The notes below the pieces were generated by a model. That model worked only from the letters and a program-made list of their open reading frames with translations. It had not been told where the DNA came from and made no database searches. Made by a program: the position numbers and the translations under genes. From Collinsella sp. An268 (GTDB taxonomy: Bacteria; Actinomycetota; Coriobacteriia; Coriobacteriales; Coriobacteriaceae): 64,000 nt of DNA. Below, piece by piece: positions 1 to 64,000 of this stretch (its first letter is position 1; each line of letters starts with the position of its first letter). The stretch is from NCBI RefSeq assembly GCF_002159765.1, contig NZ_NFJH01000004.1:62001-126000 (forward strand). The letters run 5' to 3'.

Positions 1-1982
1 ATGGTCTGGTTGTACGTGGTGTGCACACGCCCGTCCTGCCGGCGGAGCGCCCCCAGCGTATCGAGATAGGTGCTCTTGATCTTGGTCTTCTCGCGGTACT
101 CGAGGACGAGCTGGACAAACTCGTTGTCGCGGGCGAGCTCCTCGAGCACGCGGGCGTTGGTGGAGTAGTAGCCGCGCGCGGTCTTCTTGAGGCCGCGGGT
201 CGGCAGGCCCATCACGTCGAAGAGGATGTGCGAGAGCTGCATGGGGCTCGCGATGTTGAAGGTCTCGTCACCGGCGAGGGTGCGGATGCGACGGGCGAGG
301 TCGTCGATTTCTGCCCCCAGGTCCTCGGCAAGAGCGGAGAGGCGCTCGGGGTCAACGTACATGCCCGTGCGCTCCATGGCGCAAAGCACCGGTACAAGCG
401 GCATCTCAATCTGGTCAAAGAGCGGACGCGCGCCGTCACGATCGAGTGCGGCGGCAAGCGGCTCCTGGCATGCGCGGGCAACGACAGCGCCACGTGCGGC
501 AGCCGAGGGCGCGTCGTCACCGGCGCCCTCCTCCCCTGCCGCCACGGGCAACGAGAGGGCAAGGTAGGTATCGGCGAGGTACGCGTCGTCAAAGCTCGAG
601 CGCACCGAGTCGAGGAGATATGCCGCCACCACGGTGTCGAAGAGGCGCGACGCGTCGAGCGTAAGCGGGTCGAGAAGCTCCGCCTCGGCAGAGTCCACGG
701 GCGAGAGCTCGTGCAGAAGCGCCTTCACATCTGGCGAAGCAACGTGCCCCTCTCGCAGCAGGCGCGTAAGCACGCTCGCCACAAGACCGCCCTCAAAGGC
801 AAAACCGGCGACGGGGCCGGTCGCAACAATCGCCGTCGGGCCGTCCGCGGGTTCGTCCACCGCCACGAGCGCACGCGACGTGGCGACCCAGAGTGTGCGC
901 GTAAGACCAAAGAGCGCGCCCTCCTCGCGGTCGTCGTCGAGCGTCACGCCCAGCCACTCGCCCGCCGCGATGGCGCGGTCGAGCTCGGCGAACGCCGCCT
1001 CAAAGGCCGCCTCGTCCGCCACATCAGCGCGCAGGACCTCGGGCAACGTGAGCTCCGAGGGGCCGGAAGCAGCCGCCCCGTCCTCACCAAGCAGCGCTAA
1101 GAAGCGGTTCTGCATAGCCATGATGCCGAGCGCGCCGAGCGCCGCCGTCACGTCGTCTGCCGTGTACGCAGGAAACGCCGTGCCGGAAAAGTCGAGCTCC
1201 ACGGGCGCATTCGTCTGGATGGTCGCAACCTTGCGCGAGAGCAGTGCGTCGTCGATGTGTGCGCGCAGGTTCTCGCCCATCTTGCCCTTGACCTCGTCCG
1301 CGTGCGCGATGACCTCGTCAAGCGAGCCGTACTGCGCGATGAGGGCGCTCGCCTTCTTGGGGCCGATGCCCGGCACGCCCGGGATGTTGTCAGACGTGTC
1401 GCCCTTAAGACCGTAGAAGTCGGGCACGAGCTCGGGCGTGATGCCGTGGTAGAGGTCCTCCACCGTCTCGGGCGTCATGATCTGCACATCCGAGAGGCCC
1501 TTCTTGGTGCCCACGATCTTGACGTGGTCGGTGGAGAGCTGGTACATGTCGCGGTCGCCCGTGATGAGGTACATGTCGCAACCAGCCGCCTCGCCCGTGC
1601 GGGCGAGCGTGCCCAAGATGTCGTCGCCTTCCCAGCCCTCGGCCTCCAAAATGGGCACCTTAAGACCGGTGAGCAGGTCCTTTATCATGGGGAACTGCAC
1701 GCGCAGGTCTGGGTCCATGGGTGGGCGCTGTGCCTTGTACTGCGGGAGCATCTCCATGCGCACGCGCGGCTTGCCCTTATCGAAGGCAACGGCAACCCCG
1801 TCCGGATGGAACGCGTCCACCATTTTGAGGAACATGTTGAGAAAACCGAAGACCGCGTTGGTGGGCCGGCCGTCCGGCGCGTTCATGGTGGGCGGCACGG
1901 CATGGAACGCGCGGTGCATGAGCGAGTTGCCGTCGATGACGGCAAAGGTGCGGCGAGCCTCGGGCGCGGTGGTGTCTGACAT
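1..1982 (-). CDS. polA: DNA polymerase I, N-terminal part (runs off left edge)
   Basis: Repair and Okazaki-fragment polymerase. About 660 codons are visible. Residues 1-290 form the 5' nuclease domain: DGNSLMHRAF at the start, then a GDRDMYQL stretch and DTSDNIPGVPGIGPKKA, which are the acidic metal-site and helix-hairpin-helix regions. A 3'-5' exonuclease-like domain follows; where active enzymes have DTET it reads VTLDDDRE, so proofreading is probably lost, as in many Gram-positive enzymes (inference). The polymerase domain is cut at RVHTTYNQT, just before the TATGRLSS motif of the family. The ATG at 1980-1982 fits the expected N-terminus. The rest of the palm and fingers lies outside the window. 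Confidence 0.95.
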   Translation of the reverse strand, partial: MSDTTAPEARRTFAVIDGNSLMHRAFHAVPPTMNAPDGRPTNAVFGFLNMFLKMVDAFHPDGVAVAFDKGKPRVRMEMLPQYKAQRPPMDPDLRVQFPMIKDLLTGLKVPILEAEGWEGDDILGTLARTGEAAGCDMYLITGDRDMYQLSTDHVKIVGTKKGLSDVQIMTPETVEDLYHGITPELVPDFYGLKGDTSDNIPGVPGIGPKKASALIAQYGSLDEVIAHADEVKGKMGENLRAHIDDALLSRKVATIQTNAPVELDFSGTAFPAYTADDVTAALGALGIMAMQNRFLALLGEDGAAASGPSELTLPEVLRADVADEAAFEAAFAELDRAIAAGEWLGVTLDDDREEGALFGLTRTLWVATSRALVAVDEPADGPTAIVATGPVAGFAFEGGLVASVLTRLLREGHVASPDVKALLHELSPVDSAEAELLDPLTLDASRLFDTVVAAYLLDSVRSSFDDAYLADTYLALSLPVAAGEEGAGDDAPSAAARGAVVARACQEPLAAALDRDGARPLFDQIEMPLVPVLCAMERTGMYVDPERLSALAEDLGAEIDDLARRIRTLAGDETFNIASPMQLSHILFDVMGLPTRGLKKTARGYYSTNARVLEELARDNEFVQLVLEYREKTKIKSTYLDTLGALRRQDGRVHTTYNQT

Positions 1983-2097
1983 GGGGCATCCTCTCGACGT
2001 TTGCTTGCCACCAGTCTACCCGCCCGCGCGGACATGCGCCACACCGCGCGGTGCGCGCAGGACGGCCGCGACACGAAAGTCTCGAGATAGCGCGGCC

Positions 2098-2718
2098 CTA
2101 CCGCTCGGGCGTCGCCGTCAAGCGGATGCGCCCGCGGTCCGCGAGCGCCGCGAAATCGCCCGAGAGCCAGCGCGCCGACTCGCCCGGCCCCAGCACGAGG
2201 GGCATGCGGTTGTGCACGGGCGCAACCGTCGCGTTGGGCTCCGTCGTCACGATGGAGAGGCGCCCCTCGGCAGTCACGCCCGCGAGCAGAAATGCCCGGG
2301 CGCCGGGCAGGCGAAAGCGGTACTGCCGCCGCACGGGCTTGCCGGTGCGCTCGCTCGGCACGCGCTCGGTTTGGTGACCCTCGTAAAACGCACGCACCGG
2401 CACGAGGCAGCGCCCGTGCGCAATCGCGTCCAGCCACAGGCCGCGCCCGCGCTCGAGCTGGGAGAGCGCCGTATCGAGTCGCGTGTTGAAGACGGGCCGC
2501 CCGTCCCGCGGCGAGTCGAAGCCCCACAGGAGCGACACCGTGATGAGCTCGCCATCCTCTCCGGGCACGTAGGCGGGTACGAGCGACCCCGGCCAGGCGT
2601 CGCGCGCGGGGTCGAAGCCCTCGTCCTCCCCTTCCAGCCGCGCACGGCCACTGCGGCGGCGCGCCTCGAGCGCCTCCTCGGCCTCCTCAACCGTGAGCGG
2701 ACACATTCGCTGGCACAT
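2098..2718 (-). CDS. SRAP domain protein (YedK/HMCES family)
   Basis: This family senses abasic sites in single-stranded DNA and protects them by a covalent link through Cys2. The protein begins MCQRMC, so Cys2 is present from either of the two nearby ATGs. The first has GGAG 8 nt upstream and is preferred. Other family signatures are visible: NTRLDT (normally NARxET), RCLVPVRAFYE carrying the active-site Glu, and PVHNRMP with the catalytic His. At 206 residues it has the usual length. It starts 3 nt after the stop of the upstream membrane-protein gene and is probably co-transcribed with it. Confidence 0.9.
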   Translation of the reverse strand: MCQRMCPLTVEEAEEALEARRRSGRARLEGEDEGFDPARDAWPGSLVPAYVPGEDGELITVSLLWGFDSPRDGRPVFNTRLDTALSQLERGRGLWLDAIAHGRCLVPVRAFYEGHQTERVPSERTGKPVRRQYRFRLPGARAFLLAGVTAEGRLSIVTTEPNATVAPVHNRMPLVLGPGESARWLSGDFAALADRGRIRLTATPER

Positions 2719-2721
2719 AGG

Positions 2722-3429
2722 CTAGTCTCCGTCCCCCGCCAGTACACCCCGAGCCGTCCCGGCAAGAAAGTCGACCGGCGCGGTCGCCTCCTCAATAGGG
2801 ATGCCGATCTCGACCAAGAAGTCGAGAAACACGTCCTCCACACCAATAAAGGGGTCCGCATCGCCCTTGCCCTGGATACCGCCCTGGATGAGCTTCTCGC
2901 AAAGTGCGCGGCACTCGTCCCAGCGATGCCCTTGGCGCCAGACATCGCGCAAAGCGCCCTGCCGCTGGGGGATAATCCACACGATGCCTTCCTTTTTGTT
3001 GTGATACCCTCGGGCATCTTCGAGGGAAATCGCGGAAATCCGCACGATGCCCTTGCCGCTGGTACCGTTTTTCTTGCGATGCTCGACCCACGAGGGCGCA
3101 AAGAGCACGCCGTCCGCCACAAAGAGGTCGCAGCGTACGGGCTCCTTGACATGCCGTCGGTAAAGTACGAGCGACAAGCCGATAAGCACGGCAGCGATGG
3201 CGGCGCAGACCGCGATGATGATGACGTACGGCAGCACGAACCCGTTCTGCACGCCAACCCAGAGGCAGACCGCGATGACGGCCAACGCTACCCCCGCGAA
3301 GGGGAGGGGCTTGAGGGCGTCGCTGTCGCGGAGCCACCCTTGGGGAAAGCGGTTGCGCGCAGCGATGGCCTCCGCAACGCGCTCCTGATACCGCTCCGGC
3401 TCGATGAGCTTGTACGATTTGCCGCCCAT
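2722..3429 (-). CDS. Two-helix membrane protein of unknown function
   Basis: This is a 235-residue protein I do not recognise. Two adjacent hydrophobic segments lie at about residues 44-60 and 66-88. They are followed by a charged cytoplasmic-looking domain containing RCDLFVADGVLFAPSW, which resembles a PH-like or YcxB-like fold only loosely. The C-terminus is acidic. It sits immediately upstream of the SRAP gene on the same strand, with 3 nt between them. Nothing in the sequence supports a specific function. Confidence 0.75.
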   Translation of the reverse strand: MGGKSYKLIEPERYQERVAEAIAARNRFPQGWLRDSDALKPLPFAGVALAVIAVCLWVGVQNGFVLPYVIIIAVCAAIAAVLIGLSLVLYRRHVKEPVRCDLFVADGVLFAPSWVEHRKKNGTSGKGIVRISAISLEDARGYHNKKEGIVWIIPQRQGALRDVWRQGHRWDECRALCEKLIQGGIQGKGDADPFIGVEDVFLDFLVEIGIPIEEATAPVDFLAGTARGVLAGDGD

Positions 3430-3670
3430 GAACCGCTCCTCCCCCCACGCACCGGCATGCGCACCGTTTTACTACCGACCCCCATAGTACCCCACGGCGC
3501 TCCCTACCCGCGACATCCGACCCGGCGCAGCCCCTCATGGAGTCTACCGGGTCATCCGCACCCACATGCAGAGCGTTTACGAGTTCGCCCGGCAGTATTA
3601 CCGTGAAGGCGCATTCATACCTGCATCGTATAATGCGCCGTCACGTTTGCTCCAAAAGTTCCCGTTGAAG

Positions 3671-5134
<1,464 letters not shown>

Positions 5135-5242
5135 TTATCTCCTAACAACACGTTAGCCAATGAACCTCGTAATCAAAATCGGAAGCGCGGGCCGCACGCA
5201 TAGGTCTCTTGGCAAGCGGCCCGCACCTGTAACAGAGCCGCG

Positions 5243-6661
5243 TCACTTCGCGGCGAGGTCCTCAGGCTTAACGATGATCCAGCCGACAATGAAGGTCACG
5301 GCTGCGCCAATAGCCATGGCGATCACCTGGTTGATCAAATTGCTGGGATCCTCTCCCACGAATACGGTCAGACCAAACAGGCCGATTCCTCCGTAGACGT
5401 AACGGGCGACACCCATAAACCCTGCGTACAAACCTCCAAAGAATCCTCCGATGCATGCAGCGTAAATCGGCTTACGGTAACGAAGGTTCACGCCAAAGAG
5501 AGCCGGTTCGGTCACGCCCGACACGATGGCTGTAATGGCGCAAGACCAAGCAGTTGCGCGCTGGTCGGGGTCTTTTGCCTTAAGAGCGACAACGAGCGCG
5601 GCAATGCCCTGATTCAAATTGCGAATGAACGAAGCGGCGCCGACGAAGATGTCTTTTCCCGTCGTCGCGATGGCATTTGTCGAGTACACCGAAAGGCAGG
5701 CATGCATGCCAGTCATCACCAGGAACGGAGAGATTGCCGTATAAATCGCGGTTCCAAAGGGCCCAAAGACGTCATAGAGCCACTTGATGGCCACGCCGAG
5801 ATACGTACCGAGCGTCGACCCCAAGGGAGCGGTAACGCACAAGGAGATGGGTGCCATGATCAACAGGGTCAGAATCGGCGCGAACATGCTTCGCACCGCT
5901 GTCGGAATATAGCGATTCAAGAAACGCCATACATAACTTGCCACCAAGATCGTAAGGAAGACCGGGAAGATTGACGATGTGTAGGACTTGGCGGGAATTG
6001 CAAGGCCGTAGATGGAGCCAGCTGAGCCCTCGGACACCATGGAAATAAGCGTAGGAGATATGAGGATGGCACCCAAATAGATACCCATGCTCGGATCCAT
6101 GCCAAATCGCTTCGCGCAGGTATAGCCAAGTGCAACCGGAATGAAGTACGTCGAAGCGTCGCACATCCAGGACAAGGTCACATACGTCCCACTGTCGGTG
6201 GCAAGAAGACCGAGCTGGCTCAGAATCAGAAGGATCGACTTGACCATGCCGCCAGCTACAAGCATAGGGATAATCGGCACGATGCAAGCGGACATGGCAG
6301 TAAAGAAGCCTTGGATAGAAATGCGGTCCTTCAGCGGAACCTTCTTTTTCTCTCCACCGGAAAGGTCGGCGTCAAGGTTCTCGTCGACCTTGTCCTCACG
6401 ATCGATACCATACGTTTTGCAGATTGTCTTATATACCTCAGCCACATCCTGACCAATGATGAGCTGGAGTTGGTTTCCCGTCCACTGCGTTCCTAAACAG
6501 CCCTTCAGCCTTCCAAGCTCATCGGTCTTGACAAGACCCTTATCTTTGACATTAAAGCGGAGCCGCGTTGTGCAATACAGAAACTGGCTAATGTTTTCCT
6601 TGCCGCCAACAAGGTCTACGCATTGCGTAATGACTTCGGTGTAGTTATTTAGGTTTGCCAT
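5243..6661 (-). CDS. PTS beta-glucoside transporter subunit EIIBC
   Basis: Membrane permease that takes up and phosphorylates beta-glucosides. Residues 1-85 are an EIIB domain with the phosphorylated Cys in CTTRLRF (about residue 30). From about 105 on, a multi-helix EIIC domain contains the SGVTEPALFG motif that ends the sugar-site region. The protein stops at 472 residues, right after EIIC, so the EIIA domain found at the C-terminus of classical BglF/BglP is absent and must come from elsewhere. The start ATG has AAGGGG upstream. It lies between the antiterminator gene and the 6-phospho-beta-glucosidase, which sets its substrate class. The leader at 6662-6844 is 183 bp. Confidence 0.93.
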   Translation of the reverse strand: MANLNNYTEVITQCVDLVGGKENISQFLYCTTRLRFNVKDKGLVKTDELGRLKGCLGTQWTGNQLQLIIGQDVAEVYKTICKTYGIDREDKVDENLDADLSGGEKKKVPLKDRISIQGFFTAMSACIVPIIPMLVAGGMVKSILLILSQLGLLATDSGTYVTLSWMCDASTYFIPVALGYTCAKRFGMDPSMGIYLGAILISPTLISMVSEGSAGSIYGLAIPAKSYTSSIFPVFLTILVASYVWRFLNRYIPTAVRSMFAPILTLLIMAPISLCVTAPLGSTLGTYLGVAIKWLYDVFGPFGTAIYTAISPFLVMTGMHACLSVYSTNAIATTGKDIFVGAASFIRNLNQGIAALVVALKAKDPDQRATAWSCAITAIVSGVTEPALFGVNLRYRKPIYAACIGGFFGGLYAGFMGVARYVYGGIGLFGLTVFVGEDPSNLINQVIAMAIGAAVTFIVGWIIVKPEDLAAK

Positions 6662-6844
6662 CGCAATCCCCTTCCGAGTGTCCTAGTGCGGACGTTTTCT
6701 GAATGGTGATGTACGGCATTATCTGCACTGTCGTAACGCGAGTTATCTTGCTTCCCAACGCATGCGACCATGAAGTAGACAGCGGGCCTTCACCCGAGCG
6801 ACCGCTCTTCAAAAAGACATGTTGCGATGCGAGTTGATTTGATG
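6662..6844 (-). other. Leader between antiterminator gene and PTS gene; no clear RAT/terminator seen
   Basis: In licT/bglG systems the RNA antiterminator binds a RAT hairpin that overlaps a terminator in an untranslated leader. I searched this 183-bp leader by eye for the RAT consensus and for a strong hairpin followed by a U tract. I found only a weak stem near 6781-6807 (CGGG/CCCG) and no convincing RAT. The target may be diverged, or may lie upstream of the antiterminator gene. Confidence 0.35.
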
Positions 6845-7681
6845 TTAGGGTTTCGACCTATCGCAGATGCGAACCAGGTGCATAATGAGGTACATTCTCT
6901 CCTCATCGTTCAACGGATACCCACGTCGTTCTAGCTCTATCTCCATGGTGCTCAAGCACGTTTCGAATTCCGGGCCCATATTATCAAGCGAACCTGTAAG
7001 CATCTTTACTATGTCCAGTCCTTTTTCTGAGACAGAATCGGACTTATCTCCCGTTCGCTTCAACAGATATTCCAAATGCGTCACGAAACGCGAATAGCTG
7101 AAGGATGTCCGGTCTATAGTGAAGCCCATGGTCGTTTCGATAATCGATGTGCAAAGGCTGATTATTTCCTGGGTTTTGATGGCGCCCGCGCTCTGATCGA
7201 TTTCCGAATTGATGATATTCAACGCAATACCCGTTTTTTCTGCAACCGGTAAAACAATGTGCAATCGCTCACGTATCAGCCTCATCGCGAAACGAGCAAT
7301 GTCTGATTCGACGGGATAAAGATGCTCGATGTCGTAGTAAATCGGCATTTTCACATTGATGTGCTGTTCGATGCGATCGATGCAAAACTGAATATGGTCC
7401 GCGAGAATAAACGTTAGATTCTGATTGAGTTTGGAAGGCAATCTCCGCGACGCGTACTCATATGTATCACTCGCAACCTGTAGCACATCTTCGCGAACAT
7501 TCTCCAGCATGCTGACGCTATTTGGCTTAATGCCATAGTACGTTCGCTTCACTTTGGATAAATCATCAAGCTCGCATGGCATCGGCCGAAAGCCAATGCC
7601 ACGCCCTTCGACTATTATTGTCTCCCCACTCGAATCTTGAGCTAAGGCGAAGTTGTTGTTGATCTTCTTCATGAGTCTCAT
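6845..7681 (-). CDS. BglG/LicT-family transcriptional antiterminator
   Basis: RNA-binding antiterminator that switches on PTS operons when the sugar is present. With the ATG at 7679-7681 it has 278 residues, normal for the family. Residues 1-60 are the CAT RNA-binding domain (MKKINNNFALAQ, then GRGIGF). Two PTS-regulation domains follow, with candidate phosphorylated histidines such as the one in LADHIQFCIDR. I chose this start because an AGGGGGGGG ribosome-binding site lies upstream and the CAT domain begins right after it; the frame is open further upstream but without homology-like sequence. It is the first gene of the bgl operon and should be controlled by EIIB phosphorylation and HPr. 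Confidence 0.92.
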   Translation of the reverse strand: MRLMKKINNNFALAQDSSGETIIVEGRGIGFRPMPCELDDLSKVKRTYYGIKPNSVSMLENVREDVLQVASDTYEYASRRLPSKLNQNLTFILADHIQFCIDRIEQHINVKMPIYYDIEHLYPVESDIARFAMRLIRERLHIVLPVAEKTGIALNIINSEIDQSAGAIKTQEIISLCTSIIETTMGFTIDRTSFSYSRFVTHLEYLLKRTGDKSDSVSEKGLDIVKMLTGSLDNMGPEFETCLSTMEIELERRGYPLNDEERMYLIMHLVRICDRSKP

Positions 7682-8297
7682 TCTGGTATCCCCCCCCCTT
7701 TCATGGTTGCCGGCATGAGCAACGTCAGCAGTCCAGAACCGCAAACGAACACTTGAGACATATTCCCTTGTCATTAGACAGCTGATTCCCGCACACGGGG
7801 AAGCAAAAAAAATACCTCAACGTAAGGCAGGCAATAATGATAATACCGTTATCAATATTGGTTATGCCTCCGTTGAGGGAGTGACAGTCCAATCACCGAT
7901 ATAAAGGCTACCGCACCGGTCAACAACTCCAGAGTTGCGCACGGGGCAGACCCGGTGAACGGCCATGATCGCTCGGCAAGCGGTCTGTAGCACATGAGGC
8001 ATGGCCTTTCGTGCGAAGAATTCCGTGAGCAGCGCAGCTGGGTCCTTCCCCGGTTTCACACCTTGCTGATATTGTCGGAGATTGAGATTGACCCCATCCC
8101 TCCAGCTCTCCTTGTGCAATAACCGACGAGCTCTCCATCGTACCATCCGTCGACGGGACAGCGAATCCCGACTCCAAGGAACCCGCGTTTAGGCCACCTT
8201 TCCGTCCCTGTAGGGGGCCTTAACGCGAGTTCCTTCGCGAGGCATGGCTGCGGGGCGGAGCCGCGGCGCCGACTCGGGCCATCCGCTGCCTGTGCGC
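7682..8297. other. 616-bp stretch with no convincing gene
   Basis: The stretch holds the ribosome-binding site and probable promoter region of the antiterminator gene, an AT-rich palindrome (listed separately), and then GC-rich sequence from about 7860. Short open frames exist on the minus strand at 7862-8146 and 8056-8355, but they overlap each other, lack good ribosome-binding sites and resemble nothing I recognise. It could be a decayed remnant at the junction of the low-GC bgl segment. Confidence 0.5.
7836..7856. promoter_or_regulatory. AT-rich operator-like palindrome upstream of the bgl operon
   Basis: The sequence AATGATAA-TACCG-TTATCAAT has 8-bp arms with one mismatch, about 155 bp upstream of the antiterminator start codon. 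The core TGATAA-N5-TTATCA recalls Fur-type sites but has the wrong spacing for the classical 7-1-7 form. It may bind a different regulator. No function is shown. Confidence 0.35.
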
Positions 8298-8981
8298 TCA
8301 GCAGCCCTTGGAGATGACGGCGCCCGCCGGGCACGCGTGATAGCAGTTGCCGCACTCGTCGCAGCGCTCCCCGTGGATCTCATACGCCGCACCGCCTGCG
8401 GTGGGGAAAATCGCCTTATGGGTGCACGCCTCCGTGCAGGCGCCGCAGGCGATGCAGAAATCCGGGTCGATGGTGAGGCCGGGCTCCTCGAACGCGTCTC
8501 CCCCAAAGGCGAAGCGCTCGCGCAGGATCTTGTGGTCGCGGTGCACCATGTTGAAGTCGTAGTCGTAGTATTCCCCGTGGAAGCGCTCGAGCACGAAGAC
8601 GACCGTCTCCGGGTACTTGTTGATGTCGTAGACCGCAACGTTGAAGAGCGGGTTCGCTTCCGCCTTGGCGTCGACCTCGGCCTGCGCGAGCTCGCGGACC
8701 GTACCCGACACGCGCACCATGTAGCCGGGCTGGAAATGCGGCAGGTTGTCTTCGTCCCAAGTGCAGTGCTCGGCGGTCTTCTCCGCTGAGGCGGTGAGCG
8801 CACCCAGCTTGAGCTGGCGGTAGAACGGCTTGACGCGCATGGTACGCAGGTAGAGGCCCTCGTCGTCGTAGGCGAAGAAGTGCGCGATACGCGAGTCGAC
8901 CCCGCCCGCGCCGTCGAGCGTGGCGAAGCTGCAGCAACCCACCTCGTTGAACAGCTCGTATACCTCCTGCATGGTCTTCAT
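8298..8981 (-). CDS. Pyridoxamine 5'-phosphate oxidase-like / 4Fe-4S ferredoxin fusion
   Basis: Probable flavin-binding iron-sulfur protein of 227 residues. Residues 1-140 look like the split-barrel flavin fold of the pyridoxamine-phosphate-oxidase-like family (VYELFNEVGCCSFATLD, then an SRIAHFFAYDDEGLYLRT stretch). Residues 165-225 hold two 4Fe-4S motifs, CIACGACTEAC and CDECGNCYHAC, ending CPAGA. This pairing is common in anaerobes, where such proteins are thought to pass electrons to small substrates; the substrate is unknown. The ATG at 8979-8981 has AGAGGAGAGGG upstream. It follows the ATP-grasp gene by 148 bp on the same strand and may belong to the MarR-headed transcript. Confidence 0.85.
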   Translation of the reverse strand: MKTMQEVYELFNEVGCCSFATLDGAGGVDSRIAHFFAYDDEGLYLRTMRVKPFYRQLKLGALTASAEKTAEHCTWDEDNLPHFQPGYMVRVSGTVRELAQAEVDAKAEANPLFNVAVYDINKYPETVVFVLERFHGEYYDYDFNMVHRDHKILRERFAFGGDAFEEPGLTIDPDFCIACGACTEACTHKAIFPTAGGAAYEIHGERCDECGNCYHACPAGAVISKGC

Positions 8982-9051
8982 GGCCCTCTCCTCTCTCTTG
9001 CCCCGGCAGGCGATGGCGTCGGGGCACCTTGCAACCAGATCCAGCACGCAC

Positions 9052-9104
9052 CGCGAGGGGCGCCGCACGCACGTCCATTCCGTTGCGAGGGGCGCCGCAC
9101 GCGC
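9052..9104. repeat. Short direct repeat in the ATP-grasp/ferredoxin gap
   Basis: The 17-base string GCGAGGGGCGCCGCACG occurs twice, about 35 bp apart, in the 148-bp gap between two genes. The unit contains the GGGGCGCC/GGCGCC self-complementary core. It may be part of a transcript-processing or attenuating structure; nothing more can be said. Confidence 0.4.
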
Positions 9105-9129
9105 GGCGTCCCCGTCCTGCGTACGTCCA

Positions 9130-10104
9130 TCATCCAAACAGTGCGCGGTACCGCCCGGCGATGTAGGCGGCGTGCTCCGCCATGAGGTCGTAACCCAGCA
9201 GCTCCTCGCAGTCCGCCGACACGTTGGAGACCGCGTTGGCGTCGATGAAGACGGCGGCCTCGGCAGTCTCGATGACATCGAAGCTGCCGACCTCGAAACC
9301 GAGGAGCGCCGCCGCGCGCTCAGCCGCCGCCACGACCGGCTCCGGGCAGTCGTCATAGGGCTCGTACGTGGAGCCGAAGTGATAGGACGAAAGACCGTTG
9401 GCGGCGATGCTCCGGCGATGCACGTGGGCAGCCCTTCCGCTCACGATCTCGATGCGGGTGAGATAGCCGGCTCGCGCCCGCTCGAACGACTCGACGATGA
9501 ACGCGGTCTCCGCCGGCGCCTCGGCGAGAAACGCCCGTGCCTCGTCCGCGCTGTGGAGCACGGCCGTGCGCGCCGAGCGCCCGCCGCAATCGGGCTTGAT
9601 GAGGCAGGGGTACGCAAGCGCCGCCGGGTCGATGGCGCCGGGCTCGTCGCACGCGTACACCTTAGGCACCGCGATGCCCGCCTGCCCGAGCGCCTCGGTG
9701 GCGGCGCGCTTGCTGATCTCGAAGGCGTGGGCGCGACCGGGGTTGATGAGCGCGATGCCGCGCTCCCCCGCCCGGGCGACCACCTCTGCCATGCGTGCGT
9801 GCGATGCGGCGTGCCCGCGCGCGAGGGCGCTGGCGAACACGCGGCTCACGAGCAGCCGGCACGAGAGCGCCGCCCGGACGGCATCCGGCCGTTCCATATC
9901 GATGAGGCGTACCGGGAGGTCGCGCGCCGCAAGCTCTTGGGCGAGCTTGAAATCGGACCACTCGCTCGACTCATAGAGCACGCCCACCCAGGGGGCGTCC
10001 GCCGCCGGCCCGTCGGCAACATAGGCGACCCGCGTTGCCGCAAGCTCCCGCCCCGTCGCAACATCCCGCATCGCGCCCGCGCCTGTCTGCACCGTCCGCT
10101 CCAT
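9130..10104 (-). CDS. ATP-grasp domain enzyme
   Basis: A 324-residue protein with an ATP-grasp fold of the RimK/D-Ala-D-Ala ligase class. VPKVYACDE and YPCLIKPDCGGRSARTA form the nucleotide-binding small domain, and FIDANAVSN near the C-terminus matches the metal-binding E/D-x-N element. Such enzymes join a carboxylate to an amine or thiol with ATP; the substrate cannot be read from sequence. The start ATG (10102-10104) overlaps the stop of the ABC ATPase gene as TGATG, with GGAG 7 nt upstream, so the two are translationally coupled. This ties the enzyme to whatever the ABC importer brings in, for example an amino acid or dipeptide (inference). Confidence 0.82.
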   Translation of the reverse strand: MERTVQTGAGAMRDVATGRELAATRVAYVADGPAADAPWVGVLYESSEWSDFKLAQELAARDLPVRLIDMERPDAVRAALSCRLLVSRVFASALARGHAASHARMAEVVARAGERGIALINPGRAHAFEISKRAATEALGQAGIAVPKVYACDEPGAIDPAALAYPCLIKPDCGGRSARTAVLHSADEARAFLAEAPAETAFIVESFERARAGYLTRIEIVSGRAAHVHRRSIAANGLSSYHFGSTYEPYDDCPEPVVAAAERAAALLGFEVGSFDVIETAEAAVFIDANAVSNVSADCEELLGYDLMAEHAAYIAGRYRALFG

Positions 10105-10838
10105 CACACGCTCCATTCCAGTAGCTTGCCCAAGAAGCGCTTGAGCTCGGGCGTCTTGGGCGCGGCGAAGACCTCGGCAGCCGGCCCGTACTCCATGAGG
10201 GCGCCCCCGCAAAGAAACGCCACCTTGTCGCACGCGTGGCGCGCAAAGCCCATCTCGTGCGTGACGGTGATGAAGCGCGTCCCCTCGCGCTTGAGGTCGG
10301 CAAGCAGGTCCAGCACCTCGGTGGTGTACTCGGGGTCGAGCGCGCTCGTGGGCTCGTCGAGCAAAAGCATCCGCGGGCGCGGCGCCACGGCGCGGGCGAT
10401 GGCGACGCGCTGGCGTTGGCCGCCCGAGAGCTGAGCCGGGCGCTTGTCGCCCTCGCCGGCAAGGCCGAAGCGGTCGAGCAGCTCGTCGGCGCGCGCGGCG
10501 GCATCGACCTCTCCCATGCCGTGCACGGCGCGCAGCGGCAGCGCGATGTTCTCGCGCGCAGAGAGGTGATGGAAGAGCCCGCCGTCCTGAAAGACAAAGC
10601 CGAGGCTCGCCCGGTACCGCTCGAGACCGGGCTCGTCTGCGGGCAGCAGCTCGCCGTCCAAGGCGACCCGCCCCGCGCTCGGTGCGAGAAGGCCACCCAG
10701 GATGCGCAGCAGCGTCGACTTGCCGCCGCCCGAGGGGCCGATGATGGCGAGCGTGGTGACCTCGTCGTCAAAATCGATGCCCTCGAGCACCGCGCGGTCG
10801 CCGAAGCGCTGCGCGAGTCCCTCAATCTGCATGCGCAT
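10104..10838 (-). CDS. Amino-acid ABC transporter ATP-binding protein (GlnQ type)
   Basis: Cytoplasmic ATPase of a polar amino-acid importer, 244 residues. All ABC motifs are intact: Walker A GPSGGGKST, signature LSGGQRQRVAIARA, Walker B MLLLDEPTSALD, and the H-loop in VTHE. The ATG at 10836-10838 has GAGAGGAGG upstream and lies inside the end of the permease gene, a 17-bp overlap. Its stop overlaps the ATP-grasp start. This places it in the middle of a tightly coupled operon. Confidence 0.95.
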   Translation of the reverse strand: MRMQIEGLAQRFGDRAVLEGIDFDDEVTTLAIIGPSGGGKSTLLRILGGLLAPSAGRVALDGELLPADEPGLERYRASLGFVFQDGGLFHHLSARENIALPLRAVHGMGEVDAAARADELLDRFGLAGEGDKRPAQLSGGQRQRVAIARAVAPRPRMLLLDEPTSALDPEYTTEVLDLLADLKREGTRFITVTHEMGFARHACDKVAFLCGGALMEYGPAAEVFAAPKTPELKRFLGKLLEWSV

Positions 10839-11607
10839 AGTCGAGCCTCCTCTCAAAGTAGCGGCTCACAAACATGAGGGGCAGCGTGAGCGCCAGGTAC
10901 GCCCCCGCAAGGAAGAGATACGTCCCAAACAGGTTGAACGTGGCCGAGCTGATCTCCTGCATGGTCTGGGTGAGCTCGATCACGGCGATGACCGAGAGCA
11001 GCGACGAATCCTTTATCATGCTCGCGAGCTGCCCGGTGAGCGCCGGCAGCGTGCGGCTCACGAGCTGCGGCACCACCACGTAGCGCAGGGTCTGCCGCCG
11101 CGTAAAGCCCACGGCGCGCGCCGCCTCGAGCTGGCTGGCGTCGAGCGAAGTGAGGCTGCCGCGCACGATCTCCGCAATGTAGGCGCCCGAGAAAATCGAC
11201 AGGATGATGATGCCCGCCACCAGGCGGTTCTCCACACCCCACGCCGTACCGACGATGTAGAAGAAGAGGTAGATCTGCGCGAGGAGCGGCGTGCCGCGCA
11301 TGAGCTTGACGTAGACGTCGCAGAGGTAGCGCACGGGCAGGATGCGGCTCCCCTGCCCCACCGCGACGGGCAAGCCGATAGCGAGGCTCGCTACCAGGCT
11401 CCCCACCGCGATCTGCACCGTGAGCAGCAGACCGTCGAGGATGCGCACGTGGTACTGCGCCACAAAGCCAAAGTCGAGCGCGACGCCCACCTGAAGCAGC
11501 GAAAGCCAGAAGAAGCCGATCACGAGCGCGCAGACGATGAGGTAGCTCGCCGCCGCCTTGACGGGACCCGGCCGCTCACCGGGGCGCACGGTAAAGGGGT
11601 TGCGCAT
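10822..11607 (-). CDS. Amino-acid ABC transporter permease (HisM/GlnP type)
   Basis: Inner-membrane permease of 261 residues with about five to six hydrophobic segments. The ATPase-coupling EAA loop is visible as LEAARAVGFTRRQTLRYVVVPQ. The sequence TVQIAVGSLVASLAIGLP near the first conserved helix and LMRGTPLLAQIYLFFY are typical of the HEQRo/polar amino-acid family. A single permease is present, so it probably works as a homodimer. Its ATG overlaps the stop of the binding-protein gene as TAATG. Confidence 0.95.
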   Translation of the reverse strand: MRNPFTVRPGERPGPVKAAASYLIVCALVIGFFWLSLLQVGVALDFGFVAQYHVRILDGLLLTVQIAVGSLVASLAIGLPVAVGQGSRILPVRYLCDVYVKLMRGTPLLAQIYLFFYIVGTAWGVENRLVAGIIILSIFSGAYIAEIVRGSLTSLDASQLEAARAVGFTRRQTLRYVVVPQLVSRTLPALTGQLASMIKDSSLLSVIAVIELTQTMQEISSATFNLFGTYLFLAGAYLALTLPLMFVSRYFERRLDYAHAD

Positions 11608-12515
11608 TACGCATCCGCCTCGGCAGTGCCCTCGGCATCCGCGTCGTCGAAGTCGAAGAACCAGCGGAAGCCGAGCTCGTCAAAGGCGGCCTTCTCGTCT
11701 GCCAGATACTGCTCGGTCAGACGGTCGAACTCGCCGTTCTCCTTGCTCTCGGCGATAAAGGCGTTCAGCTCCTCGCGCAGCTCGTCGTTGCCCGAGGCCA
11801 CGGCGATGCCCCACGCCTCCGGATCCTGGAAGGGGATGAAGACGGCGCGCGTGGTATCGGGGTTGGCGAGGTTGTTGCGGTAGATGGTGAGCTGGTCGTA
11901 GAGGAAGCCGTCCGCGCGGCCCTGGGCGACCTCGGTCACGCAGGCGCTCTCGTCGGCGAGGCGCAGGATCTGCGCGTTGGCGAGGTTCTTGGTCGCGTAG
12001 ACGTCGCCCGTAGAGCCGGTCTTGACGGCGACGGTCTTGTCCGCCTGGTTGAGGTCCTCGGCCTGCCCGACGCCCGAGTCCGCGCCGGCGAGGATCGCGA
12101 GCTGCGCCATGGCATAGGGGTCGGTGAAGTCGACCTCCTCCTCGCGCTCGGGTGTGATGGTGATCGAGCTCATCACGCAATCGGCCTTGCCGGTCTGAAG
12201 CGACGGGATGAGGCCGTCGAAGCTGATGTTGTCGATATGGAGGTCGTACCCGTACGCGTCGGCGAAGTCCTGCATGAACGTGACGGAGACGCCCGAGGGG
12301 TTGCCCGCGTCGTCTTTGGTCTCGAAGGGCGGGTAGGCGAGCTCCATGGCGACGCGGAGCGTGCGCGCGCCGCCGTCGGATGCCGAGCCCGCCGCCGCGG
12401 ACAAGCCGCCCGCCGCGCCCTGGCCGCCCGAGCAGCCCGTGAGGGCCGCCGCCATGGTTGCCGCGCCTGCGATAAGCCCGCGGCGGGTGATGGAGGTTTG
12501 AAGCCGGTTGGTCAT
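11607..12515 (-). CDS. Amino-acid ABC transporter substrate-binding lipoprotein
   Basis: Exported binding protein of 302 residues in the SBP_bac_3 family. The N-terminus has a twin-arginine-like ITRRGLIAGAATMAAAL stretch followed by the lipobox LTGC, so it is probably membrane-anchored after export. The mature part contains LRVAMELAYPPFETKDDAG and GYDLHIDNISFDGLIPSLQTGKAD in two blocks, which are family landmarks of glutamine/cystine-type binding proteins. The C-terminal tail is strongly acidic. It precedes the permease with a stop/start overlap and follows marR by 90 bp. Confidence 0.94.
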   Translation of the reverse strand: MTNRLQTSITRRGLIAGAATMAAALTGCSGGQGAAGGLSAAAGSASDGGARTLRVAMELAYPPFETKDDAGNPSGVSVTFMQDFADAYGYDLHIDNISFDGLIPSLQTGKADCVMSSITITPEREEEVDFTDPYAMAQLAILAGADSGVGQAEDLNQADKTVAVKTGSTGDVYATKNLANAQILRLADESACVTEVAQGRADGFLYDQLTIYRNNLANPDTTRAVFIPFQDPEAWGIAVASGNDELREELNAFIAESKENGEFDRLTEQYLADEKAAFDELGFRWFFDFDDADAEGTAEADA

Positions 12516-12605
12516 GATGAGCGTCCTTTCAGGTTGGGGTTATGCGGAAAAGTGATGCAGAAAAGCGCTTGGGTCGGCATCAGCGCCCGATGCGGCGCCA
12601 ACGGC

Positions 12606-13088
12606 TCACGCGGCGTCGACGTCGCGGTCAGGCGCGGCGCCTTGAACGGGCGCGCCGCGCTCTATCGCCGCGTGCAGGTTGCGCCGCATCGCAGCGAGCA
12701 CGCGCGCCGCCGTCGCCAGATCGGCCTCGACGATCCCATCCGCCCACGTTGCGCGGAGCAACGCGGAGATCTCGCCGAAGTCGCGCTCGAGGGCGCGACC
12801 CCGGTCGGTGAGCGAGACCACCGTGGCACGGCCGTCGGTCTCGTCGCGCGCGGTCTCGGCAAAGCCGAGCTTAACGAGCTTGCGTACCAGCGCCGTGACC
12901 GTAGAGGGGTCGCGGTCGATACGCCGCGAGAGCTCGGACATGCGCACCCGGTCCTCAGAGCAGAGCTGCGCCAAGATGTCGCCATGTGAGGGCGCGAGGC
13001 CCGCGTAGCCGCGCCGTGCGAGCTCGCCGGTAAGAAACTGGTTGACGAGCGCGCGCGTGCGCGAAATCTCCGAGGCAAAGTCCTGCAT
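12606..13088 (-). CDS. MarR-family transcriptional regulator
   Basis: DNA-binding regulator of 160 residues. The winged-helix domain lies at about residues 30-105, with RMSELSRRIDRDPSTVTALV as helix-turn-helix and a wing around RDETDGRATVVSLTDRG, a classical MarR signature. It is the first gene of the minus-strand set that continues into the ABC importer, ATP-grasp and ferredoxin genes. A promoter with an overlapping palindrome lies upstream and suggests autoregulation. The inducer is not predictable. Confidence 0.92.
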   Translation of the reverse strand: MQDFASEISRTRALVNQFLTGELARRGYAGLAPSHGDILAQLCSEDRVRMSELSRRIDRDPSTVTALVRKLVKLGFAETARDETDGRATVVSLTDRGRALERDFGEISALLRATWADGIVEADLATAARVLAAMRRNLHAAIERGAPVQGAAPDRDVDAA

Positions 13089-13128
13089 GATTGAGCACCT
13101 CCCCTATCGGATCGTGTGACATAGCTTC

Positions 13129-13160
13129 AGTATAGCATATTTAGTTTGATATCCAAATAT
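13129..13160 (-). promoter_or_regulatory. Promoter and MarR-like operator upstream of the regulator gene
   Basis: On the minus strand a TTTGGA -35 (13152-13157), a 17-bp spacer and a TATACT -10 (13129-13134) form a good sigma-70-type promoter about 40 bp upstream of the start codon. A 24-bp imperfect palindrome with ATATTT/AAATAT ends (13137-13160) covers the spacer and the -35. MarR proteins usually bind such sites in their own promoters; binding here is an inference. Confidence 0.65.
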
Positions 13161-13342
13161 CTTTTTGGTCATTGCCGGCATGGTCGCCAGCGGAGCTAAT
13201 GCAGCCTTGGTGCAACCCGTTTGTCCAGCAGGCCAAATCGACTCAATCCTCCAATCCTGCATAGGCAAAATCGCTCCAACCAATTCGCTTCATATCAACA
13301 ATGCGCCCGCATATTGACGGATAATGAATCCTATTCGCTGCG

Positions 13343-14023
13343 ATGCTGCGCGCAGCCGTCGAGAATTGGGGTGCCGACGTGAACGAGCTCATGCCACGTG
13401 AAAAACTGGAACGGTTTGGCGCCGAGCGTCTTTCAGATGTTGAGCTGCTGCGCATCATCATAGGTAGCGGAAACAAGCAGTCTTCTGCAGAACAGATTGC
13501 TAGGCGACTACTCAAGCTCCTGAGAACGCATGGCGACGCAGTCACCTACCAAGAGGTGCGCGATATCCCGGGGATGGGCCCGGCAAAGACCTGCGAGGTC
13601 ATCGCTCTTTTCGAACTTGGCCGACGCTACCTCATTCCCCCCGATAGGCCCATTATTGCCAGCGCAGAAGATGCATTTGCCCAACTTGGATATCTCCGAG
13701 ACAAGAAGCAGGAATGCATCGCCGTGATTACGCTGGACGGCGCGAGTCGTCTAATCGACAACACCATCATCTTCCAGGGAACACTTGACCAGAGCCTCGT
13801 TCATCCCAGGGAGATATTCGCAAAAGCAATCGAAGACCGCGCCGCATCCATCATCCTCGCGCACAACCACCCCAGCGGCAACCTCGAGGCATCGGCAGAC
13901 GACAAGCGCATCACGCACAGCCTCATGGAGGCCGGGGAACTGCTTGGCATCAAGGTCCTGGACCATCTTATCGTGACAAAGCACGGTTATTGCAACATAG
14001 GCAGTGAACAACCGACGCTATAA
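13343..14023 (+). CDS. radC: RadC family protein (JAB/MPN domain)
   Basis: A 226-residue protein. Residues 15-95 form the N-terminal UPF0758 helical domain with an HhH-like DIPGMGPAKTCEVIALFELG. Residues 105-225 form the JAB/MPN metal-binding domain with the HNHPSG signature. Despite the name, a role in repair is not established; RadC proteins are frequent near mobile and defence DNA. The start is uncertain: a GTG at 13379 with GGGGTG upstream, or the ATG at 13391, would fit the family N-terminus (PREKLERFG) better than 13343. It is on the plus strand, convergent with the recombinase gene. Confidence 0.88.
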   Translation: MLRAAVENWGADVNELMPREKLERFGAERLSDVELLRIIIGSGNKQSSAEQIARRLLKLLRTHGDAVTYQEVRDIPGMGPAKTCEVIALFELGRRYLIPPDRPIIASAEDAFAQLGYLRDKKQECIAVITLDGASRLIDNTIIFQGTLDQSLVHPREIFAKAIEDRAASIILAHNHPSGNLEASADDKRITHSLMEAGELLGIKVLDHLIVTKHGYCNIGSEQPTL

Positions 14024-14093
14024 ACAAACATTGGTCCAACCACGCAGCCGCCGTCCTTCAACACCCCTGTCAGTGCGGACCGGCAATCACATG

Positions 14094-15020
14094 CTACATA
14101 AGGCCAGACAGCGATCTCATTACAAGATCAACGTCCTTGTTCTCGAGCTCTTGGATGATATGAAGATAGGTCTTCTGCGTTGTGTTCATGCTGGAATGGC
14201 CCAAACGTCGAGCAACGCTTGCGATCGACACACCCGCAAACAACAAAAGCGAGGCATGCGTGTGCCTCAGCCCGTGCACAGAGATTACTGGCACCCCGGC
14301 CTCTACGCAGTGCCGTGCCAGCAAGCTGTTTACCGTTGAGTTGTACACCCTACCGTGCACAAAAATTGGCTGATCTTTGGGAAGCCCCTTCACCAACTCA
14401 GAGAACTGCACGATAAGCTGCCAGTCTATCGCCACCTTTCTCACAGAAGACCGATTCTTTGTTGGAAGAAAGCCTGTCCCCTCTTTGTAATCCCACGTCT
14501 TATCAACCGAGAGCACCTGGTGTGCGAAATCGAAATCCTTGGGCGTCACTGCGAGAGCCTCAGAAAACCGCAATCCCGTCTTAGCGATAAGCAGAATCAT
14601 CCAGTCCCATGTAATCCGAGGTGTTAAATCAAGAGTGCTGAGAAGCTTGTGCAACTCGAACTGATTGAGATACTGCTTCTTTTTCTCACGAGGAGCCTTG
14701 CCCTTCACGATTGCTTTTCTTGTCGGGTCGCGATCCATCAGCCCCTCATCGACCGCATCGAGAATAGCTCCCTTCAGCTGGTGGTGAAAATCCATAACCG
14801 TTTGCCGCTCATGGGTTTCCGCATAAGCGTTCAAGAGTTGTTGATAGGCCATCCTGTCGAAATCCCGCATCGCTAAACCAGGTATCAGCTTCTCCAGCCA
14901 GCCGTGTGTGAGCAAGTACTTTTTGAGGGTGACCTTGCGCACTCCTCCTTCTTTGTAGACGCTGATCCACTGGCGATAGTAGTCGCAAAACGCATCGGTA
15001 CGTCGGCTTATACCCGTCAT
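14094..15020 (-). CDS. Tyrosine recombinase next to the hsdS cassettes
   Basis: Site-specific recombinase of 308 residues. An N-terminal SAM-like core-binding domain is followed by the catalytic domain with Arg in TGLRFSEAL, the HGLRHTHAS box, LGHSS and the Tyr nucleophile in TQKTYLH, so the active site looks complete. The ATG at 15018-15020 has AAGGAGG 8 nt upstream. It lies 160 bp from the first spare hsdS cassette of the type I R-M locus, the same arrangement as in known invertible hsdS loci, so its likely job is shuffling specificity domains. It could alternatively be an integrase of a decayed mobile element; no att sites were recognised. Confidence 0.92.
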   Translation of the reverse strand: MTGISRRTDAFCDYYRQWISVYKEGGVRKVTLKKYLLTHGWLEKLIPGLAMRDFDRMAYQQLLNAYAETHERQTVMDFHHQLKGAILDAVDEGLMDRDPTRKAIVKGKAPREKKKQYLNQFELHKLLSTLDLTPRITWDWMILLIAKTGLRFSEALAVTPKDFDFAHQVLSVDKTWDYKEGTGFLPTKNRSSVRKVAIDWQLIVQFSELVKGLPKDQPIFVHGRVYNSTVNSLLARHCVEAGVPVISVHGLRHTHASLLLFAGVSIASVARRLGHSSMNTTQKTYLHIIQELENKDVDLVMRSLSGLM

Positions 15021-15180
15021 ATGCAAAGCCTCCTTCTAGTCGAGCCGACCCGCACTGACAAAGGAAAAACGATAAGAGGGCGAGCGAACTGCAATTGATA
15101 TAGAGGTAGCTCCTCGGAAACCAATGATCAGTCGCAACCCACATATTGATTGAAGCCTATTGTGTCCGTCGGCCGGAATT

Positions 15181-15750
15181 TCATGTTTCCAACTTACGCT
15201 GGTGAAGGGTGATGAGGTCGTCCATAGACGAGAACAGCGCAGCAATCTTGCTCTGTTCATCGATCGGAGGCACGCTCATGATTGCTCCGGATATAGCTGC
15301 CCGTGATATAGAGATAACCTTAATCCCCTGCATGAGAGGCACGAGCTGTCTTCGAAAAGCGGGCGCATTCAAATAGTGGCCGAGGTACCCCGGGGCATAA
15401 TCGCGCAGAGGTCTAAACGGAATCGTGTGTAGGCCGGAATAGACCACAGATCCTCCGACTCCGCGCAGCTCAGAGCATTTACCGGCAGTTAAGTCCTCCG
15501 CTGTGTCAGCAACGACCACGTCACCGTCTCTAAGCTCATCGCACCTCAGCTTGGCGACGACTTCATCGTCGGCAACGCGCGGGAGATTCTCCCAGCCAAG
15601 ATTCAAAACGGCTCCGAACTTAACAAGCAAATCACCATAATGAACGTCGTAGGCTGCGCCATCGGAATCGCTCAACTCAGCCCGCGAAAGAGTATTGTTT
15701 CGCAGAAAGGTGAACTCGTCCCCCAGCTTACGCTGTTCCCAAGCATGTGA
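15181..15750 (-). pseudogene. Silent hsdS cassette 3 (one target-recognition domain)
   Basis: Half of a type I specificity subunit without a normal N-terminus. The frame opens just after a TAG at 15751-15753, reads AWEQRKLGD (box W3), a target-recognition domain, then DDLITLHQRKLET and stop (box D3). The active hsdS has the same two boxes around each of its TRDs. There is no usable start codon with a ribosome-binding site before the WEQRKLG box. This looks like a storage cassette that could be swapped into the expressed gene. Its TRD differs from both expressed TRDs. Confidence 0.8.
15193..15222 (-). repeat. Shared box D3 (end of TRD)
   Basis: A 30-bp block encoding DDLITLHQRK. It matches D1 (21253-21282), D2 (20638-20667) and, in inverted orientation, D4 (16247-16276) with only two to three differences. 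It is a candidate recombination site. Confidence 0.8.
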
Positions 15751-15848
15751 CTATGACTGGTGTGCCTCCCCTGCATGCAAACACAATGGGGGCAGCGTAC
15801 GTTTGGAAAACGCGGCCGCGAATGCTTGGGAACAGCGTAAGCTTGGGG
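15721..15848. repeat. Inverted boxes W3 and W4 between the two silent cassettes
   Basis: W3 (15721-15746, minus) and W4 (15822-15848, plus) are inverted copies of the WEQRKLG-coding block, sharing ATGCTTGGGAACAGCGTAAG followed by CT without mismatch. About 75 bp lie between them. The same block occurs twice in the active hsdS (W1 21752-21789, W2 21134-21171). Confidence 0.85.
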
Positions 15849-16282
15849 AGCTTGCTTGCGAATTCCGAAGCGGGGAGTTTATCCCGGCGAATGACATATC
15901 AGAAAGCGGGCCTTACCCCGTTTATGGCGGGAATGGCTTGAGAGGATATGCGGAACGCTACAATCATGAAGGTTTCTACGTGCTCATTGGTCGTCAAGGA
16001 GCGCAATGTGGAAATATAAACATCGCAGATGGGAAGGCCTACTTCACGGAGCATGCCGTTGCGGTTCAGGCCAACGACACCAATGACACAGGCTTTCTTG
16101 CCTACCTTTTGAGCGAGTTGAATCTTGGACAGTTTTCTGGGCAGTCCGCACAGCCCGGATTGGCTGTTGGGGTATTAAAAGAGGTCAAAGCATTCGTGCC
16201 AGTCAAGGGAGAGCAGCACCTCATCGGCACCTTCTTCCGCGACCTGGACGACCTCATCGCACTTCACCAGCGTAAGCCAATT
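15821..16282 (+). pseudogene. Silent hsdS cassette 4 (one target-recognition domain, opposite strand)
   Basis: Encodes AWEQRKLGELACEF, a complete target-recognition domain (GPYPVYGGNGLRGYAERYN and AQCGNINIADGKAYFTEHA are typical TRD sequences), then DLDDLIALHQRK at box D4. After D4 the homology stops, and the frame stays open only over the antisense of the GIY-YIG gene, to 16537. The frame is also open upstream to 15695 but that part is not S-like. It is head to head with cassette 3 and inverted relative to the active hsdS, as expected of a donor cassette for site-specific exchange. Confidence 0.82.
16247..16276 (+). repeat. Shared box D4 (inverted relative to active hsdS)
   Basis: A 30-bp block coding DDLIALHQRK on the plus strand, nearly identical to D1 (21253-21282) and D2 (20638-20667) on the minus strand. 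S-like coding sequence ends here. Confidence 0.8.
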
Positions 16283-16375
16283 CAGCAAAAGTCGTCCCTG
16301 TTTTGCCCGACACTCGCCGTGGTTGTGGACCATGACGCACAGGAACATCCAAAACGAGAGGAATACTTCTATTCT

Positions 16376-17203
16376 CTACTCATGAGTTCGATATGCATCG
16401 AGCGGTTGCCCGCATTCGTCGAACCATTCAACCCATCCGTTAACGCTTCCGCCGAGCACGAAAACGGCGGCAGTCGAAGGACTCGAGAAGATGACATCTC
16501 TGGGAAGCGATCTCTTGCCTGTCGCGGTGCCGAATAGTTGATTCCGCATATTCTGAGCGATCCGGCTCTTAATAATAGGTTTGTCGAGATCGACCTCTGA
16601 ACCGGCTAAAACGGTAAATCGACCGTCTTCAGGGTTCCACGAACCGTTGCCGTGCACCCCGTTCCTCTTCGTGTGAAAGACAGCAGGTGCAGAAATGGTC
16701 ACGCCATCAGTACGATCAAGGTCATAGCCAAGAGCCCTCATGCGAAACAATATCTTCGTATGCAATTCCTCGACACGCTGTTCTTTGTAGGGGCTTAGGC
16801 GGGGGCTGGGAACCTGCTTGTTGTCGGTTTCGTACGACCCGTGCTTCTGCACATATTCAATCGCCTGCGCCTCAAGAGCATCTAGCACGTCGCGGTCAAT
16901 GTTCCAATCTTCATCAAGAAACATCACCGCCTTGTTCCAAAAGTCTTTCTTTGTCTTGTGGCTATCCAAACGCGAAATCCCTTGAATGGTCTGGCCTGCA
17001 TACACGCGACTCAAAACACCATGATCCTCATCGAGAAGATAGTAGATACCGCGTCTTGGCATCTGCGGAAGCCGACTCGCCTGAGAAAGAAGGCCTCTCG
17101 GCACCACGACCGTCACCAGCGACTCGCCCTCAATACGGCAGATTCGAATGCCGTCCGGCTCACAGTCGATAAACTGAATGGTCATCGTGGTAAGGTTAAT
17201 CAT
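16376..17203 (-). CDS. GIY-YIG nuclease-fold protein with DUF4357-like C-terminus
   Basis: A 275-residue protein. A GIY-YIG domain lies at about residues 50-110: RRGIYYLL, YAGQT, GISRLDSHK, with Arg and a downstream acidic residue that could complete the site. The C-terminal part (AVFVLGGSVNGWVEWFDECG) resembles DUF4357, often found behind GIY-YIG domains in restriction loci. AAAGG precedes the ATG. It follows hsdM by 101 bp on the same strand, so it probably belongs to the R-M operon. Its role there, as extra nuclease or as DNA-end processing enzyme, is unknown. Confidence 0.8.
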   Translation of the reverse strand: MINLTTMTIQFIDCEPDGIRICRIEGESLVTVVVPRGLLSQASRLPQMPRRGIYYLLDEDHGVLSRVYAGQTIQGISRLDSHKTKKDFWNKAVMFLDEDWNIDRDVLDALEAQAIEYVQKHGSYETDNKQVPSPRLSPYKEQRVEELHTKILFRMRALGYDLDRTDGVTISAPAVFHTKRNGVHGNGSWNPEDGRFTVLAGSEVDLDKPIIKSRIAQNMRNQLFGTATGKRSLPRDVIFSSPSTAAVFVLGGSVNGWVEWFDECGQPLDAYRTHE

Positions 17204-17304
17204 CTCGTTGCCTTTCGCGCTACAACGAAACCATTGTACAACTGCGCGGGGATGCCGAGGGAGGCGTCCCCGCGCTCATAAAGCAGCTGAAAACCAACGC
17301 GTCG

Positions 17305-18891
17305 CTACTCCACACCCAGATTGCGCAGCGTATTGGCAATCTTCGCCTCCAACTCGGCAATCTCTCGTTCATCCTGCTCGAGGAGACGCCGCACCTCGGC
17401 GAGGTCAATCTCCTCCTCCTGCTCAAAGGTGTCCACGTAGCGAGGAATGTTGAGGTTGTAGTCGTTCTCGCGAATCTCGTCGAGCGTTGCAACATGTGCG
17501 TACTTCTCGACATCCTCGCGTTTCTGATACGTCTCGACAATCTTGTTGATGTGCCCCTCGGTCAAGCGGTTCTGGTTCTTGGCCTTCTCGAACTCGCGCG
17601 ACGCATCGATGAACAGGATATCCTTGGTGGTCCGGTTCTTCTTGAACACCAAAATCGTGGTGGGAATGCCGGTACCGTAGAAAATGTTGGCCGGCAGGCC
17701 AATCACCGCGTCGAGGTAGTTCTTGTCGATGATGGTCTTGCGGATAACGCCCTCCGCCGCGCCGCGGAACAAAACGCCGTGCGGCAGAACGATGGCCATG
17801 GTCCCCTCAGGTCCCAGATGGTAGATGCTATGCAGGACAAAAGCGTAGTCCGCCTTGGTCCGAGGAGCCAGCTTGCCGTACTCTTTGAAACGCGGGTCCT
17901 TGAGCTTGGTCTCGCTGTTATCCCAGTGCGCGGAGTAAGGTGGATTTGCTACCACCGCATCAAAGGAACAGTTGGGCTGATCGATGCCCTTGGCATCCGG
18001 GCCGTCCGGCCAGTCGCTCTCCAGAGTGTCCGCGTTCGAGAGATACATGTTGTTGAACGACACACCGTGCATCATGAGGTTCATGCGCGCCAAGTTGTAG
18101 GTGGTGGTGTTCAGCTCCTGCCCGTAGTACTTGATGGGCTGTCCCTCCGGCAGATTCTGCCCGACGGTTAACAGCAGCGATCCCGAGCCCATCGTGGGGT
18201 CGTACACGGTGAAGAACGCGTCCGTCTCCTTGCGCCCTAAGGTGACGATTCTAGAGATTATCTCGCTCACCTCGTGCGGCGTGTAGAACTCGCCGCCCTT
18301 TTTGCCCGCAGAAGCCGCGAACTGCCCAATGAGGTACTCGTAGATCGCACCGAGAATATCTTTGCCGTCGTCGCTCTTGTACTCGATGCTGTCAACGAGC
18401 TTTACGATGCGGTTGAGCGACTTGGCGCGCTCGTTGGTCGTGGAGCCCAGGCGCGAATCTCCCAGGTTCACGTCATTGAACACACCCTTGAAGTTCCGCG
18501 CGCCCTCTTTGTTGAGTGCCGCATTGTTGTTAAAGTTGTCGAACATGGTCTGGTAGTCGCTGGGAACGATCATACTCTCCTCAATCTTGTGCACCAGCGA
18601 TGCCCACGTGTCGAGAGGAGCGATAGCATACCCAAGACTTGACGAGATGTCCTGCAGGTATTCGGGCAAATCGTCTCCCAGCGCCTGCTCGAGGTAGAGC
18701 TGGTTGATCGACTTGCCCTCCTCAAAATCCAGCGCTTTGCTGGTAATAAGGTACTGCTCCTGATGCTCGGACAGGTAGCGATAGAACATAAAGGCCAGAA
18801 TGTAGTTCTTGTACTCAGCAGCGTCCATGTTGCCACGCAACTCGTTTGCCATCGCCCACAGTTTGGACTGGATGGATTGAAGATCGTTCAT
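17305..18891 (-). CDS. hsdM: Type I restriction-modification methyltransferase subunit M
   Basis: Adenine-N6 methyltransferase subunit of 528 residues, normal length. Residues 1-145 form the HsdM N-terminal helical domain. The SAM-binding motif I reads DPTMGSGSLL (231-240) and catalytic motif IV reads NPPY (316-319). A C-terminal coiled-coil-like acidic stretch (EVRRLLEQDEREIAELEAKI) should contact the S subunit. It lies 28 bp after the AlbA/ATPase gene and has AAAGGAA before its ATG. With HsdS it forms the M2S methylase; with HsdR, the restriction complex. Confidence 0.96.
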   Translation of the reverse strand: MNDLQSIQSKLWAMANELRGNMDAAEYKNYILAFMFYRYLSEHQEQYLITSKALDFEEGKSINQLYLEQALGDDLPEYLQDISSSLGYAIAPLDTWASLVHKIEESMIVPSDYQTMFDNFNNNAALNKEGARNFKGVFNDVNLGDSRLGSTTNERAKSLNRIVKLVDSIEYKSDDGKDILGAIYEYLIGQFAASAGKKGGEFYTPHEVSEIISRIVTLGRKETDAFFTVYDPTMGSGSLLLTVGQNLPEGQPIKYYGQELNTTTYNLARMNLMMHGVSFNNMYLSNADTLESDWPDGPDAKGIDQPNCSFDAVVANPPYSAHWDNSETKLKDPRFKEYGKLAPRTKADYAFVLHSIYHLGPEGTMAIVLPHGVLFRGAAEGVIRKTIIDKNYLDAVIGLPANIFYGTGIPTTILVFKKNRTTKDILFIDASREFEKAKNQNRLTEGHINKIVETYQKREDVEKYAHVATLDEIRENDYNLNIPRYVDTFEQEEEIDLAEVRRLLEQDEREIAELEAKIANTLRNLGVE

Positions 18892-18919
18892 GAGGGGTTC
18901 CTTTCAATCGATATTCCGG

Positions 18920-20572
18920 TTAACCGCGAACTTCCCAATGGCCGTTTCGTTTCGCCCCTACGCGCACAAGTCGACCTTGGGACTTCAAACTCGAAACGAG
19001 GCGCTCCATGCTTCTCTTGCTCGTACCAAGCGCTGCCGCCATCTGAGATACCGTGAAATTGGGGTTCTTCTGTACGATTTGAAGAACTACCTCCTCTGCT
19101 ACGGCAGGCCTCTCTTCCGCCTCAACATCAGAGCCATTGCGTGTTATACCGCCAGCATTGTTGGTTATTCCGCCAATTAAACCGCCATCAGCATCGTTTA
19201 TTCCGCCATTACTGTCATTTAATCCGCCATTATTGTCGGTTATACCGACATCTATCCCGCCATTACCGCTATCGCTTACGACTTCTACGTCACTGCTTAC
19301 GACATCGTCGCCGCCAAACAGCACATTGTCATCATCGACAAGCTTGGACCCATCGACCTCCACACAAAGCATCAGCTTCGTGCGGTCGGGTTCTAGATAC
19401 TCGACCAGCTCCGGTTCCGCAACACCTGCATATGCCGCCGCGTCACGAAACACATCGAAACCGCTCCCCGCCTTGTCGCCCCTACCGATAAGATTAAACA
19501 TGGTCATAAGCGTCTTATTGCGTGGATCGGAGACGCCGCCACCTTCTACCACCTCAACAGGAATGCGCAGGCAGCCGGGGTTGGAGAACTCCACCGCCGA
19601 GCGCCGCCGAATAACAACTACGCCGGTTCGCCCACAGTAATCGGCATGCACGAGCGCATTGGTAAGCCCCTCGCGCACGGCCTTGTGCTGGGGTGTATCA
19701 TCAATGCGTGCCATGTCCGGCCCAAGCTTGAATGGTCGGGGCAACCCATCGCTGAGCATGCGGTAGGCCTTGCCCCAGAAGTCATAGACGTTACCGCTCC
19801 AGTCCCCAGAGTCGGACGTGATGCGATCGTCCCATCGGCGTTCGCCGCTGATAAGCCGACAGTCCAAGAAGTAATTAGGGAACGCATCCACGATTCGCCA
19901 CGCTTCGCCGAACATTATCAAGCCAGCCTTTGTCGGATGGAGCTCGCCATCACGATCTGAGCGCCCGATGGCGCCCAAACGCAAGAGAAACTCTTCGTCG
20001 ACCAAGTCAATCCACGGATGATTACGTCGATTTGCAGAAAACTCATTCCTATACCTGCGCACAGAATCCGCATTCAATGCGTCGACATCAATTTCATCAA
20101 GGACGTCGCGGTCGAGCGCGCCATCGTAGCTGTCGCGGACCATGGCGCGGACGACCTCCATGGTGCAATGGTAGTCACCCTCGCCGTTGCGCCGGTACGC
20201 CCCCGCACTCATGTTGTTGTTGATGTACACGGGTCGTTGCGTACGGTCGGCGCGGGGCACCTTAACCGCAACGATTTCAGCACCATCCACCTGCTGAATG
20301 ATGATGTCCGAATCGAGCAACAGATTAGCGCTCACCTTTTGCTGGTTGTTGAGACCGTTCCACAGGTCTTGGACAAGCGCGGCAGCATCTGCCACGCCGG
20401 TCACCTTGGGCCCCTCGGACGTCTCATCAACGCCGAGGACGATCAAGCCGCCGTTCGTGTTGGCAAAGGCAGAATACGTTTCCCAGAGGCTTCGGGGCAA
20501 GCCGCCTCGGGCACTCTTGAACTCAAGGCGATTGTTCTCACGCCATACGCTAAGTTGATCAATGAAAGACAC
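18920..20572 (-). CDS. AlbA/Schlafen-type ATP-binding protein inside the R-M operon
   Basis: A 550-residue protein. Residues 10-130 are an AlbA_2 (Schlafen-like) domain: NRLEFKSARGGLPRSLWETYSAFANTNGG in two pieces and GLIVLGVDE. Residues 300-400 match the HATPase_c_4-like region (REGLTNALVHADYCGRTGVVV, then GRGDKAGSGFDVFRDA). Residues about 450-490 are a low-complexity run of Gly, Asn and Asp with a repeated NGGI/NGGL unit. The last 60 residues are a winged helix (FTVSQMAAALGTSKRSMERL). Such proteins are often called putative transcriptional regulators or RecG-like; their function in R-M loci is unsettled. It sits between hsdS (11 bp) and hsdM (28 bp), an unusual insertion. Confidence 0.85.
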   Translation of the reverse strand: MSFIDQLSVWRENNRLEFKSARGGLPRSLWETYSAFANTNGGLIVLGVDETSEGPKVTGVADAAALVQDLWNGLNNQQKVSANLLLDSDIIIQQVDGAEIVAVKVPRADRTQRPVYINNNMSAGAYRRNGEGDYHCTMEVVRAMVRDSYDGALDRDVLDEIDVDALNADSVRRYRNEFSANRRNHPWIDLVDEEFLLRLGAIGRSDRDGELHPTKAGLIMFGEAWRIVDAFPNYFLDCRLISGERRWDDRITSDSGDWSGNVYDFWGKAYRMLSDGLPRPFKLGPDMARIDDTPQHKAVREGLTNALVHADYCGRTGVVVIRRRSAVEFSNPGCLRIPVEVVEGGGVSDPRNKTLMTMFNLIGRGDKAGSGFDVFRDAAAYAGVAEPELVEYLEPDRTKLMLCVEVDGSKLVDDDNVLFGGDDVVSSDVEVVSDSGNGGIDVGITDNNGGLNDSNGGINDADGGLIGGITNNAGGITRNGSDVEAEERPAVAEEVVLQIVQKNPNFTVSQMAAALGTSKRSMERLVSSLKSQGRLVRVGAKRNGHWEVRG

Positions 20573-20583
20573 GGTGCCTCACC

Positions 20584-21825
20584 TCATACGAACATCTGCT
20601 GGAGCAGGGCCTTCTTCTGCAACTTCAGGTGATCGAGCTTACGCTGGTGAAGGGCGATGAGGTCGTCAAAGGCAAGGATTGCTGACGCTATGGCACTCTG
20701 TTCCTCCCTCGATGGGAAGGCGAAATCTACCTCAGCAATATCGGTTCCATGGAGGTGAACGACAGATTTGCCCTGCGCCCTCTTGGACAGCTCCCGATGC
20801 GTGCGTCCGTACGTGATACCGAGAGCGAGGAAATCTTGATCGACTCGACGATCCGGCCTGACGATATTCAAATCGCCGCCTAGAATAATGCCTGCTGAGC
20901 GAACTGACGAAGCAACTGCGATGTCCTCTGCAGTCTCCCCGGACGCGGGGACGATGACCTCGTTACCGACAGAAAACATAGAACCATACCCCTCCGTCGC
21001 GAAGGTGTCGACCTCTTTGATCCTTGTCTCGTATTGCGTGTAGAGACGTCCGTAGAGGATTATCGGGGTCCCCGACTCACGCAAGTCGTCCTTCGAATAG
21101 CCTCTGCCCTTCGAAAAGGAGCAAATTTCTCCGAGCTTACGCTGTTCCCAAGGGTCAGTGAAACCGGGGAAGCGGACCTCAGGTACGTTGGCTCCGTTTT
21201 TCGGAAACATCTTTTGTAGCAATCCACGCTTCTGCAACTTGAGGTGATCCAACTTACGCTGGTGAAGTGCGATGAGGTCGTCGAGCTCGCGGAAGAAGGC
21301 ACCGATGAGGCGCTGTTCCGCCTTCGATTGGGGTATGGCGATTGATGTTTGGAAGAAGTCCGCAGGCGATACATTGAGCAATCCGTGGTTCCTCGCTCCC
21401 TCGGTTGCGATGGCACTGACGCCCCGATGCCAATACTCAGTTTCGTAATACACGCAGAGCCAGTCAGCATCGACACCGAAAGGCTCGAAGCAGATATACA
21501 GGGTCGATACGCAGCCCTTATCATATGCCGTCAGTCTTTTGACCGCGCCCCAAGGACTATCCGACGAGGTGCTCTTGTTATAGGCAAACTCCCCTCTGCG
21601 TAGAAGGTAATACCCACTAAGATCCTTACTCGCAACCTGCCTGTTGAAGAATGACCTCTGGTCAACAAGACCGTACTGGGCGGAGATGGTCAACGGAAGG
21701 TCGGACTCAAGCCCGCTGTTCTTCCGCGTCACTCTCCTAGCAACCTCCCCCAGCTTACGCTGTTCCCAAGGGTCAGTGAAACCGGGGAATCTCAGCTTGG
21801 GTACGTTTGGTTTTGATTCACTCAT
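20584..21825 (-). CDS. hsdS: Type I restriction-modification specificity subunit S (expressed copy)
   Basis: DNA-recognition subunit of 413 residues with two TRDs. Each half begins PWEQRKLGE (residues 19-27 and 225-233) and ends with DDLIALHQRKLDHLKLQKxxLLQxMF, a conserved helical spacer (181-206 and about 388-412). TRD1 occupies about 28-180, TRD2 about 234-386. The two halves are repeated at DNA level: W1 and W2 are identical over 38 bp, and D1 and D2 differ at one base in 30 bp. The same boxes flank the silent cassettes at 15.2-16.3 kb. It starts 8 bp after hsdR, so it is translated from the main operon. Specificity cannot be read from sequence. Confidence 0.95.
   Translation of the reverse strand: MSESKPNVPKLRFPGFTDPWEQRKLGEVARRVTRKNSGLESDLPLTISAQYGLVDQRSFFNRQVASKDLSGYYLLRRGEFAYNKSTSSDSPWGAVKRLTAYDKGCVSTLYICFEPFGVDADWLCVYYETEYWHRGVSAIATEGARNHGLLNVSPADFFQTSIAIPQSKAEQRLIGAFFRELDDLIALHQRKLDHLKLQKRGLLQKMFPKNGANVPEVRFPGFTDPWEQRKLGEICSFSKGRGYSKDDLRESGTPIILYGRLYTQYETRIKEVDTFATEGYGSMFSVGNEVIVPASGETAEDIAVASSVRSAGIILGGDLNIVRPDRRVDQDFLALGITYGRTHRELSKRAQGKSVVHLHGTDIAEVDFAFPSREEQSAIASAILAFDDLIALHQRKLDHLKLQKKALLQQMFV
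20638..20667 (-). repeat. Shared box D2 (end of TRD2)
   Basis: A 30-bp block encoding DDLIALHQRK at the end of hsdS TRD2. It is a direct repeat of D1 and an inverted copy of D4. Confidence 0.8.
21134..21171 (-). repeat. Shared box W2 (start of TRD2)
   Basis: A 38-bp block identical to W1 (21752-21789), encoding FPGFTDPWEQRKL. Its core, from CTTGGGAACAGCG on, is also present in W3 and W4. Homologous or site-specific recombination between W1 and W2 would delete TRD1. Confidence 0.85.
21253..21282 (-). repeat. Shared box D1 (end of TRD1)
   Basis: A 30-bp block encoding DDLIALHQRK at the end of hsdS TRD1. It is nearly identical to D2, D3 and D4. Confidence 0.8.
21752..21789 (-). repeat. Shared box W1 (start of TRD1)
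   Basis: A 38-bp block near the 5' end of hsdS, identical to W2. The short conserved N-terminus before it (about 19 codons) is the only part of HsdS that no cassette carries, so a cassette becomes expressed only after joining here or at W2. Confidence 0.85.
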
Positions 21826-21833
21826 GATATCCC

Positions 21834-24800
21834 CTAGCTCTCTGCCAACTCATCAGCCATATCATAAAGTGCTTCGCGCAGAGCGTTACGATACTTGATG
21901 CGCGAGAGCGCTTGCACCGCCTCGTCAGTTGCCATCGTCTTATACTCACCCGATGCTTCTGCCACAATCTTTGTAATGGCACCCGTATCATCAAGGTCCT
22001 GTTGCCCATAGCGATGACGGCTAAACAGTTCGCGCAGTTCGACGCTCTTTACGACTTCGGTGATGCCCCACTTCAGCCTGAACTCCAACAGAGCTCGATC
22101 GAGACTCGCATTGCTCGCTGCCCAGATGACGCGCTCGCCATCGTTTTGCGTATCCAGCTTGACGGGATAGGTCACCCCGGATCCCGCTGGCGGATAGTCG
22201 CCCCTCACAATGGCGCCCACGGCACGCATAATCTTTCCAGCATAGCCACGGTCGGCGAGGCCGTTGGCAAACTGCTCGATCTTGGCGCGAGCCTCCTCAA
22301 CCCGCCTCGTCTTCTGCTCGTGCACCGCGTTAAGCAGTTCTTCAATGAGCTCCGTCAGGTAGTCGTAGTCCACCTTGACTTCCTTGACGTGCGTCATGCG
22401 GAGCTCAATCTGATAGACCGGGACATGCTGCACGGCGGCCAGGTGCTCCTTGAGCTCGTTTGCTAACGTGGTGGTGAGCATAACCTCCTGCTCTGGCTCC
22501 ATACCAAGGGCGCGCAACAAACCGTCGGGACTGTCGTAATCAAAGCCGGCCATCTTGCCACCGGTCTCCTCGGGCTTGAACTGCTTGAGCTTTGCCATTC
22601 CGGCATTGTACTCACGAAGCAGATCGAGCATGAACTCCTTCTGCTTCTCCGACGGGGGAAGCTGCGTAAACTCGTCAGTGAGGTCAGCCAGCTTGGAAAC
22701 TTTCTGCTTCACCTGCTGGAACACCTCTTCAAACGCGGGAGCGGTGATGCCATCAAGCACGTTCTGTCTGCCACGCTGCTCGTCGGTAAGATTGGCCGAA
22801 TCCCGGTTAGCGTAGATAGCGAGTGCCTGGTTCATGAGCTTCTCGTTGTGCGTCGGCCAGCGGTAGTTGACGATGCGTCCCCAAGGTTTTTCCTGCATGT
22901 CGGCGATGCGGTTCGTGCGCGAGTACGCCTGAATCAGATTGGCGCCCTTGAGCGTACGGTCCACGTAGAGCGTGTTGAGCTCAGGCGCATCGAAGCCAGT
23001 GAGAAGCTGGTCCACCACAATGACGAGGTCGAGGAACGCTCCGTCATCAGCCGTCTTGTTGAGACGCGCCATGACATCCTGCGTATAACCGGAAACATCG
23101 TCCATACCCCACGCTGTACCGAACTCCTGGTTGTACGCCATGATGGCGTCGTAGAGCCCCGTGTTGGTCTCAAGCATGGAATCGTTGTTAGTCGTGTTGT
23201 GACTGAAGGTCACCGCCACCTTGAGCGTTGGTTTACCCTCGGCACGACGCTCGGCATTCACGCGTTGGAACTCGCGGAAGTACATCATCGCCATGGGCGT
23301 GGATGCCTTGCCGCCGCCCACGTGCGTGGTGAGCAGTGCATTGTACTTCCCATCGGCAGAGCGGTTACGCCAGTTGTCAAAGATGTCGCGCACCACCTCG
23401 TGCACATGATCCTCGTTCATATCGTAGACGCTCGGCTCGATCAGATCGTCCATATCCTCGGATGTGAGATGGGCAATTTTGCGCTCGATCTGCTGTTCCG
23501 ACCAAGTGGGATGCTGACTGCGGTAGAACTGCGGGAGATAGTCCTCCTTCAGCGCCTGTTCGGAAATGGTGGTCTCGAAATCCACCTTGAAACCTAGAAC
23601 ATTCCGATCAGCAATTGCCTCACGAATGGTATAAGCGTGCAGCAGAGGGCCAAAGATGTCTTCGGTGCGCAGACCCGATGTGGTGTCATCGAACATGGGC
23701 GTACCGGTATAGCCCAACCACGCTGCGTGCTTGAAGGCTTTCTGAATATTCTCGAACGCCTCGCCACCCGTCGAGCGATGCGCCTCATCCACGATGAACA
23801 CGATGTTTTTCTCGGGCGGTTTGAACGAAGCGCGTTTGATGAGTCGTTCAAGCTTTTGCACCGAAGTTACGATGATGTCGCTGCCCTTGGCCTTGAGCTT
23901 ACGGCTGAGGTCAGAGGTGTTCTCGGTGTTGCGGACAGCGCCGAGCTCGTCGCCTGCGGCGTCGGGGTCATATGCTTGATAGTTCTCGAGCGTCTGTCTG
24001 GTGAGCGCGATACGGTCTACCAGAAACACCACCTTATCCACACGGGGCAAGCGACTGACGAGCCATGCGGTCTTGAAGCTGGTGATGGTCTTACCCGATC
24101 CGGTGGTGTGCCAGATGTATCCCAGCTTATTAAGGCCCAAATCAAAGTCCGCATGCTTCACAGCATTGGTGGCCGCTTGGGTGGCATAGACCTGATACGG
24201 ACGCATGACCTTCAGGCACTGCTTGTTCTTGGTGCCGTCCAAAATCATGTAGTTCGTCGCCATCTGGTGCGCCATGGGAATGGAGAGCATCGAGTCGGCG
24301 AACTCCCTCCAATTGTGCACGACGGCGTTATCGCTCTTGCGCTGCCAGCGAAAAGCGAAGTCTTTGTTGAACTTCTCGCTGGTGGTATTGGCCATGTATT
24401 TGGCATCATGGGGCGTCATACCGATAAGAATTTGCAGCGTTGAGAAGATGTCGCGATACTGCCCTTCGTCGATGTACTGGTGCATCTGGTTTAGGGCCTC
24501 GTCCACATCGTGCGCATCGCGCTTTTCCTCAATCTGGATGATGGGAAGGCCATTAATGAGGAGCGTGGTGTCGAAGCGGCGGTTCTGCTTGCCAGGAATC
24601 TTTGCAGGGCGCTCAATCTGATTCACCACTTGATAGATGGTGTCCCCTGCGCCGATCTGCTTTTGATCGAAGACGGTGAGAAACACATGGCGCCCATCAT
24701 CGAGGTCAATCTCGATCTGCGACACACCATTGAGACCGTAGAGGAACTGGCCGGCCTGATAAGGCGTTTGAAGGTCAGAGATGGCCTTCTTTACTTGGGC

Positions 24801-25061
24801 AAACTCTCCGGCGCTCAAAGGATGGTCAAGCGTGCTCTGGTTGTGGCGCTCCAAAATCTGCTTGAAGTTGTCCCAAAGCTGTTCGGTAGTCTTAATGGAC
24901 GGTTCGTACGTCCACAGCTTGGTTTTTACCACGTAATCCACTGGCTCTTCACGCACGACTCCCCACACGGTGGAAGCAGGCTGTGTAACGGAGCCGCTGC
25001 ACATGTATTGGATCAGATCGGATTCAAATTGCAACTCGCTGTTGTCGGTTGTGAAAATCAT
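21834..25061 (-). CDS. hsdR: Type I restriction enzyme subunit R (ATP-dependent translocase/nuclease)
   Basis: Motor and nuclease subunit of 1075 residues, full length for the family. The N-terminal PD-(D/E)xK nuclease shows RFDTTLLINGLPI followed by QIEEKR, carrying the D and ExK residues at about 165-180. The SF2 helicase follows with Walker A TTGSGKT, motif II DEAHRSTGG, YTGTP as motif III region, and a QAYSRTNR motif VI region. A C-terminal helical domain should bind the MS core. Its ATG overlaps the stop of the upstream S-like gene as ATGA, and hsdS follows after 8 bp. Confidence 0.96.
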   Translation of the reverse strand: MIFTTDNSELQFESDLIQYMCSGSVTQPASTVWGVVREEPVDYVVKTKLWTYEPSIKTTEQLWDNFKQILERHNQSTLDHPLSAGEFAQVKKAISDLQTPYQAGQFLYGLNGVSQIEIDLDDGRHVFLTVFDQKQIGAGDTIYQVVNQIERPAKIPGKQNRRFDTTLLINGLPIIQIEEKRDAHDVDEALNQMHQYIDEGQYRDIFSTLQILIGMTPHDAKYMANTTSEKFNKDFAFRWQRKSDNAVVHNWREFADSMLSIPMAHQMATNYMILDGTKNKQCLKVMRPYQVYATQAATNAVKHADFDLGLNKLGYIWHTTGSGKTITSFKTAWLVSRLPRVDKVVFLVDRIALTRQTLENYQAYDPDAAGDELGAVRNTENTSDLSRKLKAKGSDIIVTSVQKLERLIKRASFKPPEKNIVFIVDEAHRSTGGEAFENIQKAFKHAAWLGYTGTPMFDDTTSGLRTEDIFGPLLHAYTIREAIADRNVLGFKVDFETTISEQALKEDYLPQFYRSQHPTWSEQQIERKIAHLTSEDMDDLIEPSVYDMNEDHVHEVVRDIFDNWRNRSADGKYNALLTTHVGGGKASTPMAMMYFREFQRVNAERRAEGKPTLKVAVTFSHNTTNNDSMLETNTGLYDAIMAYNQEFGTAWGMDDVSGYTQDVMARLNKTADDGAFLDLVIVVDQLLTGFDAPELNTLYVDRTLKGANLIQAYSRTNRIADMQEKPWGRIVNYRWPTHNEKLMNQALAIYANRDSANLTDEQRGRQNVLDGITAPAFEEVFQQVKQKVSKLADLTDEFTQLPPSEKQKEFMLDLLREYNAGMAKLKQFKPEETGGKMAGFDYDSPDGLLRALGMEPEQEVMLTTTLANELKEHLAAVQHVPVYQIELRMTHVKEVKVDYDYLTELIEELLNAVHEQKTRRVEEARAKIEQFANGLADRGYAGKIMRAVGAIVRGDYPPAGSGVTYPVKLDTQNDGERVIWAASNASLDRALLEFRLKWGITEVVKSVELRELFSRHRYGQQDLDDTGAITKIVAEASGEYKTMATDEAVQALSRIKYRNALREALYDMADELAES

Positions 25062-25648
25062 GACCGGTCCGCCTCTCTCATAATCCCAAGCATCATGGTG
25101 GTTTCTCGTTCTGCCGCACGCTTCTTGAGCGCGTTGAGCCTCAGCACGCTGAGATATAGCTCACCGATACGCCCCTGCCTCTCACACGGAGCAAGTGCGG
25201 GCAACTCAAGGGTCTTTAGTTGTTTGAGCGTGAACTTCATGGTTACAGACCCCTGCTGCCCCAAACGCAGCTGGCGTCTAATCTCTCGACTCTCGTTGAT
25301 CAGGTAAACAAGGTAGCGACGATCGATTGTCTCCGGAGGTATAAGCTTCACGTAGTTTTGCGTCAGTAAGTAGCCGCCGTGCTCGGGCAGCACGAGGGCA
25401 GCTGTGCCGGAGAGAAGGCTGAACACCACATCACCCGCTGCCGCCGTAACTACAGAATCGGCCGTTTTGATGCGTCGCCTCTTCTCGTCCAATGTGTCCC
25501 GATCGCCCTCATCAACCAGTCCGCTAAGATCCTCTTCAAGGTCAGACTGGGAATACAGAACGTAGGCCGGGGCAGCCGCGAGCCCGCTTTCTGTTATGCG
25601 GAACTGCGGCGTGCCGCTGACAAAGCCGATTGCATCTTGTAGGAGCAT
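25058..25648 (-). CDS. Small HsdS-like protein, first gene of the R-M operon
   Basis: A 196-residue protein that looks like one TRD with its spacer helix. It begins LLQDAIGFVSGTPQFRI, which matches the start of S-subunit TRDs, carries GDVVFSLLSGTAALVL and LTQNYVKLIPPETIDRRYLVYLI, and ends in a helical LKQLKTLELPALA...AERETTM segment. I chose the ATG at 25646-25648 because a good promoter occupies 25695-25722, so an upstream start would not be transcribed; GGGAGG lies 10 nt before it. The stop overlaps hsdR. It could be a half-S that dimerises, or a regulator of the complex. It has no W or D boxes. Confidence 0.75.
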   Translation of the reverse strand: MLLQDAIGFVSGTPQFRITESGLAAAPAYVLYSQSDLEEDLSGLVDEGDRDTLDEKRRRIKTADSVVTAAAGDVVFSLLSGTAALVLPEHGGYLLTQNYVKLIPPETIDRRYLVYLINESREIRRQLRLGQQGSVTMKFTLKQLKTLELPALAPCERQGRIGELYLSVLRLNALKKRAAERETTMMLGIMREADRS

Positions 25649-25694
25649 CAGAATCTGTGCCTCCCAAAAATTACGATATTGCAACTTAATTGGT

Positions 25695-25722
25695 AGGATA
25701 CTCAGATTTATCGACAAGTCAA
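25695..25722 (-). promoter_or_regulatory. Predicted promoter of the R-M operon
   Basis: On the minus strand TTGACT (25717-25722), a 16-bp spacer and TATCCT (25695-25700) in an AT-rich stretch. It would start transcription about 40 nt before the S-like ATG and drive the S-like gene, hsdR, hsdS, the AlbA gene and hsdM. Confidence 0.65.
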
Positions 25723-25807
25723 TATTATTTTGTGCCTTTGCGTGATTACTTTTTCGAGCGAGCTATTCAACCTTGAATGAACTGCAATATGGAGAGATAA
25801 GGAGAGA

Positions 25808-25839
25808 ATGCCGCGGTCCGCCTTGGCAGGCCGCGGCAT
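25808..25839. terminator. Hairpin between the R-M operon and the membrane-protein gene
   Basis: Perfect 9-bp arms ATGCCGCGG/CCGCGGCAT around a 14-nt loop. It lies 80 bp downstream of the minus-strand membrane-protein stop codon and before the R-M promoter. No U tract follows, so its strength as a terminator is uncertain. Confidence 0.5.
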
Positions 25840-25920
25840 ACTCGCTTCCCAGACACAACAGTGCTGAACAAACAGCGACTCGCTGGCACTCCAGAGAACG
25901 CGCTCGGATTATGCCGCGGG

Positions 25921-26439
25921 CTACTCGTCGTCTTTGAACAGCACCTTGTAGAGCGCCGCCGCGTCGTACACATCGCGCGCCGAGAGGCCGAGCAGGATCA
26001 TCGGCAGGATGACCAACATGAACACGAAGGTGGCGATGTCGACAACAAACGCCCTGACCGCCGGTGCTATCACGTTGAGGATAAACATCACCACCAAGTA
26101 GCCGACCGCCGTGAGTACCGCGGCCAGCACCAACACCCCCAGTTGCACACCCAGCGCCCGCATCGCCTCGGATCCAAACTTGATTCGGTTGCCAACCAGC
26201 CACACCAGCGCATGGATACCTATCAAGATGGCCATGACGTAGATGCTCTGCATCTGGTACGAGCGGACGACCTCAGAATACGGGTCGAGTTTGCTCACCT
26301 CTTCGTAAAGCACGGCTGCAAGCACCAGCATCCAGCCCACGCAGAACACGTAGAACTTGTTGCGCACAAACTCGCCGTTCTCAAACATCCTACGTCTGCG
26401 CCCGCGCCTACGTCCGCGCCTCCGTACCCTTGTTGCCAT
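25921..26439 (-). CDS. Membrane protein with basic N-terminus
   Basis: A 172-residue protein of unknown function. The start at 26437-26439 gives an Arg-rich N-terminus ([14 protein letters not shown]) followed by four hydrophobic segments, at about residues 30-47, 66-85, 98-118 and 130-152. The tail ends in a charged DVYDAAALYKVLFKDDE. Its ATG overlaps the stop of the preceding gene as TGATG, so the two are coupled. The poly-Arg head may bind acidic lipids or nucleic acid (inference). I do not recognise the family. Confidence 0.75.
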   Translation of the reverse strand: MATRVRRRGRRRGRRRRMFENGEFVRNKFYVFCVGWMLVLAAVLYEEVSKLDPYSEVVRSYQMQSIYVMAILIGIHALVWLVGNRIKFGSEAMRALGVQLGVLVLAAVLTAVGYLVVMFILNVIAPAVRAFVVDIATFVFMLVILPMILLGLSARDVYDAAALYKVLFKDDE

Positions 26440-26813
26440 CACAACCCCCTCATCATGTGGGACGCGGGTATCTGGTACGCCGCCGCCTGGAGCGCCCCCT
26501 CCGCCACACGCCCGTCCCAAAGAGCGTAGTAGCTCTGCGAGGAGACCTGGTCCTCGATGGGCACCAAGTGCTTGCGGAGGGCGGAGCGAGAGACGCTGCC
26601 GCCCAGCGGAAGATGCCCACGGGCAGCCTCCATGAGCTCGGCGCGGTACGCATCGGGCAGGCGCCCGGGCAGACCGCGGCGGTCCTCGGCGCGCACGGCT
26701 TGCGCGCGCCTTGTGGGGGAAACGTCCTCCAAGGCCCGCTTCAGGCTCCGCTCGCTTGCCCAGGAGTCATACGTGCGAACGGTATATAAGCTCGGCGCCT
26801 CGATGCAGCCCAC
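26439..26813 (-). CDS. Hypothetical protein coupled to the membrane protein
   Basis: A 124-residue soluble protein. The first half is basic and charged (RSLKRALEDVSPTRRAQAVR), and the second half contains LGGSVSRSALRKHLVPIEDQ and YYALWDGRVAEGALQAAAYQ. I do not recognise it. The TGATG overlap with the membrane-protein gene supports it as a real gene. It might be the remainder of a longer protein, because no strong ribosome-binding site is seen before the ATG. Confidence 0.55.
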   Translation of the reverse strand: MGCIEAPSLYTVRTYDSWASERSLKRALEDVSPTRRAQAVRAEDRRGLPGRLPDAYRAELMEAARGHLPLGGSVSRSALRKHLVPIEDQVSSQSYYALWDGRVAEGALQAAAYQIPASHMMRGL

Positions 26814-26912
26814 GGGCAGCCCTCCCCTCGTCGAACTACTCCATCATTCTAAGCGGCACGCCCTTGGATCATGAGCGCCGTTTTCCGCGAGCCAGCCGTT
26901 CGTCCCCAAACG

Positions 26913-27068
26913 CTAACCCCTCACCAGCTCGAGCAAGCTCTCGTAGCTGTCGACAGCGTCATAACGCACATCCGCCTCACTCATGCTGTTGAAAAGCTTG
27001 CGGGCGCTCAATCGATATTCCACCCGCGCGAGGAGAGCACATAACTGGGCGACTGGTCCCCTTAGCAC
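26913..27068 (-). pseudogene. Short open frame or gene remnant
   Basis: The minus-strand frame encodes about 51 residues, LRGPVAQLCALLARVEYRL and then NSMSEADVRYDAVDSYESLL, which look protein-like in composition. It has no ATG at its start, only a GTG (27066-27068) with a poorly spaced GAAGGG. The frame remains open upstream to 27161 without a start. It is probably the C-terminal end of a decayed gene, or a small gene with a weak start. Confidence 0.3.
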
Positions 27069-27130
27069 CTCATGGACACACCCTTCATGGGTAAAATGGA
27101 TGATACGGAAGCCAAATGCTGGAGGTAACA

Positions 27131-27397
27131 GTGCTACGCCCGTATGCCCAATTCCCCGATGAAACGGTCATCGCATACAGCGATATACGCGAAGACCAAA
27201 CGGTAGAAATTGCCATCGAGCGGCCCCGCGACTGGGGCTTTGATAGTGCCCGCTGCCTGATGCCCGCATATCGTTGGTTTGATATCGACGGCTTCTCCGA
27301 TAAGGACCTCGCAGGCTTCGAATTGTTTTTGCGCAACAATGCCCCGCTGATCTTTGAATTTGCGAACGACCCAAATAGTGGATGGAGAGCCGCCTGA
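27131..27397 (+). CDS. Small acidic protein upstream of the DUF4160 gene
   Basis: An 88-residue protein from the GTG at 27131, which has GGAGG 5 nt upstream; an in-frame ATG at 27116 would put that site inside the gene. The sequence (VIAYSDIREDQTVEIAIERP, then WFDIDGFSDKDLAGFELFLR) is acidic and without membrane segments. Its stop overlaps the start of the DUF4160 gene as TGATG, so the pair is coupled. DUF4160 genes usually have a small partner such as DUF2442; this one does not obviously match DUF2442. Function unknown. Confidence 0.65.
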   Translation: MLRPYAQFPDETVIAYSDIREDQTVEIAIERPRDWGFDSARCLMPAYRWFDIDGFSDKDLAGFELFLRNNAPLIFEFANDPNSGWRAA

Positions 27398-27674
27398 TGC
27401 CCACCATCCTTACGCTTGGACGCTACGTCCTATTCTTCTGGCTTTGCGAATCAGATGAGCCGTCCATATCCACGTCGCCATTCGTAGGCCGACGGAACAT
27501 GCCACAAAATTCTGGCTGACGGCAGATGGTGGCTGCATCCTAGCGAGCAACGGAAGCAACCTTCCTGTGAGAGAACTTCGGAAACTGGCGACCTTTATCG
27601 CGTACAACCACGGACTCATCTGCGAGGCGTGGGCGAACGCCTTCGGAGCCGAGACGCCGCGCTTCTACCGCTGA
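27397..27674 (+). pseudogene. DUF4160 family gene broken by a frameshift
   Basis: The ATG at 27397 starts MPTILTLGRYVLFFWLCES and DEP, the typical N-terminus of DUF4160 proteins. After DEP the original frame runs into a stop, but the frame one base over continues HIHVAIRRPTEHATKFWL and on to FIAYNHGLICEAW and FYR-stop at 27674, the rest of the family. One base is missing near 27463-27466 (278 bp where 279 would restore the frame). The intact product would have about 92 residues. DUF4160 genes occur in toxin-antitoxin-like pairs. A sequencing error cannot be excluded. Confidence 0.82.
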
Positions 27675-27797
27675 CAAGACGTTGCCCATACGGGCATCTA
27701 TGCTGGCCACCTCAAACCAGCACACGTATGCTGCCGCGTCCCTGCCGTCGTGCTACCATGGCGTCTGCACCTATCCGCAACAAGAAAGGATCCATCT

Positions 27798-29195
27798 ATG
27801 GAGCGTCCCTGCGCCTGGAAGTCCTACAACGACACCGAGCTCGCTCAGCTCGAGGAGCTCTGCGGCAACTACCGCACCTTCATCTCCGAGAACAAGACCG
27901 AGCGCGAGTGCGTGCGCACCAGCGTCGCCATGGCCCGCGAGGCAGGCTACATCTCGCTCGACGAGGCGGCGGCACTCGGCCGCGCCCTCACCGCCGGCGA
28001 CAAGATCTACGCCGTGAGCCACAACAAGACCCTCATGCTCGTGAACCTCGGCACCAAGCCGCTCGAGGAGGGCGTGAACATCCTCGGCGCGCACATCGAC
28101 AGCCCGCGCCTCGACCTCAAGCAGAACCCGCTCTACGAGGCCGGCGACATGGCCTATCTGGACACCCATTACTACGGCGGCGTGAAGGCCTACCACTGGG
28201 TCGCCACCCCGCTCGCCATCCACGGCGTGGTGTGCAAGAAGGACGGCACGACCGTGGACGTCTGCGTGGGAGAGAACGCCGACGACCCCGTGTTCTGCGT
28301 GTCCGACCTGCTCATCCACCTTGCGAGCGACCAGATGAAGAAACCCGCGGGCGAGGCGGTCGACCATGAGAACCTCGACGTGATCGTGGGCGGGCGCCCC
28401 GTCGTGATCGACGAGGCCAAGGACGGCGAGTCCAAGGAGCCCGTCAAGCAGCTGCTGCTCGATATCCTCGCCGAGAAGTACGCCATCGCCGAGGAGGACT
28501 TCCTCTCGGCCGAGATCGAGATCGTGCCTGCCGGCGCCGCACGCGAGATGGGCTTCGACCGCTCGATGATCCTGGGTTACGGGCAGGACGACCGCGTGTG
28601 CGCCTATACCTCGCTCGCCGCGCAGCTCGCGGTGCCCGAGGTCGAGCGCACCTCCGTCACGCTGCTCGTGGACAAGGAGGAGATCGGCTCGGTGGGCGCC
28701 TCCGGCATGACGAGCCGCTTCTTTGAGAACACCATGGCCGAGGTGCTGGAGCTCGCGGGTGAGGGCGGGAGCCTGGCGCTGCGCCGCTGCCTCGCCAGCT
28801 CACGCATGCTGAGCTCGGACGTCTCTGCCGGCTTCGACCAGCTCTACGCCGACCGCTTCGAGAAGAAGAACGCCGCCTTCATGGGTCACGGCCTGTGCTT
28901 CAACAAGTACACCGGCGCGCGCGGCAAGAGCGGCTCCAACGACGCCGATGCCGAGTACATGGCGCTCGTGCGCGACATCATGGACGAGGCAGGCGTCGCC
29001 TTCCAGACCTGCGAGCTCGGGCGCATCGGTGCGGGCGGCGGCGGCACCATCGCCTACATCCTCGCCGAGTACGGCATGGACGTCATCGACGCCGGCGTGG
29101 CGGTGCTCTCGATGCATTCGCTGTGGGAGGTCTCCAACAAGGCCGACGTCTACGAGGCCTACAAGGGCTACCAGGCCTTCATCAAGCGCGCGTAG
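27798..29195 (+). CDS. M18 family zinc aminopeptidase
   Basis: Cytosolic metallo-aminopeptidase that removes N-terminal, often acidic or hydrophobic, residues from peptides. It has 465 residues. Metal ligands are visible in GAHIDSPRLDLK (HxD) and VDKEEIGSVG (EE), and near the C-terminus in LSMHSLWE. The frame is open further upstream, but the ATG at 27798 is preferred because AAAGGA lies 7-12 nt before it and the family N-terminus begins there. It is a monocistronic plus-strand gene with highly biased GC-rich codons, which suggests strong expression. Confidence 0.93.
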   Translation: MERPCAWKSYNDTELAQLEELCGNYRTFISENKTERECVRTSVAMAREAGYISLDEAAALGRALTAGDKIYAVSHNKTLMLVNLGTKPLEEGVNILGAHIDSPRLDLKQNPLYEAGDMAYLDTHYYGGVKAYHWVATPLAIHGVVCKKDGTTVDVCVGENADDPVFCVSDLLIHLASDQMKKPAGEAVDHENLDVIVGGRPVVIDEAKDGESKEPVKQLLLDILAEKYAIAEEDFLSAEIEIVPAGAAREMGFDRSMILGYGQDDRVCAYTSLAAQLAVPEVERTSVTLLVDKEEIGSVGASGMTSRFFENTMAEVLELAGEGGSLALRRCLASSRMLSSDVSAGFDQLYADRFEKKNAAFMGHGLCFNKYTGARGKSGSNDADAEYMALVRDIMDEAGVAFQTCELGRIGAGGGGTIAYILAEYGMDVIDAGVAVLSMHSLWEVSNKADVYEAYKGYQAFIKRA

Positions 29196-29358
29196 CGAAC
29201 GCAACCTCTTTGAATCTGGGCCCATCGGCACAAACGGACGATCCGCCGCGCGCTGCTCGCTCCGCTACGCCGGTGGGCCCTGTCTTTTTAACCGGACCAC
29301 ATGCATTCGGCTACGATACAAGGTAGTCGCCCCGGAGGCGCAACCGTTGGAGGTCACC

Positions 29359-30222
29359 GTGCTCGAGGTCATCATCTCCCCCGCGAAGCAGATGCGCATC
29401 GCGCGCGATGCGTTCTCCCCTAAAGGGATTCCCCCGTATCCCACCGAGACGGAGCGGCTGTGGCGTGCACTGTGCGCCATCGAGCGCAAGACGGGGGCAG
29501 CCGGCCTCAAGGCGCTCTGGAACGTGAACGACAAGCTTCTCGCCGAGAACATCGAGCGGCTGCACGCCTTTATCCCCGTAGCGGACGAGCGCGCGCTCGA
29601 CGAGCCCGCCGTCGCCGCAGTCGCCTCTGCTGCCGTCTTCTCCTACGTGGGCATTCAATACCGCAGCATGGCGCCTGAGGTTATGGACCTCGGCGCGCTC
29701 GACTGGATTCAGGACCACCTGTGGATACTCTCCGCGCTCTACGGCTGCGTGCGGCCCTTCGATGCCGTAGAACCCTATCGGCTCGAGATGGGGGCCAAGC
29801 TCGCCGTCGACGGCGCGCGCGACCTCTACGGGTTCTGGAGCGATAAGCTTGCGCGAGCGATCGCGCCGTCGGACGCGGGATCTGACGGACAGCCGTCGGC
29901 CTCCGATGCGGGCTGCACTGTCGTAAACCTCGCCAGCGCGGAATACGCCCGCGCCGTGCTACCCCACCTGCGCGCGACCGACCGTGTCGTAACCTGCATC
30001 TTTGGCGAGGATCTCCGTGCCGGCAAACCGGTCCAGCGCGCAACGGCAAGCAAAATCGCACGCGGGTCGATGGTACGTTGGATGGCTGAGCACCACATCG
30101 AGGATGCCCGCGAGCTCAAGGGTTTCGATATAGGCTATCGCTTCGACCCCGAGCTCTCCGCCACGGCCGCCGCACCGCGCACGCCCGCCTCCAGCGAGGT
30201 CCTCGTGTTTATGCGTGCGTAA
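29359..30222 (+). CDS. yaaA: YaaA family protein (peroxide stress, UPF0246)
   Basis: A 287-residue protein of the DUF328/UPF0246 family. In E. coli YaaA limits free iron and DNA damage during peroxide stress and has a DNA-binding fold. Family marks are VIISPAKQM at the N-terminus, DWIQDHLWILSALYGCVRPFD, and FWSDKL. The GTG at 29359 has GGAGG 5 nt upstream and gives the usual N-terminus. It lies downstream of the aminopeptidase gene with a 163-bp gap. Confidence 0.88.
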   Translation: MLEVIISPAKQMRIARDAFSPKGIPPYPTETERLWRALCAIERKTGAAGLKALWNVNDKLLAENIERLHAFIPVADERALDEPAVAAVASAAVFSYVGIQYRSMAPEVMDLGALDWIQDHLWILSALYGCVRPFDAVEPYRLEMGAKLAVDGARDLYGFWSDKLARAIAPSDAGSDGQPSASDAGCTVVNLASAEYARAVLPHLRATDRVVTCIFGEDLRAGKPVQRATASKIARGSMVRWMAEHHIEDARELKGFDIGYRFDPELSATAAAPRTPASSEVLVFMRA

Positions 30223-30634
30223 TGGACCGGAATGCGAACGCGCGACGAGGGGTTTGCGAGCGCAACCGTACCCATGAGGAGGGGGTTAGTAATTCTAGTG
30301 CCTACTTTACGCAGGTCCCGCCAAGTAGCAACGCGCCGTCATCGTCATCGTCCAAGCCGTCTACCTCGGCAAATGCGAAGTGTGGAAAAACCGGCTACTT
30401 TGAGAGATGCCGCTAAAGTAGGCACTAGAATGAATAACCCCCTCTTTTGAGAGGGAAGCCAGCCCAGTTTGTTACCGTTGGCCGAACATGTCACCCCTCG
30501 TTGGGCGAAAACACCCGCCCCGTTTCGCTCAACGACGCCCAAACCGCCCACCGAGGACATGGAAACCTCTGGAATGCGCAGCAGATCATGGACGCGGCCA
30601 GGCGCCGGCGCGAGAGCGTGCGGTTTTCCGCGTC
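30223..30634. other. 412-bp gap with an inverted-repeat element
   Basis: No gene is recognised. The gap separates two convergent genes (yaaA and the AEC transporter) and is dominated by the long inverted repeat at 30279-30444, followed by a small CCCTC/GAGGG hairpin at about 30440-30455. Confidence 0.55.
30279..30444. repeat. 166-bp imperfect inverted-repeat element
   Basis: The outer arms (30279-30310 and 30414-30444) match over about 31 bp with three mismatches; each contains ATTCTAGTGCCTACTTTA. The 103 bp between them hold no gene, but contain CTACTTTG-like sub-repeats. This looks like a small non-autonomous element or a large intergenic hairpin. Confidence 0.65.
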
Positions 30635-31573
30635 CTACAGCACTAGCGATACGAGCGGGATCGTCACCACCGAGAACACAACCGAGAGAAACGTCACCTG
30701 CATCATGGGCTTGGTGTCGCGGCCGCTCTTGAGGCAGTAGAGCGCGCCCAACGTAGCGACGGGCATGGCGCCGTCGAGCACGATGACGGCACGCAGAAAA
30801 GCAGACAGGGGAAACAGGTTGACCGCAATGAGGCTCGCGAGGGGCACGATGAGAAGACGGCCTGCGGCGGCCACGTAGGCGCGCGGGTTGCCGAGCATCT
30901 CGAGCGGTCGGTAATGCGCCATCGATGAGCCGGTGATGAGCAGGGCGAGCGGAGTGGCCATCTGCCCCACGATGCCGAGCGCCTGACCCGCAACGCCCAG
31001 CCGGTTCACACCCGCGAGCGCAAGCACGAGCACCGCCACGCTTGCGGCGAGCGTGGGGGTCTTGAGCGAGGCGAGCACGCCGCGCAGGCGATCGGCGGGA
31101 CGGCCCGCATCGGCCGTGGCGTCGATGAAGAAGAGAGGGCCCACCGCAAACAGGATGACGTTGGCGGGAATGAGGGCGATGGCCGCATAGAGCACCGCTT
31201 CGGCACCCAGAATTGCGCCCACCACCGGAAGCCCGATGAAACCGCAATTGCCGAAGGCGATGGCAAACCGGTACGAGACGCGGGCATCCTCGGTGTCGCG
31301 CAGCAGAAACGCCATCACGAGCGCGACCGCGATCGCGATGACATAGGTGACACCGGTCGCGAGCATAAGGAGGGCGAGCGTGCCGGCGTCGGGCAGGGCC
31401 TCCGCCCCATCGATAGAGGCGAGGATCGAACACGGCAGGGCGACGTTGAGGACGAGCGTCGAAAGGCGGTTATCGAGGTCGCCGCCGATGATGCCCAATT
31501 TGTTAAGCGCCCAGCCCAACAGGATGGGCAGCGAGACCGCGAGGATCTGCGTCGCCACAAAACCGAAACCCAT
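30635..31573 (-). CDS. AEC family transporter (auxin efflux carrier-like)
   Basis: Inner-membrane carrier of 312 residues with about ten hydrophobic helices in two repeats. Bacterial members export organic anions such as malate or malonate; the substrate here is unknown. Family marks are LGWALNKLGI near the N-terminus, FGNCGFIGLPVVGA, and PLALLITGSSMA. I prefer the ATG at 31571-31573, which has AAGGGG about 6 nt upstream, over two in-frame ATGs before it. It is divergent from the CDF gene. Confidence 0.9.
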   Translation of the reverse strand: MGFGFVATQILAVSLPILLGWALNKLGIIGGDLDNRLSTLVLNVALPCSILASIDGAEALPDAGTLALLMLATGVTYVIAIAVALVMAFLLRDTEDARVSYRFAIAFGNCGFIGLPVVGAILGAEAVLYAAIALIPANVILFAVGPLFFIDATADAGRPADRLRGVLASLKTPTLAASVAVLVLALAGVNRLGVAGQALGIVGQMATPLALLITGSSMAHYRPLEMLGNPRAYVAAAGRLLIVPLASLIAVNLFPLSAFLRAVIVLDGAMPVATLGALYCLKSGRDTKPMMQVTFLSVVFSVVTIPLVSLVL

Positions 31574-31728
31574 GCGCATCCCCTTATCCCGCAACGGCTG
31601 GAGGTATCCGCAGCATACGGCGTCGCAAACCTCTCAGCACCATGAAAACGTCTCCCCATGCGGCCCTTGAACACGAGCCGCCAGTCAACTATCGTAGCAT
31701 GGCACCTTGCTCCCAAGGAGGGACCCCT

Positions 31729-32907
31729 ATGATCGATTGGCTCATCCGGCGCTTCGTCGCAGGCGCCGACAACGTCCAAGACCCCGCCGTGCGCACGCGC
31801 TACGGGCAGTTTGCCGGCACCGTCGGCATCATCTGCAACGTGGCGCTCTGCCTAGCCAAGGGCGCCGTCGGCCTTATAGCCGGCTCCGTCTCCATCGTGG
31901 CAGACGCCGTCAACAACCTCTCCGACGCCTCATCGAACGTCATCAGCCTGCTCGGCTTCAAGTTGGCGAGTCGCCCGGCCGACCCCGAGCACCCCTACGG
32001 GCACGGGCGCTACGAGTACCTGTCCGGCCTCATCGTGGCGGCGCTGGTGCTTGCCATCGGCTTCGAACTCGTAAAGTCGTCCATCGAGAAGATCATCTCC
32101 CCCACCCCGGTCGAGTTCTCCGGCGCACTCGTCGTCGTACTCGCGCTCTCCATCGCCGTCAAGCTCTGGATGGCCGTCTTCAACCGGACCATCGGGCGGC
32201 GCATCGGCTCCGAGACCCTCGAGGCCACGGCCGTCGACTCGCGCAACGACGTCATCTCGACGGGCGCCGTGCTCGCCTCCGCCGTCATCGCCCACCTGAC
32301 GGGTCTCGACCTCGACGGCTGGGTCGGCTGCGCCGTCGGCCTCTTTATCCTCTGGAGCGGCATCGGGCTCGTGCGCGAGACGGTGGACCCGCTGCTGGGG
32401 CAGGCGCCGTCGCCTGAGCTGGTGGACCATATCCGCACCAAGATCATGAGCTACCCCGGCGTCCTCGGCACGCACGACCTCATGGTGCACGACTACGGCC
32501 CCGGGCGGCAGTTTGCGAGCGCGCACGTGGAGATGGCCGCTGAGGCCGACCCGCTCGAGAGCCACGACCTGATCGACAACATCGAGCAGGACTTCAAGAC
32601 CGACGACCGCATGATCGTGACGCTCCACTACGACCCCATCGTCACCGACGACCCGGCCGTGAACGACATGCGCAACTGGATCAACCAGGCCGTGAAGATC
32701 ATCGACCCGCGCCTCTCCATCCACGACCTGCGCACCGTGGTCGGTCCCACGCACACGAACGTCATCTTCGACTGCGTGCGCCCGCAGGACCTCGCCATGC
32801 CCGCGAGCCAGCTCAAGCGCCGCATCGACCAGATCGTACGCGACCACTACCCGCGCTGCCGCTGCGTCATCACCATCGACGAGAGCTACGTGAGCTCCGC
32901 GCAGTAG
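31729..32907 (+). CDS. Cation diffusion facilitator (CDF) transporter
   Basis: Membrane antiporter for divalent metal ions such as Zn, Fe or Mn, 392 residues. The N-terminal half has six hydrophobic helices with the metal-site HxxxD/DxxxD pattern: SIVADAVNNLSD and HPYGHGRYEYLSG. The C-terminal half is a cytosolic domain (GTHDLMVHDYGPG) followed by a second, longer extension of about 90 residues than in minimal members. The ATG at 31729 has AAGGAGGG 6 nt upstream. The metal cannot be named from sequence. Confidence 0.93.
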   Translation: MIDWLIRRFVAGADNVQDPAVRTRYGQFAGTVGIICNVALCLAKGAVGLIAGSVSIVADAVNNLSDASSNVISLLGFKLASRPADPEHPYGHGRYEYLSGLIVAALVLAIGFELVKSSIEKIISPTPVEFSGALVVVLALSIAVKLWMAVFNRTIGRRIGSETLEATAVDSRNDVISTGAVLASAVIAHLTGLDLDGWVGCAVGLFILWSGIGLVRETVDPLLGQAPSPELVDHIRTKIMSYPGVLGTHDLMVHDYGPGRQFASAHVEMAAEADPLESHDLIDNIEQDFKTDDRMIVTLHYDPIVTDDPAVNDMRNWINQAVKIIDPRLSIHDLRTVVGPTHTNVIFDCVRPQDLAMPASQLKRRIDQIVRDHYPRCRCVITIDESYVSSAQ

Positions 32908-32956
32908 CCGGCTGCTTCTCAAGGCGCTCCGCGCCGACACAGGCCTCCAAACGCAA

Positions 32957-32993
32957 GCAGGGCGCGCACCGGATGAACCGGGGCGCGCCCTGC
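32957..32993. terminator. Bidirectional terminator-like hairpin
   Basis: GCAGGGCGCGC and GCGCGCCCTGC form perfect arms between the convergent CDF and rubrerythrin genes. The loop, ACCGGATGAACCGG, can pair internally. No long U tract follows on either side. Confidence 0.7.
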
Positions 32994-33041
32994 AACGTTG
33001 GGCACGGTTATGTGCGAGGGACGCAGACGTCCCGCCTGCCC

Positions 33042-33602
33042 TTAGCCGAAGTAACGGTCGAGCAGGCCCTTGAAGGCACGGCCGTGACGGGCCTCGTCGC
33101 GCGCCATCTCGTGCACAGTGTCGTGGATGGCGTCGAGGCCGGCGGCCTTGGCGCGCTTGGCGAGGTCGGTCTTGCCGGCGGTGGCGCCGTTCTCGGCCTC
33201 AACACGCATCTCGAGGTTCTTCTTGGTGGAGTCGGTCACGACCTCACCGAGGAGCTCGGCAAACTTGGCGGCGTGCTCGGCCTCCTCGTAGGCGGCCTTC
33301 TCCCAGTAGAGGCCGATCTCGGGATAGCCCTCGCGGTGGGCGACGCGAGCCATGGCGAGGTACATACCGACCTCGGAGCACTCGCCCTCGAAGTTGGCGC
33401 GGAGGTCGGCCACGATGTCCTCGGAGACCTCGGGCAGCTTGCCGACGCCGACGACGTGCTCGGCAGCCCAGCTCATCTCGGTCTCAGACTGCTTGATGAA
33501 GCGGTCGCCGGAAACGCCGCACTGGGGGCACTTGAAATCGGCGGGGAGCTCCTCGCCGTCGAACTCCTCGACGTAACCGCAGACGGGGCACACGAACTTC
33601 AT
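33042..33602 (-). CDS. Reverse rubrerythrin (N-terminal rubredoxin, C-terminal diiron domain)
   Basis: Peroxide or oxygen reductase of anaerobes, 186 residues. The rubredoxin domain comes first (CPVCGY and CPQCG, residues 5-40), followed by a four-helix diiron domain with Glu/His ligands ([37 protein letters not shown]). This order is the reverse of classical rubrerythrin, which carries rubredoxin at the C-terminus. The ATG at 33600-33602 has AAAGGAG upstream; the longer open frame is not coding. Monocistronic, between two hairpins. Confidence 0.94.
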
Positions 33603-33769
33603 GTTGAACTCCTTTGGTTGCAGGTACCAGACGATGCGCACCCCTCCCTTGCGGGCCCTCTTGGGGTGCGTGGCATAGCTTAGCACATCGGGCGGACAGC
33701 GCCGGCGAGAATACGTTACCTATTTTGTAACCATTATCCGACCATGGTTAGCCACGGCCGACCTCACGC

Positions 33770-33792
33770 AAAAGGGCCCCGGAGGGCCCTTG
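33770..33792 (-). terminator. Terminator after tRNA-Leu
   Basis: On the minus strand AAGGGCCC-TCC-GGGGCCCTTTT forms a strong stem ending in four U, 8 nt after the tRNA 3' end. It is a typical intrinsic terminator. Confidence 0.8.
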
Positions 33793-33800
33793 GGATTGCG

Positions 33801-33887
33801 TGGTGCCTGAGGAGAGACTCGAACTCTCACGATGTCGCCATCGGTGGATTTTGAGTCCACTGCGTCTGCCAATTCCGCCACTCAGGC
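33801..33887 (-). tRNA. tRNA-Leu (anticodon CAA)
   Basis: Minus-strand sequence with acceptor GCCTGAG/CTCAGGC, discriminator A and an encoded CCA. The anticodon loop is CTCAAAA, giving anticodon CAA (codon UUG). A long variable arm (GATGGCGACATC) is present, as in class II tRNAs, and the T loop reads GTTCGAGTC. The length is 87 nt with CCA. Confidence 0.95.
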
Positions 33888-33931
33888 ATTGCGCGAACTA
33901 TAGTACCACACCCGTCGCGCTTTCCCGGGCG

Positions 33932-35386
33932 TCAAACCGCGCGCATCTCGACGAGGGCGATCGAGCGGCGCATCTCGCACGCGTCGAGCCCGCGGCCGTC
34001 GACGCTCGCCTCCCCCATCTGGTTGTCGTACGGGTCCCAGCGCACACCGTCGGCCGGCGGGGTGAGCTCCGCTTGAAACGCGCGGTTGGCGACCATGCGC
34101 CACGGGTCGAGGTTGCCGAAGTGATGGCGCCGCCGGGCCTCGTCACCGGCGCGGCGGGCCGACGAGCCAAACGAGCAGTCCGCCCAGAGCCATCCGGTCT
34201 CCGGCGTGTAGAAGCGCGCCCAGTCATGCGGCCCCACGTGGTCGGAGGCAACGTAGAGCCCGCTTTCCCACCGCGCCGGCACCCCGGCGATGCGACAGAG
34301 CGTGATGAACGTGAGGGCAAAGATGCCGCAGTCGGCGCGCCGCGACTTGGCGCAGGCGTCGGCGATGGCATCGAGCTGCGCATAGGCCGGCTGGTAGCGG
34401 TAGTCGACGTGGCGGGTCACGTAGTCGTAGATGGCGCGCGCCCGGTCGAGCGGACGGTCGATGCCCTCCACGAGCGACGCGGCGAGCGCACGCAGATAGG
34501 GCGTGAACGCGATGTGCGGGCGGAACTCGGCGAGGTCCTCGGGCGTGGGCTCGGGGTCGCTACCGATGCGCTCCGTTTGTCGCACGTCGCCCGCCCAGGC
34601 GTCAACGTAGGGGGCACGGGCGCGGTAGCGGTAGGTGACCGTGAACGAACGAAGGGTATCGGACTCCCAGAAGGCCGTGCGCGCCGGTGCGGTCGCGGGC
34701 GCGATGCGTGCGCCGGGCGTGGCGTCGAGAATCTCGATGTCGCCCTGCAGTGCGCAAGCAGCGGGAAGCGGCAACCAGGCGCGAACGGTCTCGCACGGCA
34801 GTGCTGCGGGCACCTCGAGGATTGCGCGAAGCGTTATCTCGCGCTCGGCAGCACCCTCCGCGCGCATGGAAGCGAGCATGCGGTCGCGCGTAGCGGTGTC
34901 GAGCGGCGGCTCGGGTGCGAGGCCGGGCACCTCGGCGGGGTAGACACGCAGCGAATCGAGGAAGTTTCCGAGTACGCAGAGCTCGCCGTCTACGTAGCGC
35001 CAGTCGATGCGGCCGCGGGCGATAAGGTCGTCGAAGGCCTGCTCGGTAAAGTCGGGCCACTCGCGGCGGATCTGGGCGATGGCCGAGGCGCGCGGCACGC
35101 AGAAGTCCTCGGCAAGGCGGCCCATGCGGTGGCGCTCGGCGCGCAGGCACGCCGCCAGTTCGCGCTCGCAGCCCGCCTCAAGCAGGCGCGTGCACGCATC
35201 GCGAGCCTCGGTAAGGTGTCCGGCCGCCTTTAGGCGCGCGATCTCGGGCGGAAGCCCGATATCGAGATAGCGGAAATCGTCGTTGGACACCTCATCGGTG
35301 CACCCCACCGGTCCCTCGCAGACAAGCTCGCCCGCCTCGGGATAAACCGTCTCAACCGCCACAGCAGCCTCTCCCCTCTCACTCAT
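33932..35386 (-). CDS. Transglutaminase-like domain protein
   Basis: A 484-residue cytoplasmic-looking protein without a signal peptide. The C-terminal third is a transglutaminase core: Cys in RRADCGIFALTFITLC, His in GPHDWARFY, and Asp in WLWADCSFG, all with the family spacing. The N-terminal 230 residues are mostly helical and end in a beta-rich segment (EITLRAILEVPAALPCETVR) as in other bacterial transglutaminase-like peptidases. It may act as a peptidase or amidase; the substrate is unknown. The tRNA-Leu gene lies 45 bp downstream. Confidence 0.85.
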   Translation of the reverse strand: MSERGEAAVAVETVYPEAGELVCEGPVGCTDEVSNDDFRYLDIGLPPEIARLKAAGHLTEARDACTRLLEAGCERELAACLRAERHRMGRLAEDFCVPRASAIAQIRREWPDFTEQAFDDLIARGRIDWRYVDGELCVLGNFLDSLRVYPAEVPGLAPEPPLDTATRDRMLASMRAEGAAEREITLRAILEVPAALPCETVRAWLPLPAACALQGDIEILDATPGARIAPATAPARTAFWESDTLRSFTVTYRYRARAPYVDAWAGDVRQTERIGSDPEPTPEDLAEFRPHIAFTPYLRALAASLVEGIDRPLDRARAIYDYVTRHVDYRYQPAYAQLDAIADACAKSRRADCGIFALTFITLCRIAGVPARWESGLYVASDHVGPHDWARFYTPETGWLWADCSFGSSARRAGDEARRRHHFGNLDPWRMVANRAFQAELTPPADGVRWDPYDNQMGEASVDGRGLDACEMRRSIALVEMRAV

Positions 35387-35469
35387 AACGCCGTCGCCCG
35401 CAACACAGAAGGACCCCGCAGGGCTTCCTTCGCAGGCAGCGTCTTTTCTAGCCTACCGCAACCGGTCTC

Positions 35470-35576
35470 CTGAAACGCGGGAATCCCCCGAGAGATTCCC
35501 TAAGCGAACATTCCGCAGGCCAAAGGCCGAGGACGTTCGCGTGGGAACTCTCGGGGGATTCCACCGAGGGTTTCAG
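35470..35576. repeat. 107-bp long imperfect hairpin downstream of fba
   Basis: Nested complementary blocks CTGAAAC/GTTTCAG (outer), GGAATCCCCCGAGAG/CTCTCGGGGGATTCC (15 bp perfect, 35480-35494 and 35548-35562), then GCGAAC/GTTCGC, with a small GGCC-AAA-GGCC hairpin at the tip. It lies 8 bp after the fba stop codon. It may act as transcript end and stabiliser, or be a palindromic intergenic repeat. Confidence 0.7.
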
Positions 35577-35583
35577 TCAGACC

Positions 35584-36450
35584 TTACGCCTTGTTGACGG
35601 AGCCGAACTCCTCCATGAGGGCCTTGGTCTTCTCGACGATGGCGTCGCGACCGGGCTTCAAGAGCTTGCGCGGGTCGAAGCCCTTGCCCTCGAGATCCTT
35701 GCCCGCCTCGACGTACTTGCGGGTAGCGGCCGCAAACACGAGCTGGAGGTCGGTGTTGACGTTGATCTTGGAGACGCCGAGCGAGATGGCCTTCTGGATC
35801 TGGTCCACCGGGATGCCCGAGCCGCCGTGGAGGACGAGCGGCAGGTCGCCGACCTGCTCCTTGATCTCGCCGAGGCGCTCGAACGAAAGGCCGGCCCAAT
35901 CCTCGGGGTACACGCCGTGGATGTTGCCGATGCCGCAGGCGAGGAAGTCGACGCCCAGATCGGCGATCTGCTTGCACTCGGCCGGATCGGCGAGCTCGCC
36001 GGAGGAGGTCACGCCGTCCTCGGTGCCGCCGATGCCGCCGACCTCAGCCTCGATGGAGAGGCCCTTGGCATGGGCGAGCTCCACGAGCTCCTTGGTGCGG
36101 TCGAGGTTGAGCTGGAAGGTCTCCTCGTGGGAGCCGTCGTACATGATGGAGGTGAAGCCCGCCTCGATGGCCTTGAAGCAGTCCTCATACGAACCATGGT
36201 CGAGGTGGAGCGCCACGGGGACGGTCACGCCGGTCGCCTCGACGGCGGCCTTGACCATGTCGGCGCAGACCTTGAAGCCGCCCATCCACTTGGCGGCACC
36301 GGCGGTGCACTGGATGATCAGCGGGCTCTTGGCCTCCTCAGCGGCCTGGAGAAGGGCGAGCGTCCACTCCAGGTTGTTGGTGTTGAAGGCGCCGAGCGCG
36401 TACTTGCCGGCCTCCGCCTTCTTGAGCATCTCTGCTGCATTGACGAGCAT
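35584..36450 (-). CDS. fba: Class II fructose-bisphosphate aldolase
   Basis: Zinc-dependent aldolase splitting fructose 1,6-bisphosphate in glycolysis, 288 residues. Zinc-site histidines are visible in ALHLDHGS and in LVLHGGSGIP, plus GNIHGVY. The phosphate-binding KINVNTDLQLVF stretch is intact. GatY/KbaY-type tagatose-bisphosphate aldolases are close relatives, but the FNTNN N-terminus and context fit glycolysis. Strong codon bias suggests high expression. GGGAGG precedes the ATG. It is downstream of the second GH1 gene on the same strand. Confidence 0.93.
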   Translation of the reverse strand: MLVNAAEMLKKAEAGKYALGAFNTNNLEWTLALLQAAEEAKSPLIIQCTAGAAKWMGGFKVCADMVKAAVEATGVTVPVALHLDHGSYEDCFKAIEAGFTSIMYDGSHEETFQLNLDRTKELVELAHAKGLSIEAEVGGIGGTEDGVTSSGELADPAECKQIADLGVDFLACGIGNIHGVYPEDWAGLSFERLGEIKEQVGDLPLVLHGGSGIPVDQIQKAISLGVSKINVNTDLQLVFAAATRKYVEAGKDLEGKGFDPRKLLKPGRDAIVEKTKALMEEFGSVNKA

Positions 36451-36570
36451 ACAAACCTCCCAAACTAAGGGTTGTCCAAAGACGCTATTAGTGTACCACG
36501 GCGTGGGGGCCTCTCGGCGGCAAGGCGTCCCATTCCGCGAGTGGTAATCCGAGCGGTGGACGCGAGCGTG

Positions 36571-38112
<1,542 letters not shown>

Positions 38113-38793
38113 CTACCAGGCGGCGCCCATGAACGGGTTGGTGGCGAGCTCGCGCTCGACCGTGGTGGAAGGACCGTGCCCCACGAGACAGAGCGTCTCG
38201 CGCGGCAAAAGCTCGCCCAAGCGCGCAAGCGACGCCACGATGGCGCGCTCGTCGCCACCGGCGAGGTCGGTGCGGCCGTGGCTCCCCGGGAAGAGCGTGT
38301 CGCCCACAAAGGCTATCGCACCGCCCTCGGCAGCGCAGAAGAGCACGACCCCGCCCGGCGTGTGCCCGGGGGTGGCGATGACCTGGAGTGCGGCGGTGCC
38401 GAAGGGGATGGTGTCACCCTCGCCGATGAGGCGGTCGGGCGCGCCGGGGTCCTCGGTCTCGATGCCCCAGGCGCTACGCTGGTGCGCGATGTTCACCGCG
38501 GGCATCTGGGCGTCGTCTGCCGGCAGCAGATAGGGCACCTCGGGCCCAAGTGTGCGGCGCATACCCGCCACACCGCCCACGTGGTCGGCGTGCCCGTGCG
38601 TGCACACGATGGCGACGATCCGCACTCCGGGGTGCGCGGCGGCGAAGCTCTGGGCGAGCTCCTCGCCCTCCCACGCCGGGTCGATAACGACAGCCTCGTC
38701 GCCCGAGATCGCAAAGTACGTGTTGGTCTCGATGGGCCCGTTCACCACATAGGAAATGTCGACCGGACCGCAGGGCGTCAAATCAAGCTGCAT
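38113..38793 (-). CDS. MBL-fold metallo-hydrolase (glyoxalase II-like)
   Basis: A 226-residue metallo-beta-lactamase-fold hydrolase. The metal motif HGHADHVGG is intact, with further ligands in ATPGHTPGG and at the C-terminal LVGHGPST. The size and motif layout fit the glyoxalase II/YcbL group of thioester hydrolases. It begins 3 nt after the stop of the RelA/SpoT gene. A GloB-like gene next to rel is a frequent arrangement in Gram-positive genomes. Confidence 0.9.
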   Translation of the reverse strand: MQLDLTPCGPVDISYVVNGPIETNTYFAISGDEAVVIDPAWEGEELAQSFAAAHPGVRIVAIVCTHGHADHVGGVAGMRRTLGPEVPYLLPADDAQMPAVNIAHQRSAWGIETEDPGAPDRLIGEGDTIPFGTAALQVIATPGHTPGGVVLFCAAEGGAIAFVGDTLFPGSHGRTDLAGGDERAIVASLARLGELLPRETLCLVGHGPSTTVERELATNPFMGAAW

Positions 38794-38796
38794 GGT

Positions 38797-41145
38797 CTAC
38801 CCTATCCGCTTCATCTGGCTCGCGCCCTCGCCCGGCTTCAGGCGGCGCGCGTCGTAGACGCTCTCCACCCGGCTGATCGCCGCGAGCAGCGGGTCGAGCC
38901 CGCTCGCATCGGAGATCTCGACCAGGAAGCGCAGGATGGCGACGCCGTCGCGGTTGGTCGAGGTCGCCGCCGAGAGGATGTTCGCCCCGGCCTCGCCGAT
39001 GGCGATGGTGACATCCTTGAGCAGGCCCATACGGTCGAGGCACTCGGCCACGATCTCCACGCGGAAGGCGGTGTCGGCCCGCGCGTCCCAGCCCACCTCG
39101 ATCATGCGCTCGGGGTGCTCCATCAGGCCCTTGACGTTGGGGCAGTCGGCGCGGTGCACCGACACGCCGCGGCCGCGCGTGATGAAGCCCACGATGTCGT
39201 CGCCCATAACGGGGTTGCAGCAGTGAGCGAGGCGCACGAGGAGCCCCGAGTCGGACGAGCCCTTGACCACCACGGCCGAGCCGCCCTTGCCGCTCGCCTG
39301 CGGCCGGCGGTTGCTCCCGCGGGCGGGCGCCACGGGCACAGCGGTGGCCGCCATCGCCGGCAGCTCCGGCTTGGGGTCGAGTATCTGCTGCACGCGGTTA
39401 CCCACGAGCCGGGGCGTCTGCTTGCCCGCGCCCACTGCGGCGAAGAGGTCCTCGAGCCGCTTGTAGTTGAGCTCGTCGCACACCTGGTTGAGCGCGCGTG
39501 TGGAACGCGGGGTCGAGATGCCGTAGCCGCGCTTGCGCAGGTCGCGCGCGAGCATCTCGCGCCCGGCGGCCGCATCGTCGTCCTTGGTGACGGCGGCGAA
39601 GTAGTGGCGGATCTTCGAGCGGGCCGAGGGCGTCTTGACGATGGAGAGCCAGTCGCGCGAGGGCTTGGAGTTCTTGTTGGTGAGAATCTCCACCCGGTCG
39701 CCCATCTGGAGCTCGTGAGTGAGCGGCGCCACCACGCCGTTGACCTTGGCGCCCACGCAGTGGTTGCCCACCTCGGTATGGATGGTGTAGGCGAAGTCGA
39801 GCGGCGTCGACCCCGCCCTCAGGCTCATGATCTCGCCCTTGGGGGTGAAAACGAAGATCTCTTGGTCGTAGAGATCGACCTTGAGCGAGTGCAGGAACTC
39901 CTTGGGGTCGTCGATCTCGTCGGACGCCGCCCAGTCGAGCGTGTGCTTGAGCATGTTGATCTGCTCGTCCAGGCGCTGCTGGTCGCCGGACTTGGTGGCC
40001 GAGGAGCCGCCCGAGCGCTTGTAGAGCCAGTGCGCGGCGATGCCGTACTCGGCCTGCTCGTGCATCTCGTACGTGCGGATCTGGATCTCGAGCGGGCGGG
40101 CGGTGGGGCCGATGACCGTCGTGTGGAGCGACTGGTAGTTGTTGAGCTTGGGGTTGGCGATGTAGTCCTTGAACCGGCCCGGCATGGGGTGCCAGAGCGC
40201 GTGCACCGCGCCGAGCGCCGAATAGCAGTCGCCCACCGTATGGCAGATGACGCGCATGGCCACGAGGTCGTAGATCTCGGAGAACTCCTTGCCCTTGCGG
40301 CGCATCTTCTGGTAGATGGACCAGTAGTGCTTCGAGCGCCCGTTGATCTGGAAGCCCTCGAGCCCGGCGTCTTTGAGCTCGTCGGTGAGCGTCTTGATGG
40401 TCTCCGCGAGATAGCGCTCACGCACCTCGCGGCTCTCGGCCACCATGCGGGCGATGCGCTGATAGGCCTCGGGCTCGAGATAGAAGAACGAGAGGTCCTC
40501 GAGCTCCCACTTGATGGAGCTCATGCCCAGACGGTCGGCCAGCGGCGCGTACACGTCCATCGTCTCGCGCGCCTTGAAGCGGCGGCGGTCCTCGCGCAGC
40601 GCGGCGAGCGTGCGCATGTTGTGCAGGCGGTCGGCGAGCTTGACGATGATGACGCGGATGTCCTTCGACATGGCGAGAAACATCTTGCGCAGGTTCAGCG
40701 CCTGCTTCTCGTCCATGCTGTCAACCTCGATGTTGGTGAGCTTCGTGACGCCGTCCACCAGAAGCGCGATGGTGTCGCCAAAGATGTCGCGCACGTCGGC
40801 CAGCGAGACCTCGGTGTCCTCCACCGTATCGTGCAGCAGCGCCGCGCAGACCACGTCGGAGTCCATCTTGAGCTCGGCCAAGATGACGGCGACCTCGACG
40901 GGATGGTTGATGTAGGGCTCGCCCGAGCGGCGGCGCTGGGAGGCGTGCTTCTCGGCCGCGAAACAATAGGCGTGCTCCACCAGCGCGCAGTCCGCCTCGC
41001 TCATGTATTTGCGGCAGAGCCCGGCCAGCTCGTCGTAATCGTCGGCGCAGATCTCGGGCGGGAGGTCGTCGGCATGCGTGTAGTGGACCATCAGGGCAGA
41101 GGACGTGAGCGACGCGTCGTGCGCCGCGCGCGTGGCAGCATCCAT
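38797..41145 (-). CDS. relA: Bifunctional (p)ppGpp synthetase/hydrolase
   Basis: Stringent-response enzyme of 782 residues making and degrading (p)ppGpp. Domains in order: HD hydrolase (SGEPYINHPVEVA, then LLHDTVEDT), synthetase (FSEIYDLVAMRVICHT, then QSLHTTVIGP), TGS (FTPKGEIMSLRAGSTPLDFAY), zinc-finger/helical region with LAHCCNPVMGDDIVGF, and a C-terminal ACT domain. HD residues appear intact, so hydrolase is expected. It is 11 bp downstream of the recJ fusion and 3 bp upstream of the metallo-hydrolase gene, forming one operon. Confidence 0.96.
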   Translation of the reverse strand: MDAATRAAHDASLTSSALMVHYTHADDLPPEICADDYDELAGLCRKYMSEADCALVEHAYCFAAEKHASQRRRSGEPYINHPVEVAVILAELKMDSDVVCAALLHDTVEDTEVSLADVRDIFGDTIALLVDGVTKLTNIEVDSMDEKQALNLRKMFLAMSKDIRVIIVKLADRLHNMRTLAALREDRRRFKARETMDVYAPLADRLGMSSIKWELEDLSFFYLEPEAYQRIARMVAESREVRERYLAETIKTLTDELKDAGLEGFQINGRSKHYWSIYQKMRRKGKEFSEIYDLVAMRVICHTVGDCYSALGAVHALWHPMPGRFKDYIANPKLNNYQSLHTTVIGPTARPLEIQIRTYEMHEQAEYGIAAHWLYKRSGGSSATKSGDQQRLDEQINMLKHTLDWAASDEIDDPKEFLHSLKVDLYDQEIFVFTPKGEIMSLRAGSTPLDFAYTIHTEVGNHCVGAKVNGVVAPLTHELQMGDRVEILTNKNSKPSRDWLSIVKTPSARSKIRHYFAAVTKDDDAAAGREMLARDLRKRGYGISTPRSTRALNQVCDELNYKRLEDLFAAVGAGKQTPRLVGNRVQQILDPKPELPAMAATAVPVAPARGSNRRPQASGKGGSAVVVKGSSDSGLLVRLAHCCNPVMGDDIVGFITRGRGVSVHRADCPNVKGLMEHPERMIEVGWDARADTAFRVEIVAECLDRMGLLKDVTIAIGEAGANILSAATSTNRDGVAILRFLVEISDASGLDPLLAAISRVESVYDARRLKPGEGASQMKRIG

Positions 41146-41156
41146 GGCAGACCTCC

Positions 41157-44100
41157 TCAGAGCGCGATCTCGCCGCCCGCCGGGGTGATGGGACGGGCTA
41201 TTCGGCTAAGCATATCACGAGCGGACGCATCGAGCGCCCAGCTTCTAAACTGGGTAAACGCCCAGCGCGTGCGCAGGCCCTCGAGGTAGCGGGTCGACGC
41301 GGTGAGCGCCATGTGGCCGGGGTTCTCGCACATCTCGATGCGCCGGGTATCCTCAAACCCCGTCACGCGGGTGAAGCCGAGCTCCTCGAAGATGCGGATG
41401 CCGCTCGCGACGGCACGCTCGTCCACCTGCTCGCGCGCGTCGATGGCGCGGCACATGCTCGCGATGTCGAGGTCGCTCGCGCTGAAGGCCCCCTCGCCCG
41501 TCCTGCCGCGATGGCTCCGCCACATGGTCTGGAGCGCGCGGTAGATGACGATGAGCTCGCCGCGCTCGGGGGCGGCCGCCTCGAGCAGGTGCTCGTTGAT
41601 GCGGGCGTCGCGCGCCGAGTACATGAGGTGGATCCGGGCGGGCGCCCCGTCGCGCCCGGCCCGCCCGCTCATCTGGTTGAAGGCCGTGGCCGAGAACGGC
41701 ATGTGGTAGAGCACCACGTGCCGGATGTCCGGCAGGTTGACGCCCTCGCCAAACGCGGAGGTCGACACGATGCAGGTGAGGTCGCCCGCGCGGAACGCCT
41801 CCTCCACCCGCGTGCGGTCGGCGCGGGCGAGCCCCCCGTTGTAGAAGGCGATGGCGCCGCCGAGCTCGGGCACGCGCTGGCGGAGCGTGCGGGCGAGCGC
41901 GACCGTCTGCTCGCGCGAGTTGACGTACACGACGCACTTCTCGCCCGTCGCCACGATGGAGACGAGCCGGTTCTCGCGACTGGGCAGGTTGCGGTCGTCC
42001 TCGAGGTCGAGGTTGGGTCGGTCCGCATCGTCCACGATGGCGCGGGCGGTGCCGAGGGTCTCGGTGATGCGGTGCGCGCACGCTGCATCGGCCGTGGCAG
42101 TGACGGCGAGCACCGTCGGGCGGCCGAGGGCGGCGAGCACCTCGGGTAGGTCGAGATAGGCGCTGCGCTCGCCCGCGGGCGCGGCAGCGATATGGTGTGC
42201 CTCGTCCACGGCGACAAAGCCCACACGCCGGGCGGCGGCGAAGCGCTCGCGGTGGATCGAGAGGAACTCGGGAGTCGTCAGCACGATGTCGAGCGCGCCC
42301 TCGGCGAGCGCGCCGAAGATCTGCGCGCGCGTCGGCTGGGGGGTATCGCCCGTGAGCACGCCCACGCCGATGCCCCACGCACCCAGAAGGCGCGCCAGAT
42401 GGAAGGCCTGGTCGGCGATGAGGGCGCGCAGGGGGTACACGAAGATGCTCGCACGGCCGTTGAGGACGGCCTCGCGGGCGGCGTGCACCTGGAATACGAG
42501 CGACTTGCCGCGACCCGTCCCCATGACGGCGAGCGCGCTCTCGCCCCGACCGAGGGCGTCGAGAGCGTCTGTCTGGGCGGGATGCGGGGAGCTGCCCCCG
42601 ATGAGGGCGTGGATGAGCGAGCGCGTGAGCTCGGTGTACGAAAGGCCCGCGAGGGTCGCCCTGCGCCGGCGCCCCGCGGCGGCGGGCGTGAAGATCGCGG
42701 CGGGCTCGTCCGGCGCTGCGGCCGGGGCGGGCGACGAGGGGGCGGCACCGGCGCCGTCCACGGCAGCCGCCACGGGCGCGCCCACCGGCCCAGCCGGCCC
42801 CTCGGCATCCGCCGCGTCGTGCCGAAGCACGTCCTTTACCATGAGCTTGGGCTTGACGCGGCCCTGCCAGCGCTCGGCCACCGCCTCGAAGACGATGTCG
42901 ACCACGCTGTCGCATGCGCAGAGCGCATCGGCGTCTGGTGCGCGGAACATGATGGCCGCCACACTCGAGATGCCGTCGGTCGCCGTGAAGCGCACATGGT
43001 CGCCCGTGCGGCCCACGCAGGAGCGGTCCGCCATAGTCACGCCGGTCGCCGCGAGCAGCGGCACGCGGTTGCCCTGGCCGAAGGGCTCGAGGCGCGCGAT
43101 CTCCTCGATGGTCTCGATGGTGAGCTCGCCCAGGTCCACCGTCGCGGCGATCTCGCCCGTGTCCTCGAAGGCCTCCTCCGGGAGCTCGGACAGCACCTCG
43201 TCGAGGCGCTCGCGCAGCGCCGGCAGGTTTGCCGCGGGCAGCGCGACGCCCACCGCGCCCGCGTGCCCGCCGAAGCGCGTGGTGAGGTCGGCGCACCGCT
43301 CGACGGCCTCAAACAGGTTGACCGTGCCCACCGAGCGTCCCGAGCCGCGCGCGACGTCGCCCTCGATGGAGAAAAGCAGCGTGGGCACGTGGTAGCGGTT
43401 GACGATGCGGCTCGCCACGATACCCTTGACACCCTCGTGCCAGCCCTCGCCGCCCACGACGATGACGCGGCCGCCCGCATACGTCTCGCCCACGCGGGCG
43501 AGCGCATCCTCGGTGAGCGCGGCCTCGATGTCGCGGCGCTCCTGGTTGATGGCCTCGAGCTCCGCGGCGAGCCGCCCGGCCTCCACGGGGTCGCGCTCGA
43601 GCAGCAGGTTGAGCGCGAGGGCGGGGTCGGCCATGCGCCCGGCGGCGTTGAGGCGCGGGATGAGCGAGAACGAGAGGCCGTCCGCCGTGATGGTGGCGAG
43701 GTCCGCGCGGGCGAGCGCCGCCAGCGCGATGAAGCCCGGGCGCGCGGTGGCGCGCATGTGCGCGATGCCGTCTGCCACGAGCGCGCGGTTCTCCGGCGTG
43801 AGCGGCATCATATCCGACACGGTGCCGAGCGCCGCCACCTCGGTCAGACCGCGCCAGAGATCGGGGGCGCCGCGGCGCTCTCCCAGCGCCTGCACGAGCT
43901 TGAGCGCCACGCCGGCACCGGCGAGCTCGCGCGAGGGGCCCTCGGCCGCGAGCTTGGGGTCGGTCAGGGGCACGCCCCGGGGCACCATGTCGGCGGGCTC
44001 ATGGTGGTCGGTCACCACGAGGTCGATGCCGCGCGCCGTGAGGTAGGCAACCTCGTCGCGGGCGGCGATGCCGTTGTCCACCGTCACGATGACGTCGGGC

Positions 44101-44522
44101 GCGCAGGCGGCGATGACGCGGTCGAGCGCGGCCTCGGTGAGTCCGTAGCCCTCGTCGAAGCGATGCGGGATGAACGGGGTGACGTTACCGCCGAGCGCCC
44201 GCAGGGCCTCGGTAAGCAGGCAGGTCGAGGTGATGCCGTCCACGTCGAAATCGCCGAAGACCGCAATTGCCTCGTGCGCGTCGAGCGCGCGGTCGAGCCG
44301 CGCGACGACCTCGTACATACCCGGGATGATAAGGGGGTCGGCCCAGTCGCGCTCGAGCGAGGGGGTGAGGAAGCGCCGTCCCTCCTCGACGGAGGCGATA
44401 CCGTGCGCCACCATGATGCGGGCGACGAGCGGAGTGATGTTGAGTGCGTGCGCGAGCTCGGTGGCGAGCGCGGGGTTTTGGGGAGCTACCGACCAGCGGT
44501 GGCTCGTTTTGAGCGATGCCAT
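41157..44522 (-). CDS. recJ: RecJ exonuclease fused to a RecQ-like helicase
   Basis: An 1121-residue fusion. Residues 1-570 are RecJ, the 5'-3' single-strand exonuclease: GDFDVDG (about 90-96) and TDHHEPAD carry DHH metal ligands, and GGHAGAVGVALP is the DHHA1 motif; an OB-like region follows. A Pro/Ala-rich linker at about 575-625 leads into an SF2 helicase: Walker A MGTGRGKS (about 670), motif II DEAHH, AVTATADA, STSAFGEGVNLPD, and QMSGRAGRDG as motif VI. Helicase and nuclease are usually separate RecQ and RecJ proteins acting together in RecF-pathway end resection. It is upstream of relA. Confidence 0.92.
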   Translation of the reverse strand: MASLKTSHRWSVAPQNPALATELAHALNITPLVARIMVAHGIASVEEGRRFLTPSLERDWADPLIIPGMYEVVARLDRALDAHEAIAVFGDFDVDGITSTCLLTEALRALGGNVTPFIPHRFDEGYGLTEAALDRVIAACAPDVIVTVDNGIAARDEVAYLTARGIDLVVTDHHEPADMVPRGVPLTDPKLAAEGPSRELAGAGVALKLVQALGERRGAPDLWRGLTEVAALGTVSDMMPLTPENRALVADGIAHMRATARPGFIALAALARADLATITADGLSFSLIPRLNAAGRMADPALALNLLLERDPVEAGRLAAELEAINQERRDIEAALTEDALARVGETYAGGRVIVVGGEGWHEGVKGIVASRIVNRYHVPTLLFSIEGDVARGSGRSVGTVNLFEAVERCADLTTRFGGHAGAVGVALPAANLPALRERLDEVLSELPEEAFEDTGEIAATVDLGELTIETIEEIARLEPFGQGNRVPLLAATGVTMADRSCVGRTGDHVRFTATDGISSVAAIMFRAPDADALCACDSVVDIVFEAVAERWQGRVKPKLMVKDVLRHDAADAEGPAGPVGAPVAAAVDGAGAAPSSPAPAAAPDEPAAIFTPAAAGRRRRATLAGLSYTELTRSLIHALIGGSSPHPAQTDALDALGRGESALAVMGTGRGKSLVFQVHAAREAVLNGRASIFVYPLRALIADQAFHLARLLGAWGIGVGVLTGDTPQPTRAQIFGALAEGALDIVLTTPEFLSIHRERFAAARRVGFVAVDEAHHIAAAPAGERSAYLDLPEVLAALGRPTVLAVTATADAACAHRITETLGTARAIVDDADRPNLDLEDDRNLPSRENRLVSIVATGEKCVVYVNSREQTVALARTLRQRVPELGGAIAFYNGGLARADRTRVEEAFRAGDLTCIVSTSAFGEGVNLPDIRHVVLYHMPFSATAFNQMSGRAGRDGAPARIHLMYSARDARINEHLLEAAAPERGELIVIYRALQTMWRSHRGRTGEGAFSASDLDIASMCRAIDAREQVDERAVASGIRIFEELGFTRVTGFEDTRRIEMCENPGHMALTASTRYLEGLRTRWAFTQFRSWALDASARDMLSRIARPITPAGGEIAL

Positions 44523-44702
44523 AGGAGGACGTCCTTGTTGTTAGGGCCCGCTGCGGCGGGCTGAGAAGTTGAACGCCTCCCATTATACCGTTCGCGGCGC
44601 ATCCCTACAGCGCGAGTGGACAACCCGGGCGTCGCCTCTACCTCGCCCCGCGCGGCGCCCCGGGAGCCGCCTCGGTCGAAGATGGCTCGGCGGCAGGTCC
44701 GG

Positions 44703-46013
44703 CTAACGGCGCGGCGGCATGCCAAACCAGCATTGGACGGTGTCGATCCGCCGAAGCCCCAACTTGCGCTGCAGTGCCTTCGACGCCTCGTTGTCGAGCG
44801 CTACGTGGCAGTACGGGATACGCCCTGCCGCCATAAACGTGTCGATGAGGGCCGCCTCGAGCGCTTGCGCATAGCCGCGGCGGCGCGCCTCGGGAAAGAC
44901 CTCCAGCATGCCCATCGACGCCTCGTCGTGCTCGCCGATGAACCCGACGAGCGCCCCGGAGGCATCGAATCCGCCGTATATCCAGCCGCGCTCGAGATGG
45001 TCCTCGATCTCCCCATGGCTGAGCAGCGCGTAGTGCGCTTCCACCGTATCGATGTCCCCCGGCCCGAGGGGAGCGATGGTGAAGCCCTCGGGCGGGGCAA
45101 TGGCGCCCGTTGCGAGCGGCGAGGCGTCCGCGCCATACGCCCAGAGCTCATAGCGGCCGGGGTCGAGCCCCTCAAAGGCGGCACCGGGGGCGAAGACCTC
45201 GAGGTACTGCTCATCGCACAGGCTCACCAGTGCGCCGTCGGGCACCATGCTCGCCATGATGCGGGCCGCGCAGCCGTCCACCGGAGCGGCAAAATAGGCG
45301 CCGTTGCGCTTGAAGCGCACGAGCGCGCCGAGGTCGTCGCCCACCGCGAGCACGGTCACGCGTCCGAGCTTGACCGGCTCGGTGATGCTCAGGAAGCGCG
45401 CCGGCTCGGGGTCGCCGGCGAGCAGCTCCCGCACACGGCGGGCGAGCTCCTCCTCAGCCGGCGCAGCGGCGAGGTCGAGCCGCATGACGGCCTCGTCGCG
45501 CACCTCGCCCAAAAGGGGTACGTCGATACCTCGGTCGCAGCGCACGTAGCGAAAGCCCAGGCGCGTCGCCACGCGCGCGGACGCTCGGTTTCCCACATAG
45601 AACCCGAGCCAGACCGTCCGCACGCCCCACGCGCGACGCGCATGGCCGATGAGGGCGCGGGCGGCCTCGGGCATATAGCCGCGCCCCCAGAACGGCCGAC
45701 CCGTCCAATACCCGAGCTCCCGCTCGTCCGCCGCCGCGGCATGCGTGCTCGCCGCGGCGTCCGTGAGGGCGACAGCGCCCACGAGCGTGCCCGCGGCCTC
45801 CCCCGCCTCGCCGGTGCCGCGCAGGCAGACGGCAAAGCTCTCCTTACCGCGCAGCACGTCGCGGATGACATCCCGGCTCTCCTCCACGCTCGCGTGGGCG
45901 GGCCACCCCGCAGCGCTCCCCACCGCCGGATCGCTCGCGAGCGCAAAGAGCGCCTCTGCGTCCGCGTCTTCCCAGGGGCGCAGGACGAGACGCTGCGTAT
46001 TGATGACGGTCAC
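44703..46013 (-). CDS. Double GNAT acetyltransferase
   Basis: A 436-residue protein with two GNAT domains. The first (1-185) resembles RimJ/RimL: RLVLRPWEDADAEALFALA, GRGYMPEAARALI as acetyl-CoA loop, and NRASARVATRLGF. The second (300-436) has EARRRGYAQALEAALID as pyrophosphate loop and NEASKALQRKLGLRR. The middle part is degenerate GNAT-like sequence. The substrates are unknown. It starts 9 bp after cutC. A GTG or ATG choice does not arise; the N-terminus fits the family. Confidence 0.88.
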   Translation of the reverse strand: MTVINTQRLVLRPWEDADAEALFALASDPAVGSAAGWPAHASVEESRDVIRDVLRGKESFAVCLRGTGEAGEAAGTLVGAVALTDAAASTHAAAADERELGYWTGRPFWGRGYMPEAARALIGHARRAWGVRTVWLGFYVGNRASARVATRLGFRYVRCDRGIDVPLLGEVRDEAVMRLDLAAAPAEEELARRVRELLAGDPEPARFLSITEPVKLGRVTVLAVGDDLGALVRFKRNGAYFAAPVDGCAARIMASMVPDGALVSLCDEQYLEVFAPGAAFEGLDPGRYELWAYGADASPLATGAIAPPEGFTIAPLGPGDIDTVEAHYALLSHGEIEDHLERGWIYGGFDASGALVGFIGEHDEASMGMLEVFPEARRRGYAQALEAALIDTFMAAGRIPYCHVALDNEASKALQRKLGLRRIDTVQCWFGMPPRR

Positions 46014-46022
46014 GCGCGCCCC

Positions 46023-46706
46023 CTACGCAACCTTGACGATCTTGGTGCCGTGGCACTCCCCCACGCCGAGGCGCTCGGCCACCGCGTCCACGTTCTCCCA
46101 CGTGATGCCCGCGCCGGGCAGGATGATGAGGCGCCCCGCGGCGCGCTCGATGTAGGCGGCGAGGCGGTCGAGGTTGCCCTCGATGGGCGTGCCGGCGACG
46201 CCGCCGTGCGTGAGGATGCGCGTGAAGCCGAGCGCCGCGATCGCATCGATGGCGTCGAGCTGGCGCTCCTCGGGCAGCGCGTCGAAGGCCATGTGGAAGG
46301 TCATGTCCACGGCCTCGCCGCGCTCCGCGGCGGCCTCGCGGGCGATGGCGCAGATGCGCTCGAGCGCGGCCTCGTCGAGCCCGAGCGCGCCCGCGGCGTC
46401 CCTCTTGAGGCACCCGAGCACGATGCCGTCCGCCCCGAGGGCGAGCGCGATGCGCGCGTCGGTCTCCATCATCTGGACCTCGACCTCGTCGTACACGAAG
46501 TCGCCGCCGCGCGGGCGCACCATCGCCATCACGCGGGCGCCCCGGGCGTGCGCGTACTCGACCGTGGCCTCGATGACCCCCATCGAGGGCGACGTGCCGC
46601 CGACGGCCAGGTTGTCGCAGAGCTCGATGCGGCGCGCGCCCGCCTCGATGGCGGCGGGCACGTTGGTGTAGTTCTCGGCGCAGAACTCGCGCAGAAGGTC
46701 GGACAT
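46023..46706 (-). CDS. cutC: CutC family protein
   Basis: TIM-barrel protein of 227 residues. The family was named for copper homeostasis, but a direct role in copper handling is doubtful. Family marks: REFCAENYTNVPAAIEAGA, RIELCDNLAVGGTSPS, VMVRPRGGDFVY-like segment (read as MAMVRPRGGDF), DGIVLGCL, and GRLIILPGAGI. The ATG at 46704-46706 has TTAGGAG upstream; the longer open frame is antisense-like and ignored. Confidence 0.9.
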   Translation of the reverse strand: MSDLLREFCAENYTNVPAAIEAGARRIELCDNLAVGGTSPSMGVIEATVEYAHARGARVMAMVRPRGGDFVYDEVEVQMMETDARIALALGADGIVLGCLKRDAAGALGLDEAALERICAIAREAAAERGEAVDMTFHMAFDALPEERQLDAIDAIAALGFTRILTHGGVAGTPIEGNLDRLAAYIERAAGRLIILPGAGITWENVDAVAERLGVGECHGTKIVKVA

Positions 46707-46791
46707 GGGCGCTCCTAACGTCGCGTACGGTTCACGCTGCCCATTGTGGCACAAAACGCGCGCGCGGCGCCTGCGCGCCCACCGATATCCC

Positions 46792-47973
46792 CTACGAGAG
46801 CGTGCCCGCCTGCTCCAGGAGCGCCGCCTTGAGGTCGCTCTCGATGCGGCGCATGCGCCCCTCGGCGTCGGCGCGGGCGGCGCGGCCCTCCTGCTGGATC
46901 CGGATCGTCTCGTGCAGCGTGTCGATGAGGCGCTGGTTGACCTCCTCGAGCGTCTCGATGTCCACGCTGCCGCGCTGCGTGGTCTCCTCCGCCGCAACGG
47001 CGCCCTGCTGGAGCGCCTCGGCGTTCGCGCGCAGGAGCTTGTTGGTGGTGTCGTCCACGCTCTTCTGGAGGTCGAGGGCCGCGCGCTGGTTGGCGAGGCC
47101 GAGGGCGATCACCATCTGGGACTTCCAGAGAGGGATGGTCGTCGAGATGGTGGTGTCGATCTTCTCGGAGATGCTCTTGTCGGCGTTCTGCAGGAGCTTG
47201 ATCTGCGGCGCGAGCTGCAGGCTCACCACGCTCACGCGGTCGAGGTCGTCGAGGCGCTTCTCGAAGCGGTCGAGCTTGTCCTTGAAGTCCTTGAGCACCT
47301 GGGCGCCCATGGCGTCGCCCGAGGAGGCCGCCTCGGCCTCGAGCGCGGGCAGCGCGTCGGCGCGGAAGCGGGCGAGGGCGTCCTTGCCGGCCGCGATGTA
47401 GACCTTGAGGGCGCGGTACTGCTCGACGTTGCGCTCGTACATGGTGTCGTACATGGCGATGTCGGCCACCATCTGCGCCTGGGCGCGCTCGAGCTTCTCC
47501 ACCACCTCGTCCACCTGCGGGGCGACCTTCTGGTAGGTGCGGCGCAGCTTGTCGATGCCCACCACCACCTTGCCGATGATGGGGATCTCCTTGATGCCCG
47601 AGAGCTCGGCGCCCTCGACCTCGGCCAGAAGCTCGCGCAGGAGCTCGCCCGCCTCGCCCGTCGCCTTGTTGGAGGTGTGGGCGAGCACGTTGTCGGCGAA
47701 GTCGGAGAGCGAGCGCTGCGCGTCGCGCGCGTAGGTGCTCTCGATGCCGGCCTTGGTGAAGTCGATGGTGCGCGCGATCTCCTGCGCCCGCCGCTGGTCC
47801 TCGGGGCTCAGCGCGACCGCCGGCGCCTCGGGCTCGGCGGGGGCGGCTGCGGGGGCGGCGGCGAGCGTCGCCCCCTGCGAGGCGGCGATGTCGGCGAGGC
47901 TCGGGATGCGCGCCGCGGGCACGGCCTCCTCGGGCGCGACGACCTCGGTCGGTACCTCGTTCGGTTCGGTCAT
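46792..47973 (-). CDS. TelA family protein (toxic anion resistance-like)
   Basis: A 393-residue soluble, largely helical protein of the TelA family. The first 60 residues are an Ala/Pro/Glu-rich linker. The core has the family segments IKEIPIIGKVVVGIDKL and MYDTMYERNVEQYRALKVYI, then IPLWKSQMVIALGLANQR. TelA was linked to tellurite resistance, but the molecular role is not known. It is the last gene of a four-gene minus-strand cluster with vWA, XpaC-like and solute-binding-like proteins, 60 bp after the latter. Confidence 0.92.
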   Translation of the reverse strand: MTEPNEVPTEVVAPEEAVPAARIPSLADIAASQGATLAAAPAAAPAEPEAPAVALSPEDQRRAQEIARTIDFTKAGIESTYARDAQRSLSDFADNVLAHTSNKATGEAGELLRELLAEVEGAELSGIKEIPIIGKVVVGIDKLRRTYQKVAPQVDEVVEKLERAQAQMVADIAMYDTMYERNVEQYRALKVYIAAGKDALARFRADALPALEAEAASSGDAMGAQVLKDFKDKLDRFEKRLDDLDRVSVVSLQLAPQIKLLQNADKSISEKIDTTISTTIPLWKSQMVIALGLANQRAALDLQKSVDDTTNKLLRANAEALQQGAVAAEETTQRGSVDIETLEEVNQRLIDTLHETIRIQQEGRAARADAEGRMRRIESDLKAALLEQAGTLS

Positions 47974-48033
47974 CTCGGACTCCTCTCGCTTGGCGTTTGC
48001 ACGCGGTGTCGGTATCTGCCGGTCGACGGGCGG

Positions 48034-49122
48034 TCAGCCGCCCACGACCTCTATCAGGCGCTGCATGGCGGCGGGCGCGGGCAGCTCCACCGCCGCGGGC
48101 ACGCGCTCGGCGATGCCCGCGACCCCGAAGCGCGTCGCGCTGTCGGTGCCCAGCTGCGAGGCGCCGCGGAACCCGTGGCGCTCCCACGCGAGCCTCTGCA
48201 CCTCGTCGGACGTTATGAAATCGCTCAGGAGCTCGCCGTTCTCCGTGAGCGCCATGACCACGTGGGTCGACCAGACGGTGGGCGTCGTGTAGGCCACCAC
48301 GAGGTCGTCGGCGACCTGCGCGAACAGGTCGGGCTCGTTCACGGCGAGGTCGAGCACCTGGCTCTCGTAGCCCACCATCATCGGCTTGGACCCCTCGCCC
48401 AGGGTGAGGAACTGCCGGAAGGAGTCCTCGGAGCTCGTCTCCATCCAGCCCGACTTCTGGAAGATCGCCTGGATCTGCGCGGCATCGCGCTCGACGGTCT
48501 CCACGGTCGCGGGCTGGCCGCCGGCGAGCGAGTTGGCGATGAGCGCCGCCCACTCGTTGCCCGAGTTGGACTGCGCGGGGTCGGTGCTGTCGATGCGGAA
48601 CTGACCGTAGCCCGCGGTGTAGCCGAGGTCCGCCCAGGTCTTGCTGGCGAGCATCGCCTGCACGGCCGCGTCGACGTCGAGGAGGTAGACGTCGCCGTCT
48701 TGGGACATGACGCCGGAGCCCACGAGCGCCTCCGCCACGTCGCGGTACGTGTAGACGACGATGGGCGAGTTGAGCGCGATTTCCTCGCTCAGGGTCTCGA
48801 TTCCCCGCTCCCCGCCGTATGCGACGGCCGCCTGCGACGAGGGGAAGAGGTAGTCCATGCCCTCCGTGGAGGCCTCCATCATGGCGAGCGAGCCGGCCTT
48901 GCGGTAGGACACGTCGAGCCCCGCCTCGGCGGCGAGGCGGCCGAACTCCTCGTCCTCGAAGAGCGAGATCTTCTCGCCACCCAGATAGCCCGTGACCTCG
49001 ACCGGGTCCACGGGGGCCGCGGGCTCGGGCTGCGCCGCCCGGAAGACGAGCACGCCGCCCACCACGGCCACGGCCGCGAGCACGCACAGAAGGCCTATGA
49101 TCTTCCCCTTCGAGAGTCTCAT
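48034..49122 (-). CDS. Membrane-anchored solute-binding-like protein
   Basis: A 362-residue protein with one N-terminal membrane helix (about residues 8-27, LLCVLAAVAVVGGVLVF) and an extracellular periplasmic-binding-protein-like fold. The motif STDPAQSNSGNEW matches a ligand-loop found in sulfate/molybdate-type binding proteins, and it recurs in the vWA protein of the same cluster. It overlaps the XpaC-like gene by 4 bp (ATGA). GGGGAAGGGGAG precedes the ATG at 49120-49122. No permease is adjacent, so it probably does not feed an ABC importer. Confidence 0.82.
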   Translation of the reverse strand: MRLSKGKIIGLLCVLAAVAVVGGVLVFRAAQPEPAAPVDPVEVTGYLGGEKISLFEDEEFGRLAAEAGLDVSYRKAGSLAMMEASTEGMDYLFPSSQAAVAYGGERGIETLSEEIALNSPIVVYTYRDVAEALVGSGVMSQDGDVYLLDVDAAVQAMLASKTWADLGYTAGYGQFRIDSTDPAQSNSGNEWAALIANSLAGGQPATVETVERDAAQIQAIFQKSGWMETSSEDSFRQFLTLGEGSKPMMVGYESQVLDLAVNEPDLFAQVADDLVVAYTTPTVWSTHVVMALTENGELLSDFITSDEVQRLAWERHGFRGASQLGTDSATRFGVAGIAERVPAAVELPAPAAMQRLIEVVGG

Positions 49123-49787
49123 CGTCTCCCCTTCCCCCGCGCCGGGTCGCCCGCAGCCGGCGCCGCCGCGGCGTCGGCGGGCGCGTCGGGCGCGTATCCG
49201 TCCATCTCGATCAGGCGCTGGATGGCCTCGGACGAGGCCTCGACCTCCGTCGCCTTGGCGCCCGTCGCGCGGGCGAGCTCCCCTTGCGCGGCGCCCGAGA
49301 GCGCGCAGAGGCCCTCGATGGCGTCCTCGCGCGCGCCCGCCACGAGCTCGGGCGTGCTCAGGCGCTCGACGCCCAGGTAGCCGTCGAGCATGCGGACGCA
49401 CTGGTCGCGGTAGGTGGAGAGGAAGTGCGCGAGCCTGCGGTAGGTGGAGGGCTGGGCCTCCACGCAGGCGACGAGCGCCTCGATGTCGCGCAGCAGGTCG
49501 TCGATCTCGCGGAGCACCGCGGCGTCCGAGATCCTCTCGCGCCGCGCGGACACGGCGCGCATGAGGTCGCGCGCCTCGTCGATCCGCCGCGTCGCTGCCT
49601 CGCCGTCGGGCAGCATGCTCGCGATGACGCCGCCGAGCTTGCGCTCGGGCTTGAGGAGCTGACCCACCCCCAGGTAGAGGAGGGCCGCGGCGGCGAGGCC
49701 GGCGACGATGCCCGCCACCCCGCCGAGCGCGACCACGCAGGCCACGCCCGCCGCGACGCCTATGACCGCCCCGAGAACGTACCCCAT
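49119..49787 (-). CDS. XpaC-like membrane protein
   Basis: A 222-residue protein with one or two hydrophobic segments in the first 45 residues, rich in Gly and Ala, followed by a helical cytoplasmic domain. The layout and the context of TelA fit the XpaC (5-bromo-4-chloroindolyl phosphate hydrolysis) family: LPDGEAATRRIDEARDLMRA and STYRRLAHFLSTYRDQCVRM. XpaC's biochemical role is not understood; xpaC and telA are neighbours in many Gram-positive genomes. It starts 9 bp after the vWA gene. Confidence 0.78.
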   Translation of the reverse strand: MGYVLGAVIGVAAGVACVVALGGVAGIVAGLAAAALLYLGVGQLLKPERKLGGVIASMLPDGEAATRRIDEARDLMRAVSARRERISDAAVLREIDDLLRDIEALVACVEAQPSTYRRLAHFLSTYRDQCVRMLDGYLGVERLSTPELVAGAREDAIEGLCALSGAAQGELARATGAKATEVEASSEAIQRLIEMDGYAPDAPADAAAAPAAGDPARGKGRR

Positions 49788-49796
49788 CGCGCGCCC

Positions 49797-51527
49797 CTAG
49801 TTATAGCCCTTGACCTGGCGGAAGACCGCGGCGAGGTCGCCCGTCCTGCCGTCGAAGGTGCGCCCGTTGGTGAGCGCGGAGAGGTCGTCGAGCTGCGCGG
49901 GGTCGGCGGAGCCGAACATGATCGAGAACACGGGGACGTCGGTCCCGGAGGCGTCGTAGGCCCCCTCGAAGCGCGCGCGGTTCTCCGTCTCGGACTGGCC
50001 GTCGGACATGAGCGCGATCGCCACGGTCCACCGTCCCTCCGCCTCGGCCTGCTCAGCCAGCTCGAGAGCCGCCTCGAGGGCCGCATAGATGTCCGTCCCG
50101 CCCACGGGCTCCCGGGAGCGCGCGGCGTCGAGCACAGGCGCGGTGTCCGCACCCTCGGCGACGACGGCCTCCCCCGGCCCGTCAGCGAACGGGATGAGCA
50201 CGTTGACGTCGCCCTCCGTCGGCTGGATGAGCGACGCCGCCGCGAGGGCGGGGTCGAGCGCCTGCTCGAGGCCCGCGACCACGCCGTCCTTGCCCTCGCC
50301 GTACATCGAGCCGGAGTAGTCCACCACCCAGATGGAGTACGAGGGCTTCTTGAGCGCGGTCTGGTAGAGGGTGAGCGCCTCCCCGATCACCTCGCCCGCG
50401 GGGAGCGGGATCGACTTCAGCACGCTCGCGTCGTCCACGATGCCCCAGTCGGGCGAGAACGCCGCCTGCACCTCGGGGTCGTCCGCGTGCAGGATCTTGC
50501 CGCCGAGGCCGCAGCGGCGCCCCACGCGCTCCATGGCGAGCGTCGCCTCGTCGTCGGCGAGCGCCTGTTGGAAGGCGAGGAACGCGTCCTCCACGGCCGC
50601 GTCCTGACCGCGGTCCACGTAGGCGAGCGGACTGTCGGAGACGGCGATGCCGTCCGCGGGGTAGATGGCCATGAGGGGCTCGGCACCGGCCTCCTCGAGC
50701 TCACGGTCAGCCTGCGACACGAGCGACTCGTAGTTCACCATGGCCTGATGGGCGCCCGGGTCGGCGACGACCATCTCCTTCAGCCAGTCGGACGAGCCCG
50801 ACGAGCGGTCCACGCCCGAGAGCAGCGCCGCCACGCGGCCGGTGAGCTCGGCATCGGCGAGGTCGTCGGCGGTAAGGGGCCCGTCCGAGCCCGAGAGCGC
50901 CGTCAGGAACGCCAGGTAGGCGGATGCGCCGCTGTTGGACTGCGTGGCCGAGGTCATGGCGAAGGAGAGCTCGCCCGTCTCCACCGCATCGAGGATCTCC
51001 GCCGTGGTGGGCGACGCCGTGGCGCCGGACGCGTCGACCCAGCCGAGCTCCTCGGCACGGCCGCGCGCGATGCCGAAGACCACGGGCGTGGTCGAGGTGC
51101 TCTGGGCGTTTCGGGTGATGTGCCCCGTGTCGCCGAGCGATATCCACATCGAGGACGCGGGCCACACGGCGTCGTAGTCGGCGCCGCCCGCCTCGAGGAC
51201 GGAGCGGATCTCGAGCGAGCCCATGTAGTGCATCTCGACCGTCACACCCGCCTCGCCGGCGGCGTAGGCGATGGCCTCTGCCGCCTCCTTGTTCTCGGAG
51301 CCCGAGGCGATCTTCAGGGTGAGGTCCGTGCCGCCCGCGGGGACGAAGCGCTGCGCGCCGTCCACCTCCTGGATGTCGACCGCCGCCTGCGCGGGCGCGC
51401 CCCCGTCCGGCGCCGGCTCCACCTCGGGAGCCCCCGCGCCCATGCAACCGGCGAGACCTGCGGCGAGCACGAGGACCGCGAGGGCGGGTACGATGCGCCG
51501 CGCGAGGCGCGAGAGTCGGGCGTGCAT
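49797..51527 (-). CDS. Lipoprotein with solute-binding-like and von Willebrand A domains
   Basis: A 576-residue exported lipoprotein: signal peptide with lipobox LAGC at about residue 28. Residues 60-340 form a periplasmic-binding-protein-like domain (TLKIASGSENKEAAEAIAYA, and SATQSNSGASAYLAF, which parallels the motif in the anchored partner). Residues 390-576 form a vWA domain with a MIDAS site: DYSGSM, a threonine in GGTDIY, and LMSDGQSE. Such domains bind protein partners through a metal ion. It is the first gene of the TelA cluster. Confidence 0.88.
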   Translation of the reverse strand: MHARLSRLARRIVPALAVLVLAAGLAGCMGAGAPEVEPAPDGGAPAQAAVDIQEVDGAQRFVPAGGTDLTLKIASGSENKEAAEAIAYAAGEAGVTVEMHYMGSLEIRSVLEAGGADYDAVWPASSMWISLGDTGHITRNAQSTSTTPVVFGIARGRAEELGWVDASGATASPTTAEILDAVETGELSFAMTSATQSNSGASAYLAFLTALSGSDGPLTADDLADAELTGRVAALLSGVDRSSGSSDWLKEMVVADPGAHQAMVNYESLVSQADRELEEAGAEPLMAIYPADGIAVSDSPLAYVDRGQDAAVEDAFLAFQQALADDEATLAMERVGRRCGLGGKILHADDPEVQAAFSPDWGIVDDASVLKSIPLPAGEVIGEALTLYQTALKKPSYSIWVVDYSGSMYGEGKDGVVAGLEQALDPALAAASLIQPTEGDVNVLIPFADGPGEAVVAEGADTAPVLDAARSREPVGGTDIYAALEAALELAEQAEAEGRWTVAIALMSDGQSETENRARFEGAYDASGTDVPVFSIMFGSADPAQLDDLSALTNGRTFDGRTGDLAAVFRQVKGYN

Positions 51528-51637
51528 GGCGAGCCTCCCAACGACGAGGGCCGCCGGGCGGCGGCCGGACAGGATTGGGCCATTCTAGCAAACGCGTGTC
51601 AGCTGAATGTAAGCTGCGCCCCCGGTACCTTATGGGG

Positions 51638-51667
51638 CGGGCGCCCCGCGCGATCGCGGGGCGCCCG
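51638..51667. terminator. Perfect GC hairpin between liv and vWA operons
   Basis: CGGGCGCCCCGCG-CGAT-CGCGGGGCGCCCG, perfect 13-bp arms, about 70 bp after the livF stop codon on the minus strand. There is no U tract, but stem strength suggests a transcription end. Confidence 0.75.
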
Positions 51668-51735
51668 TGGATGCGCGGCGCCGCGCGGCGCCGCAACGCT
51701 GCTGTTCCGCCCGGGCTCTCGCCCAAACCCTCGGC

Positions 51736-52437
<702 letters not shown>

Positions 52438-53316
52438 CTAGGCCACCTCCTTCTTCTGCTTGCCGAGGTACGCCTCGACAACGGCATCGTTTTGCTGGAT
52501 GTCCTCGGGCGTACCCTTGGCGATGATCTTGCCGAAGTTGAGAACACAGATGCCCTCGCAGATATTCATGACGAGGTTCATGTCGTGCTCGATGAGCATG
52601 ATGGCGATCTGGAACTCGTCGCGGATCTTGACGATGTTCTCCATAAGCTCAGCCGTCTCGGACGGATTCATGCCGGCGGCGGGCTCGTCGAGCAACAGCA
52701 GCTTGGGGTTGGTCGCGAGCGCGCGCACGATCTCCAGACGGCGCTGGGCGCCGTAGGGCAGGCTGCCCGCCTCATGGTCGGCCAAGCCGCACATGTCGAA
52801 GATGTCGAGCAGCTCGAGGGCGCGCTCGTGATAGTACCGCTCGCTCTTCCAGTGGTGCGGCAGGCGCAAAATCGAGGTCGCCATGCCGCAATGATGCTGG
52901 TTGTGCAGGCCAACCATCACGTTCTCCTCAACGGTGAGCGTGTTGAAGAGGCGGATATTCTGGAAGGTGCGCGCCACGCCCAAGCGGTTCACGCGCGCCG
53001 GGTCGAGGCCGGCCGTATCGTGGCCGTCGACCATGATGGTGCCGCGCGTGGGCGTGTAGACCTTGGTGAGCAGGTTGAAGACCGTGGTCTTGCCCGCGCC
53101 GTTGGGGCCGATGAGACCGGCGATCTCGGTCTTGCCGATGGTGAGGTTGAAGTCATCGACCGCCTTGAGGCCACCGAAATCGATGCCCAGGTGCACGCAT
53201 TCGAGCACGGGCGATGCGTAGATGTCGCGGTCCGGGATGAGCGCCTGGCTGGGCACGGGGACCATCCGGGTGTTCTCGCGGCGCGCCTTCGCAAAGTCGC
53301 TGAAGAGCTTAGGCAT
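52438..53316 (-). CDS. livG: Branched-chain amino-acid ABC transporter ATPase LivG
   Basis: ATPase of 292 residues. Walker A GPNGAGKTT, QNIRLF as Q-loop region, signature LPYGAQRRLEIVRAL in the altered form typical of LivG, Walker B LLLLDEPAAGMNP, and IEHDM as H-loop. It carries about 35 extra N-terminal residues before the ABC core. The ATG at 53314-53316 overlaps the end of livM, with AGGAGG upstream. Confidence 0.95.
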   Translation of the reverse strand: MPKLFSDFAKARRENTRMVPVPSQALIPDRDIYASPVLECVHLGIDFGGLKAVDDFNLTIGKTEIAGLIGPNGAGKTTVFNLLTKVYTPTRGTIMVDGHDTAGLDPARVNRLGVARTFQNIRLFNTLTVEENVMVGLHNQHHCGMATSILRLPHHWKSERYYHERALELLDIFDMCGLADHEAGSLPYGAQRRLEIVRALATNPKLLLLDEPAAGMNPSETAELMENIVKIRDEFQIAIMLIEHDMNLVMNICEGICVLNFGKIIAKGTPEDIQQNDAVVEAYLGKQKKEVA

Positions 53317-54406
53317 CCGCCTCGCCTCCTTCGGTGGCAACGGACTCGGTCGCATCGTCCGCCTCGCCCCGGCCAAAGCGCCGGCGCAGAGCCTCAGCCG
53401 CACGCTGGTAGATCTTGAGGTGCGGGACCACCATCACGAGGATGAGGACGATGGCGTAGAGCAGCATGCGGTACTGGTTGATGGGACGCAGGACCTCGGG
53501 CAGGACGGTCAGGAACGCCGCCGAGACGATGGAGCCCCAGATGTTGCCCATGCCGCCCAGCACCACGTAGACGAGGATCAGGATCGACTGGTTGAAATCG
53601 AACTGCGAGGGCGTGATGGTCGAGTAGTTCATGGCGTAGAGCACGCCCGCCGCGCCGGCGAGGGCGGAGGCCACCGTGAACGCCATGAGGCGGTACTTGG
53701 TGGTGTTGATGCCGACGCTCTCGGCCGCGATGCGGTTGTCGCGCACCGCCATGATGGCGCGGCCGTCGCGGCTGTGCATGAGGTTGAGCACCACGGCGAC
53801 CGTGATGAGCACGAGCAAGATGCCGAGGGCGAACGTCGAGATCTTGTCGATGCCGACGGCGCCCTTGGGGCCGTTGATGAGGATGGTGCCCTGCGTCATG
53901 CCGAGCGACGACGAGTCCGTCATCGAGAAGTGCAGGCCCGCATCGTCCACGCCGATATAGAAGTTGTTGAGGAGGTTCTTGATGATCTCACCGAAGGCGA
54001 GGGTCACGATGGCGAGGTAGTCGCCGCGCAGGCGCATGACGGGGATACCCACCAGAAAGCCGATGATGCCGGCGACGATGGCGCCCACCACGGCGGAGCC
54101 CGCGAAGAGCATAAGCTCGTTATCGATACCCATGCGCGCGAGGCACCCCGCCACGACGACGCCCGTGAAGGCGCCGACGCTCATGAAGCCCGCGTGGCCG
54201 AGCGAGAGCTCGCCCGAGACGCCGACGACGAGGTTGAGCGACACGGCGAGCGACACATAGGCGCAGATGGGCACGAGCTGGCCCGAGAGCGAATTGGAGA
54301 TGAGGCCGAGGCCGTCGAGCACGGTCACGACCAGAAACGCAGCGATGACGATGGCATAGGTGATGATCGTCGAGCGCGTCTGCGGTTTGAGCGTTTTGAT
54401 TCCCAT
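53309..54406 (-). CDS. livM: Branched-chain amino-acid ABC transporter permease LivM
   Basis: Membrane permease of 365 residues with about nine hydrophobic helices. The coupling motif region reads AVRDNRIAAESVGINTTKYRLMAF. GELSLGHAGFMSVGAF is a LivM hallmark. The C-terminal 35 residues are acidic and not seen in minimal members. It lies 9 bp after livH. Confidence 0.95.
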   Translation of the reverse strand: MGIKTLKPQTRSTIITYAIVIAAFLVVTVLDGLGLISNSLSGQLVPICAYVSLAVSLNLVVGVSGELSLGHAGFMSVGAFTGVVVAGCLARMGIDNELMLFAGSAVVGAIVAGIIGFLVGIPVMRLRGDYLAIVTLAFGEIIKNLLNNFYIGVDDAGLHFSMTDSSSLGMTQGTILINGPKGAVGIDKISTFALGILLVLITVAVVLNLMHSRDGRAIMAVRDNRIAAESVGINTTKYRLMAFTVASALAGAAGVLYAMNYSTITPSQFDFNQSILILVYVVLGGMGNIWGSIVSAAFLTVLPEVLRPINQYRMLLYAIVLILVMVVPHLKIYQRAAEALRRRFGRGEADDATESVATEGGEADA

Positions 54407-54415
54407 GGCTCCTCC

Positions 54416-55297
54416 CTACACCTTCTCGTTGACCGGCTTGCCGAGAAGGCCGGCGGGACGGATGAGCAGCATGACGATGAGCACGGCGAAGACCACGGCG
54501 TCGGCGAGCTGGGTCGAGATGTAGGCGCGCGCCAAGATCTCGATCACGCCGAGCAGAATGCCGCCGAGCGCGGCGCCCGGGATGGAGCCGATGCCGCCGA
54601 GCACCGCCGCCGTGAAGGCCTTGATGCCGGGCATGGAGCCCGTCGTGGGCATGAGCGTGGGGTAGGCCGAGCACATGAGGACGCCGGCGATGGCCGCGAG
54701 CCCCGAGCCGATGGCGAAGACCATCGAAATGGTGCCGTTGACGTTGATACCCATGAGCTGGGCGGCGTCGCGGTCCTCGGAGCAGGCGCGCATGGCCTTG
54801 CCCATCTTGGTCTTGGTGGTGAAGAGCGTCAGCGCCACCATGATGACGACGCACACAAGAATGGTGATGACCGCCGTGGCCGAGATGGTGAGCGCGCCGT
54901 CGAAGAGCCTGAGCGCCGGCAGGCTGATGATGGACGAGAAGCTCTTGGGGTCTGACCCCATGAGGATGAGCGCTGCGTTCTGCAAGAAGTAGCTCACACC
55001 GATGGCGGTGATGAGCACGTTCAGGCTCGGCGCGTTGCGCAGCGGCTTGTAGGCGAGCCGCTCCATCACGATGCCGAGGACCGTGCAGCCGATGATGGAC
55101 AGGACGACGCCCGCGATGACGGGCAGCCCCAGATAGGTCATCGAGCAGAAGCAGATGTAGGCGCCCACCATGATGACGTCGCCGTGCGCGAAGTTGAGCA
55201 TCTTGGCGATGCCGTACACCATGGTGTAGCCGAGCGCGATGATGGCGTAGACGCTTCCCAGGCTCATGCCGTTGATGATGTTGGCGAGAAACTCCAT
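54416..55297 (-). CDS. livH: Branched-chain amino-acid ABC transporter permease LivH
   Basis: Membrane permease of 293 residues. NGMSLGSVYAIIALGYTMVYG and NFAHGDVIMVGAY are LivH hallmarks, and the coupling segment reads MRACSEDRDAAQLMGINV. The ATG at 55295-55297 has AAGGAGG upstream; an in-frame GTG and an ATG further up are less well placed. A hairpin lies between it and livK. Confidence 0.95.
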   Translation of the reverse strand: MEFLANIINGMSLGSVYAIIALGYTMVYGIAKMLNFAHGDVIMVGAYICFCSMTYLGLPVIAGVVLSIIGCTVLGIVMERLAYKPLRNAPSLNVLITAIGVSYFLQNAALILMGSDPKSFSSIISLPALRLFDGALTISATAVITILVCVVIMVALTLFTTKTKMGKAMRACSEDRDAAQLMGINVNGTISMVFAIGSGLAAIAGVLMCSAYPTLMPTTGSMPGIKAFTAAVLGGIGSIPGAALGGILLGVIEILARAYISTQLADAVVFAVLIVMLLIRPAGLLGKPVNEKV

Positions 55298-55318
55298 GTC
55301 CCCTCCTTCCATGGTAAA

Positions 55319-55352
55319 AGCGGAGACCACCGGGTGTGCGGTGGCCTCCGCT
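55319..55352 (-). terminator. Intergenic hairpin between livK and livH
   Basis: AGCGGAGACCACC and GGTGGCCTCCGCT pair over 13 bp with one mismatch around an 8-nt loop. Such stems after the binding-protein gene often lower expression of the permease genes and stabilise the binding-protein mRNA; this use here is an inference. Confidence 0.65.
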
Positions 55353-55386
55353 CAAGCGCAAACGGAACCTTCCGTTACGCGGACGA

Positions 55387-56649
55387 TTACGCGTCGAGCG
55401 GCATGTACACGCCGCCCTCGATCACCATACCGGTGGGCTGCTTGGAGATCTCACCGGTATCGGACCACGTAGCCGCCTCGCCGGCGGTGGTGAGGCCGGT
55501 AAACGAGAAGTCGGACGACGTGAACGTCTCCACGAGCGCGTCGCACATGTCGGACGGGTCCATGTCGGCCGTGATGCCGCCCTCCTCGATAGCCTGCTTG
55601 AGCGCGTAGACGCAGTCGTAGGCATCGGCGGCGAACTGGTTGGGGGTCTCGCCGTTACCGTAGTCGGCGCCCTCGTAGGTCTCGACGAACGCCTTCGTCG
55701 CCTCGTCCTCGGCGGTGGCGACAAACGGGGTCAGCAGCATGCAGCCCTCGGCGAGCGCGGTGTCGAAGCCCTTGACCGTGAGCAGGCCGTCCATGCCGTC
55801 GACGCCGAACCACTTGGGCGCATAGCCCATCTGGTTGGCCTGCGTGAGGATGAGCGAGATGGGCGTGTAGTAGATCGGCAGGAAGACCAGGTCGGCGCCG
55901 GCGTTCTTAGCGTCGTTCAGCTGGACGGAGAAGTCGGTGGCGGAGTCGTTGGTAAACGCGCTCTCCGCGACGACCTCGAGCCCCAAGTCGGCAGCCTCGG
56001 AAAGGAAGCTCTGATAGATGCCGGTAGAGTAGGTGTCGGAGTTGTTGTAGATGATGGCGATCTTGGTGCCGAGCTGCTGCTCGGAGATGTACTGCGCGGA
56101 CGCCGCGCCCTGGTTGGGGTCGGTGAAGCACATCTGGAAGACGTTCTCCTTGCGCGGCGTGGAGATGTTGCCGTCCGCATCGGGCTGGCCGCCGATGACG
56201 TCGGTGGAGGAGCCGGAGGGCGTGATCTGGAACATGTTGTCGGCGTTGGTCTCGGCGGACACGGCCACGCAGGGAGCCGTGGTGACGGTGCCCACGAGGA
56301 TCTGCATGCCCCAGTCCTTGAGGTTGTTGTAGGCGTTGACGGAGCGCTCGGGGTCGTTCTCGTCGTCTTGGAAGTTGAGCTCGAACTGGATGTCGCCGCC
56401 CTCGGCGTTGATCTCGTCCACGGCGATCTGGGCGCCGTTCTTGACGGCGTTGCCATAGATGGCCGCGTCACCGGTGGTGGGGCCGATGCTGCCGAGCTTA
56501 AAGACCGCGGCGCCGGAAGCGGCGCCGGAGCCCGCCGGGGCCTCGTCGCCGCCCGAGCAGCCGGCAAGCACGCCGGCGGCGCTCAATGCCGCGGCACCCG
56601 CGATAAGGCTGCGGCGGCTCATCTGGGGGTTGAGATTAATAGAGGACAT
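55387..56649 (-). CDS. livK: Branched-chain amino-acid-binding lipoprotein LivK
   Basis: Binding protein of 420 residues, PBP type I fold. The N-terminus has MSRRSLIAGAAALSAAG and the lipobox LAGC (about residue 30). The mature part begins FKLGSIGPTTGDAAIYGNA, typical of Leu/Ile/Val-binding proteins. It is the first gene of the liv operon and divergent from hom. AAGGAG precedes the ATG at 56647-56649. Confidence 0.94.
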   Translation of the reverse strand: MSSINLNPQMSRRSLIAGAAALSAAGVLAGCSGGDEAPAGSGAASGAAVFKLGSIGPTTGDAAIYGNAVKNGAQIAVDEINAEGGDIQFELNFQDDENDPERSVNAYNNLKDWGMQILVGTVTTAPCVAVSAETNADNMFQITPSGSSTDVIGGQPDADGNISTPRKENVFQMCFTDPNQGAASAQYISEQQLGTKIAIIYNNSDTYSTGIYQSFLSEAADLGLEVVAESAFTNDSATDFSVQLNDAKNAGADLVFLPIYYTPISLILTQANQMGYAPKWFGVDGMDGLLTVKGFDTALAEGCMLLTPFVATAEDEATKAFVETYEGADYGNGETPNQFAADAYDCVYALKQAIEEGGITADMDPSDMCDALVETFTSSDFSFTGLTTAGEAATWSDTGEISKQPTGMVIEGGVYMPLDA

Positions 56650-56931
56650 GAGATGCTCCTTCCCTAAGCGCGCCGATCTCCTGCCGGACCTCAAGGCGCG
56701 TGTCGGTCGTATACCGCTTGCAGATATGTTGGCGGTGAGGTAAACCTTACTCGTTTTTGGGGGGTTTGGTAAGGTGAAACACCCCTAAGGCGGCGCTCCC
56801 GGCACGCGCCGGGCGCACCGGCACACCAGTATGGTAAAGTCTACCTGCGCTTTAGCAACAAGCCGCAGCGTAGATACCGTGTTACATCTTGGTTTCAGGG
56901 CTGCGCCCAAAAACGACGAAGGAGACCTCAC

Positions 56932-58278
56932 ATGACCGCACATGCGACCACCGGCGCCCGAACCGTGGGCGTGGGCATCATCGGCCTCGGCACCGTGGGC
57001 GGCGGCACCGCCTGCACCATCCTGCGCCACCGCGACGAGTACCTGCGCGCCTACGGCATCGACCTGCACATCGCGCGCGTCTGCGACATGCGCCCCGAGC
57101 GCGAGGCAGAGCTGGGGCTCGCGCCCGGCACGCTCACGGGCGACTGGGCCGAGCTCGTGGCCGACCCCGCCGTCGACATCGTGGTGGAGCTCATCGGCGG
57201 CGAGCACCCCGCGACCGAGATCTTCGAGGCGGCCTTCGCGGCGGGCAAGCATGTCGTGACCGCCAACAAGGCGCTCCTCGGCCGCCACGTCGAGCGGCTC
57301 GCCCGCCTCGCCGCGGAGCACGGCGTCCAGCTCAAATGCGAGGCCGCGGCGGCGGGCGGCATCCCCATCGTGAACGCGCTGGAGCACGCCCTCACCGGCA
57401 ACGAGATCCTCACGGTCGCCGGCATCCTGAACGGCACCACCAACTACATGCTCAGCCGCATGGAGACCGAGGGGCTCGATTACGACGAGGTCCTGGCCGA
57501 CGCGCAGCGCCTGGGCTACGCCGAGGCGGACCCCTCGGCAGACGTCGACGGCTTCGACGCCGCAAGCAAGGTGGCCATCCTCTCGTCGATCGCCTTCCAC
57601 ACGCGCGTGACCACCGACGACGTCTACATGCAGGGCATCCGCAACGTATCGGCCGCCGACATCGCGCAGGCGCGCGAGCTCGGCTACCGCGTGAAGCTCC
57701 TCGGCGTCGCCCGCAACACCGAGAAGGGCGTCGACGTGCGCGTACACCCCACGATGATCCCCGCGAACCACATGCTCGCCGGCGTCTCGGGCGCCATGAA
57801 CGCGGTGTTTGTGGTGGGCGACGCCGTGGGCGAGACCATGTTCTACGGGGCGGGCGCGGGCTCTTTCCCCACCGCGAGCGCCGTGGTGGGCGACGTGCTC
57901 GAGCTCGCCGACGCCATCGCGCGCGGCGAGGGCCCCATGCCCGAGACCGAACCCTATGACCGCGTGCTGCGCCTGCGCTCCATCGAGGAGCTCGAGACGC
58001 GCTACTACATCCGCCTGATGGTGGCCGACCGCGTGGGCGCGCTCGCCCCGGTGGTGACGGCCTTTGCCGACGCGGGCATCTCCATCTCAACCATCCACCA
58101 ACTGAAAGACGGCGACGGTACCCGCTGCTCCGTCGTGTTCCTGACGCACCGGGCGCTCGAGCGCGACGTGCACGCCGCCATCAAGATCTTCGAGGCGATG
58201 GACGAGGTCGAGGGCGTGGCGAGCGTCATTCGCATTGAAGATGTTGCCGCCTGGACGGACGGCGTGGAGGAGAACTAG
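56932..58278 (+). CDS. hom: Homoserine dehydrogenase
   Basis: NAD(P)-dependent enzyme making homoserine from aspartate semialdehyde in threonine and methionine synthesis, 448 residues. GIIGLGTVGGGTA is the Rossmann loop, TANKALLG the catalytic-Lys region, GILNGTTNYML and AEADPSADVDGFDAASK the substrate site. Residues 360-448 form an ACT domain (LMVADRVGALAPVVTAFADAG), so feedback control by threonine is likely. AAGGAG lies before the ATG. The 282-bp divergent gap to livK has no recognisable riboswitch. Confidence 0.96.
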   Translation: MTAHATTGARTVGVGIIGLGTVGGGTACTILRHRDEYLRAYGIDLHIARVCDMRPEREAELGLAPGTLTGDWAELVADPAVDIVVELIGGEHPATEIFEAAFAAGKHVVTANKALLGRHVERLARLAAEHGVQLKCEAAAAGGIPIVNALEHALTGNEILTVAGILNGTTNYMLSRMETEGLDYDEVLADAQRLGYAEADPSADVDGFDAASKVAILSSIAFHTRVTTDDVYMQGIRNVSAADIAQARELGYRVKLLGVARNTEKGVDVRVHPTMIPANHMLAGVSGAMNAVFVVGDAVGETMFYGAGAGSFPTASAVVGDVLELADAIARGEGPMPETEPYDRVLRLRSIEELETRYYIRLMVADRVGALAPVVTAFADAGISISTIHQLKDGDGTRCSVVFLTHRALERDVHAAIKIFEAMDEVEGVASVIRIEDVAAWTDGVEEN

Positions 58279-58425
58279 GCAGAGGGATGGCCGCTGGCGG
58301 GTTACCGGGTATCGGACCCATGGGCGAAACCCGACGGACCGACTCCTCCAGCAGCCCCAACCATAAGAATTCACCGTTGCCGCAGATTAACCTGTAAGGC
58401 GCTCGAAAACACCCAGTACATGTCA

Positions 58426-58469
58426 AACTGCGGCAATGGCGGAGGTTGCATTCCGTCATTGCCGCAGTT
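58426..58469. terminator. Hairpin between convergent hom and PTS genes
   Basis: AACTGCGGCAATG and CATTGCCGCAGTT form perfect 13-bp arms around an 18-nt loop that can extend the pairing (GCGGA/TTCCG). A third TTGCCGCAG copy lies at about 58376. It probably terminates both convergent transcripts; it may also be a dispersed palindromic repeat. Confidence 0.7.
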
Positions 58470-58505
58470 CGTTACCTAGCAGTTTGCCAGAACGCAGCGT
58501 ACGAC

Positions 58506-59981
58506 CTACTTTGAGACGCCGCGCCGCATCCGAAACGCAACGGCCGCAGAGACGCCGGCACAGATCAGGGCCACTGCCGCAGCCGCAAGATACGCCACCG
58601 TCGGGGCACCCGCGCCCTCCGGGCCAACCGTGCCCAAGATGCCCAAGACGCCGCCCGTCACCCCATAGAACGTTCCGCCGAGTGCGATGGCTGCAGCCGC
58701 CGCAAGGCCAGAAGCAACATTCGCAGCCGCCTGCAGGTGTGGCACCGCAAGCGTAAAGCCGTAGAGCGCAGGCTCCGTCTTGCCAAAGAGCGCCTGACCC
58801 GTCGTGGCGAGCGCCTGGTGGCGGCGCGCAGCGTCGGATGCTACCAGGGCGGCACCAAGGGCAATGCCCGCCTGGCTTAGCTGCGGAATAACGGTGACAA
58901 GCATGATGGGGTCGCTCCCCAGAGCAACGAGCTCGCCCAGCAGAAGCGGCGTAAAAAGCCAATGGAGGCCGCGCGCAACCACAAGCTGCCAAACAGCCCC
59001 AATAACCAGCGCCGTTGTCACGGGCCAGCAGAGAAAGACCGTGTGCACGGCAAACGAGACGGCTCCGCAGGCGCTCATGACAAGCGGACCAACAACAAAG
59101 CCCATGCCAGCGCCAACTACCGTGAGTACCGCAAGCGGCGCAAGCACACTACGGGTAACGGTGGGGACCCGGGGCGCCACGGCGCGCTCCACCAGCGCGC
59201 AAAGCCAGGCGGTGACCACGGCCGAGAAGACGAGCCCGGCACCGCGCTCCAAGAAAGGCAGCCCGCCAAGCGGACCCGGAACCGATCCCGGCGCAACCGC
59301 AAACGCGTAGGCCTGAACGGCGGCTATACCGACCGGCGGCCAAACGCTCACATTGAGTTTACGGGCGGCAGAGAAGGCAACCAAGACCGAAAGCAGATAG
59401 AACGAGACGTCTGCCAGGCCGATGAGCAAGGCGAGCACACTCCCCTGCTCGGCGCCGACCCCACAGCTCGCGACCAGCCACAGCGCCCCGCGAAGGATGG
59501 CCGCGGCACCGAGGTAATCCACGCAGGGCACCACCGAGGCGGTCAGAAGCTCAAGCGCCCCGCGCGCGGTACAAAGGGGCAGAAGCTTTGTATCGGCGGC
59601 GCCGGACCGTCCGCCCGCATCGTCCACATCGTGCAAACTGGGCGTATCCTTCGTCGGCACCCCAGCCGCCACCGGCGCCGAACCGGCCGCCGATTCGGCC
59701 GAGCCGACTGAAGCGCTTTGGCCAGACGTCGCCCGCAGGCTCTCGAGCGCATCAGAGACCCGCGCCACGTCGGGCCCGATAATAACCTGAAACTGCCCGC
59801 CCTGGCGCACTGCTCCGAGCACGCCCGGGATCTCCTTCACGGCAGCCTCGTCCGCCGCCCCCTCATCGCAAAGCACCAGACGCAGGCGCGTCATGCAATG
59901 CGTTGCCGAGGCAACGTTCTCCGCCCCGCCCGCGCCCGCAAGCACCGCACGGGCCAGCGCCTCAACTTCATCAGAAGCCAA
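58506..59981 (-). CDS. PTS transporter EIIBC of unknown sugar
   Basis: A 491-residue permease. Residues 1-80 are an EIIB domain with Cys in HCMTRLRLV. A 60-residue Ala/Ser-rich linker follows. The rest is an EIIC domain with about ten helices, GLHWLFTPLLLGEL and KTEPALYGFTL as landmarks of the glucose/sucrose/beta-glucoside superfamily. I chose a TTG at 59979-59981, because GAGGGG lies 6 nt upstream and the EIIB domain (ASDEVEALARAV) begins there; the open frame further upstream is not EIIB-like. No EIIA, hydrolase or regulator is adjacent, so the sugar cannot be inferred. Confidence 0.85.
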   Translation of the reverse strand: MASDEVEALARAVLAGAGGAENVASATHCMTRLRLVLCDEGAADEAAVKEIPGVLGAVRQGGQFQVIIGPDVARVSDALESLRATSGQSASVGSAESAAGSAPVAAGVPTKDTPSLHDVDDAGGRSGAADTKLLPLCTARGALELLTASVVPCVDYLGAAAILRGALWLVASCGVGAEQGSVLALLIGLADVSFYLLSVLVAFSAARKLNVSVWPPVGIAAVQAYAFAVAPGSVPGPLGGLPFLERGAGLVFSAVVTAWLCALVERAVAPRVPTVTRSVLAPLAVLTVVGAGMGFVVGPLVMSACGAVSFAVHTVFLCWPVTTALVIGAVWQLVVARGLHWLFTPLLLGELVALGSDPIMLVTVIPQLSQAGIALGAALVASDAARRHQALATTGQALFGKTEPALYGFTLAVPHLQAAANVASGLAAAAAIALGGTFYGVTGGVLGILGTVGPEGAGAPTVAYLAAAAVALICAGVSAAVAFRMRRGVSK

Positions 59982-60187
59982 TATCGCCCCTCTTTCTCGC
60001 TCCACAAACGCACCCCAAGCAATACCCGAACAGTGCCCATGCAAACAATCGAACCGATTATCGTTCAACCCCCTCCTCCGCATGAGGTTTAACTCAGTCC
60101 AACCTTGCAAAAGCCAAGCGCCACACATGCGGAGACGCTTCCGCCCATGCCTCGCGGCAACGTACCGGCAGCATCAGCACCACTCAG

Positions 60188-60496
60188 TCAGAGCGAAAGG
60201 CGCACTGCCCCATGCGGGAGCTCCGCCGTGATGCAGAGCGTCCCCCCTAGCGCGGCAACATAGCGTCGCAAGGTGTCAACCTTTAGCGTGTCGATCTTAC
60301 CCGTCTCGACCGCAGAGACTCGTTTCTGCCCAACGCCCATGCGCTCCGAGACCTGTTCCTGCGTGAGCCCGCACGCCTTTCGGGCCTCGCGCAGCTCATA
60401 CGCCCGGATTTTCTCCTCGGTGGCCGCCCGAGCCGCATTCATTGCCTCGTCAGACACGGGATGCATCTGTCTGAATTCTCGATATGACGTCCCCAT
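60188..60496 (-). CDS. HigA-type XRE antitoxin
   Basis: A 102-residue protein with an N-terminal helical stretch and a Cro/CI helix-turn-helix (CGLTQEQVSERMGVGQKRVS, about residues 45-65). Antitoxins of this type neutralise a RelE/HigB-like toxin and repress the operon. It follows the toxin gene by 4 bp (ATG at 60494-60496 after GGTTGAG). Toxin before antitoxin is the HigBA order. Confidence 0.85.
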   Translation of the reverse strand: MGTSYREFRQMHPVSDEAMNAARAATEEKIRAYELREARKACGLTQEQVSERMGVGQKRVSAVETGKIDTLKVDTLRRYVAALGGTLCITAELPHGAVRLSL

Positions 60497-60500
60497 AAGC

Positions 60501-60866
60501 TCAACCTCGATCCGACTGCTCCATATATGCCCGATACCTTCGCTCCGCCTCGGGAATCGCCCGCTTATACCAATTGCTCCACGAGAATCGCTTCCCACCC
60601 CTCGCCTTATCGCCTGCAAGCAGCATGACAGCGCGACGCCTGGGGTCGAACGAGAAGATGATGCGCACCTCAGACCTCCCAGGAGAAGCAGGGCGCAACT
60701 CCTTTAAAGAGGGGATGTTGGTATGTCGTAAGGTGTCCACGAGAGGTCTGCCCAGTGCCGGCCCCTCGCGCTCCAAAACGTCCAGAGCTGCATACACTCC
60801 CGCCACCGTTGTCTCATCCTGCTCCGTCAGCCAATCCCAGATACCGTACAGGTCGATTTCCCACAT
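60501..60866 (-). CDS. HigB/Gp49-type toxin
   Basis: A 121-residue RelE-superfamily protein, predicted ribosome-dependent mRNA interferase. The Gp49-like core LKELRPASPGRSEVRIIFSF, then AVMLLAGDKARG and a basic C-terminal KRAIPEAERRYRAYM fit the family. It heads a two-gene operon with the XRE antitoxin. GGAGGTCGCC precedes the ATG at 60864-60866. The upstream 185 bp are rich in palindromes. Confidence 0.85.
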   Translation of the reverse strand: MWEIDLYGIWDWLTEQDETTVAGVYAALDVLEREGPALGRPLVDTLRHTNIPSLKELRPASPGRSEVRIIFSFDPRRRAVMLLAGDKARGGKRFSWSNWYKRAIPEAERRYRAYMEQSDRG

Positions 60867-60886
60867 GGCGACCTCCAGAATACCAT

Positions 60887-60921
60887 ATATTTGTAGTACT
60901 TTAGAAGCGTTCTACAAATAT
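60887..60921 (-). promoter_or_regulatory. Inverted repeat upstream of higBA (probable HigA operator)
   Basis: ATATTTGTAG (60887-60896) and CTACAAATAT (60912-60921) are perfect 10-bp inverted arms with a 15-nt spacer, 21 bp upstream of the toxin start. The position suits an autoregulated toxin-antitoxin operator. Confidence 0.65.
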
Positions 60922-60959
60922 CGAACTATTGTTCTTGCTATCTTAGAACATATGTTCTA
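60922..60959. promoter_or_regulatory. Two GAAC-N4-GTTC palindromes between higBA and purL
   Basis: CGAACTATTGTTC (60922-60934) and TAGAACATATGTTCTA (60944-60959, a perfect 16-bp palindrome) are spaced 23 bp centre to centre. GAAC-N4-GTTC is the LexA/DinR core of Gram-positive bacteria. The first site also resembles a PurBox (AWWWCCGAACWWT, 12 of 13 at 60917-60929). Which protein binds is open. Confidence 0.6.
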
Positions 60960-60963
60960 TTAT
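60935..60963 (+). promoter_or_regulatory. Predicted purL promoter
   Basis: TTGCTA (60935-60940), a 17-bp spacer, and TATTAT (60958-60963) in plus orientation, about 85 bp upstream of purL. The second GAAC-N4-GTTC palindrome fills the spacer, so a bound repressor would block this promoter. Confidence 0.65.
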
Positions 60964-61051
60964 GTCTATGCAAACGACGGGGAGAATCGGAGGCAGTGCT
61001 GTCGTATCATAGAGACGGTATGCATCACACCCAACAGAAGGGCAGGCTTGA

Positions 61052-64000
61052 ATGGTCTCTCGCATCTACGTTGAGAAGAAGCCGGGCTTTGACGTCGAGG
61101 CGCAGCAGCTCAAGAGCGAGCTCACGGGCACCCTTGGCATCGAGGGACTGACGGGACTTCGACTCATCAACCGCTATGACGTCGAGGGTATCGACGAAGG
61201 GCTCTTCCGCACCTGCGTCACGACGGTCTTCTCCGAGCCGCAGGTGGACAACGCCTACGACGAGCTCCCCGAGGTTGCCGGCGCGCACGTCTTTGCCGTC
61301 GAGTCGCTGCCCGGGCAGTTCGACCAGCGCGCGGACTCCGCGAGCGAGTGCATTCAGCTCATCAGCCAGGGCGAGCGCCCGACCGTTCGCGCCGCAAAGG
61401 TTTACATCCTCGAAGGTGAGCTCACCGACGACGCCATCGCCACCATCGAGCACTACGTGGTGAACCCCGTCGAGTCGCGCATCGCCTCGCTCGAGAAGCC
61501 CGAGACCCTTGAGGTGGAGATTCCCGACCCCGAGCCGGTCGAGGTGCTCCACGGCTTCCGCGAGCTCGACGAGGAGGGCCTCGCCGCGTTCATCGCCGAG
61601 CGCGGGCTCGCGATGGACGACGCCGACCTGTCGTTTTGCCAGGAGTACTTCACCCAGGAGGGCCGCGACCCCTCGATCACCGAAATCCGCGTGATCGACA
61701 CCTACTGGTCCGACCACTGCCGCCATACCACCTTCGGCACCGTGCTCGACGAGGTCGAGATTGACGACGAGGTCGTGCAGGCTGCCTTCGACCGCTATCT
61801 GGCCATGCGCCACGAGCTCGGCCGCGACGAAAAGCCCGTCTGCCTCATGGACATGGGCACCATCGGCGCCAAGTACCTCAAAGCAACCGGCAAGCTCACC
61901 GGCCTCGACGAGTCGGAGGAGATCAACGCCTGCACCGTGAAGGTCACCGTTGACGTAGACGGCGAGGATCAGGATTGGCTCTTCCTCTTTAAGAACGAGA
62001 CCCACAACCACCCGACCGAGATCGAGCCCTTCGGCGGCGCGGCCACCTGCATCGGCGGCGCCATCCGCGACCCGCTCTCCGGCCGCAGCTACGTCTACCA
62101 GGCCATGCGGGTCACCGGTGCGGCTGACCCCACCGTCCCCGTCTCTGAGACGCTTGCCGGCAAGCTCCCCCAGCGCAAGATCGTGACCACCGCGGCCGCC
62201 GGCTACTCGAGCTACGGCAACCAAATCGGACTGGCCACCGGGCAGGTCTCGGAGCTCTATCACCCCGGCTATGTGGCCAAGCGCATGGAGATCGGCGCCG
62301 TCGTGGGCGCCACGCCCGCGAGCCACGTGCGCCGCGAAGAGCCGCAGCCCGGCGACAAGATCATCCTGCTCGGCGGTCGCACCGGTCGCGACGGCATCGG
62401 CGGCGCCACGGGTAGCTCCAAGGCGCACAACGTCGAGTCCATCGAGAAGGACGGCGCCGAGGTGCAGAAGGGCAACGCCCCCATGGAGCGCAAGCTGCAG
62501 CGCCTCTTCCGCCGCGGCGACGCGTGCCGGCTCATCAAGCGCTGCAACGACTTTGGCGCGGGCGGCGTCTCGGTTGCCGTGGGCGAGCTCGCCGACGGCC
62601 TCTACATCGACCTCGACCAGGTGACCAAGAAGTACGAGGGCCTCGACGGCACTGAGCTTGCGATTAGCGAGAGCCAGGAGCGCATGGCGGTTGCCGTAGC
62701 CGAGGACGACGTGGACGAGTTTATGGGCTACGCTGAGGAGGAGAACCTCGAGGCGACGGTCATCGCCGAGGTCACGCACGAGAAGCGCGTCCGCATGGCC
62801 TGGGACGGCGACGTGATCGTCGACCTCAGCCGCGCGTTTTTGGCGAGCAACGGCGCGCCCAAGCACCAGAGCGTCCACATCGAGGAGCAGGGCGCAGACG
62901 GCCTTCCCAAGATCCCCGGCGAGGACGAGGCGACGTTCGCCGACGCCATGCGCGCCCTCGTCACCAACCTGAACGTCGCCTCCAACAAGGGACTCGCCGA
63001 GCGCTTCGACTCCACCATCGGCGCCGCGACCGTCCTCATGCCCTACGGCGGCAGGACGCAGCTCACCCCGGCGCAGGCGATGGTCGCCAAATTCCCGGTC
63101 GACGGCGAGACCACCACGGTCTCGGGCATGGCATGGGGCTTCAACCCCTACCTCATGAGCGCCGATCAGTATCGCGGCGCCTACCTCTCCGTGGTGGAGA
63201 GCGTCTCCAAGCTCGTGGCGACGGGCTTCGACCATACCCGCGCCTACCTCTCGTTCCAGGAGTACTTCGAGCGCCTGCGCGACGTGCCCGAGCGCTGGGG
63301 CAAGCCCGCCGCAGCCGTGCTCGGCGCCCTCATGGCGCAGGTCGACCTCGGCATCGGCGCCATCGGCGGCAAGGACTCCATGTCCGGCTCGTTCGAGGAC
63401 CTCGACGTGCCGCCCACCCTCGTCTCGTTCGCCGTGGCGACGGGCTCGCTCGACCGCATCGTCTCCCCCGAGTTCAAAGGCGCCGGTCACCGCGTGGCGC
63501 TCATCGCCCCCGCCTACGAGTGGGCGGGCATCCTGCCCGAGCCGCAGAGCCTGAAGGCGGTCTTCGGCTATGTGGAGGAGCTCATCCGCTCGGGCAGCGC
63601 GCTCTCGGTGTCCACTCCGGGCTTCGGCAGCGTGGCGGAGTCCGTGTTCAAGGCGTGCGTGGGCAACCGCATCGGTTTTGCGTACACCCCGGGCATCGAG
63701 GACGAGAACGGGCTCGACCTTCTCGATTACTACTACGGCAGCTTTGTGGTCGAGCTCGCCGACACGGCTGAGCTCGCACCGTACGGCGACGCCTTCGCCA
63801 TCTACGAGCTGGGCGAGACCACCGAGGGCTACACCATGACGTACGAGGGCGAGAAGGCCGAGAGCATCGATCTCGCCGAGCTGCAGGAGCTGTGGGAGGG
63901 CGCCATCGAGAGCGTCTTCCCCTACCGCACGCCCGCATCTGAGGCCGCCCATCTGCCTGCGGTGGAACCCGTGAGCTATCGCTGCGCCGACACCGGGCGC
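61052..64000 (+). CDS. purL: Phosphoribosylformylglycinamidine synthase (runs off right edge)
   Basis: Purine-synthesis enzyme converting FGAR and glutamine to FGAM. 983 codons are visible. A PurS-like N-terminus precedes the linker with TYWSDHCRHTTF, a family hallmark. The first AIRS-like half carries KNETHNHPTEIEPFGGAAT and GGAIRDPLSGRSYVY; the second carries GAIGGKDSMSGSFE. The glutaminase domain should lie beyond the window, so this is the large single-chain form of about 1250-1300 residues. The start ATG at 61052 has GAAGGGCAGG upstream. The long minus-strand open frame here is an antisense artefact. Confidence 0.95.
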   Translation, partial: MVSRIYVEKKPGFDVEAQQLKSELTGTLGIEGLTGLRLINRYDVEGIDEGLFRTCVTTVFSEPQVDNAYDELPEVAGAHVFAVESLPGQFDQRADSASECIQLISQGERPTVRAAKVYILEGELTDDAIATIEHYVVNPVESRIASLEKPETLEVEIPDPEPVEVLHGFRELDEEGLAAFIAERGLAMDDADLSFCQEYFTQEGRDPSITEIRVIDTYWSDHCRHTTFGTVLDEVEIDDEVVQAAFDRYLAMRHELGRDEKPVCLMDMGTIGAKYLKATGKLTGLDESEEINACTVKVTVDVDGEDQDWLFLFKNETHNHPTEIEPFGGAATCIGGAIRDPLSGRSYVYQAMRVTGAADPTVPVSETLAGKLPQRKIVTTAAAGYSSYGNQIGLATGQVSELYHPGYVAKRMEIGAVVGATPASHVRREEPQPGDKIILLGGRTGRDGIGGATGSSKAHNVESIEKDGAEVQKGNAPMERKLQRLFRRGDACRLIKRCNDFGAGGVSVAVGELADGLYIDLDQVTKKYEGLDGTELAISESQERMAVAVAEDDVDEFMGYAEEENLEATVIAEVTHEKRVRMAWDGDVIVDLSRAFLASNGAPKHQSVHIEEQGADGLPKIPGEDEATFADAMRALVTNLNVASNKGLAERFDSTIGAATVLMPYGGRTQLTPAQAMVAKFPVDGETTTVSGMAWGFNPYLMSADQYRGAYLSVVESVSKLVATGFDHTRAYLSFQEYFERLRDVPERWGKPAAAVLGALMAQVDLGIGAIGGKDSMSGSFEDLDVPPTLVSFAVATGSLDRIVSPEFKGAGHRVALIAPAYEWAGILPEPQSLKAVFGYVEELIRSGSALSVSTPGFGSVAESVFKACVGNRIGFAYTPGIEDENGLDLLDYYYGSFVVELADTAELAPYGDAFAIYELGETTEGYTMTYEGEKAESIDLAELQELWEGAIESVFPYRTPASEAAHLPAVEPVSYRCADTGR

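Follow-up and report, generated by a model that had tools for sequence, protein, structure and literature searches.

Within the window, a stretch of 64,000 nucleotides of Collinsella sp. An268, four genes follow one another on the minus strand: the gene of a lipoprotein that combines an SBP domain with a vWA domain (51527-49797, 576 aa; here V), an XpaC gene (49787-49119, 222 aa; X), the gene of a membrane-anchored SBP (49122-48034, 362 aa; S), and a TelA gene (47973-46792, 393 aa; T). The tight spacing to which the initial annotation had pointed is exact at every junction, with 9 bp between V and X, a 4-bp overlap of X and S, and 60 bp between S and T. Upstream, between the end of livF and V, there is a perfect hairpin with a 13-bp stem (51638-51667, minus strand; fold z-score -2.5) that is not followed by a T run. 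Between this hairpin and V, a candidate promoter of the V-X-S-T unit can be seen by eye on the minus strand at 51582-51612, composed of TTACAT, a 19-bp spacer and the extended -10 element TGC-TAGAAT (TGCTAGAAT, -10 hexamer at 51587-51582), and it is regarded as weak because a consensus promoter scan listed none upstream of V. A terminator-like hairpin with the T-rich tail GCGTTTTGTG lies 3' of the TelA gene (46778-46760, minus strand), and its folding is no better than that of shuffled sequences. Beyond it, also on the minus strand, a protein with two GNAT acetyltransferase domains adjoins CutC (44703-46013 and 46023-46709), and a 1121-aa protein encoded at 41157-44522 reads as a fusion of a RecJ-like DHH exonuclease and a RecQ-like helicase.

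V has a signal peptide with a lipobox (Cys28), followed by an SBP domain of type II (about residues 66-350) and the vWA domain (about 395-576). The latter matches the Pfam model vWA_2, contains a full MIDAS (D403-x-S405-x-S407, T478, D509) and finds the vWA fold in structure searches (4fx5, Z 23.6); the MIDAS-bearing vWA domain of the initial annotation thus holds, as all five residues are intact here and invariant in 74 of 74 V orthologues. No SBP model of Pfam matched the N-terminal domain of V from the window genome; SBP_bac_11 (PF13531) is matched by 54 of the 74 orthologues. In the AF2 model of V (pLDDT 92, pTM 0.89), this domain is predicted to adopt the two-lobed type-II SBP fold, for which the best matches of the fold search all had Z 21-26, led by a sulfate-binding protein (Z 25.8) and followed by proteins that bind thiamine, sugar phosphate and iron. 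A lipobox is recognisable in 56 of 74 V proteins, and among the rest some have near-miss lipoboxes while most others have an N-terminal TM helix (mainly in Alphaproteobacteria), so that V, with a lipobox or a TM anchor in most cases, can be taken as membrane-bound.

S has a single predicted N-terminal TM helix, as do 56 of 57 S orthologues. No Pfam model matched S of the window genome, and sequence searches found no significantly related solved structure for S or for TelA, yet hhalign identifies S as a paralogue of the SBP domain of V (99.3%, E 7e-21), with the SNSG motifs aligned to each other. It is for these reasons, the AF2 fold, the PF13531 matches and the hhalign result, that a type-II SBP fold is assigned to both the N-terminal domain of V and S. 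The QSNSG motif, described before as common to the two surface proteins, is indeed found in both (residues 196-200 in V), and SNS(G/A) or a close form of it is present in 89 of 90 V and in 81 of 82 S proteins surveyed; it can be lost in more divergent relatives, such as S of Deinococcus and both SBP-fold proteins of Variovorax. More generally, the invariant residues of the two SBP domains reside in short Gly/Ser-rich loops at helix starts (SNSG, GSSDW, GSE). No ligand is claimed, since the matches of the SBP profile, to HptA and to binders of iron and molybdate, are weak (E 0.01-0.05) and do not agree with one another. There are also irregular S genes: Bifidobacterium saimiriisciurei has a second one on the opposite strand near a complete VXST set (L040, 14452-15537), and the S gene of Flavonifractor sp. 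An100 is present as two separate ORFs (L060, 10230-11296), reflecting a broken gene or a sequencing error.

XpaC, whose gene belongs to the TelA gene cluster and precedes TelA by two positions, begins with a hydrophobic hairpin of two helices (about residues 1-45), followed by a charged helical domain that is predicted to be cytoplasmic. In the window genome it reaches 28.9 bits against PF10112, just below the cut-off of 29.8, and the model is matched by 49 of 55 XpaC orthologues; PDB matches are mainly designed helical bundles and thus uninformative. TelA is clearly assigned (308 bits against PF05816, cut-off 30) and is devoid of TM segments in 48 of 48 cases. Its model, a long helical hairpin, is of modest confidence (pLDDT 72, pTM 0.56) and has no specific PDB match; only generic helical bundles were returned (Z at most 12.2), which is below a meaningful level for helical models, and no homology of XpaC and TelA was found (hhalign 0.1%). 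According to the positive-inside rule, V and S are predicted to be outside, and the XpaC domain and TelA inside.

The four families recur together far beyond this genome. A genome-wide scan seeded with V, in which many of the resulting loci are MAGs, identified loci in about ten phyla, including Actinomycetota, Bacillota, Pseudomonadota, Desulfobacterota, Spirochaetota, Chloroflexota and Planctomycetota. In 69 loci, which represent about ten phyla, the sequence extends for at least 3.5 kb downstream of V; X and S are found beside V in 68 of these, and T is found too in 54. The gene order in 90 V loci (neither these counts nor those of the 69 loci are de-duplicated, and a few genomes are counted twice) is VXST in 46, VXS in 23 and SVXT in 12, with single cases of VXSXT, TVXS and others. 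The V-X and X-S junctions are stop/start overlaps, most commonly of 1 and 4 bp (medians -1 and -4 bp). Including S-T-V-X in Sphaerotilus, Nonomuraea and Variovorax, the full set occurs in at least four orders (VXST, SVXT, TVXS, STVX), and Deinococcus has S-V-X; in the S-T-V-X and the Deinococcus loci the last gene encodes a protein with two TM segments, whose match to the XpaC profile is weak or one of shape only. The co-occurrence on which the initial annotation had made its reading depend therefore extends across phyla, with the order of the genes either conserved or permuted. As the same set recurs in such distant lineages, the arrangement is far beyond chance, and the permutation of the order with unchanged content argues for a shared function rather than a mere shared ancestry of the order. 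V, X, S and T are one real and widespread unit. Two loci are unusual in their composition or surroundings: one has the order V-X-S-X-T, in which the two XpaC genes differ from each other, and looks like a VXS set joined to an XpaC-TelA pair (L022, 8999-11439), and on plasmid 2 of Variovorax sp. SRS16 S-T-V-X has a flotillin/OB-fold pair on one side and a Wadjet JetA gene on the other (L195, 2497-14810).

In the genus itself, livF lies directly before cutC in seven of eight congeners, with none of the four genes in between, and in the window genome V-X-S-T occupy precisely this livF-cutC site. Seven congeners also share the order livF-cutC-GNAT. Due to the empty site in the congeners, V-X-S-T can be regarded as a discrete cassette, and the Liv ABC transporter upstream as incidental. 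The nearest congener has a hairpin between livF and cutC without the cassette, and the hairpin at 51638-51667, which is at the same place, is thus probably a terminator-like boundary after livF; the upstream hairpin of the initial annotation exists, with its 13-bp stem, and is better assigned to livF than to the unit. The question of a transporter is important also for the function, because the SBP folds resemble transport proteins, TelA is annotated as toxic anion resistance protein, the orf53-telABC locus of Lactococcus has been linked to tellurite tolerance (PMC13109727), and Liv ABC genes are found upstream of the unit in several Coriobacteriaceae. The two SBPs could then feed an oxyanion or another solute to a distant permease or to Liv, and TelA and XpaC would handle toxic anions. 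This is very improbable, as none of the lineages read has a permease in the unit, livF and cutC are adjacent in seven cassette-free congeners, and outside the Coriobacteriaceae Liv is absent beside the unit, the one exception being a Desulfobulbaceae locus with Liv-like genes (L076). Liv is thereby ruled out as partner, and the absence of a permease, from which the initial annotation had started, is upheld, the upstream Liv genes being lineage-specific and flanking an otherwise empty site. In Coriobacteriia, the ABC importers found 5' of the unit differ by lineage (Liv, NMT1/ThiY-like or Opu-like; L018-L030), probably by chance.

Also where TelA is not encoded in the unit, it is usually present in the genome. 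Among 199 Coriobacteriia genomes, TelA was found in 15 of 15 with V and in 27 of the 184 that lack V (Fisher p = 7e-12, phylogeny ignored). In 20 genomes that have VXS and no adjacent or visible TelA, 19 encode TelA elsewhere, the exception being a Planctomycetales MAG without TelA. These distant TelA genes have an XpaC gene within 1.5 kb in 17 of the 19 genomes, and in the other two the matches are cut by contig ends. Because the distant TelA is mostly paired with XpaC, XpaC-TelA looks like the core and V-S like an add-on. The bare XpaC-TelA pair also occurs in Coriobacteriia and Clostridia; a sample of the class Clostridia contained two genomes with S, both with TelA, which are too few for a co-occurrence test. 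In V-less Coriobacteriia, all 20 TelA genes (L141-L160) have an XpaC gene no more than 1.5 kb away, in several cases on the opposite strand.

The patchy spread of the unit, present or absent as a cassette, is what one would expect also of a defence system against phages, plasmids or bacteriocins, in which V and S would be surface sensors or blockers. TelA is found in phage genomes, phage exclusion has been linked to Ter systems, and the Variovorax unit is near a Wadjet gene, but no PADLOC model matched, S is absent from the phage collection searched, and no recurrent defence neighbours were seen among the neighbour clusters of the unit, so that a defence function is rather improbable.

The XpaC-TelA pair as such is known, and it is known from envelope stress. 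It belongs to the SigW regulon of B. subtilis (PMC3498285) and to the CesSR regulon of L. lactis (PMC3139573), xpaC is part of the LiaR regulon of E. faecium (PMC10269926), and in Listeria the pair is induced by the bacteriocin garvicin KS (PMC12791056). A Listeria telA transposon mutant is reportedly more sensitive to nisin and tellurite (PMC12791056, citing Collins 2010), and sub-membrane structures have been proposed as the product of TelA (PMC7824862). HptA provides the precedent of an SBP whose signal goes to a membrane protein and not to a permease (PMC8774646). The initial annotation had read the cluster as an envelope signalling or stress-sensing apparatus around TelA; its envelope-stress part is supported by the Firmicutes regulons (PMC3498285, PMC3139573, PMC10269926, PMC12791056), and its signalling part is what we infer. 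On the basis of these regulons, the sub-membrane proposal and the HptA precedent, we give about an even chance to the reading that V and S have been grafted onto the XpaC-TelA membrane-stress pair as a front end that senses a ligand outside the cytoplasm, with all four proteins acting as one functional unit. The XpaC-TelA pairs of Bacilli do their work in the absence of V and S, and the way in which they are regulated may therefore not apply to the unit.

In such a front end, V, lipid- or TM-anchored, and S, anchored by its TM helix, would reside next to each other at the outer surface of the cytoplasmic membrane. The cleft that surrounds the conserved SNS(G/A) helix start would receive a small ligand, upon which one or both of the proteins would close. 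Guessing from the fold neighbours and the position of the motif, this ligand could be an oxyanion or a phosphorylated compound. Whether it is bound would affect how the vWA domain with its MIDAS docks to a partner, either S or a component of the envelope. Through its one TM helix, S would relay the signal to the TM hairpin of XpaC, and the cytoplasmic helical domain of XpaC would recruit or release TelA, a long helical protein that may act at the inner membrane face. Adhesion is typically mediated by vWA domains, and such adhesive domains would suit a scaffold or anchor without any ligand switch, where V and S bind a constitutive envelope component, such as a phosphate-bearing polymer, and pin XpaC-TelA to sites of damage. 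Faces that bind proteins may be no less conserved than pockets, and the envelope-stress context of the pair (PMC3498285, PMC3139573) as well as the proposed sub-membrane structures (PMC7824862) agree with this, but the invariant Gly/Ser-rich loops (SNSG, GSSDW, GSE) look, judged by their sequences, like a ligand cleft and not like a surface patch; a pure scaffold is considered fairly unlikely.

Compared with the XpaC-TelA pairs described so far (xpaC-yaaN of B. subtilis, llmg_1115-telA1 of Lactococcus, lmo1966-lmo1967 of Listeria), in which the same two cytoplasmic-side proteins are associated, the unit adds two extracytoplasmic SBP-fold proteins, one of them with a vWA domain. Ter systems (TerB/TerC/TerD/TerF with TelA) likewise combine TelA with a vWA protein, there TerF or TerY, whereas in the unit the vWA domain is located outside the cytoplasm, in one protein with an SBP domain; a Ter system is excluded for the window genome, in which no TerD (PF02342) match was found, with control genomes being positive. 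In HptASR of Staphylococcus aureus, an SBP fold signals to a membrane protein without a permease of its own, and HptA is among the fold matches of V (6lkg, Z 23.0) and a weak sequence match to the SBP profile (6lki, E 0.013). The unit differs from it in having no histidine kinase or response regulator, and no histidine kinase is encoded by the four genes and their immediate neighbours. PspA/PspC and LiaFSR share the envelope-stress context of the XpaC-TelA pair, but no sequence relation to them was found, and PspA of the window genome is encoded on another contig. From an ABC importer operon the unit is distinguished by the lack of a permease and an ATPase alongside the SBPs. As to MoxR-vWA systems, no MoxR AAA+ ATPase was noted in the 25 neighbour clusters that recur most often, which were read without a MoxR profile.

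No literature that joins SBP, vWA, XpaC and TelA was found in a search whose coverage left out most subscription journals, including the 2012 Ter/TelA survey, and within this coverage there is thus no published account of the known pair being joined with V and S. It is possible, if still doubtful, that the unit represents a separate class of transmembrane signalling, in which, without the help of a kinase, a permease or a transcription factor, two paralogous SBP receptors, one of them with metal-dependent vWA docking, would pass on their ligand state through the two-helix membrane hairpin of XpaC to a helical TelA scaffold at the inner membrane face. TelA and XpaC have long been tied to tellurite, nisin and further envelope stresses without a mechanism, and the conserved link to two surface binding proteins now offers a concrete and testable handle on the stimulus of XpaC-TelA.
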